Assembly (NCBI GenBank): GCA_013151185.1
Contig: JAADIU010000164.1
Location: 1 to 38,214 of the forward strand
Length of the DNA: 38,214 nt
Source of the DNA: Planctomycetota bacterium
GTDB lineage: Bacteria; Planctomycetota; Phycisphaerae; UBA1845
Direction of reading: 5' to 3'
Positions 1-38,214 of the stretch are shown piece after piece. The position numbers were made by a program, and so were the translations under genes. Numbering within the stretch: position 1 is the first letter of the stretch; each line of letters begins with the position of its first letter. The notes under the pieces were generated by a model. The model saw only the letters and a list, made by a program, of their open reading frames with translations. It did no database searches and was not told where the DNA came from.

Positions 1-126
1 AACGGACGCCTGGCTCATAGCTTGGCGAGAGATGCGGATTGGTCGGTTGTAGGTAAGACGTTTGTTCTTTGCGAGTCCAAGATGGAGACGCGGCTTCTCT
101 TGACGCGTCGATTGATCGAGGAATAG
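1..126 (+). CDS. C-terminal end of an unrecognised gene cut by the window edge
   Basis: Reading frame 1 is open from the first base to a TAG at 124-126 and gives 41 residues with no start inside the window. The fragment is charged and Arg/Leu-rich near its end (METRLLLTRRLIEE). The ribosome binding site of the next gene overlaps this stop codon, so both genes probably sit in one operon. Too little is visible to name a family. It is inferred to belong to the phage-like module that follows. Confidence 0.55.
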   Translation, partial: NGRLAHSLARDADWSVVGKTFVLCESKMETRLLLTRRLIEE

Positions 127-136
127 GAGCCGTTTG

Positions 137-631
137 ATGCAACGCGTTCGGATGCTGATCCCTCGGTTGCGTTCGGGGAGTGCGGATACGTCGGTTGAGT
201 CGTATGCGGATCTTGGTTCGGGAACGATCGACTATGCCCGACCGCTGCCGCCCGGTCGAAAACAATTGTGGCAGCGTAGTGCGGCTCATGTAGGCCATGT
301 TCAGGTGGGCCACTTGATGATCGGTCATCTGGATACGACGCAAGAGGATGGGCATGTTGAAGGTGTGCATTTGACGGAGGGGCATCTTGAGCCGACGGCT
401 GTGGTTGTGATGGATTCGCCACGCTATGTGTTTGGTCGGTTTCGTCATGCGCTGCGCATGTTTGATGATGCAGGCAATGCGAGTGCAATGAAGGCGGGCG
501 AAGTCGTACACACAATCAATTCGAGCCCGCCGGTACCCTTGGGTTTGGCGCGGAGCGCGTGGAACGCTACGACCAGGCAACTGCTGTTGACGTTTACGCC
601 TGTTCGGTTTCGTCCTGTTATCGGTAATTAG
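137..631 (+). CDS. Hypothetical protein with histidine pentapeptide repeats (phage-like module)
   Basis: The 164-residue product is not a recognised family. The start is the ATG at 137, placed 7 bases after AGGAG at 125-129, which overlaps the stop of the preceding gene. Residues 51-83 carry Gly-His-aliphatic motifs. Histidines fall at 54, 59 and 64, and again at 73, 78 and 83, so each triplet has an exact five-residue period. Short Gly-His periodic strands are seen in beta-solenoid parts of phage fibres and spikes, where His can bind metal, but that assignment is inference. The rest is a small globular-looking region with no signal peptide or membrane segment. It lies in a run of co-directional genes that look like a tail or fibre module. 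Confidence 0.6.
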   Translation: MQRVRMLIPRLRSGSADTSVESYADLGSGTIDYARPLPPGRKQLWQRSAAHVGHVQVGHLMIGHLDTTQEDGHVEGVHLTEGHLEPTAVVVMDSPRYVFGRFRHALRMFDDAGNASAMKAGEVVHTINSSPPVPLGLARSAWNATTRQLLLTFTPVRFRPVIGN

Positions 632-670
632 CTGAGAACATACGTCTATTTTGTGGAGTGGACTTGAGCG

Positions 671-1135
671 ATGCCTACATTTCCAAGCGAGCAGTTTCCA
701 TCCGACGCCACGATTCTTGCGCTGAACGGCCAGGAGGATCAGGCTACCGGGCTATTATACCTGCCCCGAGGTACCAATGCGAACAGTCAGCCGTCATACG
801 AGATACAGTACAACCGGAGGCAGCGTCGCGAGAATGCGATTCTGGCGGCGTTGCGGCAGGGAATGGTGGTCGATGAGAGTGGGCTGAACATCGGGGTTTA
901 TCCCATCGACTATACGATGGCGTCGACTCGCAAAGCATTCGATGGCGCGACGGGGGTAGCCGTTGCTGATGATTCGACAAGCAAGGTGTATATCGACAGC
1001 AGCAACGTGTTGCAGGTGGCGTCCGCATATCCCGTAGGTGTTTCCGGATTTCTTCCACTGGCTACCGTCATCGCATCCGCAGGTGTGTTGACCATTGAAG
1101 ACGACCGTGTTCTTGCGATCTTCGCCGTGTCATAG
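671..1135 (+). CDS. Hypothetical protein of the phage-like module
   Basis: The 154-residue product starts at the ATG at 671 behind a GGAG about 12 bases upstream. It has no signal peptide, no membrane segment and no motif I can name. The middle (residues 40-65) is rich in Arg, Gln and Asn, and the C-terminal 60 residues are small, hydrophobic and strand-rich, which is compatible with a virion structural or fibre-assembly protein. Its place between the His-repeat gene and a beta-helix gene supports that idea only by context. Codon use and base composition match the neighbours. Confidence 0.55.
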   Translation: MPTFPSEQFPSDATILALNGQEDQATGLLYLPRGTNANSQPSYEIQYNRRQRRENAILAALRQGMVVDESGLNIGVYPIDYTMASTRKAFDGATGVAVADDSTSKVYIDSSNVLQVASAYPVGVSGFLPLATVIASAGVLTIEDDRVLAIFAVS

Positions 1136-1206
1136 GAAGCCTCCTGTTTCTTGGTAGCTACGGCGCGAACCATCACGAATTCAAAGCAAGCCGAGAGAGC
1201 ATTGAT

Positions 1207-2316
1207 ATGACATTCGTAGAACGATTTGTGACAGCGAGCGCCGGCGGAGGTGGCAACGGGTCAGCGGGCAGCCCGTGGACGCTCGCCGAAGCTGCATCGT
1301 CGGCAGTAGCTGGCGACAGGGTCAATATTATTGCGGCGACTTATACCTTGTCAGCTGCGTTTTCGCCGGCGAGCGACGGGTCGCGATTCGCGCCGATCGT
1401 GTGGCGGGGTTATACGACGACACCGGGCGATGCGTCGTCACCAGTGGTCACCCTTGACATCAATGGCTTGGCTCAACATGTGATTGACTGTTTGCGTCCG
1501 TATCACAGATTCGAAAACCTCACCGTGACAGGGAACGCTGGTGTGGGCGGAGCCATCTTCGGATTTTCCATCCTCGGCGACGTGAATGTTCTCTATCGCT
1601 GTCGCGCGACTCTGACGAATCGTGGTGTGCGCCTTCCCGGACAGGGCTCACAGCTCATCGGCTGCGAGGTTGATCGTTGGACCTCGGGGGGCGGTGTGCA
1701 GATCAGCGGGGACAATGCTGCTGCAATCGGATGCTACGTTCACGATGGGGGCGGATTCGGTTGCGGTTTCAGCGCTCCGAGTTCGGGCGGCTACTACTAC
1801 TGCGTCTCGGCGGGCAATGTCGATCATGGGTTTGCGGCTGGCCAGTCGGGCGGCACGTTGCATCGCTGGTTGGTGAACTGCGTTGCCCACGGAAATTCCG
1901 GCCATGGTGTTTCGATTAACGGCTCGACGGAAGGGCAACCATTCCTACTGGCCAACTGTCTTTGTACGGACAACGCACTCTTTGGAATCGGAGGTACGAA
2001 CATTGCAACCGGTACGCCGCATGTGATTCTTCTGGGCTGTGGGTTTCGAGGAAACGGAAGCGGCGATGTCGATGCAGCGGCAGAGGTGTTCGAGCCGAAT
2101 GGCCGGGTTGCACTGGCTGAAGACCCGTTCGTTGATCCTTCGGCGGGTGACTTTCGGATTCGGGCGTCGGCTGCCTCTGTTCTCGGGACGGGGTATCCGA
2201 TGGAGTTGATGGTCGAGGGCATTGTCGGCGTTTCTGGTGGTTCGCCGGATCTTGGCGTGCTTCAGCAACGCGTTCGCCCGTTGGTGAATCCCGGTTTCAT
2301 AGGAGCATTTGGATGA
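1207..2316 (+). CDS. Right-handed parallel beta-helix protein (pectate-lyase/tailspike-like fold)
   Basis: The 369-residue product opens with a PGAGG-like start typical of beta-helix proteins of the PbH1 type: a TASAGGGGNGSAGSPW segment at residues 9-24, followed by a conserved-looking LAEAASSAVAGDRVNI stretch. Many short rungs follow, such as GCYVHDGG, NCVAHGNSGHG and NCLCTDNALFGI, with regular Asn/Cys/Gly ladders between about residues 80 and 280. It has no signal peptide, which fits a phage tailspike or fibre better than a secreted polysaccharide lyase. No catalytic residues can be assigned. The stop overlaps the start of the next gene by four bases (ATGA, 2313-2316), which indicates translational coupling. 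Confidence 0.65.
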   Translation: MTFVERFVTASAGGGGNGSAGSPWTLAEAASSAVAGDRVNIIAATYTLSAAFSPASDGSRFAPIVWRGYTTTPGDASSPVVTLDINGLAQHVIDCLRPYHRFENLTVTGNAGVGGAIFGFSILGDVNVLYRCRATLTNRGVRLPGQGSQLIGCEVDRWTSGGGVQISGDNAAAIGCYVHDGGGFGCGFSAPSSGGYYYCVSAGNVDHGFAAGQSGGTLHRWLVNCVAHGNSGHGVSINGSTEGQPFLLANCLCTDNALFGIGGTNIATGTPHVILLGCGFRGNGSGDVDAAAEVFEPNGRVALAEDPFVDPSAGDFRIRASAASVLGTGYPMELMVEGIVGVSGGSPDLGVLQQRVRPLVNPGFIGAFG

Positions 2317-2831
2317 TTTCATTTCCGGAAGACAGCCAGGATGTCACTGTCGAGGTGTTTGCGGTTGCGGACTTGACCGGCTTGCCCGCGACCGGGCTCA
2401 CGTTTTCAGACGTCAGCGTTTACTACGTTCGCAACCGTTCGGTATCGGTGCAGATTGTACTATCGGCGCTTGCGGGGCCGAGTGCGGCTCACACTGATGG
2501 CGGGTTTGTTGAGATCGACGCAACCGGCGCGCCTGGTTGGTATCGATTGGATCTTCCCGATGCCGTATTGGCAGCCGGGGCGAACACGGTGACGGTCATC
2601 CCCGCTTCGGTTGGCTTTCTTTTTGCCCCGGTCCGGGCGCAAATCGGAGCGGTCATGTCGGCAAGCCTCGCCAACGAGGTGCATTTATGCAAGGCCGCTC
2701 TGGTCAATAGACGTGTCCACACGATTTCGACGGGTGTGGATGAGATCAAGGACGACGACGGTGTCTCCACGCTGGTCACGATGACGCCCCAGGACGGTGG
2801 TGATGATATCGTTGAGGTGATCCCGTCGTAG
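2313..2831 (+). CDS. Hypothetical protein coupled to the beta-helix gene
   Basis: The 172-residue product overlaps the preceding gene by ATGA, with AGGAG at 2301-2305 as ribosome binding site. The first 110 residues look like one beta-sandwich: a DVTVEVFAVADLTGLPATGL opening and a GGFVEIDATGAPGWYRLDLP core. Similar segments occur in phage-associated proteins that describe a modifier or deflection value on a structural subunit, but I cannot name the family with certainty. The C-terminus is Asp/Glu-rich (DEIKDDDGVSTL, then a short acidic tail). No signal peptide or membrane helix is present. It is inferred to be a structural or accessory part of the phage-like module. Confidence 0.55.
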   Translation: MISFPEDSQDVTVEVFAVADLTGLPATGLTFSDVSVYYVRNRSVSVQIVLSALAGPSAAHTDGGFVEIDATGAPGWYRLDLPDAVLAAGANTVTVIPASVGFLFAPVRAQIGAVMSASLANEVHLCKAALVNRRVHTISTGVDEIKDDDGVSTLVTMTPQDGGDDIVEVIPS

Positions 2832-2847
2832 GTGTGGGAGAGTTTGC

Positions 2848-3567
2848 ATGTCCGAGCTACTTGAGCGCTGGCTGTTGCACTACGATTCGATTCATCGCGG
2901 CTGGACGCCGGCGGGGATTGCAAATGGTGTGACTGCGACGAACGGTTTTGCGTTTCCGCGGATCATGGGCGGGTACAATTTGTATCGCTCACCCGTCGGA
3001 GCCGCCGCTTCGGATCCCCAACTGATCGTGGGTGCTTCGGGGGCAAACGCATCCAGCATCGAGACGTTTGCTTGGGCGATTGCGCCGGCGCTGTCTGATC
3101 AGCGGTTTATTCTGAGGTCGATTGGAGGTGGCGGCGTGGAGAGTGCGCCGTCGAGCGATGAGGTCGGCGTTGCGTTTGACATTCTTGGCAATCCGGAGCC
3201 GCTAGTTCCCAACGCGCCGCATGACCTCTCAATCGATCAGAGTGCTGCGGGAAGCTTCACGTTGACGTGGTCGTATTCGGAGCACAGGCAGGGCGCGGCG
3301 CCGGTTTTGTTCAGTGCGTTTACTGACGGTGGGGCTGGCATTGTGGACTATGGGATTTCCATCGGCGACGTTGCGTATCGTGCCAGAGGTGGGCGATACT
3401 CGTTCGTCACCGGTCCGCATTCGCACGACGGGGAGTTCGCGTTTTCGGTTCGGGCGGTTACCGCTGCGGGCGATGACGATGGCAATGTTCAGGTTGTCGC
3501 GGGCTTGGCGGATGCTTTGGCGCCGGCTTTACCGGGCGTTGTGCTGACGGAAATTGTGGAGGCGTAG
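2848..3567 (+). CDS. Hypothetical protein with a fibronectin-type-III-like segment
   Basis: The 239-residue product begins at the ATG at 2848 behind GGGAGAG. Residues 1-110 contain a sandwich-like stretch with a GGYNLYRSPVGAAASDPQLI element, which resembles the strand pattern of FnIII modules with a Tyr-x-Leu-Tyr-Arg core. A second module begins near residue 120 with PNAPHDLSIDQSAAGSFTLT and ends near 225. Both are typical of phage or extracellular adhesive proteins. No signal sequence is present, so delivery as part of a particle is more likely than Sec export. It is separated from its upstream neighbour by 16 bases and from the downstream one by a single base. Confidence 0.55.
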   Translation: MSELLERWLLHYDSIHRGWTPAGIANGVTATNGFAFPRIMGGYNLYRSPVGAAASDPQLIVGASGANASSIETFAWAIAPALSDQRFILRSIGGGGVESAPSSDEVGVAFDILGNPEPLVPNAPHDLSIDQSAAGSFTLTWSYSEHRQGAAPVLFSAFTDGGAGIVDYGISIGDVAYRARGGRYSFVTGPHSHDGEFAFSVRAVTAAGDDDGNVQVVAGLADALAPALPGVVLTEIVEA

Positions 3568-3568
3568 T

Positions 3569-3925
3569 ATGAAGGTGAGGCGACTGGCAGAACTCAAGCG
3601 ATCGCAGGCGCGGTTGCTCGAACGTTTGCGCGAAGAGCCGATCGTTGGTATTGGTGAACCTCCCGCCCCACTTGCACCCGCCGGTTCCGTGGTGGTCGGC
3701 TTCGGTCGTGTCAGTGCGATCGTCAATGCCGACCCGCAGTTGGGCGACCACCTCATCGTGGCGAGGCAGCAATTCGTCGGTCAACCGCCGACAGTCAGCG
3801 ATGACGCTACCCCGCCCCGCGTTCACTATCCAGGCCCTGGTGGACAAATTCTCGACTACGCTGTTGACGAATTCGTACTTTCGTGTCGCGTGGGTGGTGT
3901 TGCCATCGCGTTGAAGCTGAGTTGA
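3569..3925 (+). CDS. Hypothetical protein, last gene of the phage-like module
   Basis: The 118-residue product starts at the ATG at 3569, one base after the upstream stop codon, with GGAGG at 3558-3562 giving a 7-base spacer. An upstream in-frame TTG is ignored because the ATG has the better site. The N-terminus is a short basic helix ([20 protein letters not shown]) that could form a coiled coil. It is followed by a Pro/Ala linker and a small beta-rich C-terminal half. No family is recognised. The operon appears to end here, since the next gene has its own promoter. Confidence 0.5.
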
Positions 3926-3948
3926 TCACGCTGCGATCGTAGCCGTCC

Positions 3949-3977
3949 TTGGCTTGGTCTCGCGGTCTGCGTATACT
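3949..3977 (+). promoter_or_regulatory. Sigma-70-like promoter for phhB
   Basis: TTGGCT at 3949-3954 and TATACT at 3972-3977 are separated by 17 bases. The expected start of transcription, near 3984, is only about three bases before the ATG at 3987, so the transcript may be leaderless. No Shine-Dalgarno sequence precedes that ATG, which agrees with this. Confidence 0.45.
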
Positions 3978-3986
3978 GCTTCTACT

Positions 3987-4283
3987 ATGCAGACACTTCG
4001 TAAGTCTACCGATTCTGAAATTGCGTCCGGCCTAGCTGAGTTGAGCGGCTGGGATGTTCGCGATGGCAAACTTCATCGGGAGTTGCAATTCGATGATTTT
4101 GTTTCGGCATGGGGTTTCATGTCGCAGGTTGCCCTGTTGGCCGAGAAGTTGAATCACCATCCGGAGTGGTTCAACGTTTGGAACCGTGTCGTTATCGATC
4201 TATCCACCCACGATGTCGACGGCATAAGCCGCAAGGATTTCGAGCTTGCTGCTGCGATCGACAAACTCGCCGGTTCATCCTGA
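3987..4283 (+). CDS. phhB: Pterin-4a-carbinolamine dehydratase
   Basis: The 98-residue product matches the short pterin-4a-carbinolamine dehydratase family, which dehydrates 4a-hydroxytetrahydropterin and helps recycle the pterin cofactor of aromatic amino acid hydroxylases in the cytoplasm. The family signature is visible as [20 protein letters not shown] followed by STHD: two adjacent histidines, Pro, an aromatic, a tryptophan region, then His-Asp. Length is normal for the family (about 95-110). The ATG at 3987 is preferred over an in-frame TTG at 3954 because the added residues lie inside the promoter and are not family-like. No hydroxylase gene is nearby, so its role here could also be in another pterin or molybdopterin-related process. 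Confidence 0.88.
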
Positions 4284-4334
4284 AAACTTCAGTAGTTCTC
4301 CTTCAAACCGCCTCGAACAAATGTAGGTATCCCG

Positions 4335-4363
4335 TCGTTACCTTCGATGGCTCCCGTTATAAT
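4335..4363 (+). promoter_or_regulatory. Promoter with perfect -10 box
   Basis: TATAAT at 4358-4363 is a perfect -10 element. A weak -35 (TCGTTA, 4335-4340) lies 17 bases upstream. Transcription would start near 4370 and leave a leader of about 33 bases that contains the GGAGG used by the gene at 4403. Confidence 0.45.
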
Positions 4364-4402
4364 GGGCACGTTCACCAGTGTTTCCTGGAGGTGGAAGACG
4401 AC

Positions 4403-4963
4403 GTGCAATCATCCAACCAAACAAGCGATGACCGTTCGGGCGTAGACTCTCGGCTTGCCGAGATGTTGAAAGAGTTGAAGCGACTTCGGCGTTCTTTTCG
4501 ACTATTGGCCCTTGCCAGCATTCTTCTAGCGGCGGGAGTCGTGACCGCTTCCCTCGTGTATGTGTTTGCTTCCCATCGTGTGGTTCGGGCGGAGCGGTTT
4601 GAATTGGTGGACCGTCAAACGGGTGCCGTCACTGTGGTGGCGTTTGGCGATGCAGCGATGGCAAAGAAGCTAAACGCGGAGCAGGACGCGCGGGATCGAT
4701 TCGGCAGAGGGGCGATGGTTGGTTCGGTGAAGCTGACACCGGTATGGTCCGACGATGGGTCCATTCAAATCTTGGCGGAGAATCTTGCCAAACCTCCGGA
4801 CGTTCGCGAAGCCCGTCAGCGGTCTTTGCGGCGACCCGAGCGTGCCAAGAAACCAACACATGCCAAGAAGCGCCGCAAATCGCGAGGTCGAAGGATGCTG
4901 ACGCAGGTGGCTGCGACAAAGGGTCATGGAATTGGCGGTGATGGGAAGCGCGGCGACGAATAA
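4403..4963 (+). CDS. Small single-pass membrane protein of unknown function
   Basis: The 186-residue product starts at a GTG at 4403, chosen because GGAGG (4387-4391) lies 11 bases upstream and a promoter with a perfect -10 box lies just before it. A GTG at 4391 overlaps the Shine-Dalgarno and is rejected. Residues 1-32 are polar and contain a short charged helix (MLKELKRLRR). A hydrophobic helix spans about 33-56. The part beyond it (60-130) has a compact alternating pattern (FELVDRQTGAVTVVAFGD), suggesting a small periplasmic or cytoplasmic domain. The last 50 residues are extremely Lys/Arg-rich and probably disordered. No family is recognised. Confidence 0.6.
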   Translation: MQSSNQTSDDRSGVDSRLAEMLKELKRLRRSFRLLALASILLAAGVVTASLVYVFASHRVVRAERFELVDRQTGAVTVVAFGDAAMAKKLNAEQDARDRFGRGAMVGSVKLTPVWSDDGSIQILAENLAKPPDVREARQRSLRRPERAKKPTHAKKRRKSRGRRMLTQVAATKGHGIGGDGKRGDE

Positions 4964-4995
4964 CGAAGTGATGGATGACGCGGTGTGCGAATCAC

Positions 4996-5077
4996 TGCGC
5001 GAGCCCGGAGTCGAACCGGGACGGGTTACCCCACAGGATCCTAAATCCTGCGCGTCTGCCAATTCCGCCACTCGCGC
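4996..5077 (-). tRNA. tRNA-Leu (anticodon UAG)
   Basis: On the minus strand the acceptor stem GCGCGAG (5071-5077) pairs with CTCGCGC (4997-5003), followed by discriminator A at 4996. The anticodon stem is CAGGA/TCCTG around loop TTTAGGA, giving anticodon UAG. A GGTTCGACTCC T-arm and a long variable arm are present, which is the class II form expected for leucine. The 82-nt gene does not encode CCA. It lies just downstream of frr, whose stop codon is at 5113. Confidence 0.95.
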
Positions 5078-5112
5078 TGGGTTGTTGTTGCCGTTGATCA
5101 GAGCAGGCGATT

Positions 5113-5673
5113 CTAAATCTCGTCGATCTCTTTGCTCTTTGCCGTGATCAGATTGTCGATTTCTCCCTCGTTTTTCTTGATAATTTTTTGAATCGCTTCC
5201 TTTGCGTTGTCGGCATCGTCTTCGGTGATGGTTGACGCTTTTTTGTCTGCGTCGATTTTTTTGATCACGTCACGGCGGACGTTTCGCAGGGCTACTTTCT
5301 GTTCTTCGCCCATGCTCTTCACCTGTCCAGCCAGTTGTTTTCTACGCTCGCCCGACAGCGGCGGAATGGGCAGGCGGATCATTTTTCCATCGGACGATGG
5401 CGTGATGCCCACGTTCGACGTTTGGATTCCCTTTTCGATATCCTTGATCGTTGTTGGGTCGAACGGCTTGACGACGAGTGTGGACGGTTCCGGCGACGTG
5501 ATGCTGGCCAACTCCCGCAGTTCCATCGTGCTACCGTAGGAGGCGACTTCGATTTTGACGTGCTCGACCAGACCAGGTGTCGCCCGTCCGGTGCGCACGC
5601 CACGAAGCTCATCCTTGAGGTACTCGATGACCTTGGTCATGTGCTCGCGACAGGTGTTTTCGTATTGGCTCAT
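5113..5673 (-). CDS. frr: Ribosome recycling factor
   Basis: Ribosome recycling factor splits the post-termination ribosome together with EF-G. The 186-residue length equals the family norm of about 185. Family blocks are clear: GVRTGRATPGLVEHVKIE near residues 25-42, the hinge-region YGSTMELRELASIT, VKPFDPTTIKDIEKGI, and the long C-terminal helix RRKQLAGQVKSMGEEQKVALR. It is the last protein gene of the rpsB-tsf-pyrH-frr block and starts 93 bases after the pyrH stop. The start ATG at 5673 is fixed by the family N-terminus. Confidence 0.97.
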   Translation of the reverse strand: MSQYENTCREHMTKVIEYLKDELRGVRTGRATPGLVEHVKIEVASYGSTMELRELASITSPEPSTLVVKPFDPTTIKDIEKGIQTSNVGITPSSDGKMIRLPIPPLSGERRKQLAGQVKSMGEEQKVALRNVRRDVIKKIDADKKASTITEDDADNAKEAIQKIIKKNEGEIDNLITAKSKEIDEI

Positions 5674-5766
5674 GTTTGGTTTCTTTCACGCAGCAGGCTT
5701 CGGTTTCGACTTTGCATTGATGTCGGTTCGCATTGACGTCGGTTTGTGGTCAGGGTTCAGCCCGAA

Positions 5767-6531
5767 TCAAGATTCGGCATCCACCAGTGTACCAATCACC
5801 TTTCCGCAAACAACGTCGCGCATGCTATTCGGTGTTCTAAGGTTGAACACAACGATAGGAACACCGCTTCGCTGGCAAAGGTCGATCGCCGAAACGTCCA
5901 TGACTTCCAGCCGAGAATTGATCACGTCGTTGTACGACAAATGTTTGAAGAGTTTGGCTTCCGGGTTCTTCATCGGGTCGGAGTCGTACACCCCTTCGAC
6001 TTTCGTGGCTTTGAGGACCGCGTCGGCATTGATTTCGGAGGCGCGAAGTGCAGCCCCCGTGTCGGTTGTGACGAAGGGGTTTCCCGTGCCCGCTGCAAAA
6101 ATAACGACCCGCCCTTTTTCGAGGTGACGGATGGCGCGGCGACGAATGAACCGTTCGCAGACGCGGTCCACATTGATGGCGCTTTGCACCCGCGTGGCGA
6201 CACCCATTGATTCCAGCGTGTCCTGAATCGCCAAGGCGTTGATGACTGTGCCCAACATGCCCATGTAATGCCCGGTGGCTTCTTCGATTTGCGCGTGGCG
6301 GGCGATCTGCGAACCGCGAACGATGTTCCCACCGCCAACAACGACGGCTACTTCGCCACCGAGATCGTGAACAGCTTTGATTTCCGAACCGAGGCGTTTC
6401 AATTCGTCCGCATCGATTCCAAAACCACCGTCAGTGCACAAGCCTTCACCGCTGATTTTGAGAACGACTCGTTTGTATTTGAGATCCGATTCGGGACCCG
6501 GCTTTTGATCGAGGGTTTCGATGAGCATCAT
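5767..6531 (-). CDS. pyrH: UMP kinase (uridylate kinase)
   Basis: UMP kinase phosphorylates UMP to UDP with ATP in pyrimidine nucleotide synthesis. It belongs to the amino acid kinase fold, and bacterial forms are usually UTP-inhibited hexamers. Visible motifs are YKRVVLKISGEGL at about residue 19, VVVGGGNIVRG at about 64-74, FAAGTGNPFVTTDTGAALRA in the middle, and DAVLKATKVEGVYDSDP for nucleotide binding. The 254-residue length includes an N-terminal extension of about 15 residues over E. coli PyrH. Two adjacent ATGs (6531 and 6528) follow a GGAAAGAAG sequence and either may be used. The gene lies downstream of the tsf terminator, so it probably has its own promoter in the 165-base gap. Confidence 0.96.
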   Translation of the reverse strand: MMLIETLDQKPGPESDLKYKRVVLKISGEGLCTDGGFGIDADELKRLGSEIKAVHDLGGEVAVVVGGGNIVRGSQIARHAQIEEATGHYMGMLGTVINALAIQDTLESMGVATRVQSAINVDRVCERFIRRRAIRHLEKGRVVIFAAGTGNPFVTTDTGAALRASEINADAVLKATKVEGVYDSDPMKNPEAKLFKHLSYNDVINSRLEVMDVSAIDLCQRSGVPIVVFNLRTPNSMRDVVCGKVIGTLVDAES

Positions 6532-6560
6532 GCTTCTTTCCGAGTTTCGTTGTCACGTCC

Positions 6561-6600
6561 GTCCCCCACCCTTCCGCTTCGCTCAAGGATGGGGCACCCG
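6561..6600 (+). repeat. 40-bp hairpin repeat, copy 1 (tsf-pyrH gap)
   Basis: This 40-bp element matches the element at 7789-7828 at 39 of 40 positions and in the same orientation. It folds as CCCCACCCTT paired with AAGGATGGGG (one mismatch) around the loop CCGCTTCGCTC. It lies in a noncoding gap. A diverged third copy is found at 34113-34149. Confidence 0.85.
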
Positions 6601-6651
6601 GCAGGTCGCGCGTCTACTCTTGACTGCGACATCTCATCCGCAGGGCGAACC

Positions 6652-6675
6652 AAAAAAAAGGAGCCTTTCGGCTCC
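6652..6675 (-). terminator. Intrinsic terminator after tsf
   Basis: Read on the minus strand this is GGAGCC, a GAAA tetraloop, GGCTCC, and then eight T residues. It begins 20 bases after the tsf stop codon. The six-base GC-rich stem and the U tract make it a textbook Rho-independent terminator. It separates rpsB-tsf from pyrH-frr. Confidence 0.9.
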
Positions 6676-6695
6676 GGAGTTTCTTGAGGTGGCGA

Positions 6696-7520
6696 TTACG
6701 CCCCGACGACGACGAGGACCATTTCGGTCACGTCGGTGACGCCGTTTTCTTTGAGCACGTCTTTGACTTTCTTCTTGCCATAGACATCGCTGCGGGCGTG
6801 CTCCTGTTCGAGCAAAACGATTTCTGAGCAGTAGGCATTGACTTTGCCTTCCGCGATTTTGTCGACCACGCCTTCGGGCTTGCCCGATTCTTTGGCGTCG
6901 GCGATTGCTTTCTCGCGGATTTCGGTAATTTTTTCTGCGGGTACGCCATCGCGATTGACGGCAACCGGTTTGTGGAAGGTCGCGTGCATCGCGGTGTTCT
7001 TGCCGACATCGTCATTGCTTGGTTTGCCGACCATCGCCAGCATCGCCGCGCTCTTGCCGTCGTGGTGGACGTAAGCCGCGAGTGCATCACCGGTCAGTTT
7101 TCGGCAGATGCCAATGTTCATCGTTTCCTGCAACTTGCCGTAGACATCGGTGATGGCGGCTTCGTTGGCCGCGTGGACCGCTTCGGCTTTCGGGGCGTTG
7201 TCGTCTCCCTTGGCGACGAATTCAGCCAACGAATTCGCCAACGAAATGAACATTTCGTTCTTGCCGACGGGGGCAGTTTCGCAGCGAAGTTCGACGATCC
7301 CGCCTGTCGCGCCGTCAGCGGAGATGTAAACACCCACGCGCCCTTCGCCGGTTTCGCGGTCAGAGCGGGTTTCCATTTTGCCTTTGTGTTTTTCCTTCAA
7401 CCACTCGATCGCTGCGGCTTCATCGCCTGCGTTGGCGGTGAGGGCCTGCTTGCACTCCATCATCGGGAGGCCGGTTTTCTTTCTCAGGGCCATCACCTGG
7501 GAGGCGGTTAGTTCTGCCAT
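6696..7520 (-). CDS. tsf: Translation elongation factor Ts
   Basis: EF-Ts is the nucleotide exchange factor of EF-Tu. The N-terminal UBA-like domain is clear (ASQVMALRKKTGLPMMECKQ, residues 7-26), followed by the core with GYISADG-like and VELRCETAPVGKNEMF segments. The later stretch CSEIVLLEQ matches the C-terminal core. At 274 residues the length is close to normal. The ATG at 7520 is preceded by AAGGAGAA. The gene follows rpsB after an unusually long 384-base gap and ends just before a strong intrinsic terminator. Direct copies of a 40-bp repeat lie on both sides of it. Confidence 0.96.
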   Translation of the reverse strand: MAELTASQVMALRKKTGLPMMECKQALTANAGDEAAAIEWLKEKHKGKMETRSDRETGEGRVGVYISADGATGGIVELRCETAPVGKNEMFISLANSLAEFVAKGDDNAPKAEAVHAANEAAITDVYGKLQETMNIGICRKLTGDALAAYVHHDGKSAAMLAMVGKPSNDDVGKNTAMHATFHKPVAVNRDGVPAEKITEIREKAIADAKESGKPEGVVDKIAEGKVNAYCSEIVLLEQEHARSDVYGKKKVKDVLKENGVTDVTEMVLVVVGA

Positions 7521-7727
7521 GACTGCTGTTCTCCTTCGGTCGGCTTACATGTCGTTGGCCGACGGGTTGCTGCGTTTGTATTTCTTGCCAGTATTTTTGA
7601 TCAGTTCAACAGTGTGTTTCTATCTATCGTGGACGTTGTGTCCTGTTGGTTCGGGGCGCGTCGGATTGTCGAGAGCGAATCAATTCATCGACCGTAGCGG
7701 ACAGACCCAGATGCCAACGGCTAAGCC

Positions 7728-7780
7728 AGTGTGAACCGTAGGCAAGTACGAACCCACAGATCAGTATGAACCCACTCGTG
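7728..7780. repeat. Three imperfect 17/18-bp tandem units
   Basis: Units begin at 7728, 7745 and 7763 and share the pattern AGTRYGAACC followed by a variable tail. The second and third share AGTAYGAACCCAC with one difference in 13 bases. The array lies directly beside the 40-bp hairpin repeat in the rpsB-tsf gap. Confidence 0.6.
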
Positions 7781-7788
7781 GCTTGTCA

Positions 7789-7828
7789 GTCCCCCACCCT
7801 TCCGCTGCGCTCAAGGATGGGGCACCCG
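7789..7828 (+). repeat. 40-bp hairpin repeat, copy 2 (rpsB-tsf gap)
   Basis: This copy is identical to the one at 6561-6600 except for one base in the loop (CTTC to CTGC). It has the same orientation and the same stem. The flanks are unrelated, so the repeat unit is limited to about 40 bases. Confidence 0.85.
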
Positions 7829-7904
7829 CGCGCGATCCGGTACCGTCGCTTCACGGGGTGGCTGCAAGCAGATATCCAGAGCCCGCAGGCGCTTGGAACT
7901 TGCG

Positions 7905-8750
7905 CTAGCTTGCAGATTCCGTCGCCGATGGGCTGGGGGCAGCTTCCGGTGCAGCGGGTACTGCTGGTTTGTCGGCTGCTGGGTCGTCGCCTTCGGCCCG
8001 GGCCATCACGCGCTTCGAGCGACGCTTTGGCGTGTTGGGCTCGTCCTTGGGTTCGACTTTTTCCGGTCTGGTTTTTTTGCCCAGTTCGACCGCTTCCGCG
8101 AGATGCCGCAGCACGGTGTCGATGGAGCGAATGGCGTCATCGTTACCGGGAATGGGAATGTCTGCGTAATCCGGATCGGAGTCGGTATCGATCAGGCACA
8201 CGGTCGGGATGCCCAGCTTGCGGGCTTCGCGGACGGCGATGTGCTCGCGGCTTACATCGATGATGACCAGGACCTTGGGAAGCCGATTCATTTCGCGCAC
8301 GCCTTGCAGGTTGCGGTAAATCTTCTTGCGTTCCCGCGTGCGTGTCGCGATGGCTTTCTTGCTGTATTCCTGCAAAGCCCCGCTCGACTCTTCTATTTCG
8401 AGTTCTTCAAGCCGACCCAATCGTGATCGGACAGTCCTGAAGTTCGTCAACGTGCCGCCCAACCAGCGCTCGGTGACATAGGGCATGCCAATGCGCCGGG
8501 CGTGGTCTTCAACCGAGCCGCGGGCCTGCCGCTTTGTACCGACGAACAACACGTCACCCCCTTCGGACACCACATGTGCGATGAACTTCTTCGCCCGCAA
8601 CAACCCCTTCACAGTCTCGCGTAAGTCGATGATGTGAATCAGGTTGCGCTTACCGAAGATGTACGGACTCATCTTCGGATTCCAGCGGCTCGCACGGTGG
8701 CCGAAGTGTATTCCACATTCAACCAATTCGTTAACCAATGCCGACGCCAA
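7905..8750 (-). CDS. rpsB: 30S ribosomal protein S2
   Basis: Ribosomal protein S2 binds the 30S subunit and helps dock S1. The family core is evident: LVECGIHFGHRASRWNPKM, the YIFGKRNLIHIIDL segment, ERWLGGTLTNFRTV, and PKVLVIIDVSREHIAVREA followed by GIPTVCLIDTDSDP. The start is taken as a TTG at 8750, because GGAGG (8758-8762) lies exactly 7 bases upstream and no in-frame ATG exists near the family N-terminus. This gives 281 residues. The last 50 or so residues form an acidic, Pro/Ala/Ser-rich tail beyond the conserved domain and are probably disordered. It is first in the rpsB-tsf unit. Confidence 0.95.
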   Translation of the reverse strand: MASALVNELVECGIHFGHRASRWNPKMSPYIFGKRNLIHIIDLRETVKGLLRAKKFIAHVVSEGGDVLFVGTKRQARGSVEDHARRIGMPYVTERWLGGTLTNFRTVRSRLGRLEELEIEESSGALQEYSKKAIATRTRERKKIYRNLQGVREMNRLPKVLVIIDVSREHIAVREARKLGIPTVCLIDTDSDPDYADIPIPGNDDAIRSIDTVLRHLAEAVELGKKTRPEKVEPKDEPNTPKRRSKRVMARAEGDDPAADKPAVPAAPEAAPSPSATESAS

Positions 8751-9060
8751 GGAACATCCTCCCGCTAGCAAACAATAAAAGAAAAGAAACCTCGCCCAAT
8801 GGGCACAGAACCGCGAAGGTTATCAGGTTTCACATGCGAATCAAGGGCAGCCGCGCGGGTGCTGACGACGCCACGATCGCCCGTTTCAGTGCACTTTGGC
8901 CCTATGCTGATCGCGACCGACGTCGTGCGCGGGCTGGGATATCGAAAGCCTCCGGTCAGCCCGGCTACGGGTCAATTGCGGGATTTGAAGGTGGTGACTA
9001 AATTGTCCTGTGTGGTCCCGTTCGTGGATCATTTTCGGGGAATCGTGGGTAGCCATTGTT
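8751..9060. other. Divergent intergenic region between rpsB and lpxB
   Basis: This 310-base region holds the rpsB ribosome binding site, a pyrimidine-rich rpsB leader and a candidate rpsB promoter. Two overlapping + strand open frames cross it. One, 8799-9068 (89 codons, or 54 codons from the ATG at 8904), ends with its TGA inside the first codons of lpxB (ATGGGTGA). That could be translational coupling of a short upstream gene, but the sequence matches nothing I know and the frame is not clearly coding. Confidence 0.45.
8817..8844 (-). promoter_or_regulatory. Candidate rpsB promoter
   Basis: On the minus strand TTGATT (8839-8844) and TAACCT (8817-8822) are separated by 16 bases. Transcription would start near 8810 and give a leader of about 60 bases with a T-rich stretch before the GGAGG. 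Confidence 0.35.
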
Positions 9061-10236
9061 ATGGGTGATGGTTTGGCGGCATCGAATGGTCAGCGGTTGG
9101 TCTTTGTCAGTGCGGCAGAGCAGAGCGCTGACCTCCACGGGGCGAACCTGATTCGAGCCACCCAACAAGCCGACCCCAATGTGCGGTTCATCGGGGTGGC
9201 TGGTCCGATGATGCGGGAGGCTGGCTGCGAGGCGATCGACGATATGACCGCCCACGCAGCGATGGCGGGCGGGATCATCAAGGTGGTACCCAAAGCACTC
9301 TCGGTGCTGCGAAACTGCAAGCGATGCTTCCGCGAAGAGCCGATTGATCTTTGTCTGGTGATCGACTCGCCCACGCTGAATTTGCCCGTCGCCAAGCACG
9401 CGAAAGCCGCCGGTGTTCCGGTTTTGTATTTCATCGCCCCGCAGGTGTGGGCTTGGGCAGAGCGCAGGGTCAAGCGCGTCAAAGCCCGGGTCGATAAGTT
9501 GGCGGTGATCCTGCCGTTTGAAGAGGCGTTTTTCCGGGGTCACGGGTTGGACGCCGAGTATGTCGGCCATCCGTTGTTCGATGTGTTGGAGAATCGAACC
9601 ATCGACGCGCGAAGGTTGGCCGAGTTGCAATCTCTCGGGCAGCCGATCGTGGCGATCCTCCCGGGATCTCGCGCGCATGTCGTGCAGGAAGTCTTTCCCG
9701 GTCAAATCGAAGTTGCCCTCGCGATCACCGAGAAGTTCCCCCGCGCACACTTTTGTATTTCGGTGGCAAATGAGCGGACCCGCCCAATCATCGAATCAAA
9801 GCTGGATGGCACGGGCCTCTCGTTTGGCCTGCACGACGGTGAGAACGGTGAAGTGTTGACAGCCGCTGACCTGGCGCTGGTGGCCAGCGGTACATCGACA
9901 TTGGAAACCGCCTACTACCACACGCCGATGATCGTGATGTACAACGGAAGTCGGCTGGGATACCACCTCGTCGCCCGATGGCTGATCAGCACAAAACAGT
10001 TGGCGCTGATCAACATCATCGCAGGTCGCGAAATGGTCCCCGAGTTCATGCCCTTCTATCGATCAACCAAACCCATCAGCGCGAAGGCGATTGAATTGCT
10101 GTCGGATGAAGGGAAGTTGGCAGCCATGCGAGACGACATCGCACAAACAATTTCCCCGCTGATCAAAACGGGCGCAGTCAAGAACGCCGCCACTGTGTTG
10201 CTTGCAGCGATGGACAAGCACGCAACTGTCCGGTGA
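9061..10236 (+). CDS. lpxB: Lipid-A-disaccharide synthase
   Basis: LpxB is a peripheral inner-membrane GT19 glycosyltransferase that joins UDP-diacylglucosamine and lipid X to give the lipid A disaccharide. Matching blocks are the SAAEQSADLHGANLI glycine-loop region (residues 17-31), FIGVAGPMMREAGCEAIDD (43-61), IDSPTLNLPVAKHA, the PQVWAWAERRVKRV block (127-140), ILPGSRAHVV (199-208) and the ALVASGTSTLETA donor-site motif. The 391-residue length agrees with the usual 380-390. ATG 9061 is chosen because the conserved N-terminus begins about ten residues in; an in-frame GTG further upstream adds unrelated residues. Its presence predicts an LPS-bearing outer membrane. No other lpx genes are in the window. 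Confidence 0.95.
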   Translation: MGDGLAASNGQRLVFVSAAEQSADLHGANLIRATQQADPNVRFIGVAGPMMREAGCEAIDDMTAHAAMAGGIIKVVPKALSVLRNCKRCFREEPIDLCLVIDSPTLNLPVAKHAKAAGVPVLYFIAPQVWAWAERRVKRVKARVDKLAVILPFEEAFFRGHGLDAEYVGHPLFDVLENRTIDARRLAELQSLGQPIVAILPGSRAHVVQEVFPGQIEVALAITEKFPRAHFCISVANERTRPIIESKLDGTGLSFGLHDGENGEVLTAADLALVASGTSTLETAYYHTPMIVMYNGSRLGYHLVARWLISTKQLALINIIAGREMVPEFMPFYRSTKPISAKAIELLSDEGKLAAMRDDIAQTISPLIKTGAVKNAATVLLAAMDKHATVR

Positions 10237-10264
10237 GCCGACTCGTTTTCTGATCCAAATAGAA

Positions 10265-10297
10265 AGCACGGGAGTCTCGATTGAGGGCTCCCGTGCT
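10265..10297 (-). terminator. Hairpin terminator between convergent lpxB and the protease
   Basis: A perfect 10-bp stem (AGCACGGGAG at 10265-10274 paired with CTCCCGTGCT at 10288-10297) encloses a 13-base loop. On the minus strand it is followed by TTTCTATTT, so it best serves the protease gene ending at 10329. On the + strand no U tract follows, but the stem may still help end lpxB transcripts. Confidence 0.75.
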
Positions 10298-10328
10298 GTG
10301 TGGGTTACGGCGAATTGCGGGGATTACG

Positions 10329-13300
10329 CTATGGCCCGGTGTATACCTGCATGAAGCCGGCGAAGTCGAATAGGTCTACGTCGGCATCCGGGTCGAATTT
10401 GAACACGTCGCAGCCGGGCACGACGGGGCCGTTCTCTGGGCCTGTGAAGCAGTCGCCGAACTTGAAGTAGTCGACTCCGTCGACATCACCGTCGTTGTCG
10501 AAGTCTCCGGGATTGTTCTGTGTGACACCCTGCAACTCGACATCATCAATATTCCAGCCGCAGTAGGTTACCGAGCCATCCGTCGTCCCCATGCCCCACC
10601 GAAGGAACACGGTGGGTTGATTGTCGGCAACGGCAGATATGTCGTAAGTCGCGACCTGCCACGCGCCATCGTTGTTGGCACCGCCCGAGTGCTGCCAAAC
10701 CGTTGTCCATGTGGTGCCATTGTTTGACACTTCGATGTTGGCATTATCGAACGATGCCGATTCCACGCCCAACCATCGACGGAAGCTGAGGCGCGAATTT
10801 GCGACTCCGGACATGTCGATCGCTGTCGTAGTCAAGTATCGAACGGGCGACAGGTTGTTCTCATAGTCGCCATTTAGGTTGTAACCGAACACGTTGTTGC
10901 CCGTGAACCCGCTCGTGGGGTCGGGTGACCCCGAACTTCCACCGCCTCCGGTCGGTTGGCCAAAGCCCCAGCCCGTATCCATCGACCAGCCGGGGTTCGT
11001 GTCCATGTTGAACGTGTAAATGACCTGTGGTACCGGGCAGGATCCCACAATGGGTACGATGCGCAACGCCCAAGAATTCAGCGTGCCCGTGTCGCCGCCC
11101 GCGTTGTCGCGGACGGTCAGCGTCCAGTTGCCCGTACCGTTTGTCAGGTTGAAGTCACCCAACGAGCCGGGGCCATCGGGAGGCGTTCCGCCCTGTTCGT
11201 CGTATGTCGTGATGATGTCGTTTGATGTTCCACCGGAGCGGTCGTGCAATCGGACCACAACACCCGACGGCGAGGCCAGGTCGATGGTGAGGTCTCCAAT
11301 GTAGGTGTGCGTGATGTCGAGGTCCACATTGACATCGCCGATGCAGAAGTCGTCCGGAACGTTGATGACGCTGGTGATCGTGCTGTTGTCGTTGATCGCC
11401 TGCGGTACGTCGGTGGCGCTGTAGACCACGCGCCCAACCTCCAGCGTGACGTTGCGGGTTGTGTCGCCACCGCCACCCGCGAGGTTCGTGAAGGTTACCG
11501 TGCCCGTATACAAACCGGCGGTCAACGAGTTCGCTGCGGATGAAATGCCCACGGTCATTGTGTCAAAGTCGCCCGTTCCGCTGAGGTTCAAGGTGACGGG
11601 ACCGGGTACACCGTTGAGCGAAATCCAGGGCGCATCGGAACTGACCTGCACGCCGACCGGGGTGGGTCGATCACTGGTGACGGTATAGTCGATGGACCCG
11701 GTGAACGGGCCATTGAGCGGGCCACCTGTTTCGAAGTTGGTGTTGGGCGTGACGGACACCAGTGTTTGGCCGATCTCCACCGTGTGCGTGCGAATGGTAC
11801 TGCGTGCGTTCGTGATATCGTTGAACACAATGTCTTCGATGTTGACGCTGTTCGGAAGAGCGTTGATCGCAGGGCCCAGCGTGACCGTGACATTGACTGA
11901 CCCGCCTGCTGCGGCAAGGGTTCCTGTGACGGGAAGCTGCTGCCCATCGAGCAGAATTCCGAACGCTGCGGTCAAAGTGACGGAGTAATCGACCGGGTTC
12001 GGGCTCGGATTGCTGAGCGTGTAGACAACACTCGGGTTCGTGAACGGCCCGCCCGCGATGCCAACATGAAGTACACTGCCACCCGGTGACACACTCAACC
12101 CTGCGCCACTGATCGAATCGACGGTTAGCGCGCCGGTGTTGCCCGGATCAAGGTGCGCGCTCAAGCCGGCTGTCCATGACCCGGCGAACCTTCCGTACCA
12201 GTCTGATGTTTGACTCGTACACGAGGCAAATCCACCGTGGAGTTGTCCGATGATGCGGTGGTTTTGATCGAAGAGCGGCGACCCGGATGAGCCGGGTTCG
12301 GTCGTACCCAGGTCCCAATCTTCGACGCGAACGTGGGTTCCGTCACCCGGTACCGGATTTTCGAGATACGTTGTGACGGTGGTCGGCTGATTCTCAAAGC
12401 TGATTCGTTTTTCGTCCGTGCTGGGATGGTGAATGGCGATGGCCTGTAGCGCATCCACACCGGAATTATCCCATCCGGCAAAGCCGACTTCCCATGCGGG
12501 GTTCGGGTCGCTGTTGAGTTGAACCAGCGTGAAGTCGTTTGCGGTTGCGCCGACAAGGAACGTTGAACCGGTGTTGAACTGCGTGAGCGTGCCATCACCC
12601 GGGCCGCCGCTGGCTGGGCTGCCTGGAGCGCGACACGTTGAATTCTCGTAGTTCCAGAATGTGACCAACGATGCGGCTGTTCCGGCATTGATCCCGCAGT
12701 GATCGGCGGTCATGAAGAAGGGCGTCAGGTCGCCGGCAGTGTTGTTGACCATGAACCCGGTGCAAAACGTGCTGCCTCCGGTCGAAATGACAGCGACCGC
12801 TGCGATTTCGAGTGGCCAAAGGTCTCCTTCAGGGCATACGACGTCCACGTTGCACGATCCCGAACGGGCGCCGGAATCGGCGGGGCTGGCGGTGGCACCA
12901 AATCCGCGATACCCGGGATTGATCGAACCCAGTTCGAGTTCGACCTTCTGGCGGTCTTTGGCGTCCACGGTCAGTTCGACAACGAGTTCGTCCGAAAGCA
13001 GAACCGGTGTCCAAAGTTCGCCATGCGCTTGGTTGTCTTTGAATGTGAACGGGCGGATGACGTGCTTGAAATCGGGCGAGTAAATCGAAAGCCGCGCGCC
13101 CTTGGGCAAAGCGTATCGAGTGAAGCCCAAGTTCAGTGAGACGGCTTTGGGTGATGCAATTTGCAAACGCCAGAGGAGGGTGTTCTCGTCGAGCGCTTGC
13201 CATGTGCCGTGGGTATCGGGCGTGATGAGCGTGGGCAAAGCTACGGCAAATCTTGGGGGGAGTCCCTCGCGCTCGCGGACTTCATCTTCCGCGATCAACG

Positions 13301-13526
13301 CATCGACATCGCCAAGCGGTGCCTCGGTTCTGTTCGCGCGATCGAGTGTGGGTACATCGATCAATTCCGCGGTCGGGCGATCGGTAAGTCCCGCTTTGAT
13401 TCGCGCAAGCTGCGAGGTATACAGTTTGGTTCCCGGTTTCGCGGGTTGGGTTTGCGCAAGAGCATGGTTGGTTGATAGCATGGCGAGCGTCGCTGCGATC
13501 GCGATAATTCTGTGAGCGTTTTTCAT
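10329..13526 (-). CDS. Large secreted trypsin-like serine protease with P-domain and dockerin-like C-terminus
   Basis: The 1065-residue product starts at the ATG at 13526 behind GGAGGAG. The open frame continues upstream only as antisense of pdxJ. A signal peptide ends at ALA-Q (24/25). After a pro-region, a chymotrypsin-fold domain of lysyl-endopeptidase type spans about 225-460: His276 in TADHCG, Asp331 in TANDFTLVQL and Ser414 in GSSGSPLFD form the triad. Residues 470-700 look like two Ig/BACON-like sandwiches, 700-829 match a proprotein-convertase P domain (HTYIGDLTIDLASPSG, GNWTLTVRDNAGGD), 830-1002 form a jelly-roll or MAM-like module, and 1003-1065 carry dockerin-like repeats (GDFDNDGDVDGVDYFKFGDC). 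It probably digests extracellular protein or is tethered by its C-terminus. Substrate specificity is not shown by sequence. Confidence 0.88.
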   Translation of the reverse strand: MKNAHRIIAIAATLAMLSTNHALAQTQPAKPGTKLYTSQLARIKAGLTDRPTAELIDVPTLDRANRTEAPLGDVDALIAEDEVREREGLPPRFAVALPTLITPDTHGTWQALDENTLLWRLQIASPKAVSLNLGFTRYALPKGARLSIYSPDFKHVIRPFTFKDNQAHGELWTPVLLSDELVVELTVDAKDRQKVELELGSINPGYRGFGATASPADSGARSGSCNVDVVCPEGDLWPLEIAAVAVISTGGSTFCTGFMVNNTAGDLTPFFMTADHCGINAGTAASLVTFWNYENSTCRAPGSPASGGPGDGTLTQFNTGSTFLVGATANDFTLVQLNSDPNPAWEVGFAGWDNSGVDALQAIAIHHPSTDEKRISFENQPTTVTTYLENPVPGDGTHVRVEDWDLGTTEPGSSGSPLFDQNHRIIGQLHGGFASCTSQTSDWYGRFAGSWTAGLSAHLDPGNTGALTVDSISGAGLSVSPGGSVLHVGIAGGPFTNPSVVYTLSNPSPNPVDYSVTLTAAFGILLDGQQLPVTGTLAAAGGSVNVTVTLGPAINALPNSVNIEDIVFNDITNARSTIRTHTVEIGQTLVSVTPNTNFETGGPLNGPFTGSIDYTVTSDRPTPVGVQVSSDAPWISLNGVPGPVTLNLSGTGDFDTMTVGISSAANSLTAGLYTGTVTFTNLAGGGGDTTRNVTLEVGRVVYSATDVPQAINDNSTITSVINVPDDFCIGDVNVDLDITHTYIGDLTIDLASPSGVVVRLHDRSGGTSNDIITTYDEQGGTPPDGPGSLGDFNLTNGTGNWTLTVRDNAGGDTGTLNSWALRIVPIVGSCPVPQVIYTFNMDTNPGWSMDTGWGFGQPTGGGGSSGSPDPTSGFTGNNVFGYNLNGDYENNLSPVRYLTTTAIDMSGVANSRLSFRRWLGVESASFDNANIEVSNNGTTWTTVWQHSGGANNDGAWQVATYDISAVADNQPTVFLRWGMGTTDGSVTYCGWNIDDVELQGVTQNNPGDFDNDGDVDGVDYFKFGDCFTGPENGPVVPGCDVFKFDPDADVDLFDFAGFMQVYTGP

Positions 13527-14000
13527 GACGTGGAAACTCCTCCAAAATGTGTTAGTCGTACATCGACGTGGAGGTGGAGAATTGCGCAGGTCACACCGCT
13601 GGTCGGTGGCACCTGTCGACAGGAAAGGCTCCAAGCACCCGCACCCAGCCAAGGTGCATTGCAGGCACTTGCCCCACTGCTCGACAGGCCCGACAACGAT
13701 GGCACCGTCACGGACGGAACCGTCACGGTAGATTTGTGAATTTGCCCGATACGCATTGACCACCACAGCTTCAAGCCTAACGTCTTGGGCGCGGGCGTTC
13801 AATCGTTGTTGGAGCGGTTTGTGATGTACGGTTTCCTGTTTGTGTCTCAATTGCGTCCAGAAAGTGACTCCGTAAATTCTTGAGCGGTCATCACTGGGTT
13901 TTTTAACGATGTTGAGCGGCCCTGTTGCGTCACTGCACGCGGGTTGAAAGAATGTGCCATCGCGCGTTCGCGATAGGCACAAAGGAGAACATTCAAAATC
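13527..14000. other. Divergent intergenic region between protease and pdxJ
   Basis: This 474-base region contains the protease Shine-Dalgarno near 13540-13547, a pair of near-identical ACCGTCACGG elements around 13703-13730, a weak promoter-like pair (TTGAGC near 13880 and TAACGAT near 13904), and a strong hairpin next to the pdxJ ribosome binding site. No gene is supported. Confidence 0.6.
13954..13980 (+). promoter_or_regulatory. Hairpin immediately before the pdxJ Shine-Dalgarno
   Basis: GTGCCATCGCG pairs with CGCGATAGGCAC around a CGTT loop, with a single bulged base. The stem ends at 13980, directly before AAAGGAGAA (13981-13989), the pdxJ ribosome binding site. It may stabilise the mRNA end or influence ribosome access. 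Confidence 0.5.
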
Positions 14001-14729
14001 ATGGCCCTTCTTGGAGTTAACATCGATCACGTTGCCACCGTGCGGCAGGCGCGGCGCACCGATGAACCGGATCCGGTGTGGGCGGCTGTCGAGGCCGAGC
14101 TTGGTGGTGCGCATTGCATCACGTTTCACCTTCGCGAAGATCGTCGTCACATTGCAGATCGCGACGCGCGTTTGTTGAAGGAGACCGTCGCGGTCAAGCT
14201 GAACATGGAGATGGCGATTGCGCCCGAAATCGTGAACATCGCCTGCGAGTTGGGCCCCGATCAATGCACGCTCGTTCCGGAAAAAAGAGAAGAGCTGACG
14301 ACCGAAGGTGGACTCGATGTCGTTCGCCACGCGAAAGCGATTGCCGATGTCGTCTGCCGTCTCAAAGAACGCGGTGCGATGGTCAGCGCGTTCATCGAAC
14401 CGGACAGTGAACAGATCGGCGCAGCCGCCCAAGCCGGGTTCAACGCGGTGGAACTTTGGACCGGTGGGTACGCCCACGCGAAAACAAACGAGCAGCGCCT
14501 CGCCGTCATCGCACGCCTGAGCAAAGCGATTTCAACCGCCCAAGCCGAGGGAATGGAAGTTCACGCGGGGCATGGCTTGACGTATCGAAACGTCGCGCCC
14601 ATCGCTGCGATGCCCGGTTTTGGCGAGTTCAACATCGGACATTCAATCGTCTCGCGAGCCATGTTTGTTGGCATGAGAGAAGCGGTTTCGGAAATGGCCC
14701 GTCTACTACGAGAGCATGCGCCTTCCTAG
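14001..14729 (+). CDS. pdxJ: Pyridoxine 5'-phosphate synthase
   Basis: PdxJ condenses 1-deoxyxylulose 5-phosphate with 3-amino-2-oxopropyl phosphate to form pyridoxine 5'-phosphate, the last ring-forming step of DXP-dependent vitamin B6 synthesis. The TIM-barrel family motifs are clear: LGVNIDHVATVRQAR at residues 4-18, HCITFHLREDRRHI at 38-51, NMEMA, CTLVPEKREELTTEGGLD, FIEPD, ELWTGGYA, and HAGHGLTYRNV followed by EFNIGHSIVSRA. The 242-residue length is normal. AAAGGAGAA precedes the ATG. Pyridoxal-phosphate pathway partners such as pdxA are not in the window. Confidence 0.97.
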   Translation: MALLGVNIDHVATVRQARRTDEPDPVWAAVEAELGGAHCITFHLREDRRHIADRDARLLKETVAVKLNMEMAIAPEIVNIACELGPDQCTLVPEKREELTTEGGLDVVRHAKAIADVVCRLKERGAMVSAFIEPDSEQIGAAAQAGFNAVELWTGGYAHAKTNEQRLAVIARLSKAISTAQAEGMEVHAGHGLTYRNVAPIAAMPGFGEFNIGHSIVSRAMFVGMREAVSEMARLLREHAPS

Positions 14730-14785
14730 GTTAAGGGGGCCTGACATATACCCATTTGAATTTTGCGATACCAGGAGAACACCAG

Positions 14786-16120
14786 ATGAAACTCAGGATC
14801 GGTCGATTGTTCGCGGCGATGTTGCCACTGTTGTTGATTGGCGAGATCGCCAAAGCGGAATTTCTGCTGACCGACAACGACAGAGTCGTTTTGTTTTCGG
14901 ATTCTTCCTTCGGTCACTCGTTCGCCCCGGAATGGTTTTGCCAGTTTGTGCGCACGCGATACCCGGATTTGAACTTGGAATTTTATTCCCTCGCCCGCAG
15001 TCGCAGCGATGCAGCCGACGGGCTCAAACGCCTTGCGGTTGAGGTACTCCCGCTGAAACCCACATGGGTGATTGTCAGTTTCGGTCTTGATGCACCCGCA
15101 CGACAGGCGTTCAGGCAGGAGCGATTGACGGCTTATGTGCGGGACATGTCGACGATGATCGACTCGATCAAAGCTTCCGGCGCGAAGATCCTCGTGTTCA
15201 CCCCGCCGCCGCCTCAAGAAAGCAAACACAAATCGCTGCAAGCCGCTCACTTTAATGATGTGGTCGCCAAGTACGCAGACGCCCTTCGGGAATTGGCCAA
15301 GGCCAAGGACGTCGAGATTCTCGATTGGCACAAGGTCGGCTTGCAATACAAGTCGAAGCTCGGTGACGGCCCCAATGTCCACTGGACGAAACGCGGTCTT
15401 CAACCGATGGGGCTGAGTTTGTCGGTTGCCATCGATTTGCTGTTGACACGGTTGCAAGCCGAGCCGCTGAACTACATGGTCGAAGTGGATTGGGACACCG
15501 AAAACGCATCCGCCTCTTCGGGCTCGGTCAAAGTAACGAAGCACACTAAGAAAAGCATGACCCTCGAATTGAAAGACGTTCCGGTGACGCTGGATATGAA
15601 CGCCCGGGGAAAGCTGCAAACCCGATCATGGCCACTCTCCAACTGGTGCAAGTTGGTGATGAAGATCAACAACATGCCGCCCGGTGGTGTCATCGTTTCC
15701 CCGGTCAAAGGCAAGGGTGGGAAACCGTTTCTCCAGACGCAGTTTGAGGTCGGCGCGGATATGTCGCAAATTGGACCGCTGGCGCGCAACGCGTCCGTCT
15801 CCGCGCTGCACAATATTATCCGAACCAAACTTGGGCAGTGTTCAAAATACACCGACTCGATGGGACGCACGGTTCCGGAACCCGAACTTGAGGAAGGCTA
15901 TCGATTGTATCGAGAAGCCGACACGCAGTTGATGATCGCAACGCAAAAGATTGAGAATCGCACGCCCGCTCGCTACGATACGACCATCAAAATCGAGTAC
16001 GCGCCGAAGTCGCCCCGGAAAAAGGCGGCGCAGAAAAGGCCCGGCCAAAATAAAGCGGGGTCGAAAAAAGGCTCGCGGCCCCGACGTGGACCGCATAAGC
16101 CCGTCAAGAAAGGCAACTGA
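14786..16120 (+). CDS. Exported SGNH/GDSL-like protein
   Basis: The 444-residue product starts at the ATG at 14786 behind AGGAGAA. A signal peptide ends near AKA-E (24/25). Residues 32-210 resemble the SGNH hydrolase fold: RVVLFSDSSFGHSF supplies a candidate block I nucleophile (Asp39-Ser40), VIVSFGLDA (96-103) sits where GxND is expected but lacks Asn, and GDGPNVHWTKRG provides the Asp194/His199 pair of block V. A second beta-rich domain (225-400) follows, with many Lys and Pro. The tail (about 405-444) is extremely basic. Because block III is atypical, activity as an esterase is not certain. It may act on cell-wall or exopolysaccharide acyl groups. Confidence 0.6.
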   Translation: MKLRIGRLFAAMLPLLLIGEIAKAEFLLTDNDRVVLFSDSSFGHSFAPEWFCQFVRTRYPDLNLEFYSLARSRSDAADGLKRLAVEVLPLKPTWVIVSFGLDAPARQAFRQERLTAYVRDMSTMIDSIKASGAKILVFTPPPPQESKHKSLQAAHFNDVVAKYADALRELAKAKDVEILDWHKVGLQYKSKLGDGPNVHWTKRGLQPMGLSLSVAIDLLLTRLQAEPLNYMVEVDWDTENASASSGSVKVTKHTKKSMTLELKDVPVTLDMNARGKLQTRSWPLSNWCKLVMKINNMPPGGVIVSPVKGKGGKPFLQTQFEVGADMSQIGPLARNASVSALHNIIRTKLGQCSKYTDSMGRTVPEPELEEGYRLYREADTQLMIATQKIENRTPARYDTTIKIEYAPKSPRKKAAQKRPGQNKAGSKKGSRPRRGPHKPVKKGN

Positions 16121-16176
16121 ACCCAACGGACGCCTACCGAACGTCGAACGACCAGTAACGAAGATCACGAGCACCG

Positions 16177-17271
16177 ATGATAAGTGCGGAAAACATGAGT
16201 ATTCGGCGTCACCTGCGACTGCTTGATAAGTTGATGCTGCTGGCCGCTTGCGGGATCGCTGCCGCCCTGTTTCTTTCTGTGGGTTGGCTTGCGATTGCAC
16301 CGATCGACCCTCGCGGTGCGGTCAGTTTGCTCACCCATCGCAATCCAATCGTCATGGTTCTAGAAGCCGTCGCGCTTGCGGCGATCACTGCTTTCCTGGC
16401 GACGTTGATCGCAGGCGCGAAACTGCCCGATGTGGGTGTATTCGCGGTGGGATTGGGTCTCACGTTGGCTTCGATGCGCGGAGGAACCGCGACCTACCTG
16501 TTAATCACGATCGCGAATGGAGACCGCAACGCCGAGCGGATGTTGGCGGGCAAGTTGGCGGGTGAATCTTTAATCTGGTCGGCGCTGATATTCGTGGGCA
16601 TGTTGGTATCGGGTTTAACGACGCGGTACCTGCGCGATCAGCGGGCGGCCTTTGGTGATTCTTCGCTAGCCCCATCCGCAAACCCTGGCCCGGTTCAACT
16701 TGAGGAATTGGCTGTTTCGGAGTGTCCGGTTGTCAATCGCAGACTCGGCACTGGTCAAGAGTCCGATCAGACGATGGCCACTCGCCTCGGAGGGTTGAAG
16801 ACGACTTTGGTGACGGCGGTCGTGGCGCTCTTCGCGTTTTGCCTGTTGGTCTCGGGCCGACTTCCGCGGGCCATCATGCACGGGCAGGTTTTGTTCGCGG
16901 TGTTCAGTTCGTTTTATCTGGGTGTGTGGATATCGAAGCAGTGGTTCGCGTGTCGCACAGCGTTTTGGAGCTTGCTGGCTGTGCCGTTGGTGGCTGTGCT
17001 CGGATATGTGTGGGCTGTCTCTGCCAGTTCGTCGGGGCATGCGTACGCAGGGCTGGCCAACGTTCCCATGAGCGATTTCTTGCGGGCACTCCCGATTACG
17101 TTTGTCGCGGCGGGTACGATGGGCGTGTTGTTCGCGCGATGGACGCTCGGTGATTCCCCACCCAGCCCGGTGGCTGTCCTCGTCGGGGGATCAACGGGTC
17201 TCTTAAAGCATGGCAGCCGACCGCATGGCCCTGCATCGAAACCGAAAAAATCAGACCGCAAAGGTTTGTAG
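16177..17271 (+). CDS. Multi-pass membrane protein of unknown family
   Basis: The 364-residue product has about seven hydrophobic helices: roughly 20-42, 60-80, 85-105, 132-152, 212-232, 242-285 (two) and 305-325. A long polar loop at about 155-210 contains many Ser, Gln and Glu. The C-terminus is basic (PASKPKKSDRKGL). The start may be 16177 or the ATG at 16195, and neither has a strong ribosome binding site. It follows the SGNH-like gene by 56 bases on the same strand and may be co-transcribed. I do not recognise the family. Confidence 0.6.
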   Translation: MISAENMSIRRHLRLLDKLMLLAACGIAAALFLSVGWLAIAPIDPRGAVSLLTHRNPIVMVLEAVALAAITAFLATLIAGAKLPDVGVFAVGLGLTLASMRGGTATYLLITIANGDRNAERMLAGKLAGESLIWSALIFVGMLVSGLTTRYLRDQRAAFGDSSLAPSANPGPVQLEELAVSECPVVNRRLGTGQESDQTMATRLGGLKTTLVTAVVALFAFCLLVSGRLPRAIMHGQVLFAVFSSFYLGVWISKQWFACRTAFWSLLAVPLVAVLGYVWAVSASSSGHAYAGLANVPMSDFLRALPITFVAAGTMGVLFARWTLGDSPPSPVAVLVGGSTGLLKHGSRPHGPASKPKKSDRKGL

Positions 17272-17308
17272 AACTGGTTCTGCCTTCTGACTGGAACCGC
17301 GAAGATTC

Positions 17309-17506
17309 ATGATTTGGGAGCGAACACCAATCGACCCGCGGCGCGTGATCGCGCTTCGTGCCATTCGTGAGACGAATGCGTTTCTCACGGAGTGCGTTCG
17401 CAACCCGGATCGCTTCCGTAGGATTCCAGTCGTGCGCGTGGGGTTCGGTTCGTTCCCGCCCGGTCTTGCCGGCGAATTCTGGAGCGAGATGCTGGCTGTC
17501 GCCTGA
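17309..17506 (+). CDS. Possible small protein of 65 residues
   Basis: This short open frame begins at an ATG in the gap after the membrane protein gene. Its product has an unusually gene-like composition: an Arg-rich helix (DPRRVIALRAIRETNAFLTE), then PVVRVGFGSFPPGLAGEFWS. About two thirds of its third codon positions are G or C, as in true neighbours. No strong ribosome binding site is visible, and the family is unknown. It ends 23 bases before the convergent HD-GYP gene. Confidence 0.4.
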   Translation: MIWERTPIDPRRVIALRAIRETNAFLTECVRNPDRFRRIPVVRVGFGSFPPGLAGEFWSEMLAVA

Positions 17507-17529
17507 GCGCGTTCGGGAGCGCTCCACGA

Positions 17530-18345
17530 TTACGTTGGCTCTCGCATCTGTGCAGAAGGCAGTTTGTTCCCAGCCACCTGTCCGTCGGTTTCCTCCAGCC
17601 ATTCCAGAAGAACATCGACCACCGCAGGGTCGAACTGCGCGCCACGGTTGCGTCGCATCTCCTCTTTCGCTTCCGCCATCGACAATGCCGGTCGATACGC
17701 CCGTCGCGACAGCATGGCGTCCAGCGCGTCGGCGACTGCGAGGATGCGGGCACCGATCGGAATCTGCTCGCCCACCAATCCGGCAGGATATCCGCCCCCG
17801 TCAAATCGTTCGTGGTGGTGCAGGATCAGCGGGAGTTCCCTCTTAAGGTGCGTGGTGTGGCCTAAAATTTCCACACCGATCTCCGGGTGTTGACGCACGA
17901 TCTCGAATTCCTGCGGCAGCAGGCGGTCGGTCTTTTGCAGAATGGCATCGGGGATGCCAATTTTTCCGATGTCGTGCAGCTTCGCGGCGATTTCAATCCG
18001 TTCGGTTTCTCGCGCATCGAGGCCCATGCGTCTTGCGATACCGACGGCGAACCCGCTGACACGCAGCGAATGGTCGTGGGTATACGGATCGCGCGCCTCA
18101 ACCGCAGCGACGAGTGCGCGGGTCGATTCGAGGTACGACCGGCGCAGCTGCTCACCGAGGACTTTCAGGGAATCGCCAACGAACTTCTTGGTCTTGACCG
18201 GATTGCGCATCGCTGGATCATCCGTTGCGTTGTACCAACGAACCGTTCGGCGGCTTTGCCCGTCGTCAACCCGTTGAGCCTGAGAAACTTCCACGGGTTC
18301 CGGGTTGGCCGAATCGCGGGGCGATTGATTCTGTGCATGGTTCAT
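17530..18345 (-). CDS. HD-GYP domain phosphodiesterase
   Basis: The 271-residue product has an HD-GYP domain from about residue 75 to 250. HD-GYP proteins hydrolyse cyclic di-GMP or act as related metal-dependent phosphohydrolases in the cytoplasm. The HD motif (KLHDIGKIGIPD, around 122-133) and the HHERFDGGGYPAGL block (177-190) are intact, as are the earlier YTHDHSLRV (88-96) and later ARILAVADALDAM segments. The N-terminal 60 residues are polar, and no receiver or PAS domain precedes the catalytic part, which is shorter than usual for signal-responsive forms. The start is taken at the ATG at 18345; an in-frame ATG at 18441 would add a polar leader. It lies downstream of the HEAT-repeat gene on the same strand. 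Confidence 0.85.
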   Translation of the reverse strand: MNHAQNQSPRDSANPEPVEVSQAQRVDDGQSRRTVRWYNATDDPAMRNPVKTKKFVGDSLKVLGEQLRRSYLESTRALVAAVEARDPYTHDHSLRVSGFAVGIARRMGLDARETERIEIAAKLHDIGKIGIPDAILQKTDRLLPQEFEIVRQHPEIGVEILGHTTHLKRELPLILHHHERFDGGGYPAGLVGEQIPIGARILAVADALDAMLSRRAYRPALSMAEAKEEMRRNRGAQFDPAVVDVLLEWLEETDGQVAGNKLPSAQMREPT

Positions 18346-18624
18346 CAAGGTTCTTCTCGCTGAGAGTCGTTCACTTCTTTCGTGTTCGTCCAACGCCGGT
18401 ATCGGAACGGTGCGGGGCGGCCTTGATTGCGAAAAACACATTGGGAGGGGCGGACTTATCGGAGTTGATGAGCCCGAGAAAACGCGCGGATACGCGGCTC
18501 AATCGGTACCGATTTGAGGTCTGAAAACCGCTGATCCAATAAGCGTATTTGCCGCAAGAATCGGACGCAGCCATCTGCGGACGAAGAACCAGAAACGGCG
18601 TCAGAAATGGTGCCAGAAATAGCG

Positions 18625-20823
18625 TCAGCCTTTACCCGAGGAACGTTCCAGCCCATTCGTTGAAGCGCTCACGACGGTTTGGGCGTCGAGGTGTTGTTTG
18701 AGCAGGGGATAGGCGTCCAGAGGAATGGTGCGCAGGGCGGCTGACAGGGACTCGAGTTCGTCAAGCCGCTGCGCGTCTGACAGTGCGTCGAGGTATTGGA
18801 TGGTGCCGTTTTGCACGGAGGCAATCGTTTCAGCAGAGCCTTTCGTCAGCGCTGCGAGCAGGTCGGGAAGGTCTTCCGTCTTGTTGCATGACAGCGAGCT
18901 TTTGAACAGTTCAATCGCGACATCGATTCTTTCAGAAGCGCTCTTTCCTTCGGACTGCGTGTAGAGCTTTCGCCAATAGGGCAGCGCCTCGACGTTGCGT
19001 CCAAGGCCAACGTAAGTTTCCGCGAGGCGCTGCTGGATGTCGGGCAAGCGCGGGTGGGGTGGTTCGCTCTCGACGAGATCTGCTTCCAGTGGGGCGAGAT
19101 ACTCTGTCAGGAGGTTGGGAAAGTCGGAGAGCTTGTCCGAAATAGAAACGCGCTGATCGACGGTCAGCCGAGTGCTGATACTGCCAAACGCCAACCACGC
19201 CTGCCGACGCGGGCCTTCGACTTTTTCGGTGCTGGGGTCTAGACGCGCCACGACCGTCGGAACTTGATCGATCGTCCCCAACGCGCCCAACGCTGCGATG
19301 GCCCGTTGTCTGACGCGGGCGTCTGCGTGGGCGACCAATTCACTGAGTCGGTCAAGCTGTTTTCCGTTCCCCACGATGGCGACGCCTTGAATGGCCTGCA
19401 GCAACATCTCCGGATCCGTCGCCGAGAGGTTGGCTTCAAACTCGTGTTTGAATTCTGCCGAACCGATTGCGGCCATCGCGCCGAGCAATGCGACTTTTAA
19501 CCGTTGCGACGCGCCGTCCGTAGCCGCGAATCGGGAGCGCAGCGGCGCGATGAGATTCTTGATGTGAACGTTCGTGAGCACATCCTTAGCCGCCAACATC
19601 CCGAGCGCGTCGCTGGCGGCGGCTGCGCAGGCGTCCGGAGAGTTCTCGCGTGTGATCTCGTTGATGAGCGGTTCCACGGCATCGGGACTCCGCAGCTTTC
19701 CGAGCATGCTCAAAATCGTCTCTCGCACGACCGGGTCGAACTCAATGGTCAAGCGCGTGAGCATCGGGCTGGCGTCGGCTGGGTCGTTCAAAGCGCCGAC
19801 GATTTCGAGGGAGGTCTTTCGGACGGCGGGTTCGGGATCGTTGAACCGCTCCCGCAGAGACGCACGCAATCCGTCGGACGGGGGGTTGCCTTCGGAAATT
19901 TGCTCAGCCACCAGACCGGCAGAGACCATGCGGGCATCGGCGGTCGCGTCGTTGAGCCAGTCGATCAGGAGTTTGTCCTTTTGATCGGCGGGCGTGAGTC
20001 GATACTGGGCGGTCAACGCTTCTTTCAGGCGATTCGCAGTTCGTTCGTGTTGTTGCGCGGACGAGGTCTTAAGGTTCTGAAACTCGCGATCGCGCAAGGC
20101 GAGGCGACGCGACTTTAGCGACAGTTGCAGGCGCAACCATTGGGCTTCGTTGAGGGTTCCCTGTTTCTTCCACCACGCCTGCCAAGCCGACACCGTTCCG
20201 TCGTGCGTTGCGCCGACGTTGGAAAGGGCGTCCAGGATCGCGGGGCGCATCTGCGGTTCGATCGTATTGAGTAGCCCGATAAGCTGCGAAACAACAGCGC
20301 GGCGATCGGTGTTGCGCGCCATCGCCGACAGCGCCGCGCGCCGTTCACGCGAGGAAGCATCCTGCCGACCGACGATGCGCCCCAACGATTCAAATACGCC
20401 CGAACCCTGAAACCACGACAGCGCCCGCGATGCCGCCTCCGACAATTCATCCGACGGATGTTTCAAAAGTGCGAGCAGTGGATCGACCAGACGCGCATCG
20501 AGCGGTGCAGAGGGGTCCCGGGCGATTCGAGCAATCGCCAAACAAACCACGAGCTTCGTCGAGGGTTCATCTCCCGCACTGAGGAGGTTTACCGCAAGGT
20601 CGATCGCCTGCTTCGACGGGGATGCAAGCATCGCCTCGGCTTGACCGACCCTCGTTTCCTGCGAGTCGTCTACGTTGATGATGATGGCCCGCTGACTGTC
20701 GAGCTGCTTTGATAGCGGGGAGGGTTGGTGGATGGGGCTCGGCTGAGCGATCACCGACAATGGCGATACGAGAGCACAGACCAAAAAAGTCCACGGCATC
20801 AATCGCACCGCTGCCAACCCCAT
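18625..20823 (-). CDS. Exported HEAT-repeat protein
   Basis: The 732-residue product begins at the ATG at 20823 with a signal peptide that probably ends at VIA-Q (26/27). The open frame continues upstream to 21048, but that part overlaps the pyk leader. Several HEAT-like helical repeats are visible, for example ARLVDPLLALLKHPSDELSE near the start, DPEPAVRKTSLEIVGALNDP, DPVVRETILSMLGKL and DARVRQRAIAALGALG. A long charged helix sits in between, and the last 200 residues have TPR-like helices (LAETYVGLGRNVEALPYWRK). It probably serves as an extracytoplasmic scaffold. No enzymatic domain is visible. An HD-GYP gene follows. Confidence 0.7.
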   Translation of the reverse strand: MGLAAVRLMPWTFLVCALVSPLSVIAQPSPIHQPSPLSKQLDSQRAIIINVDDSQETRVGQAEAMLASPSKQAIDLAVNLLSAGDEPSTKLVVCLAIARIARDPSAPLDARLVDPLLALLKHPSDELSEAASRALSWFQGSGVFESLGRIVGRQDASSRERRAALSAMARNTDRRAVVSQLIGLLNTIEPQMRPAILDALSNVGATHDGTVSAWQAWWKKQGTLNEAQWLRLQLSLKSRRLALRDREFQNLKTSSAQQHERTANRLKEALTAQYRLTPADQKDKLLIDWLNDATADARMVSAGLVAEQISEGNPPSDGLRASLRERFNDPEPAVRKTSLEIVGALNDPADASPMLTRLTIEFDPVVRETILSMLGKLRSPDAVEPLINEITRENSPDACAAAASDALGMLAAKDVLTNVHIKNLIAPLRSRFAATDGASQRLKVALLGAMAAIGSAEFKHEFEANLSATDPEMLLQAIQGVAIVGNGKQLDRLSELVAHADARVRQRAIAALGALGTIDQVPTVVARLDPSTEKVEGPRRQAWLAFGSISTRLTVDQRVSISDKLSDFPNLLTEYLAPLEADLVESEPPHPRLPDIQQRLAETYVGLGRNVEALPYWRKLYTQSEGKSASERIDVAIELFKSSLSCNKTEDLPDLLAALTKGSAETIASVQNGTIQYLDALSDAQRLDELESLSAALRTIPLDAYPLLKQHLDAQTVVSASTNGLERSSGKG

Positions 20824-21104
20824 TTGAGTACGCGACGTGAGAATCGATCCATCCTGGCGATCGGACCAGAAAATGCTCGATTCATCGTTCAACTTCAATA
20901 TGTAGCCAATGCGCCGGGCGATTGCAAACCGAGCGGCTACCCATCGGTCGCTACCCATGCGCTCAAACCTTCTTATCGGCGCGTGGGTGCCTCCGCCAAC
21001 AATGATTCGGCTTGCGGCATCGATGCGGATCGACGAAAACATACTCAAACGGTTTCGAGGCGTCCGCGTCGGGGTGGGCCTGCGTCTTTGATGGAGACGA
21101 TTCT

Positions 21105-22580
21105 ATGAGTGCTGGAAGGTCAAACGCTGCGGTCAAATCTGGTGATGGTCCCTCCTGGTCGGGGACCAAGGTGGTGGCGACCCTTGGACCGGGATCGCTC
21201 GATCCCTCGGTCCTCGAGCCTCTTCTGCTTTCCGGGGTTCATGTCGTTCGACTCAACTTTTCGCATGGTACGCTCGCCGACCATCTGAAAGCGGTGCAGA
21301 ACCTCCGCGCCATTTCAAAGAAGCATCAGCTTTCCATCGCCATCATGGGCGATTTGTGCGGGCCAAAAATTCGCCTCGGGACTGTCCAAGGTGACGGGGT
21401 CCGGATCGAACGCGGTGCTTCGCTTCGCCTTGTCGGCGAGGATGTTGTCGGTGATAGCGAAGTCGTATCGATCAATCAGCCGGACATTCTTACAGACATC
21501 AAGGTTGGGCATCGTGTTTTGATCGACGACGGCATGGTGCGATTCGTTGTGACCGAGGCCAGCGTGCAGGGGCTGACGTGTGAGTGCAAGGTGGGCGGTA
21601 TCATCAAAAGTCGCAAAGGTGTGAACCTGCCCGACAGCAATCTGCAAATCGACGCGCTCACCGAGAAGGACATCAAAGACCTCGAATGGGCAACCACGCA
21701 GGAGCTTGACTATCTGGCGATGTCTTTCGTTCGGACAGCGGACGACATCCGGCAACTGCGCGAGCGACTCGGTGCCCAGTGCGTGGACATTCACATCGTC
21801 GCAAAAATCGAAACACCCCAAGCCGTCGAAGACATCGACAACATCATCGAGGCATCCGACGCCATTCTCGTTGCGCGTGGTGATCTGGGCGTCGAGATGG
21901 AACTCGTTCACGTCCCGCGCGTTCAAAAAGAAATCTGCGCACGATGCAGACGCAGCGGAACACCGGTCATCATCGCAACGCAAATGCTGCAATCCATGGT
22001 CACCGAATCCATCCCGACCCGAGCGGAAGTCAGCGATGTGGCCAACGCGATCGTCGATGGTGCCGATGCGGTCATGCTCTCGGCTGAAACCGCGGTGGGG
22101 GCCCATCCCATCGAAGCCGTGCGGATGATGAACCGAATCGCCGCAGAAGCGGATCACTACGACGAGCATCTGAGCAGGCCCATCGCAGCAAACGAACTTT
22201 GCCACGGCGTCACCGCAGCAGTCGCGGACAGCATCCGGTCGATTGCCCGCAAGGTGGACGCGGTTGCAGTCGCCATCTGGACCGAAAAAGGCGTCTTGGC
22301 ACGTCTCCTAAGCCGTCACCGCATCGATCGCCCCCTCATTGCCTTGGTTCCGGGCGAGGATGTCCGCCGCCGGCTCGCCCTTTACTACGGAGTCACATCG
22401 GCGACGGTCAGCAAGCCCGACGAGATTCGCAATTGCCTCGAAAGAGTCGACGAAGTTCTCGTCAGGGAAGGGTGGGCCCAGCAAGGCGATCCGATCGTCA
22501 TGGGGTTTGGTCCAGCCAGCATGGAGTGGGGCGACACGGGTTCGATCACGATTCACAAATTGGGCACACGTCGGCATTGA
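21105..22580 (+). CDS. pyk: Pyruvate kinase
   Basis: Pyruvate kinase transfers phosphate from phosphoenolpyruvate to ADP at the end of glycolysis. The start is the ATG at 21105, with a GGAG 8 bases upstream, giving 491 residues. Active-site features are intact: Arg49 and Ser53-His54 in VRLNFSHG, Lys234 and Glu236 in IVAKIETPQA, Asp260 in VARGDLGVE and Thr292 in IIATQML. The B domain lies between about 92 and 190, and the C-terminal domain begins near 360. The phosphate-loop segment reads GDLCGPKIRLG, with Lys88 where potassium-dependent enzymes have Glu. This is the signature of potassium-independent pyruvate kinases. The gene is divergent from the HEAT-repeat gene. Confidence 0.96.
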   Translation: MSAGRSNAAVKSGDGPSWSGTKVVATLGPGSLDPSVLEPLLLSGVHVVRLNFSHGTLADHLKAVQNLRAISKKHQLSIAIMGDLCGPKIRLGTVQGDGVRIERGASLRLVGEDVVGDSEVVSINQPDILTDIKVGHRVLIDDGMVRFVVTEASVQGLTCECKVGGIIKSRKGVNLPDSNLQIDALTEKDIKDLEWATTQELDYLAMSFVRTADDIRQLRERLGAQCVDIHIVAKIETPQAVEDIDNIIEASDAILVARGDLGVEMELVHVPRVQKEICARCRRSGTPVIIATQMLQSMVTESIPTRAEVSDVANAIVDGADAVMLSAETAVGAHPIEAVRMMNRIAAEADHYDEHLSRPIAANELCHGVTAAVADSIRSIARKVDAVAVAIWTEKGVLARLLSRHRIDRPLIALVPGEDVRRRLALYYGVTSATVSKPDEIRNCLERVDEVLVREGWAQQGDPIVMGFGPASMEWGDTGSITIHKLGTRRH

Positions 22581-22627
22581 TGCTTCCTGCTTGACCCGAT
22601 CGCGCCCGCATCTACGATTGCGACATC

Positions 22628-23203
22628 ATGAAACAGAACAATTTCACCAAACGTATCGCCTGCGTGTTCGGCCTCGGATTGCTTTGTGGTTGCACCCCCG
22701 TTCAGCGATCGGGCGACCTGATGATTCAGGACGTGCCCGGCGCAGATCAGCCGCGAATTGACGAGCTTTGGTCCGTTTGCGAGGGCGTGCTTCGCAAGCA
22801 TGGTTTTCGGCTTGATCGAATGGATCGCCGTGCCGGAATCCTGACCACCCATCCCGAAACGTCGCAACACTTCTTTGAAATTTGGCGCAAGGATGTTGCA
22901 ACGCCTTACGATTTTTGGGAAGCCAGCCTCCGCACGATCCGGCGATCGGTCGAAATTCAAACCGAACCGGACGCAGCAAAAGGCGAAACGCGATTGACCG
23001 TCATCGTCAAACGTGAACTGTACTCCGCACCGGATCGACAGTTCAACAACTCCATCGGAGCGCTCCAGTTCTACAGAAATACATTGCCCTCTCTCGAGAC
23101 TGGCGCGAAGCTGACCGCCGCCGACGATGAATGGATCGAAGATGGGCGCGATCTCGCGATGGAGAAACGGCTCTTGGAAATGATCGTCGCCCGCGCAGGT
23201 TGA
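22628..23203 (+). CDS. Lipoprotein of unknown function
   Basis: The 191-residue product has a type II signal peptide with lipobox LCGC, so Cys22 should be acylated. The mature part begins with a polar linker. It then has a helix (PRIDELWSVCEGVLRKHGF) and a strand-helix pattern around FEIWRKDVATPYDFWEAS and RRSVEIQTEPD, suggesting one small alpha/beta domain. It lies 47 bases downstream of pyk and may share its transcript. No family is recognised. Confidence 0.65.
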   Translation: MKQNNFTKRIACVFGLGLLCGCTPVQRSGDLMIQDVPGADQPRIDELWSVCEGVLRKHGFRLDRMDRRAGILTTHPETSQHFFEIWRKDVATPYDFWEASLRTIRRSVEIQTEPDAAKGETRLTVIVKRELYSAPDRQFNNSIGALQFYRNTLPSLETGAKLTAADDEWIEDGRDLAMEKRLLEMIVARAG

Positions 23204-23218
23204 AACGGACATCGAGAC

Positions 23219-23289
23219 TGTCACACTCACTGAGTCTGTGACACTCACTGTCACAGAACTACCATGAGAGACACTGCCACAGAACTACC
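23219..23289. repeat. Overlapping palindromes and an 18-bp direct repeat
   Basis: A near-perfect palindrome spans 23219-23243 (TGTCACACTCA against TGAGTCTGTGACA with one extra base). An alternative stem TGTGACA/TGTCACA encloses CTCAC at 23237-23255. CACTGYCACAGAACTACC occurs twice, at 23246-23263 and 23272-23289, with a 26-base period. The element lies between convergent genes and may end transcription, although no U tract follows. Confidence 0.65.
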
Positions 23290-23301
23290 CACCGCAATCG
23301 G

Positions 23302-23775
23302 CTACCAGTTACCGATGTCGTCGGCAGTGCCCGACAATCCGTCACCGCCTTTGCTCCAAAGGTCGTAACTGAGGTCGTTGTGCGAACCGGGCGAGACGTA
23401 TTGGAAGGGTTCATCCCACGGGTCGACCAGAATGTCGGGGTTGTTGATGTAAGGTCCGCTCCATCGTTCCCCTGTCGCCAGGAGGCTGGGTGGGCTCAGC
23501 AATTCGTCAAGCGACCACGGAAGCCGCTTCATCCCGATGCGGAAACGCTGGATGCTGAGCGCCACAATGCCATCCGGTCTGACGACACGCTCAGCCACTT
23601 CGGATTTTCGCTCGTTGTCCTCGAAGTACTCGGTATTCAGGTCGATTGTGTCCGTACCCGGTTCGGTTGGCGGTGTGACTCGCTTGTCGAGGTAAAGCCA
23701 AACCGTCAGACCGACCGCAATCAGGCACAAACCCACGATGGTGAGGAACAGTGGTAGAAGTGATCCGCGTTTCAT
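23302..23775 (-). CDS. Membrane-anchored protein with a type II secretion pseudopilin-G-like domain
   Basis: The 157-residue product starts at the ATG at 23775; a longer TTG start adds only polar residues. A hydrophobic segment at about 7-28 follows two basic residues. The C-terminal half matches the globular end of GspG/major pseudopilins: LPWSLDELLSPP, WSGPYINNPDILVDPWDEPF, QYVSPGSHNDLSYDLWSKGG and the terminal DGLSGTADDIGNW, including the Asp/Gly-rich calcium-site region. However, the prepilin peptidase signature (Gly-Phe-Thr-Leu-x-Glu) is missing, so it is probably not assembled as a normal pseudopilin. It may be a free-standing anchored relative. Confidence 0.65.
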   Translation of the reverse strand: MKRGSLLPLFLTIVGLCLIAVGLTVWLYLDKRVTPPTEPGTDTIDLNTEYFEDNERKSEVAERVVRPDGIVALSIQRFRIGMKRLPWSLDELLSPPSLLATGERWSGPYINNPDILVDPWDEPFQYVSPGSHNDLSYDLWSKGGDGLSGTADDIGNW

Positions 23776-24243
23776 AGCCAGCCGAAAATCCCGCTGCTCG
23801 GCTGGTATCAACCCCCATGCCGATCAAAGTTCACCTTGCTGTCACCGAGTGGACCGCCCCCGCCAGCCCAACCCGCAATGCTCATCTTGAACGACTGTTC
23901 CCGTCGAGTCAATCGCCTCATCTACACCCCGATCCGAGGCCTCCTATCGCCCATTCCTACCGTTTGCAATTCGTCGCAAGAAGTCGCATTTGTTCGCAAG
24001 TCGTCGCACGAAACGAAGTTAGCGATTTCCGGGTTTTTTTCTTGCGGGCCTTTGCGGCAGCCTGCTGCGCCGGATTTTGCGCCGCTTCTTGAACCGCTGC
24101 ATTCTCGAAGTGCTGGTCCGTTGCCTGAAGATAATGCTTCGTGGCCAGGATTCTGCCAGTTCGGTTTCACGGGTGCTGCGAAGGTTCTAAGAAAGTGGTT
24201 CTCCTCCGAAAAAGTTGTTGATGTAAGTGCTTGAGTGACAATG
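23776..24243. other. Intergenic region before the ISL3 fragment
   Basis: This stretch of about 470 bases has no gene I can support. It contains a five-unit 10-bp phased repeat (23963-24008) and a run of seven T at about 24034-24040 without a clear stem before it. Long minus-strand open frames cross it (23922-24473), and their translation through the repeats reads Cys-Asp-x-Leu motifs with a 10-residue period, so a decayed protein tail is possible. Confidence 0.5.
23963..24008. repeat. 10-bp phased repeat array (five units)
   Basis: The hexamers TTTGCA, GTCGCA, GTCGCA, TTCGCA and GTCGCA begin at 23963, 23973, 23983, 23993 and 24003, exactly 10 bases apart. Spacing of one helical turn places all sites on the same face of the DNA, as in arrays that bind a protein cooperatively. 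The array lies about 190 bases upstream of the pseudopilin-like gene and about 240 bases before the ISL3 fragment. Confidence 0.65.
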
Positions 24244-24316
24244 GACACCGGTTTTCCCGGTGCTAAACGAGCGTTTGTTAACGACGGTTGTTTGGCTGAA
24301 AGGAGAAACCGGTGTC
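24244..24316 (+). promoter_or_regulatory. Leader hairpins masking the transposase start
   Basis: GACACCGGTTT at 24244-24254 is the exact reverse complement of AAACCGGTGTC at 24306-24316, which includes the GTG start codon at 24312. The same left arm can instead pair locally with CCGGTGCT (24258-24264), and a small CGTT/AACG stem lies in between. The two folds are mutually exclusive, so the start can be masked or exposed. Confidence 0.55.
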
Positions 24317-24563
24317 TGGACGGAGTATAGCGGCTTACTTCCCTTGGCGTCGAGTCAAGGTGGCGAATCAAAACGTGAACACGGATTCGCGCACAGCTCT
24401 GGTTCGGCTGGAGCCGGATCAGCGGTATCGCGCGCGTTGTCATGGTTGCGGCGGTTCGGCTCGAACGGTTCACTCCTACACGCGGAAGTTCGTTCGCGAT
24501 TTGGCGATTGGCGATTTCACCATAAGGAAATGCCCGCCCCGTGGCGCGCAGTTATGTCGCTAG
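24312..24563 (+). pseudogene. Truncated ISL3-family transposase (N-terminal fragment)
   Basis: Eighty-three residues follow a GTG start with AGGAG 6 bases upstream. The sequence matches the start of ISL3-type transposases: an acidic/hydrophobic strand region, then RARCHGCGGSARTVHSYTRK with the CxxC zinc-binding pair at residues 43 and 46, then VRDLAIGDFTIRK, the conserved block that usually runs straight into the next zinc-binding segment. After about 24530 the sequence leaves the family and stops. The catalytic core, about 300 residues, is missing. The rest of the element was probably lost by deletion. Confidence 0.65.
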
Positions 24564-24697
24564 TTGCGCCAAACTCCGCAAGAAAGCTGGCCGCGTGCGG
24601 CGCACGTCGTCATGACGCACATCGGTGATGTCGAGAATGAAGTGTATGGCGTTCTTGTGTTGGTGGTCGCTCGTGATCTTCGGTGTCGCTGAGTTGA

Positions 24698-25870
24698 TCA
24701 AGTGTGCTGGCGGGCAATGGCGCTCAATGTTGCCTCCGCTTCTGAGTACAGTTCGAATAATTTTTCTCGGCTTCGAAACTCTGGCGTGTGAACCGATTGC
24801 CTTCCGTTTTTCCAATCGGTGCCGAGTTCTTTGTGCAACAATTCGTGGTACATCACGAAGTCAACGACAAACTCCCCGACGCCTGCATCGTCAAGCGTGC
24901 AACTGATCATGATCGTGTCGGTGAGTGGGTCGTAGTGGCCGAACTTTCGACGGGTCACGGTTCGGTTCCAGATGAGGCGAGGTTGCGACATGGCATCAGA
25001 GAAATACTTGCGGACCACGCGGCCAAATGATGCGGCCAAGTCGTGATGCACGCCGGCGGTCCGATTCGCTGCATCGCCGATGGCGTCAATCGCTACCCGG
25101 AACGCTTGATACGGTTTGGCTTGGGCGGCTTCGATGATGGCTTGCTTCGAGCCGCCGTTGAACATGGCCGCAGCCAGCGCCTCAAATTGTGCCTCTGAAA
25201 AGGTAATCATCGGTGTCGGAAGCACGACGCGCGTCGCGACGGAATTTCCGCGCACGCGATATAAACCAGACATGGGCCGGAATTCGAGCAGGAGATTTGA
25301 ATGGCATCCCGGACGCGTTGTTAGCGCCTCGTGCAAGATGGGATGGGCTATCCGTATCGCCGCTATGTACGCATCGAAGTTTTCGGGAACTGAGAAGAAC
25401 GTTAGCCATGCGTGTGCCTGGCGCGATGGCATTCTTAGGTCCCTGGTTTGCAGTTCATTGCTGGCCAATTGTTGACGGATGCTCTCGCTCGCCGCCGAAA
25501 TGGACTTGAGGATTTCCTTCGCTTGAGGTTCTTTGATGGGCTGTGCCAACTGGCAAAGGGCGCCTTCCCAGAACGAGGTAACCCCACGTAGCGTGATCGA
25601 CGGTTGTTCGTGATCATGCTCCGCGCTCGGCGACGTTGATACCACGCGGTCAAAATCCACACTCGAAAGAAACTGATATGCCCGCCGCGTTGGCGCTGGC
25701 AAGTGATCCACGGTTGCGCCACGATTCGCGAGGATCGCGTCTACATGGGCCAATGAATCAGATGTCTGTTGTCGAAGTCGTGCTTTCATCTCTGCAGAAA
25801 GCCGTGTTGCAACGGATCGCCGCACCGTGTCGGCGACCTTGACCAAACCCTTGATGTAGAGCTTCTGCAT
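24698..25870 (-). CDS. SprT/YgjP-like zinc metallopeptidase domain protein with long N-terminal region
   Basis: The 390-residue product starts at the ATG at 25870. The C-terminal 95 residues show a SprT-like zincin core: RRKFGHYDPLTDTIMISCTL, then VDFVMYHELLHKELG with the HExxH motif at 342-346, and VHTPEFRSREKLF with a third candidate zinc ligand at His361. The family is typically about 150-200 residues, so the 290-residue N-terminal part is unusual. That part is mostly helical with charged segments (for example RLSAEMKARLRQQTSDSLAH) and shows no other domain I know. It sits among broken mobile elements, so it may be cargo. A domesticated-protease or host-defence role is speculative. Confidence 0.7.
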   Translation of the reverse strand: MQKLYIKGLVKVADTVRRSVATRLSAEMKARLRQQTSDSLAHVDAILANRGATVDHLPAPTRRAYQFLSSVDFDRVVSTSPSAEHDHEQPSITLRGVTSFWEGALCQLAQPIKEPQAKEILKSISAASESIRQQLASNELQTRDLRMPSRQAHAWLTFFSVPENFDAYIAAIRIAHPILHEALTTRPGCHSNLLLEFRPMSGLYRVRGNSVATRVVLPTPMITFSEAQFEALAAAMFNGGSKQAIIEAAQAKPYQAFRVAIDAIGDAANRTAGVHHDLAASFGRVVRKYFSDAMSQPRLIWNRTVTRRKFGHYDPLTDTIMISCTLDDAGVGEFVVDFVMYHELLHKELGTDWKNGRQSVHTPEFRSREKLFELYSEAEATLSAIARQHT

Positions 25871-26008
25871 GACCGGTTGATTATCGGGTCGCGGCGGGTG
25901 CGTCAACCGAACGCAGTATCGAGAAGACAGCACTCCGTGTGCGAAGTGCTTGTTCCCCACGCGGGGCAGCTAGAACTACGATTGGTTTGAACGCCGCAAT
26001 GATGAGGT

Positions 26009-26055
26009 GGGCAATCGCCCGCTCGAATTTCGAGAACGCGATCGCCCATTTTTTT
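26009..26055 (+). terminator. Orphan Rho-independent terminator
   Basis: GGGCAATCGC (26009-26018) pairs with GCGATCGCCC (26038-26047) with one mismatch. An inner CTCGAA/TTCGAG stem closes the loop, and A plus seven T residues follow. It points along the + strand although no + strand gene precedes it within about 1.7 kb, apart from the ISL3 fragment. It may be left over from a lost gene. Confidence 0.6.
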
Positions 26056-26081
26056 GATCCTGCGTGACCTGTACAGTGAAC

Positions 26082-26252
26082 TCATGATATTGCTTTAACC
26101 GTAGCTGCATCCGCGTCGCTGAATCTCTTTTCGTCCGTCACAATCAAGACGAAACGAAGGCGCACCCGCTCTTCCCCTTCAGGTGCAAAGAACTGTGCAT
26201 ATTCTTCATCGACGAACCCGGGATTGACCTTCGGCTTGCTTCTATTCGAACA
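26082..26252 (-). pseudogene. Possible C-terminal remnant of an unknown gene
   Basis: A minus-strand frame of 56 codons ends with TGA at 26084-26082 and shows protein-like composition (GFVDEEYAQFFAPEGEERVR, LRFVLIVTDEKRF). It is bounded upstream by a stop codon and contains no start codon or ribosome binding site. It could be the tail of a gene cut by the neighbouring IS insertion. I do not recognise it. Confidence 0.3.
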
Positions 26253-26422
26253 TCAAGGAATCATCACTTACATCAATCCATGCGCTCCAATCCAGAAACG
26301 ATGCATCGGCTTATGAGTTGACGACCGCTCAAGTCGGAGAAACGTGATAGTTGTACAGGTGTGCTGCCTCAGTCGGAATTGGACATTCCGTGATCCGGGC
26401 TTAGTTTGTCCGGTGGAAGGAA

Positions 26423-26683
26423 ATGACCATGACGAACGGGCGTAGGAAGTTCACGGGTGAGGAGAAGATGGCGATTTTGCGGCGGCATCGTGTGGAAAAA
26501 ACGCCGGTGTCTGATGTGTGCGATCAGGCTGGGATCAACCCGACGTTGTTCTACCGCTGGCAGAAGGAGCTCTTTGAGAACGGGGCGGCTGCGTTTGGGC
26601 GGCGGAGCGATGATGGCCCGAATCGCAAACTCGAAGCCAACGTCGAGGCGATAAAGCAGACAGGCTGTTCAAGAAGCTGGTGA
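26423..26683 (+). pseudogene. Truncated IS3-family OrfA (HTH transposase subunit)
   Basis: The first 76 or so residues match the OrfA protein of IS3-type elements: RRKFTGEEKMAILRRHRVEK, PVSDVCDQAGINPTLFYRWQ, then KELFENGAAAFGRR, which is the helix-turn-helix Tnp_1 region. The reading is broken at about 26650 where the sequence changes into an integrase gene, and it stops at 26683. The leucine-zipper tail, the frameshift site and OrfB with its DDE core are missing. The start is the ATG at 26423 or the one at 26429, behind GGAAGG. Confidence 0.75.
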
Positions 26684-26883
26684 AGGATGCAGGTTTCGAG
26701 CGGCTTGATGGGTATCACGCCCTGCGCCATTCGTTCACCTCGATTCTGGTATCGCAGGGCAAGACGTGGGATCAGATCGCAGCACTTGTGGGGCACCTGG
26801 ACCAGCGGACTACGCAACGGTACATTCATTTCATGCCCAAAGATAAGCGTGAGACGGCGAACTCGATTCCGTTCGAGTTCTGA
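26650..26883 (+). pseudogene. C-terminal catalytic fragment of a tyrosine recombinase
   Basis: In another frame than OrfA, an open stretch begins at about 26650 and ends with TGA at 26881-26883. It reads DKADRLFKKLVKDAGFERLD, then GYHALRHSFTSILVSQGKTW, DQIAALVGHLDQRTTQRYIH and a short tail. The HxLRH box, the downstream Gly-His and the final Tyr of phage-type integrases are present. The N-terminal DNA-binding and first catalytic part are absent, and the join lies inside the IS OrfA fragment. The integrase was probably interrupted by the IS and then partly deleted. Confidence 0.75.
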
Positions 26884-26967
26884 AGGAGTCTGGCCGGCAA
26901 GGCATTTGCTGTCGATCTCGAGCGACCAGGATGGAACAGCAATCGTTGTCATTGGAGATAGTAGGCG

Positions 26968-28092
26968 ATGAGTCTTTCTTGCTGGCTGAGGTTTGTGCCA
27001 TGCATCATCCTTGCCCTTGGCTCGTTTGCATGCTCGCCGACCACAAGGGTCCAAGGGCTCTTGATCGAGCCGGAAGGTTACGTTTTCCTGGACGCCGATC
27101 ATGGTTGGGGGCATATCGTAACTCTGCGAATCGTCGATTGGGGAGACGCCCAGATTCATATTTCAGTCACCGATAGCGCTCGCAGACAGAAGATTGGTCA
27201 TCTGAGTCGGACAGAATATCAGCGCCTCATTGCCGAGTTGCGATCACTTCGAGTGTTCGATCTGGATTCGTTTTCCCGTGACAACGTGAGCGATGCCGAC
27301 CTCTATAGAATTGATATACGTGTTGGACAGCAACGAAATCGGATAAGGATATACTGTCCTTGGCAGGATTTGGGGGATACGGACACGCCAGGAATGTTCG
27401 CTGCTGTTTACTCAGTTGGGTCCAAGCCGCATGGTGACCTCGTTCGAAGGTTGCTTCACGAAGCAGAGAGAGACGATCTGCGTTGGGATGTATCCACATA
27501 TTCTTTTCATCCCGACCGGCGCTTGGTCAACACAGCGGGAGCGGAAGTAGAAGACGTTTTCTTCTCCGACGACGGGGAATTGAATTACGCTACCACGGAG
27601 TACCCGAAGTGGGCCGGTGGCTCAGCAGACGAGGAAGAGGGATGCGTTGTCTGGCATTCGGCAGACAACCCGCAGCAGCAGCCACAACGCGTCCCTTTCG
27701 ACGTGATCGATGGTGGTGATGATGAAGGTGTAGGGCCGATGTTCCCGAGACCTACAACTGTTGCCAGTGCAGCGTTTCCCGAGTTGCCCACCTTTGAATA
27801 TTTCGAGGTAGGGCACCTCGCTCAACGGAGAGTTCTATGCGATGGACGGGTAGAGCTGTGCGTCAAGGCCAAACACGGAACACGGTTGATCGCCTATCTT
27901 CGTGACCATCCATCCGCATATCAGCCCATTCTTTGGCTGGACGAGGTGCCCGTTCATCGGAAGCACATTGATGTATCGCCAGACGGAACCCGAGCAGCCT
28001 GGATAGACAAGGGCCGCTTGTTCGTTACCGATCACGTCAGCACGGACTGCGAATGGTTGTTAGAACGCCTTGAGTCATCAGTCGAGGAATAA
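26968..28092 (+). CDS. Exported probable lipoprotein of unknown function
   Basis: The 374-residue product starts at the ATG at 26968, behind GGAGATAG. It has a hydrophobic N-terminus and an imperfect lipobox (SFAC, Cys22). Two regions are visible: residues 30-170 form a strand-rich domain with a VTDSARRQKIGHLSRTEYQR segment, and residues 180-374 have beta-propeller-like or repeated strands (SPDGTRAAWIDKGRLFVTDH near the end resembles a WD/TolB-like blade). It may sense or bind something outside the cytoplasm, but no function can be assigned. Base composition appears slightly lower in GC than the core genes. Confidence 0.55.
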   Translation: MSLSCWLRFVPCIILALGSFACSPTTRVQGLLIEPEGYVFLDADHGWGHIVTLRIVDWGDAQIHISVTDSARRQKIGHLSRTEYQRLIAELRSLRVFDLDSFSRDNVSDADLYRIDIRVGQQRNRIRIYCPWQDLGDTDTPGMFAAVYSVGSKPHGDLVRRLLHEAERDDLRWDVSTYSFHPDRRLVNTAGAEVEDVFFSDDGELNYATTEYPKWAGGSADEEEGCVVWHSADNPQQQPQRVPFDVIDGGDDEGVGPMFPRPTTVASAAFPELPTFEYFEVGHLAQRRVLCDGRVELCVKAKHGTRLIAYLRDHPSAYQPILWLDEVPVHRKHIDVSPDGTRAAWIDKGRLFVTDHVSTDCEWLLERLESSVEE

Positions 28093-28493
28093 TGAGCGTG
28101 CCTGAGAAGTTGGAGAGGGGCACGGACTTCAACCGCGAATGGTTCCCCGCCTGCGCGATGAAGATGTTTCGTGGCATCATTGATTCTACTTTCACAAACG
28201 GGAGCCTAAACGAAGTACTCTCTTGGACTCGCTTTCTTACACCGGTGCGGCCGGAAGCGCATGTCCGATTCGCTCGATATCGCCGTCAATCTCCACGGGC
28301 GGCTCGGCTTCGACCGGGAGGGCCAATCGTAGGAACAACGCGGGGACGACGATCATGTTTAGGAAAGTGGAGGACAACAGCCCGAACAGGATCACCATTG
28401 CCATCGGGCTTAGGATTTCCTTGCCAGGTTGATCGCCTCCGACTACGAGCGGAATTAACGCCAGTCCAGACCCCATCGCGGTCATCAGAATAG
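28092..28493 (+). pseudogene. Possible coupled gene truncated against the efflux cassette
   Basis: An open frame starts at an ATG that shares one base with the upstream stop (TAATG, 28090-28094), a normal coupling arrangement. About 48 residues (MSVPEKLERGTDFNREWF onward) look protein-like, but beyond 28236 the frame is antisense to the RND gene and reads as Arg/Pro-rich noise. It may be the front of a gene cut off by insertion of the efflux cassette. Confidence 0.25.
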
Positions 28494-31485
28494 GTGCAAG
28501 TCGTTCCATCGCTCCGAGACGCACAGCTTCGGCGAAATCGCTCACCCCTTCAAAACGCTGAAGGTGGCGGATGTGCGAGACCATCATGATGCCGTTGCGG
28601 GCTGCGATGCCAAACACACCAATGAACCCGATCAACGAGGCTACGGATAGGACGCCGCCGGAGAGGTACACGCCCACAACGCCGCCGATCATCGCCAGCG
28701 GCAGATTCAACATGATGAGTGCTGCGTCGCGTACACTTCGGAAAACTACATGAAGCAAAAAACCGATTCCGAGAACGACCGCGAGGCCCAGTATCGCCAA
28801 CCTGCGCCTCGTCTGTTCCGCGCTCTCGAACTGCCCGCCGTATTCCACATAGTACCCTTGCGGAAGCTCAACCTGATCCGCGACGGCAATGCGAATGTCA
28901 TCGACGACGCCCCCCAGATCGCGCCCGGCCACATTGCACTGGACGATGATCCGACGCTGGGCGTTCTCCCTCATGATGAGGTTTGGGCCTCGTTCCTCGC
29001 TGATACGAGCCAGCGCCTTGAGGGGTATCTTTGTCCCGGCGTCCGCTGGCACATCGACCAACACTTCGCGGACTTCCCGTGATGACGCCTTCATCCACGA
29101 ATCCGCTACCGTCGTCTCGCCGACCCGTACAACAAGGTCATACGCTCTTCGTCTTTCAAGAATCTGTGTGGCCTCCACGCCTTGGAAGGCTGCTTCGAGG
29201 GCGGTTGATGCGTCACCACTCGTCAACCCGAAACGGGCCAGTGCGACGCGATCAAACTCGACGCGCAACATGGAAATATCCGTTTGCTGCTCCGTGGAGA
29301 GATCAACCACGCCGGGGATCGAACGAATCGTGTTTTCGATCTGCTTGGCCACTGACCGCAGCTTCTTGAGATCGCTCCCGAAAATCTTAACGGCGATGTT
29401 GGCGCGTGTGCCGGACAGCATGTGGTCAACGCGATGCCCGATGGGTTGTCCAAAGGTTGTCTGTACGCCGGGGATCGCAGCTAGACTGTTTCTCAGCGAT
29501 TCCAGTAGCTCCGCCTTACTGCGTCGCTCAAGACCTAGCCGCACAGGCGCATCCATATCGAGTGTGAGGTCGATCTCGCTGGCCTCCACGCCCTGAACAT
29601 GCTCGTCCTCTTGCGCACGCCCGGTACGCCGACCGATGGAGACAATCTCCGGGTGTTGCATGAGCGTCGTCTGGATGATGTTGGTCAAGCGGTCACTTTC
29701 TACCAGCGAAGTGCCGGGCAGCGTCACGACACCCACCACCAGCGCACCCTCGTTGAACTCCGGCAGAAAGCTCCGACCCAGAGAAGCACCGCCGACGACC
29801 GCCAAGCCGAGCAGCAACGCGGTGGGCAGTGCTACCAGCCACGGATGCCCCATCGCCCAGCGAAGCGGTTTGTCGTAGATGCGTTTGAGGAACCTCACGA
29901 TCCACGGCTCGGTGGGCCGTGTGACGGCTTTGCTTGTGGGTAGCAGGTAGTAGCTCAACGCGGGGGTCACCGTCAGGGCGACAAAGAGCGACGCAGCCAG
30001 CGAGACCATGAAAGCGATGCCTAGCGGTTGCAGCAGGCGACCTTCGACACCCGAGAGGAAGAACAACGGTAGGAAAACCAGTAGGATGATGAGCGTAGCG
30101 AAGACGATAGACGCCCGTACCTCCACGCTTGCCTTAAAGACGATCTCGATGGGGGGGCGTTTCTTCTCGTTCGGGAGCGCGGCGTTCTCGCGCAGTCGGC
30201 GCACGATGTTCTCCACATCAATGATGGCGTCATCGACAAGCGCACCGATGGCGATGGCCATCCCGCCGAGCGTCATGGTGTTGATGCTCGCCCCAAACAC
30301 CTTCAGCGCCAGCACCGTGACGATGAGTGAGATGGGGATAGCCAGCAGCGTGATGATGCTTGATCTCATGCTCGCTAGGAACGCGATCACGACCAAGATG
30401 ACCATGATGCCTCCGTCGCGGAGCGCTTCGATGGTGTTGTGAATCGAAACGAGAATGAAATCCGCCTGACGAAAGAGGTTCTTATTGATGAGCATTCCGT
30501 CCGGCAGCGAAGCCTGCATCTCGTCCAGCACCACGTCGAACTGCTGCGTAAGCGTCAGTGTGTTGGTACCGGGCTGCTTTTGGATTGCCAAAATGACGGC
30601 GGGTTCGGTGATCGGCTCCCAGTTCGGCCCACGCCACGACGCCGCAGCCGCGCCGCGCTTGATGGCCGCTCCGATCCTGACGATGCCGAGGTCGGACACG
30701 GTGACGGGCGACGGCAAGCCGCCTGGGCGGTCCCCGCGCATCGCGATGACCGTATCCGCGATGTCTCGCTCCGTTTGAATCCGTCCGACACCTTGCAGAA
30801 TCGACTCTTGGCCACCTTGGACAATAAAACCCGCCGACACATTCTCGTTGGCCCCACGAAGCGCCTCGATCACTTGCAGCACGCTGATGTCGTACCCCCG
30901 AAGTCGTGCTGGAGACAGGACTACCTGATACTGTTTCTCGTCCCCACCGATGGGCGTGACCTTGGCGACACCGGGGACTGACTGGAGTCGCCTGAGCAGA
31001 TTGGTCGTCGCAACAGTCCGAAGCTCCAAGGGGCTGTGCCTGTTCGATGTGAGCGAAATGAACAGAATCTCGCCCATGATCGACGACATCGGCGCGAGCG
31101 TGGGCGGCTCGACCTGCGACGGCAGCCTGCCCGAGACCGTAGTCAGCCGTTCGTTGACGGTTTGGCGGGCGCGATAGATGTCCGTACCCCACTCGAACTC
31201 GACCCACACGACGGCAATGCCCACAGCCGTGGCGGATCGAACGCGCCGGACATTGGCTGCACCGTTGACGGCGGTCTCGATGGGGAAGGTGACGAGCATC
31301 TCCATTTCTTCCGGTGCCATACCGTGACCCTCAACGAGGATGGACACGGTTGGCGCGGTCAGATCGGGAAACACGTCTACGGGAACGGTGGTTGCGACGA
31401 AAGCGCCGACGACCATGAGCATCACCGATAAAATGACGACGGCAAGGCGATTGGCCAGCGACCAGCGAATCAGTGCGTTAATCAT
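28237..31485 (-). CDS. Heavy-metal efflux RND pump (CzcA/CusA type)
   Basis: The 1082-residue product is a full-length resistance-nodulation-division pump of the heavy-metal group, a proton antiporter of the inner membrane that drives metal export through a tripartite channel. TM1 is at about 14-34. The N-terminal pore segments include VPVDVFPDLTAPTVSILVEG and the conserved MEMLVTFPIETAVNGAANVR. TM4 carries LGGMAIAIGALVDDAIIDVE, with Asp418/419, Asp423 and Glu425 as candidate proton-relay residues. The second half repeats the topology. The Asp-Asp variant in TM4 differs from the DFG..DGA form of classical CzcA, so the metal (Cu/Ag against Zn/Co/Cd) cannot be set from sequence. It follows the fusion protein gene by 103 bases. 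Confidence 0.92.
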   Translation of the reverse strand: MINALIRWSLANRLAVVILSVMLMVVGAFVATTVPVDVFPDLTAPTVSILVEGHGMAPEEMEMLVTFPIETAVNGAANVRRVRSATAVGIAVVWVEFEWGTDIYRARQTVNERLTTVSGRLPSQVEPPTLAPMSSIMGEILFISLTSNRHSPLELRTVATTNLLRRLQSVPGVAKVTPIGGDEKQYQVVLSPARLRGYDISVLQVIEALRGANENVSAGFIVQGGQESILQGVGRIQTERDIADTVIAMRGDRPGGLPSPVTVSDLGIVRIGAAIKRGAAAASWRGPNWEPITEPAVILAIQKQPGTNTLTLTQQFDVVLDEMQASLPDGMLINKNLFRQADFILVSIHNTIEALRDGGIMVILVVIAFLASMRSSIITLLAIPISLIVTVLALKVFGASINTMTLGGMAIAIGALVDDAIIDVENIVRRLRENAALPNEKKRPPIEIVFKASVEVRASIVFATLIILLVFLPLFFLSGVEGRLLQPLGIAFMVSLAASLFVALTVTPALSYYLLPTSKAVTRPTEPWIVRFLKRIYDKPLRWAMGHPWLVALPTALLLGLAVVGGASLGRSFLPEFNEGALVVGVVTLPGTSLVESDRLTNIIQTTLMQHPEIVSIGRRTGRAQEDEHVQGVEASEIDLTLDMDAPVRLGLERRSKAELLESLRNSLAAIPGVQTTFGQPIGHRVDHMLSGTRANIAVKIFGSDLKKLRSVAKQIENTIRSIPGVVDLSTEQQTDISMLRVEFDRVALARFGLTSGDASTALEAAFQGVEATQILERRRAYDLVVRVGETTVADSWMKASSREVREVLVDVPADAGTKIPLKALARISEERGPNLIMRENAQRRIIVQCNVAGRDLGGVVDDIRIAVADQVELPQGYYVEYGGQFESAEQTRRRLAILGLAVVLGIGFLLHVVFRSVRDAALIMLNLPLAMIGGVVGVYLSGGVLSVASLIGFIGVFGIAARNGIMMVSHIRHLQRFEGVSDFAEAVRLGAMERLAPILMTAMGSGLALIPLVVGGDQPGKEILSPMAMVILFGLLSSTFLNMIVVPALFLRLALPVEAEPPVEIDGDIERIGHALPAAPV

Positions 31486-31588
31486 TGTAGTGACTCCGGC
31501 AGAGCAATCTCTGGTTTCTTTAGCGTCCGAATCCGGGGCTTCCCCGGAAGTCTAGCTCGGAACAGAGGGCGCAGTGTGTGCGAACGCT

Positions 31589-33340
31589 CTAGTGGACATG
31601 CCCGGCGCCGAAAGATGACGGTGACTGCGACGCCAGTTTGAGTGCGTAAGAGCCTTTCGTGGCCACACGCTCTCCGTCCTCAACGCCGCTTCTGATCTCA
31701 ACGAAGCCGTTGTCTCGAATGCCGAGTTTGAGTTCCCGGCGTTGGAAGGTTTCTCCACCAAGCATAACGAACGCGATGGGTCGTCCGTTGTCCATCACGA
31801 CTGCCTCTTCGGGAATCGCAACGACTTCGTCCGCCGTCTGCGTGGCCACCTGAACCTCTGCCAACATGCCGACGCGAAAACGGCCATCGGGGTTGGGGAG
31901 TTCATAGGTAATGGGAACGACCCGCGACACCTCGTCCACCACGGTTCCCAGATGCACGAATCGACCGCCAGCCTTGCCAATGATGTCAGTCTGCCAGTTA
32001 GGAAATGCGGGAAGACTCAGCGTCGCATCGGGACTAGCGCTCAGCAGGCCGAGGTCGAACTCCGACACATTCGCTCGTACCCAGACACGCTCAGCGTTGA
32101 CGATTCTGAACACGGGCGTGTGTTCTTCGACCTGCTCGCCCTCGACGCTGGCTGACATCACAACCACACCGGAAATGGGTGCCGTGATCGGTAGGCGTTG
32201 GCGAGCTGCCCCGCCACCGCTCCCGTCGAAGCCGATATCCGCTTTCGCGTGCAGCTCGCCCAGTTGTATTCGCACTTCGTGGTTGGCGCGTTTCGACGCC
32301 ATCGCAGCGTCATGCCCCGCTTGCGCTATCCGAAGGTCTTGCTCGGCTTTTTCGTGTGTCTGGTCTGTGCCAATGCCCTTTTCAAGTAGCTCATGCTCGC
32401 GGTCTTTCGCTTTTCTTGCGAAGACCAATTTGGCCGTTGCCGCCCGGACTTCTCTTTCGATCTCCGCAGCCTTCGTGTCGAGATCGAGCTTGCGGAACGC
32501 AATTTCAAGCTCCAGCGATTGAATCCAAGTTTGATTGGCAAGGAGCTGGATGGCGTCGGTAGCAGGCAGGGGCGGTTCGACATAGGCCAACACCTCGCCA
32601 GCTTCGACGCGCTGTCCCACATGTGGAAAGTGGCCGTCGGTCGGGGGCGAGAGCCGCCCAGCGACTGACGGACCAACCACTGCCGAAGTGCCATGCTTCG
32701 GCACAATCCGCGCCGGAGCCGCAATGCGGTGGGTCAGCGTTTGTCGGGATGCGGTCGCCAGCAGCAGCTCGATTTTCCATTGTTGCTCCAGCAGGAACGG
32801 CACGACATCGGGCGGTTCATCCCCTGCCATCGCGTCAGCTGGATGTTCAGCGTCGTGCGCGCTGGCATGGACAATCACACTACCGATATCCAAGACATCC
32901 TCCACCTGTGGGCTATTGAGCAATAGTCGAAGTTGATGCTCGCCCGGAGTCTTGAATACCCATTCCGGTACGAACAGCCCGTCGTAACGCAGAGCGTCGA
33001 GTGTTAGATTGACGGCCGGGCCGTTCGGCGGCGTTACCTCGAAGGTGAGCGATCCCGAGCGCACGGGTTCCCCGGTGGATAACACCGAAAAGTGTGCGAG
33101 GAAATCCGCCTGTTCGCCCTGCACCAGGTGCGGATATTCCATGAAGAGAAGTACTTTCGAGGTGAAGAGGGTGATGCTGATCGGCTCAAGACCTTCGTCA
33201 CTACCTTGATTGTGTTCGTGTTCGGCACCGCCGCTATGGTCGTGACCGTCCGACTCGCCTTGAGCGGGACGACTGCATCCTGCGGTCGCACCCAGCGTGA
33301 GCGCTGCGGCAAATGCCAGCATTCGTAAACAGTTTTGCAT
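31589..33340 (-). CDS. Periplasmic adaptor lipoprotein of the efflux pump (membrane fusion protein)
   Basis: The 583-residue product starts at the ATG at 33340 behind AGGAG with a 7-base spacer. A lipobox ATAGC puts the acylated Cys at 22. A His/Asp/Glu-rich stretch (DGHDHSGGAEHEHN, 31-44) follows and could bind metal. Residues about 55-160 form an extra Ig-like domain. The lipoyl/hairpin domain with a long coiled coil (about 265-390, EIEREVRAATAKLVFARK) and the beta-barrel domain with a GMLAEVQVATQ segment follow. The C-terminus ends in His-Val-His. It is longer than standard CusB/CzcB proteins because of the N-terminal domain. It links the inner-membrane pump to an outer-membrane channel not found in the window. 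Confidence 0.9.
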   Translation of the reverse strand: MQNCLRMLAFAAALTLGATAGCSRPAQGESDGHDHSGGAEHEHNQGSDEGLEPISITLFTSKVLLFMEYPHLVQGEQADFLAHFSVLSTGEPVRSGSLTFEVTPPNGPAVNLTLDALRYDGLFVPEWVFKTPGEHQLRLLLNSPQVEDVLDIGSVIVHASAHDAEHPADAMAGDEPPDVVPFLLEQQWKIELLLATASRQTLTHRIAAPARIVPKHGTSAVVGPSVAGRLSPPTDGHFPHVGQRVEAGEVLAYVEPPLPATDAIQLLANQTWIQSLELEIAFRKLDLDTKAAEIEREVRAATAKLVFARKAKDREHELLEKGIGTDQTHEKAEQDLRIAQAGHDAAMASKRANHEVRIQLGELHAKADIGFDGSGGGAARQRLPITAPISGVVVMSASVEGEQVEEHTPVFRIVNAERVWVRANVSEFDLGLLSASPDATLSLPAFPNWQTDIIGKAGGRFVHLGTVVDEVSRVVPITYELPNPDGRFRVGMLAEVQVATQTADEVVAIPEEAVVMDNGRPIAFVMLGGETFQRRELKLGIRDNGFVEIRSGVEDGERVATKGSYALKLASQSPSSFGAGHVH

Positions 33341-33450
33341 GAGTAGGCTCCTGTGGTTCGCATACCAACCCTGCGTACGATCGCGCAGGAACAACTCCCG
33401 CCGCGCATACCACTAGCAGGAAACGAAGTAGATTGAGGTACGGGAATCAA

Positions 33451-33951
33451 TCAGAGCAGAAGTGCGTGGCTGCTTTGCAGCAGTGCGTCAAGAGCGAAAG
33501 CCGGGCGCAAAGGGGGCGCCGAAGGCCGAGGCGTGCGTGAAAGTCCGGCGGTCGCTTTCGGATCGCTTGGCAGCATCGACCAGGGCAATATCTTTGAGGA
33601 GGATTGCTGGATCGAGGCAACCACCGCGCCGGACGAGCAATGGACACCCGTGGCCAAGGCCGGGACGTTTATGAAGATGAACAGTAAATCGACACACTCG
33701 CTGACGTCCGAATCGTTGTTCCTGTCGTCGGGTTCCTCGTCGTGGTGGCGGTGCCACGCCCCATGAGGGTCAAAGTCGCGCAAGTCGTCAAGCGTCACGG
33801 TGTGTGCGTGAACACCGTGGTCGCTGTGGTCATGCAACAACAGACCGTCCGCGGACGGCACCCTCACAAGTACCGCAAGAATCAGCGATGCCACCACCGC
33901 TGTCCTACAAGTTGGCCTGCCGCTGAGTCTGCTCATAGCCTTCCGTGCCAT
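33451..33951 (-). CDS. His-rich membrane or exported small protein at the head of the efflux operon
   Basis: The 166-residue product starts at the ATG at 33951 (33936 is an alternative). A hydrophobic segment at 17-31 is followed by a His-rich region with His at 40, 42, 45, 48, 50, 63, 67, 69 and 70 (LLLHDHSDHGVHAH, then HGAWHRHHDEE). A second hydrophobic stretch lies at about 88-101. The tail is Pro/Ser-rich. It is the first gene after the promoter and precedes the adaptor by 110 bases, so it probably works with the pump, perhaps as a periplasmic metal chaperone or sensor. No family is recognised with certainty. Confidence 0.6.
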   Translation of the reverse strand: MARKAMSRLSGRPTCRTAVVASLILAVLVRVPSADGLLLHDHSDHGVHAHTVTLDDLRDFDPHGAWHRHHDEEPDDRNNDSDVSECVDLLFIFINVPALATGVHCSSGAVVASIQQSSSKILPWSMLPSDPKATAGLSRTPRPSAPPLRPAFALDALLQSSHALLL

Positions 33952-33980
33952 GCGGGAACCGTCGGCCCAAACGATGCCGC

Positions 33981-34010
33981 ATCCTACGCGGAGCCCGGAG
34001 TCGATGTCAA
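33981..34010 (-). promoter_or_regulatory. Promoter of the metal efflux cassette
   Basis: On the minus strand TTGACA (34005-34010), a perfect -35, is followed by 18 bases and TAGGAT (33981-33986). Transcription would start near 33975, about 24 bases before the ATG of the His-rich gene. No MerR-type extended spacer or clear dyad is seen. Confidence 0.55.
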
Positions 34011-34112
34011 CCAGACAAGCGACTCACCGGTTCGTCCGTGACCGGGGCCTATTCCGGGGACGCGCACTTTATCTCTGCTGGGGCGATCGTCAGATGTTTT
34101 TCTTGCTTCCGT

Positions 34113-34149
34113 CTATCCATCGTTCCGCTTTGCTCAAGAATGAGTCGCC
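34113..34149 (+). repeat. 40-bp hairpin repeat, diverged copy 3
   Basis: Over 35 aligned positions this copy agrees with the 6561 copy at about 26, and the loop region TTCCGCTTYGCTCAAG is almost intact. The outer stem is eroded. It lies 20 bases beyond the 3' end of tRNA-Gly, in the same orientation on the + strand as the other copies. Confidence 0.55.
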
Positions 34150-34168
34150 TTCGTCGGGTGGGTTTTAT

Positions 34169-34240
<72 letters not shown>

Positions 34241-34283
34241 GTGTTTGGTCTTGTTGTCTTTGCCAAATTCCTTCTCTGAAATG

Positions 34284-35822
34284 TTACGCCAGATTCATGG
34301 TCATTAGAAACTCGGCATTGGTTCTTGATTTGGCTAGGCGCGTTCTCAGTAGCTCGATTGCTTCTACTGGGTTCATGTCACTTAGTACGCGGCGTAGGCG
34401 GTAGACTAGTTCTAATTCTTTTGGATCGAGTAGTAGTTCTTCTTTTCGGGTTCCGCTGGCGGCTACGTCTATTGCGGGCCAGATGCGCTTGTCTACCAAG
34501 CGGCGATCGAGGTGCAGTTCTGCGTTGCCTGTGCCTTTGAACTCCTCGAAGATCACTTCATCCATTTTGCTGCCGGTGTCCACCAGTGCTGTACCGATGA
34601 TAGTTAGCGAGCCGCCTTCTTCGATGTTTCGGGCTGCACCGAAGAAGCGTTTTGGCTTTTGCAGTGCGTTGGCATCGACACCACCGGAGAGGATTTTTCC
34701 ACTGTGTGGGATTTCGGTGTTGTGGGCGCGGGCCAATCGCGTGATGGAGTCGAGGAGGATGACGACGTCGCGGCCATACTCTACGAGGCGACGTGCTTTC
34801 TCGATGACCATCTCAGCCACCTGAACGTGTCGGGATGCGGGCTCATCGAAGGTGGAACTGACGACTTCGGCTGGTGTGTTGCGCTGCGTGTCGGTGACTT
34901 CTTCCGGGCGTTCGTCGATCAACAGAATGATGACGTAGGCTTCGGGATGGTTCGTCGCAATCGCGCAGGCCATCTTTTGCAGGAGCACGGTCTTGCCCGT
35001 GCGCGGAGGTGCGACGATCAACATGCGTTGCCCCATGCCGATGGGCGCGACGATGTCGACGATGCGCATGTTGATTTCAGCGGGATCGGTCTCAAGGATC
35101 AGCCGCTTTTCCGGGTGCAGGGCGGTGAGGTCTTCAAAGTTCGTGCGATCGGTGACTTCGTCCGGATCGGCAAAGTTGATCGCCTCCACACGCAACAGAG
35201 CGAAATAGCGTTCTGATTCCTTGGGCGGTCTGATTTGTCCTGCAACCGTGTGGCCGGTGCGCAAACCGAACCGGCGTATCTGCGATGGGCTGACGTAGAT
35301 GTCGTCGGGACAGGGCAAATAGTTGTATTCCGGGCTGCGAAGAAATCCGAATCCGTCGGGAAGGATTTCCAACACGCCTTCGCCAAACATCATTCCGGTT
35401 TGGTGGATGCGTTCTTTGAGAATCCGGAAAATCAAATCCTGTTTCTTGAGTCCGCTGTGTTCTTCGAGGCCTTCACCGCGTGCGACTTCATGAAGTTCCG
35501 TCACCGTCATTTGTTGCAACTCGGTGATGTGTACGCTGCCCCGCTTGACTTCTTCGTATTTTGCGTGTGTTTCCGGATCGACCGGTGTGGGTGTTTCGCC
35601 ACCGCCCCCACTGCTTCCACCGCCATTGGCGGGTGCCTTCTTGGGAGCTTCGCGATCCGCTTCGGCGACGGCAGTGCTGGCTCGTGTCGATGACCGGGGT
35701 GTCGATGATCGGGGTTTTGATGAGCCTGGGCTTTTCCTCCGCGAAGTGGGTTTGGAAGAGGAAGATTTTGAGGAAGCGGATTTTGAGGATGTGCTGCGTG
35801 AGCGGCCGGTGTTACCTGCCAT
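34284..35822 (-). CDS. rho: Transcription termination factor Rho
   Basis: Rho is the hexameric RNA-dependent ATPase helicase that ends transcription. Visible motifs are the N-terminal [15 protein letters not shown]-binding domain (around 151-162), the Walker A APPRTGKT (271-278), the Walker [11 protein letters not shown] (352-361), and the R-loop and [13 protein letters not shown] near the end. The conserved protein starts near residue 95. It is preceded by about 80 residues of Ser/Arg/Lys/Pro-rich, probably disordered sequence, longer than in E. coli. Such basic extensions are known in Rho of several phyla. GGAGG lies 10 bases before the ATG. The leader contains a G-free segment and tandem repeats. 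Confidence 0.97.
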
Positions 35823-35910
35823 CGAAATTAAACCTCCAAAGGGTGGGTTCGAGCCAAACGATCCGCATGGGCCAAGTGTTTCGTATGGGAATGCGATACG
35901 TTCTGATCTC

Positions 35911-35940
35911 GGTTTGATGTTTTAGTTGGTTTGTTGTTTG
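35911..35940 (-). promoter_or_regulatory. G-free CA-rich stretch in the rho leader (rut-like)
   Basis: Read on the minus strand these 30 bases contain no G and about ten C, with the rest mostly A. C-rich, G-poor unstructured RNA is the type of site Rho binds. It lies about 90-120 bases upstream of the rho start codon. Binding is inferred and not shown. Confidence 0.45.
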
Positions 35941-35945
35941 CATCG

Positions 35946-36029
35946 GGATCACCGTTGTACTCTGGATCGGTGTCGTCCTGGGATCACTGTTGTATTGGGG
36001 TCTTGTATATAAGGATCGCTGTTATATCA
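35946..36029. repeat. 17-bp tandem repeat array upstream of rho
   Basis: Units begin with GGATC (or GGGTC) at 35946, 35964, 35981, 35998 and 36013, with lengths of 18, 17, 17, 15 and 17 bases. The best-conserved unit is GGATCACTGTTGTATTG. A sixth partial unit (GGATTCGC) begins at 36030. The array lies about 125-210 bases upstream of rho. Confidence 0.65.
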
Positions 36030-36295
36030 GGATTCGCGGCTTCGTCGATGGGGGATGGTGCGTGCGGTATCGATCGTGGATCCTGGTCCGCAGCTTAATA
36101 CAGTGCCCGCTCAATTCGTATCTGAGGGTAGCGCTTCCGAGCGCCCGCGTTCATTCCTGTTTATGCTCGTCACCGGGTGTGGTGTCGCGGCATTGGCTTT
36201 CACGAAATGGCATTCACGAAACGTGACGCCAAACTTTCAAACTCGTCGCAACAGGTGTAATCCGTGAGTCCTGAATCGATCGGTTGATGGCAAAG

Positions 36296-37063
36296 TTACT
36301 TCTGGAGCATGCAGGATTCTATTGCACGCAGGGTGTCATCAACGGAGGAGCGAAGTTCATCGAGGTCCGACGAGTTGTTTGCCACTACATGATCGGCTCT
36401 GGATCGCTTCTTGTCCAGTGCAATCTGCGATTTTTCTCTGCTTCGCCATTGTTCCTCCGACCAGCCGCGTGTTTGAATCACCCTCGAAAGGCGGGTCTCG
36501 TCGTTTGCATCGACGAATACGACGGCATCACATTTTGAATCCAAACCGGCTTCTAACAGCAGTGGGCTGTCCAGAATGATGGCTCGGACGCCAGAATCAT
36601 CGCGAAATGACGCGACGAGTCGGTTGCTTTCCTTTGCAATACGCGGGTGCAGATACCCCTCAAGCCGCTTCCTCTCATTACGATCGCGAAACACAATGGA
36701 CGCAATTTTTTTGCGGTCCAGGCGGCTATCGTCTTTTTGAATTGTGACTCCCCACCAGGAAACCAGTTCCTCAATCACCTCCGGGAGGGCCAACTGCTGC
36801 GTGTTCAGTTCGTCCGACGCAATGACGCCAGCCCCGATCTCGGCGAAGCATTTCGCCACGGTCGACTTGCCCGAGCCAATCCCGCCGATCAGTCCGATGA
36901 TGGGTTTCACATGGGTTGGTGTGTTCGCCAATGGTGTGGCATCTCCCGCGTGTGTCTTCACTGGAGCCGTTGCGGTTGGGCGATTGATTGTAACTTGCGA
37001 TTGCGGAACTGTCTGCGCGGAGTCGCTGCCTGGGTGGTGTTGGCTCGACGGTGGCGCATCCAC
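36296..37063 (-). CDS. coaE: Dephospho-CoA kinase
   Basis: CoaE phosphorylates the ribose 3'-hydroxyl of dephospho-CoA in the last step of coenzyme A synthesis. The P-loop GGIGSGKS is at 60-67. It is followed by VAKCFAEIGAGVIASDELN, with the catalytic-region Asp, then LDRKKIASIVFRD, LEGYLHPRIA and IILDSPLLLEAGLD, and a DAVVFVDANDETRLSRVIQTR lid region. The 255-residue length includes about 50 Pro/Thr/Ser-rich residues before the conserved start. No ATG lies closer to the core, although two GTG codons do, so a shorter product is possible. It is divergent from the DUF368 gene. Confidence 0.94.
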   Translation of the reverse strand: MDAPPSSQHHPGSDSAQTVPQSQVTINRPTATAPVKTHAGDATPLANTPTHVKPIIGLIGGIGSGKSTVAKCFAEIGAGVIASDELNTQQLALPEVIEELVSWWGVTIQKDDSRLDRKKIASIVFRDRNERKRLEGYLHPRIAKESNRLVASFRDDSGVRAIILDSPLLLEAGLDSKCDAVVFVDANDETRLSRVIQTRGWSEEQWRSREKSQIALDKKRSRADHVVANNSSDLDELRSSVDDTLRAIESCMLQK

Positions 37064-37127
37064 CCGCTAAAAGGTGGCTCGATTGAACGTTAATATTCTT
37101 GACTCTATGCGGGCAGGGGAACATCGG

Positions 37128-38192
37128 ATGCAAGTGCCAACCAACCAGAAAGATGCGACCCAGCAAGATGCGACGTCGGCGATGTCGTTGGGCAAGGCGA
37201 TATTGACCGCGATCGCCGGACTGCTCATGGGCATCGCGAATCTGATCCCCGGTGTTTCCGGTGGCACGATGATATTAGCCGTCGGTCTCTACGAAGAATT
37301 CATCGAGTCGGTGGCGGAAGTTTCATCGCTGCGATTCTCCCGGCGACGAATCTGTTTTCTCATTTTGATTGGCGGGTTTGCGGGTGCAGCGATCGTGTCG
37401 TTGTCGGGGGTGATCCTTTCGCTGCTGTTGATGCGGTCGTCGATGATGTTTGCCCTCTTTATTGGGTTGACCCTTGGCGGTGCTCCGCTGCTTCTGCGCA
37501 TGATTGGGAAGGCGAGCGTTCGTTCGGTTGGTGGTGCGGTCGTTGGTGTGGCGCTGATGGTCGGGATCGTAGTCATCAAGGACCACGCTGCGATGCCGCG
37601 GAGCATGGCGATGGATGTTGTGTCGGGCGTTGTGGGTTCAACGACCATGGTGCTTCCGGGTATCAGCGGTTCGTACATGCTGCTCATCCTTGATCAGTAT
37701 GACCGCGTGGTGGGAGCCGTCGCCGATTTGAAGGATCGCGACTTTTCGGCGCTTCGGATCATTGTGCCCGTGGGGATCGGTGCGGTGATCGGGATTGTCG
37801 GCTTGTCGAACCTGCTCAAGTTTTTGTTGAAGCGACACAAGGAAGCGACACTGGGAATCTTGTTGGGCATGCTGCTGGGATCGGTGGTCGGCTTGTGGCC
37901 GTTCGACAGGGAACCGCCCCGAAAAGCACTCGAACGATGCAGCGAATCGCAGCTTATTGCATACGCGGATGGCGTTGGGATCGAGGGCATCGATGCGTTG
38001 ACCGACCGAGATGCGAAAACCGATTACATCATCGAGCAGTGGCCCGATCGCAAAGCCACCGATCGAACAACGTCCAACATGGCCATCGCCGGTATCATGT
38101 TCGTGATCGGTTTCGTCTGCACACTGCTCCTCGGCAACCTAGATCGAAAGAAAGCGGAGGTTGGTTCTGCAGAAAGCTCAAACAAGGGTTGA
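37128..38192 (+). CDS. DUF368 polytopic membrane protein (polyprenyl-phosphate transporter family, PopT)
   Basis: The 354-residue product starts at the ATG at 37128 behind AGGGG; longer in-frame starts are less likely. It contains the duplicated DUF368 motif, GIANLIPGVSGGTM near residues 35-48 and MVLPGISGSYMLL near 174-186, in inverted membrane repeats with about eight helices. A polar segment of about 60 residues near 270-330 interrupts the last helices. DUF368 proteins have been reported as recyclers of undecaprenyl phosphate across the inner membrane, thus supporting cell-wall and polysaccharide synthesis. That role is assigned here only by family. Confidence 0.88.
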   Translation: MQVPTNQKDATQQDATSAMSLGKAILTAIAGLLMGIANLIPGVSGGTMILAVGLYEEFIESVAEVSSLRFSRRRICFLILIGGFAGAAIVSLSGVILSLLLMRSSMMFALFIGLTLGGAPLLLRMIGKASVRSVGGAVVGVALMVGIVVIKDHAAMPRSMAMDVVSGVVGSTTMVLPGISGSYMLLILDQYDRVVGAVADLKDRDFSALRIIVPVGIGAVIGIVGLSNLLKFLLKRHKEATLGILLGMLLGSVVGLWPFDREPPRKALERCSESQLIAYADGVGIEGIDALTDRDAKTDYIIEQWPDRKATDRTTSNMAIAGIMFVIGFVCTLLLGNLDRKKAEVGSAESSNKG

Positions 38193-38214
38193 AAGAAACT
38201 GAAACAAAGCAGCC

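Follow-up and report, generated by a model that had tools for sequence, protein, structure and literature searches.

The planctomycete contig analysed here opens in the middle of an operon, which raises the question of what kind of phage-derived particle these genes belong to and whether it serves a virus or its host. The window, that is, the whole stretch of 38,214 nucleotides that was analysed, begins at base 1 of its contig, so that the lack of phage genes in view, recorded in the earlier note, reflects a limit of the assembly. The operon consists of six complete genes and the last 41 codons of a seventh (Table 1), which stops at 124-126 and has its N-terminal part on contig C241. Successive genes are separated by 10, 39, 71, -4, 16 and 1 bases; the genes do share one strand and are for the most part tightly spaced, and the 4-base overlap and 1-base gap had been read correctly, but the gaps of 39 and 71 bases do not bear out the claim of minimal spacing throughout.

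Table 1. Features at the left end of the window.
Feature	Position	Strand	Relatives or matches
Baseplate hub hub700 (~700 aa), C-terminal 41 aa; cut by contig end	1..126	+	Same ending as G001-G003 hub700
o165, probable virion protein, directly 3' of hub	137..631	+	13 other cluster loci; prophages L208, L209, L210
o154, conserved N-terminal domain (~150 aa), longer in some relatives	671..1135	+	12 other cluster loci; prophages L208-L210, phage contig L202
Right-handed beta-helix protein, probable receptor-binding spike	1207..2316	+	PF13229, E 5.5e-8
o172, probable fibre protein; variable N-terminus	2313..2831	+	11 other cluster loci; relatives in viral contigs
Fn239, unclassified protein	2848..3567	+	11 other cluster loci; prophages L207, L208; L202
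o119, final cluster gene	3569..3925	+	10 other cluster loci
Pterin-4a-carbinolamine dehydratase (phhB), flank outside cluster	3987..4283	+	PF01329, E 2.9e-33

When the window proteins alone were compared with Pfam and PHROGs, the beta-helix, already named in the earlier note, was the one family recognised within the cluster; the label 'fibronectin-like' attached to Fn239 is not confirmed, this protein lacking a Pfam match at E ≤ 1. Searches of phage records with tblastn returned two weak records for o172, the most widely matched portion of which is the C-terminal ~56 aa, and none for Fn239. The earlier note described all these proteins as lacking signal peptides; in Kyte-Doolittle windows, a hydropathy measure rather than a signal-peptide predictor, none of the window proteins begins with a strongly hydrophobic stretch. 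Among the compared cluster loci, the beta-helix gene is restricted to the genus, with a further homologue in another genus (G011) and one in a prophage (G002:C32; E 1.4e-133). The arrangement goes beyond chance: in G001, G002 and G003, orthologues of all six complete genes follow one another as they do in the window, and dN/dS is 0.058-0.161 for all six in the G002/G003 pair; phhB adjoins o119 in G000, G001, G002 and G003 and thus marks a conserved site in the genus. The window operon is best read as the receptor-binding end of a phage-derived particle gene set.

The remainder of this set could be followed leftward in relatives. In G001-G003, which belong to the same genus, the window genes are preceded, in order, by genes for terminase, Mu-type portal, head protease, decoration protein, Mu gpT capsid, gp36 adaptor, a 280-aa protein and the 700-aa hub; in a fourth relative, the contig ends within the hub. 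The genes directly upstream are thus phage structural rather than unrelated, which bears out the phage derivation proposed from the window. In G002, in which the cluster spans ~13 kb, the head genes match Terminase_6N/6C, Portal_Mu (1.5e-87), Mu-like_Pro, Mu-like_gpT (1.2e-57) and Gp36 in Pfam and PHROGs. The GKS, DE and three aspartates of TerL, which we take to be its functional motifs, are at least 97% conserved. The hub model, with a mean pLDDT of 51 and usable mainly over the first ~310 residues and the C-terminus, matches the fold of Mu gp44 (1wru, Z 13.5; VIA-align); in a PDB sequence search, the hub profile retrieved only chance-level rows and the profile of the 280-aa protein none. 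Reading the clusters gene by gene revealed neither a lysis gene nor a small terminase, save for small membrane proteins in family f4 that look holin-like by eye, and no integrase, transposase or replication genes were noticed among the annotated genes.

Modelling of the 280-aa protein gives a fusion of a tail terminator with a Dit-like baseplate domain. In the model, residues 4-150 match the tail terminator of Mu (9lj8_A, Z 14.1, rmsd 3.1, 134 aligned), whereas the matches of residues 150-279 are to baseplate proteins and to Dit of SPP1 (2x8k_C, Z 9.7, rmsd 4.5, 120 aligned). It is mainly fold and position that point to a terminator, the match in sequence being weak: comparison with phage terminators gave an hhalign probability of 8.6% at best, one HMM match (5e-8) was to a prophage gene in L210, and a match to phrog_490 (5.9e-7) was to a family labelled portal protein. 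A single ORF holds both halves in 27 of the 33 genomes showing either half; in G024 it is interrupted by one TGA stop, and in family f8 the terminator half stands alone in 6 of the 13 genomes having this gene.

The distance from gp36 to the hub is 0.87-1.47 kb in all 17 loci in which both are labelled, which leaves room for the fusion only, and no tail tube, sheath or tape-measure gene lies between them in any of the 17. The sheath family PF04984 is found in just 4 of the 114 genomes of the order. The tape-measure family PF10145 exceeds the cut-off in seven, a count of little weight because this insensitive profile misses the probable tape-measure genes of the G050 and G056 prophages; we therefore relied on gene order. 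Prophages L208, L209 and L210 (in G029, G015 and G069) carry, after gp36, separate genes for a terminator-type protein, a ~300-aa protein, a 427-493-aa protein, Dit and the hub, and those between terminator and Dit are probably the tail-tube and tape-measure genes. Phage contigs L202 and L203 are arranged similarly, with a Dit match (hhalign 97%, E ~1e-11). A scan of viral contigs with the fusion profile confirmed no relative and was insensitive, as L202 and L203 carry the Dit half. Related genuine prophages also reside in some cluster-bearing genomes (G002:C32, G029:C200, G015:C16, G069:C7, G050:C9 and G056:C2). The removal of the tail lay outside the view of the earlier note.

The cluster is an order-wide feature. 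The capsid gene is present in 90 of the 114 genomes of the order, usually as one match per genome, but in only 9 of the 299 class members sampled from outside the order; the portal occurs in 95 and the terminase in 77 of the 114. The hub was found in 34, strongly in 25 (at least 289 bits), the other nine matches being weaker and partly prophage copies. Chromosomal flanks of the cluster are conserved. In family f5, packaging and capsid genes lie at separate loci, both retained, and the cluster of G011 is split as well. Neither Dit nor hub was recognised in the 21 type B loci of family f1, and no link between the type B proteins B161 and B149a and the terminator or Dit emerged from hhalign. Several f8 clusters are reduced to the genes from terminase to gp37, and five f5 loci (G045, G049, G055, G099 and G101) show no more than capsid, decoration protein and protease, to which gp36 may be added. 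Lineages without Dit and hub may be head-only, making delivery doubtful in these. In-frame stops occur in some draft genomes; the terminase of G004 has two TGA codons in frame (contig coverage ~1), and its portal is split.

The cluster co-diversifies with its hosts and is under purifying selection. In the core-gene tree of 54 genomes, families f1 (support 80), f5, f8 and f4 (100 each) form single clades; five rows are under half filled, and the tree omits prophage-like, divergent or extra copies (L100, L111, L112, L114, L115, L117 and L119) as well as genomes without markers or with at most 700 core letters. Core and host trees, the latter resting chiefly on rpsB and tsf (of the 51 genomes in the first set, 19 yielded frr and 40 yielded pyrH), correlate with a Mantel r of 0.81, reached by none of 2000 permutations, and have 27 of 51 branches in common, compared with a maximum of 2 in 200 shuffles. 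Within f5 alone, congruence is weak, 66 of 2000 permutations being as good. dN/dS, rough where dS exceeds 1, is at most 0.27 in 62 of 64 values, the two higher ones being 0.55 for o119 in G007/G073 and 0.50 for a B161 fragment of 73 codons in G066/G064.

We consider it probable that the cluster encodes a vertically inherited, domesticated particle with a Mu-type head and a baseplate but no tube, sheath or tape measure in its cluster, and that this particle is a gene transfer agent (GTA). In the ancestor, terminator, tube, tape measure, Dit and hub would each have had a gene of their own; once tube and tape measure were lost, terminator and Dit would have come to share one reading frame. Judging from gene content and folds, baseplate hub and fibres should sit directly on the head-neck, and, with terminase, portal, protease and capsid retained, heads should still be built and packed with DNA. 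Released particles would most likely pass host DNA to related cells through the fibre end. As excerpted from PMC9662315, GTAs are recognised by caudovirus-derived proteins, packaging of mostly random host DNA, full endogenisation, often over several loci, a head too small for their own genes, mostly vertical inheritance with host co-diversification, and delivery of DNA to other cells. Three of these six were found here: caudovirus-derived proteins, from the genes and modelled folds; full endogenisation, in the split loci of f5 and G011 and the conserved flanks; and vertical inheritance with co-diversification, weak within f5 alone. The other three call for experiments, and DNA transfer is for this reason what we infer.

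A rather unlikely but serious alternative is a domesticated capsid without a role in transfer, whose shell stores or processes DNA or protein in the cell, or is released as a decoy, while the fibre end is being lost. The presence of the hub in only 34 genomes (25 strongly) and the reduced f8 and f5 clusters agree with it; against it, terminase and portal are kept in most genomes, also in f5 where they are located elsewhere, the TerL motifs are intact, and most comparisons give a low dN/dS for the hub and fibre genes in those genomes that possess them.

Of the four options left open from the window alone (prophage, GTA, tailocin and contractile injection system), a GTA-like particle with its tail removed is the one that stands. 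An ordinary prophage, or a satellite forming capsids and borrowing helper tails, is improbable: genuine related prophages do share some of the genomes, but the cluster is present across the order, as a rule with a single capsid match in each genome, its tree agrees with that of the hosts, and no integrase or transposase was seen among its annotated genes. The scattering of parts to distant loci also speaks otherwise, because a satellite must stay linked to move. Less probable still is a decaying, functionless remnant, for which one could cite the in-frame stops of some drafts and the fact that certain lineages have lost tail, hub and fibres; the low dN/dS already disfavours decay, and the frames stay open across divergent genera. 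We give least credence to a contractile injection system or tailocin, despite the resemblance of the hub fold to those of contractile systems, because capsid, portal and terminase are present, the cluster order includes neither sheath nor tube, and the sheath family is so rare in the order.

RcGTA of Rhodobacter capsulatus (Rhodogtaviriformidae) is a tailed particle, complete with tube and tape measure. Like the planctomycete cluster, it has domesticated caudovirus-derived head and packaging genes and vertical inheritance (PMC9662315, in excerpt), and the modelled terminator also matches RcGTA chain 6tba_4A (Z 11.8); unlike RcGTA, the cluster has a Mu gpT-type head and belongs to another phylum. 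FpGTA of Faecalibacterium, according to the excerpted text of PMC12946183, forms particles without identifiable tails. Its genes make up a pair of operons, with those for baseplate and fibres in the second, and ~125 kb separates the pair in one complete genome. It is taken there as probably podovirus-like, whereas the planctomycete cluster, which is order-wide, seems to descend from a long-tailed ancestor that lost tube and tape measure, leaving the terminator-Dit fusion; the likeness drawn here is one of description. Phage Mu and Mu-like prophages share the terminase, portal, protease, gpT capsid and gp36 families in that order, and the gp44 hub fold, but the cluster lacks tube, sheath and tape measure. 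Among the 20 listed of 214 matches, phage-collection capsids are 29.9-33.5% identical to the cluster capsid; the hub had no match there at E ≤ 0.01. Encapsulins are likewise HK97-fold shells taken over by cells (PMC8987985, in excerpt), whereas the cluster keeps portal, terminase, protease and baseplate genes.

Among open-licence PMC papers, we found no GTA described in Planctomycetes. A cluster spread across an order and congruent with its hosts would extend the known domestications by one that is deep and separate, trace a path from long-tailed phage to tail-less particle, and make it testable how much of a phage tail DNA delivery needs; viral surveys could mistake such clusters for broken prophages. 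Other Phycisphaerae families have a similar tube-less arrangement with an SU10-type head, in a cluster that includes a ~219-aa protein. Tentatively, and with somewhat less than even confidence, we suggest that tube-less head-and-baseplate particles are an ancient, class-wide feature of Phycisphaerae, in which Mu gpT (in the window's order) or SU10-type heads were swapped onto a common Dit-o165-o154-Fn239-hub module, the baseplates being coupled directly to heads as the host line's own DNA-transfer machine. If so, tail excision via terminator-Dit fusion would represent a new route to a short-tailed particle.

The window (bases 1-38214 of contig C3) holds only the last part of the cluster in genome G000 (3.7 Mb in 357 contigs, 90% complete). 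Contig C241 of the same genome runs from the decoration protein through the hub N-terminus and contig C324 carries a terminase fragment; a portal search found none in G000, as can happen with a fragmented assembly. The cluster genes of the window are separated by 10, 39, 71, -4, 16 and 1 bases. The beta-helix protein is the sole one among their products with a Pfam family, the PHROGs search of these proteins gave a best E-value of 0.07, and a strongly hydrophobic N-terminus is absent from all of them.

Features in the first part of the window
Feature	Position	Family or remark
3' end of a longer gene (hub700 terminus)	1-126	
Six complete cluster genes	up to 3925	
phhB	3987-4283	Pterin_4a
frr, pyrH, tsf, rpsB (consecutive)	5113-8771	taken by us as host markers

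The complete cluster was recovered from relatives. The 172-aa o172 query matched 13 of 60 genomes (G000 among the 60), including three further genomes of the same genus (67-69% identity), in which the cluster is bounded by an oppositely oriented gene of ~768 aa and phhB. It starts with the terminase large subunit, portal, protease, decoration protein, capsid and gp36, followed by a 280-aa protein, a ~700-aa protein, o165, o154, the beta-helix protein, o172, Fn239 and o119. In G004, another member of the genus, the same genes can be followed up to a contig end inside the hub. The Pfam families found in the G002 cluster are Terminase_6N/6C, Portal_Mu, Mu-like_Pro, Mu-like_gpT and Phage_Mu_Gp36, and its decoration protein is phrog_1731. 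The 280-aa protein of G002 matches Phage_Mu_Gp37, but under the family cut-off, and also phrog_490, a family labelled portal protein. Two prophages of the genus, L207 (G002:C32) and L211 (G004:C396), carry the beta-helix, o172 and Fn239 module of the window.

The model of the 280-aa protein (pLDDT 81) contains two domains, of which residues 1-150 resemble tail terminators (Mu 9lj8, Z 14.1; lambda gpU, Z ~12; RcGTA 6tba_4A, Z 11.8) and residues 150-279 resemble Dit/baseplate proteins (SPP1 Dit, Z 9.7). The ~700-aa protein is predicted to adopt a hub fold (Mu gp44, Z 13.5, rmsd 3.8, 242 aligned; VgrG and PVC too), with a model that is good only for the first ~310 residues and the C-terminus. The terminator and Dit halves share one ORF in 27 of the 33 genomes with either half; seven ORFs contain the N half alone (six f8 genomes and a second fragment in G024, where the fusion lies in two pieces between gp36 and the hub), and none contains the Dit half alone. 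For G017, gene calling gave a 91-aa frame ahead of a shortened fusion, and the profile search finds the full length in one frame. The distance between gp36 and the hub is 0.87-1.47 kb in 17/17 loci, so that little except the fusion fits between them.

In three prophages from genomes of the same order, L208 (G029:C200), L209 (G015:C16) and L210 (G069:C7), gp36 is followed by one or two genes, a terminator-type gene (160-172 aa), genes of ~300 aa and 427-493 aa, which we take from size and place to be the tube and tape measure, a Dit gene (138-162 aa) and the hub. Among these, the N-half profile alone matches the L210 copy only (5e-8), and the other two copies match the whole-protein fusion profile (6e-6 and 2e-5). 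The gp36-to-hub arrangement is similar in the phage contigs L202 and L203, whose Dit genes match the C half of the fusion (hhalign 97%, E ~1e-11). Across the class sample, the fusion profile is matched over its full length in 27 genomes of the order; outside the order there are 77 matching genomes, in all of which the match begins no earlier than profile position 126 and so covers the Dit half. The fusion, the gp36-hub spacing and the comparison with prophages suggest that the tail has been removed from the cluster.

In the proposed particle, the head would be built from the capsid, protease and decoration protein and loaded by the terminase via the portal, the neck would be closed by gp36 and the terminator domain, and the Dit domain would seat the hub and the fibres, which would contact the target cell. 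The intact packaging motor plus the adhesion end suggest that the particle would carry and deliver DNA. Three of the six GTA criteria published in PMC9662315 apply to the cluster, and a 2024 review (PMC11841831) describes the GTA particle as a DNA-filled capsid plus a tail structure. Of the systems compared, the nearest precedent without visible tails is FpGTA of Faecalibacterium (PMC12946183). We therefore refer to the cluster as GTA-like, distinct from a proven GTA.

The capsid is present in 43 of 51 genomes of the window's family (28/30 of good quality) and in 90 of 114 genomes of the order (60/65). By identity, the matches in the order comprise 68 genomes at ≥61%, 20 at 37-40%, all from family f4, and two further ones at 49% and 32%, which may be prophages. 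The class sample of 397 genomes yielded 94 matches, in 85/98 order members and 9/299 others, two of the latter nine at 50-54% identity and the remainder at 23-44%. The portal was found in 95, the window-type terminase in 77 and the hub in 34 (25 scoring ≥289 bits) of the 114 order genomes. Family f4 contributes one weak terminase match, and G048, the single annotated f4 locus with an adjoining terminase, has a different terminase family. Matching named records are mainly MAGs of Phycisphaerae, Phycisphaerales or Planctomycetota, G001 being 'Phycisphaerales bacterium UBA1845'. One record, JANQQE010000021.1 (L073), is titled Alphaproteobacteria yet matches G003 of the window's genus and is probably a mislabelled MAG. 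For Phycisphaerales UBA1161 MAGs, a table in PMC8597652 gives incomplete prophages of 8 kb that have tail-fibre hits; these could be clusters of the present kind.

To assess inheritance, a species tree based on rpsB, tsf, pyrH and frr was set against a tree built from six core cluster proteins, using the 54 genomes present in both; each tree is a quick one. Families f1 (support 80), f8, f5 and f4 (100 each) each form a single clade in the core tree, the fewest possible changes; the capsid-only tree is untidier, with six changes needed for f1. Core and species distances are correlated (Spearman 0.81; 0/2000 permutations as high), also within f1 (0.84) and f8 (0.95; 0/2000 each) and more weakly within f5 (0.55; 66/2000), and the two trees have 27 of 51 branches in common, where shuffles reach at most 2 (n = 200). 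The conserved flanks agree with this host-congruent inheritance: phhB adjoins the cluster in four members of the window's genus, and a 6-pyruvoyl-tetrahydropterin synthase gene lies at most three genes from the cluster end in 9/12 f8 loci. That pterin-pathway genes flank the clusters both in f8 (loci such as L102, L103, L104, L118 and L121) and in the window may be chance. Across seven genome pairs, 62 of 64 dN/dS values of cluster genes are ≤0.27; those of the six window genes, in order, are 0.111, 0.058, 0.109, 0.067, 0.161 and 0.150 between G002 and G003. In the terminase, GKS (44-46), DE (138-139) and aspartates 268, 323 and 408, presumably its functional motifs, are each kept in ≥97% of the letters present at their positions over 42 rows.

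In f5, the terminase-portal pair is separate from the capsid genes. Direct reading of G039, G049, G058 and G101 showed that the capsid genes lie within a contig that does not carry the pair, which is found on another; in G099 the two are 20.8 kb apart on one contig, and for G045, G052 and G098 separation was deduced by contig number only. The portal of G055 is 8 kb off the capsid genes, with the terminase on a different contig, and the hub of G096 is 3.75 Mb from the packaging pair on a single contig, the capsid search having found none in this genome. G011 has the terminase and portal at 2.44 Mb, the fibre genes at 2.48 Mb and the capsid at 0.42 Mb. Such dispersal is affordable for a host-owned function, not for a self-copying mobile element.

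Clusters with the fusion, hub and fibres (type A) occur in f1, f2, f5 and f8, and the 21 type B loci, all in f1, have genes of 161, 149 and 149 aa after gp36. Part of f8 has lost the hub and fibres, and in five f5 loci the recognised genes start from the protease and end at the capsid or gp36. In f4 (L105-L109), 4/5 loci have an extra gene between portal and protease, a GNAT acetyltransferase in L106, the single copy scanned, and the cluster ends with small membrane proteins, holin-like by eye. The most variable slot lies between o154 and o172. The beta-helix type of the window is found in its own genus, in G011 and in same-genus prophages, suggesting that spikes have probably been exchanged between clusters and phages.

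Other families of the class (f23, f25, f17, f18, f20 and f10) provided 14 regions (L229-L242), picked for a Dit match. Thirteen of these have an SU10-type capsid gene, and representative proteins match an SPP1-type portal, a scaffold and SU10_MCP. Of the regions with this capsid gene, 11 also have a called Dit gene; the two genes are 0.7-1.7 kb apart, which leaves no space for a tube and tape measure between them in these 11. Homologues of the hub (11/14, with none in the three f10 regions), Fn239 (10/14), o154 (10/14) and o165 (9/14) are also present. Judging by gene order at the Dit loci, the SU10-type regions apparently encode a tail-less particle of a second type within the class, and in their 13-row tree the families stay together.
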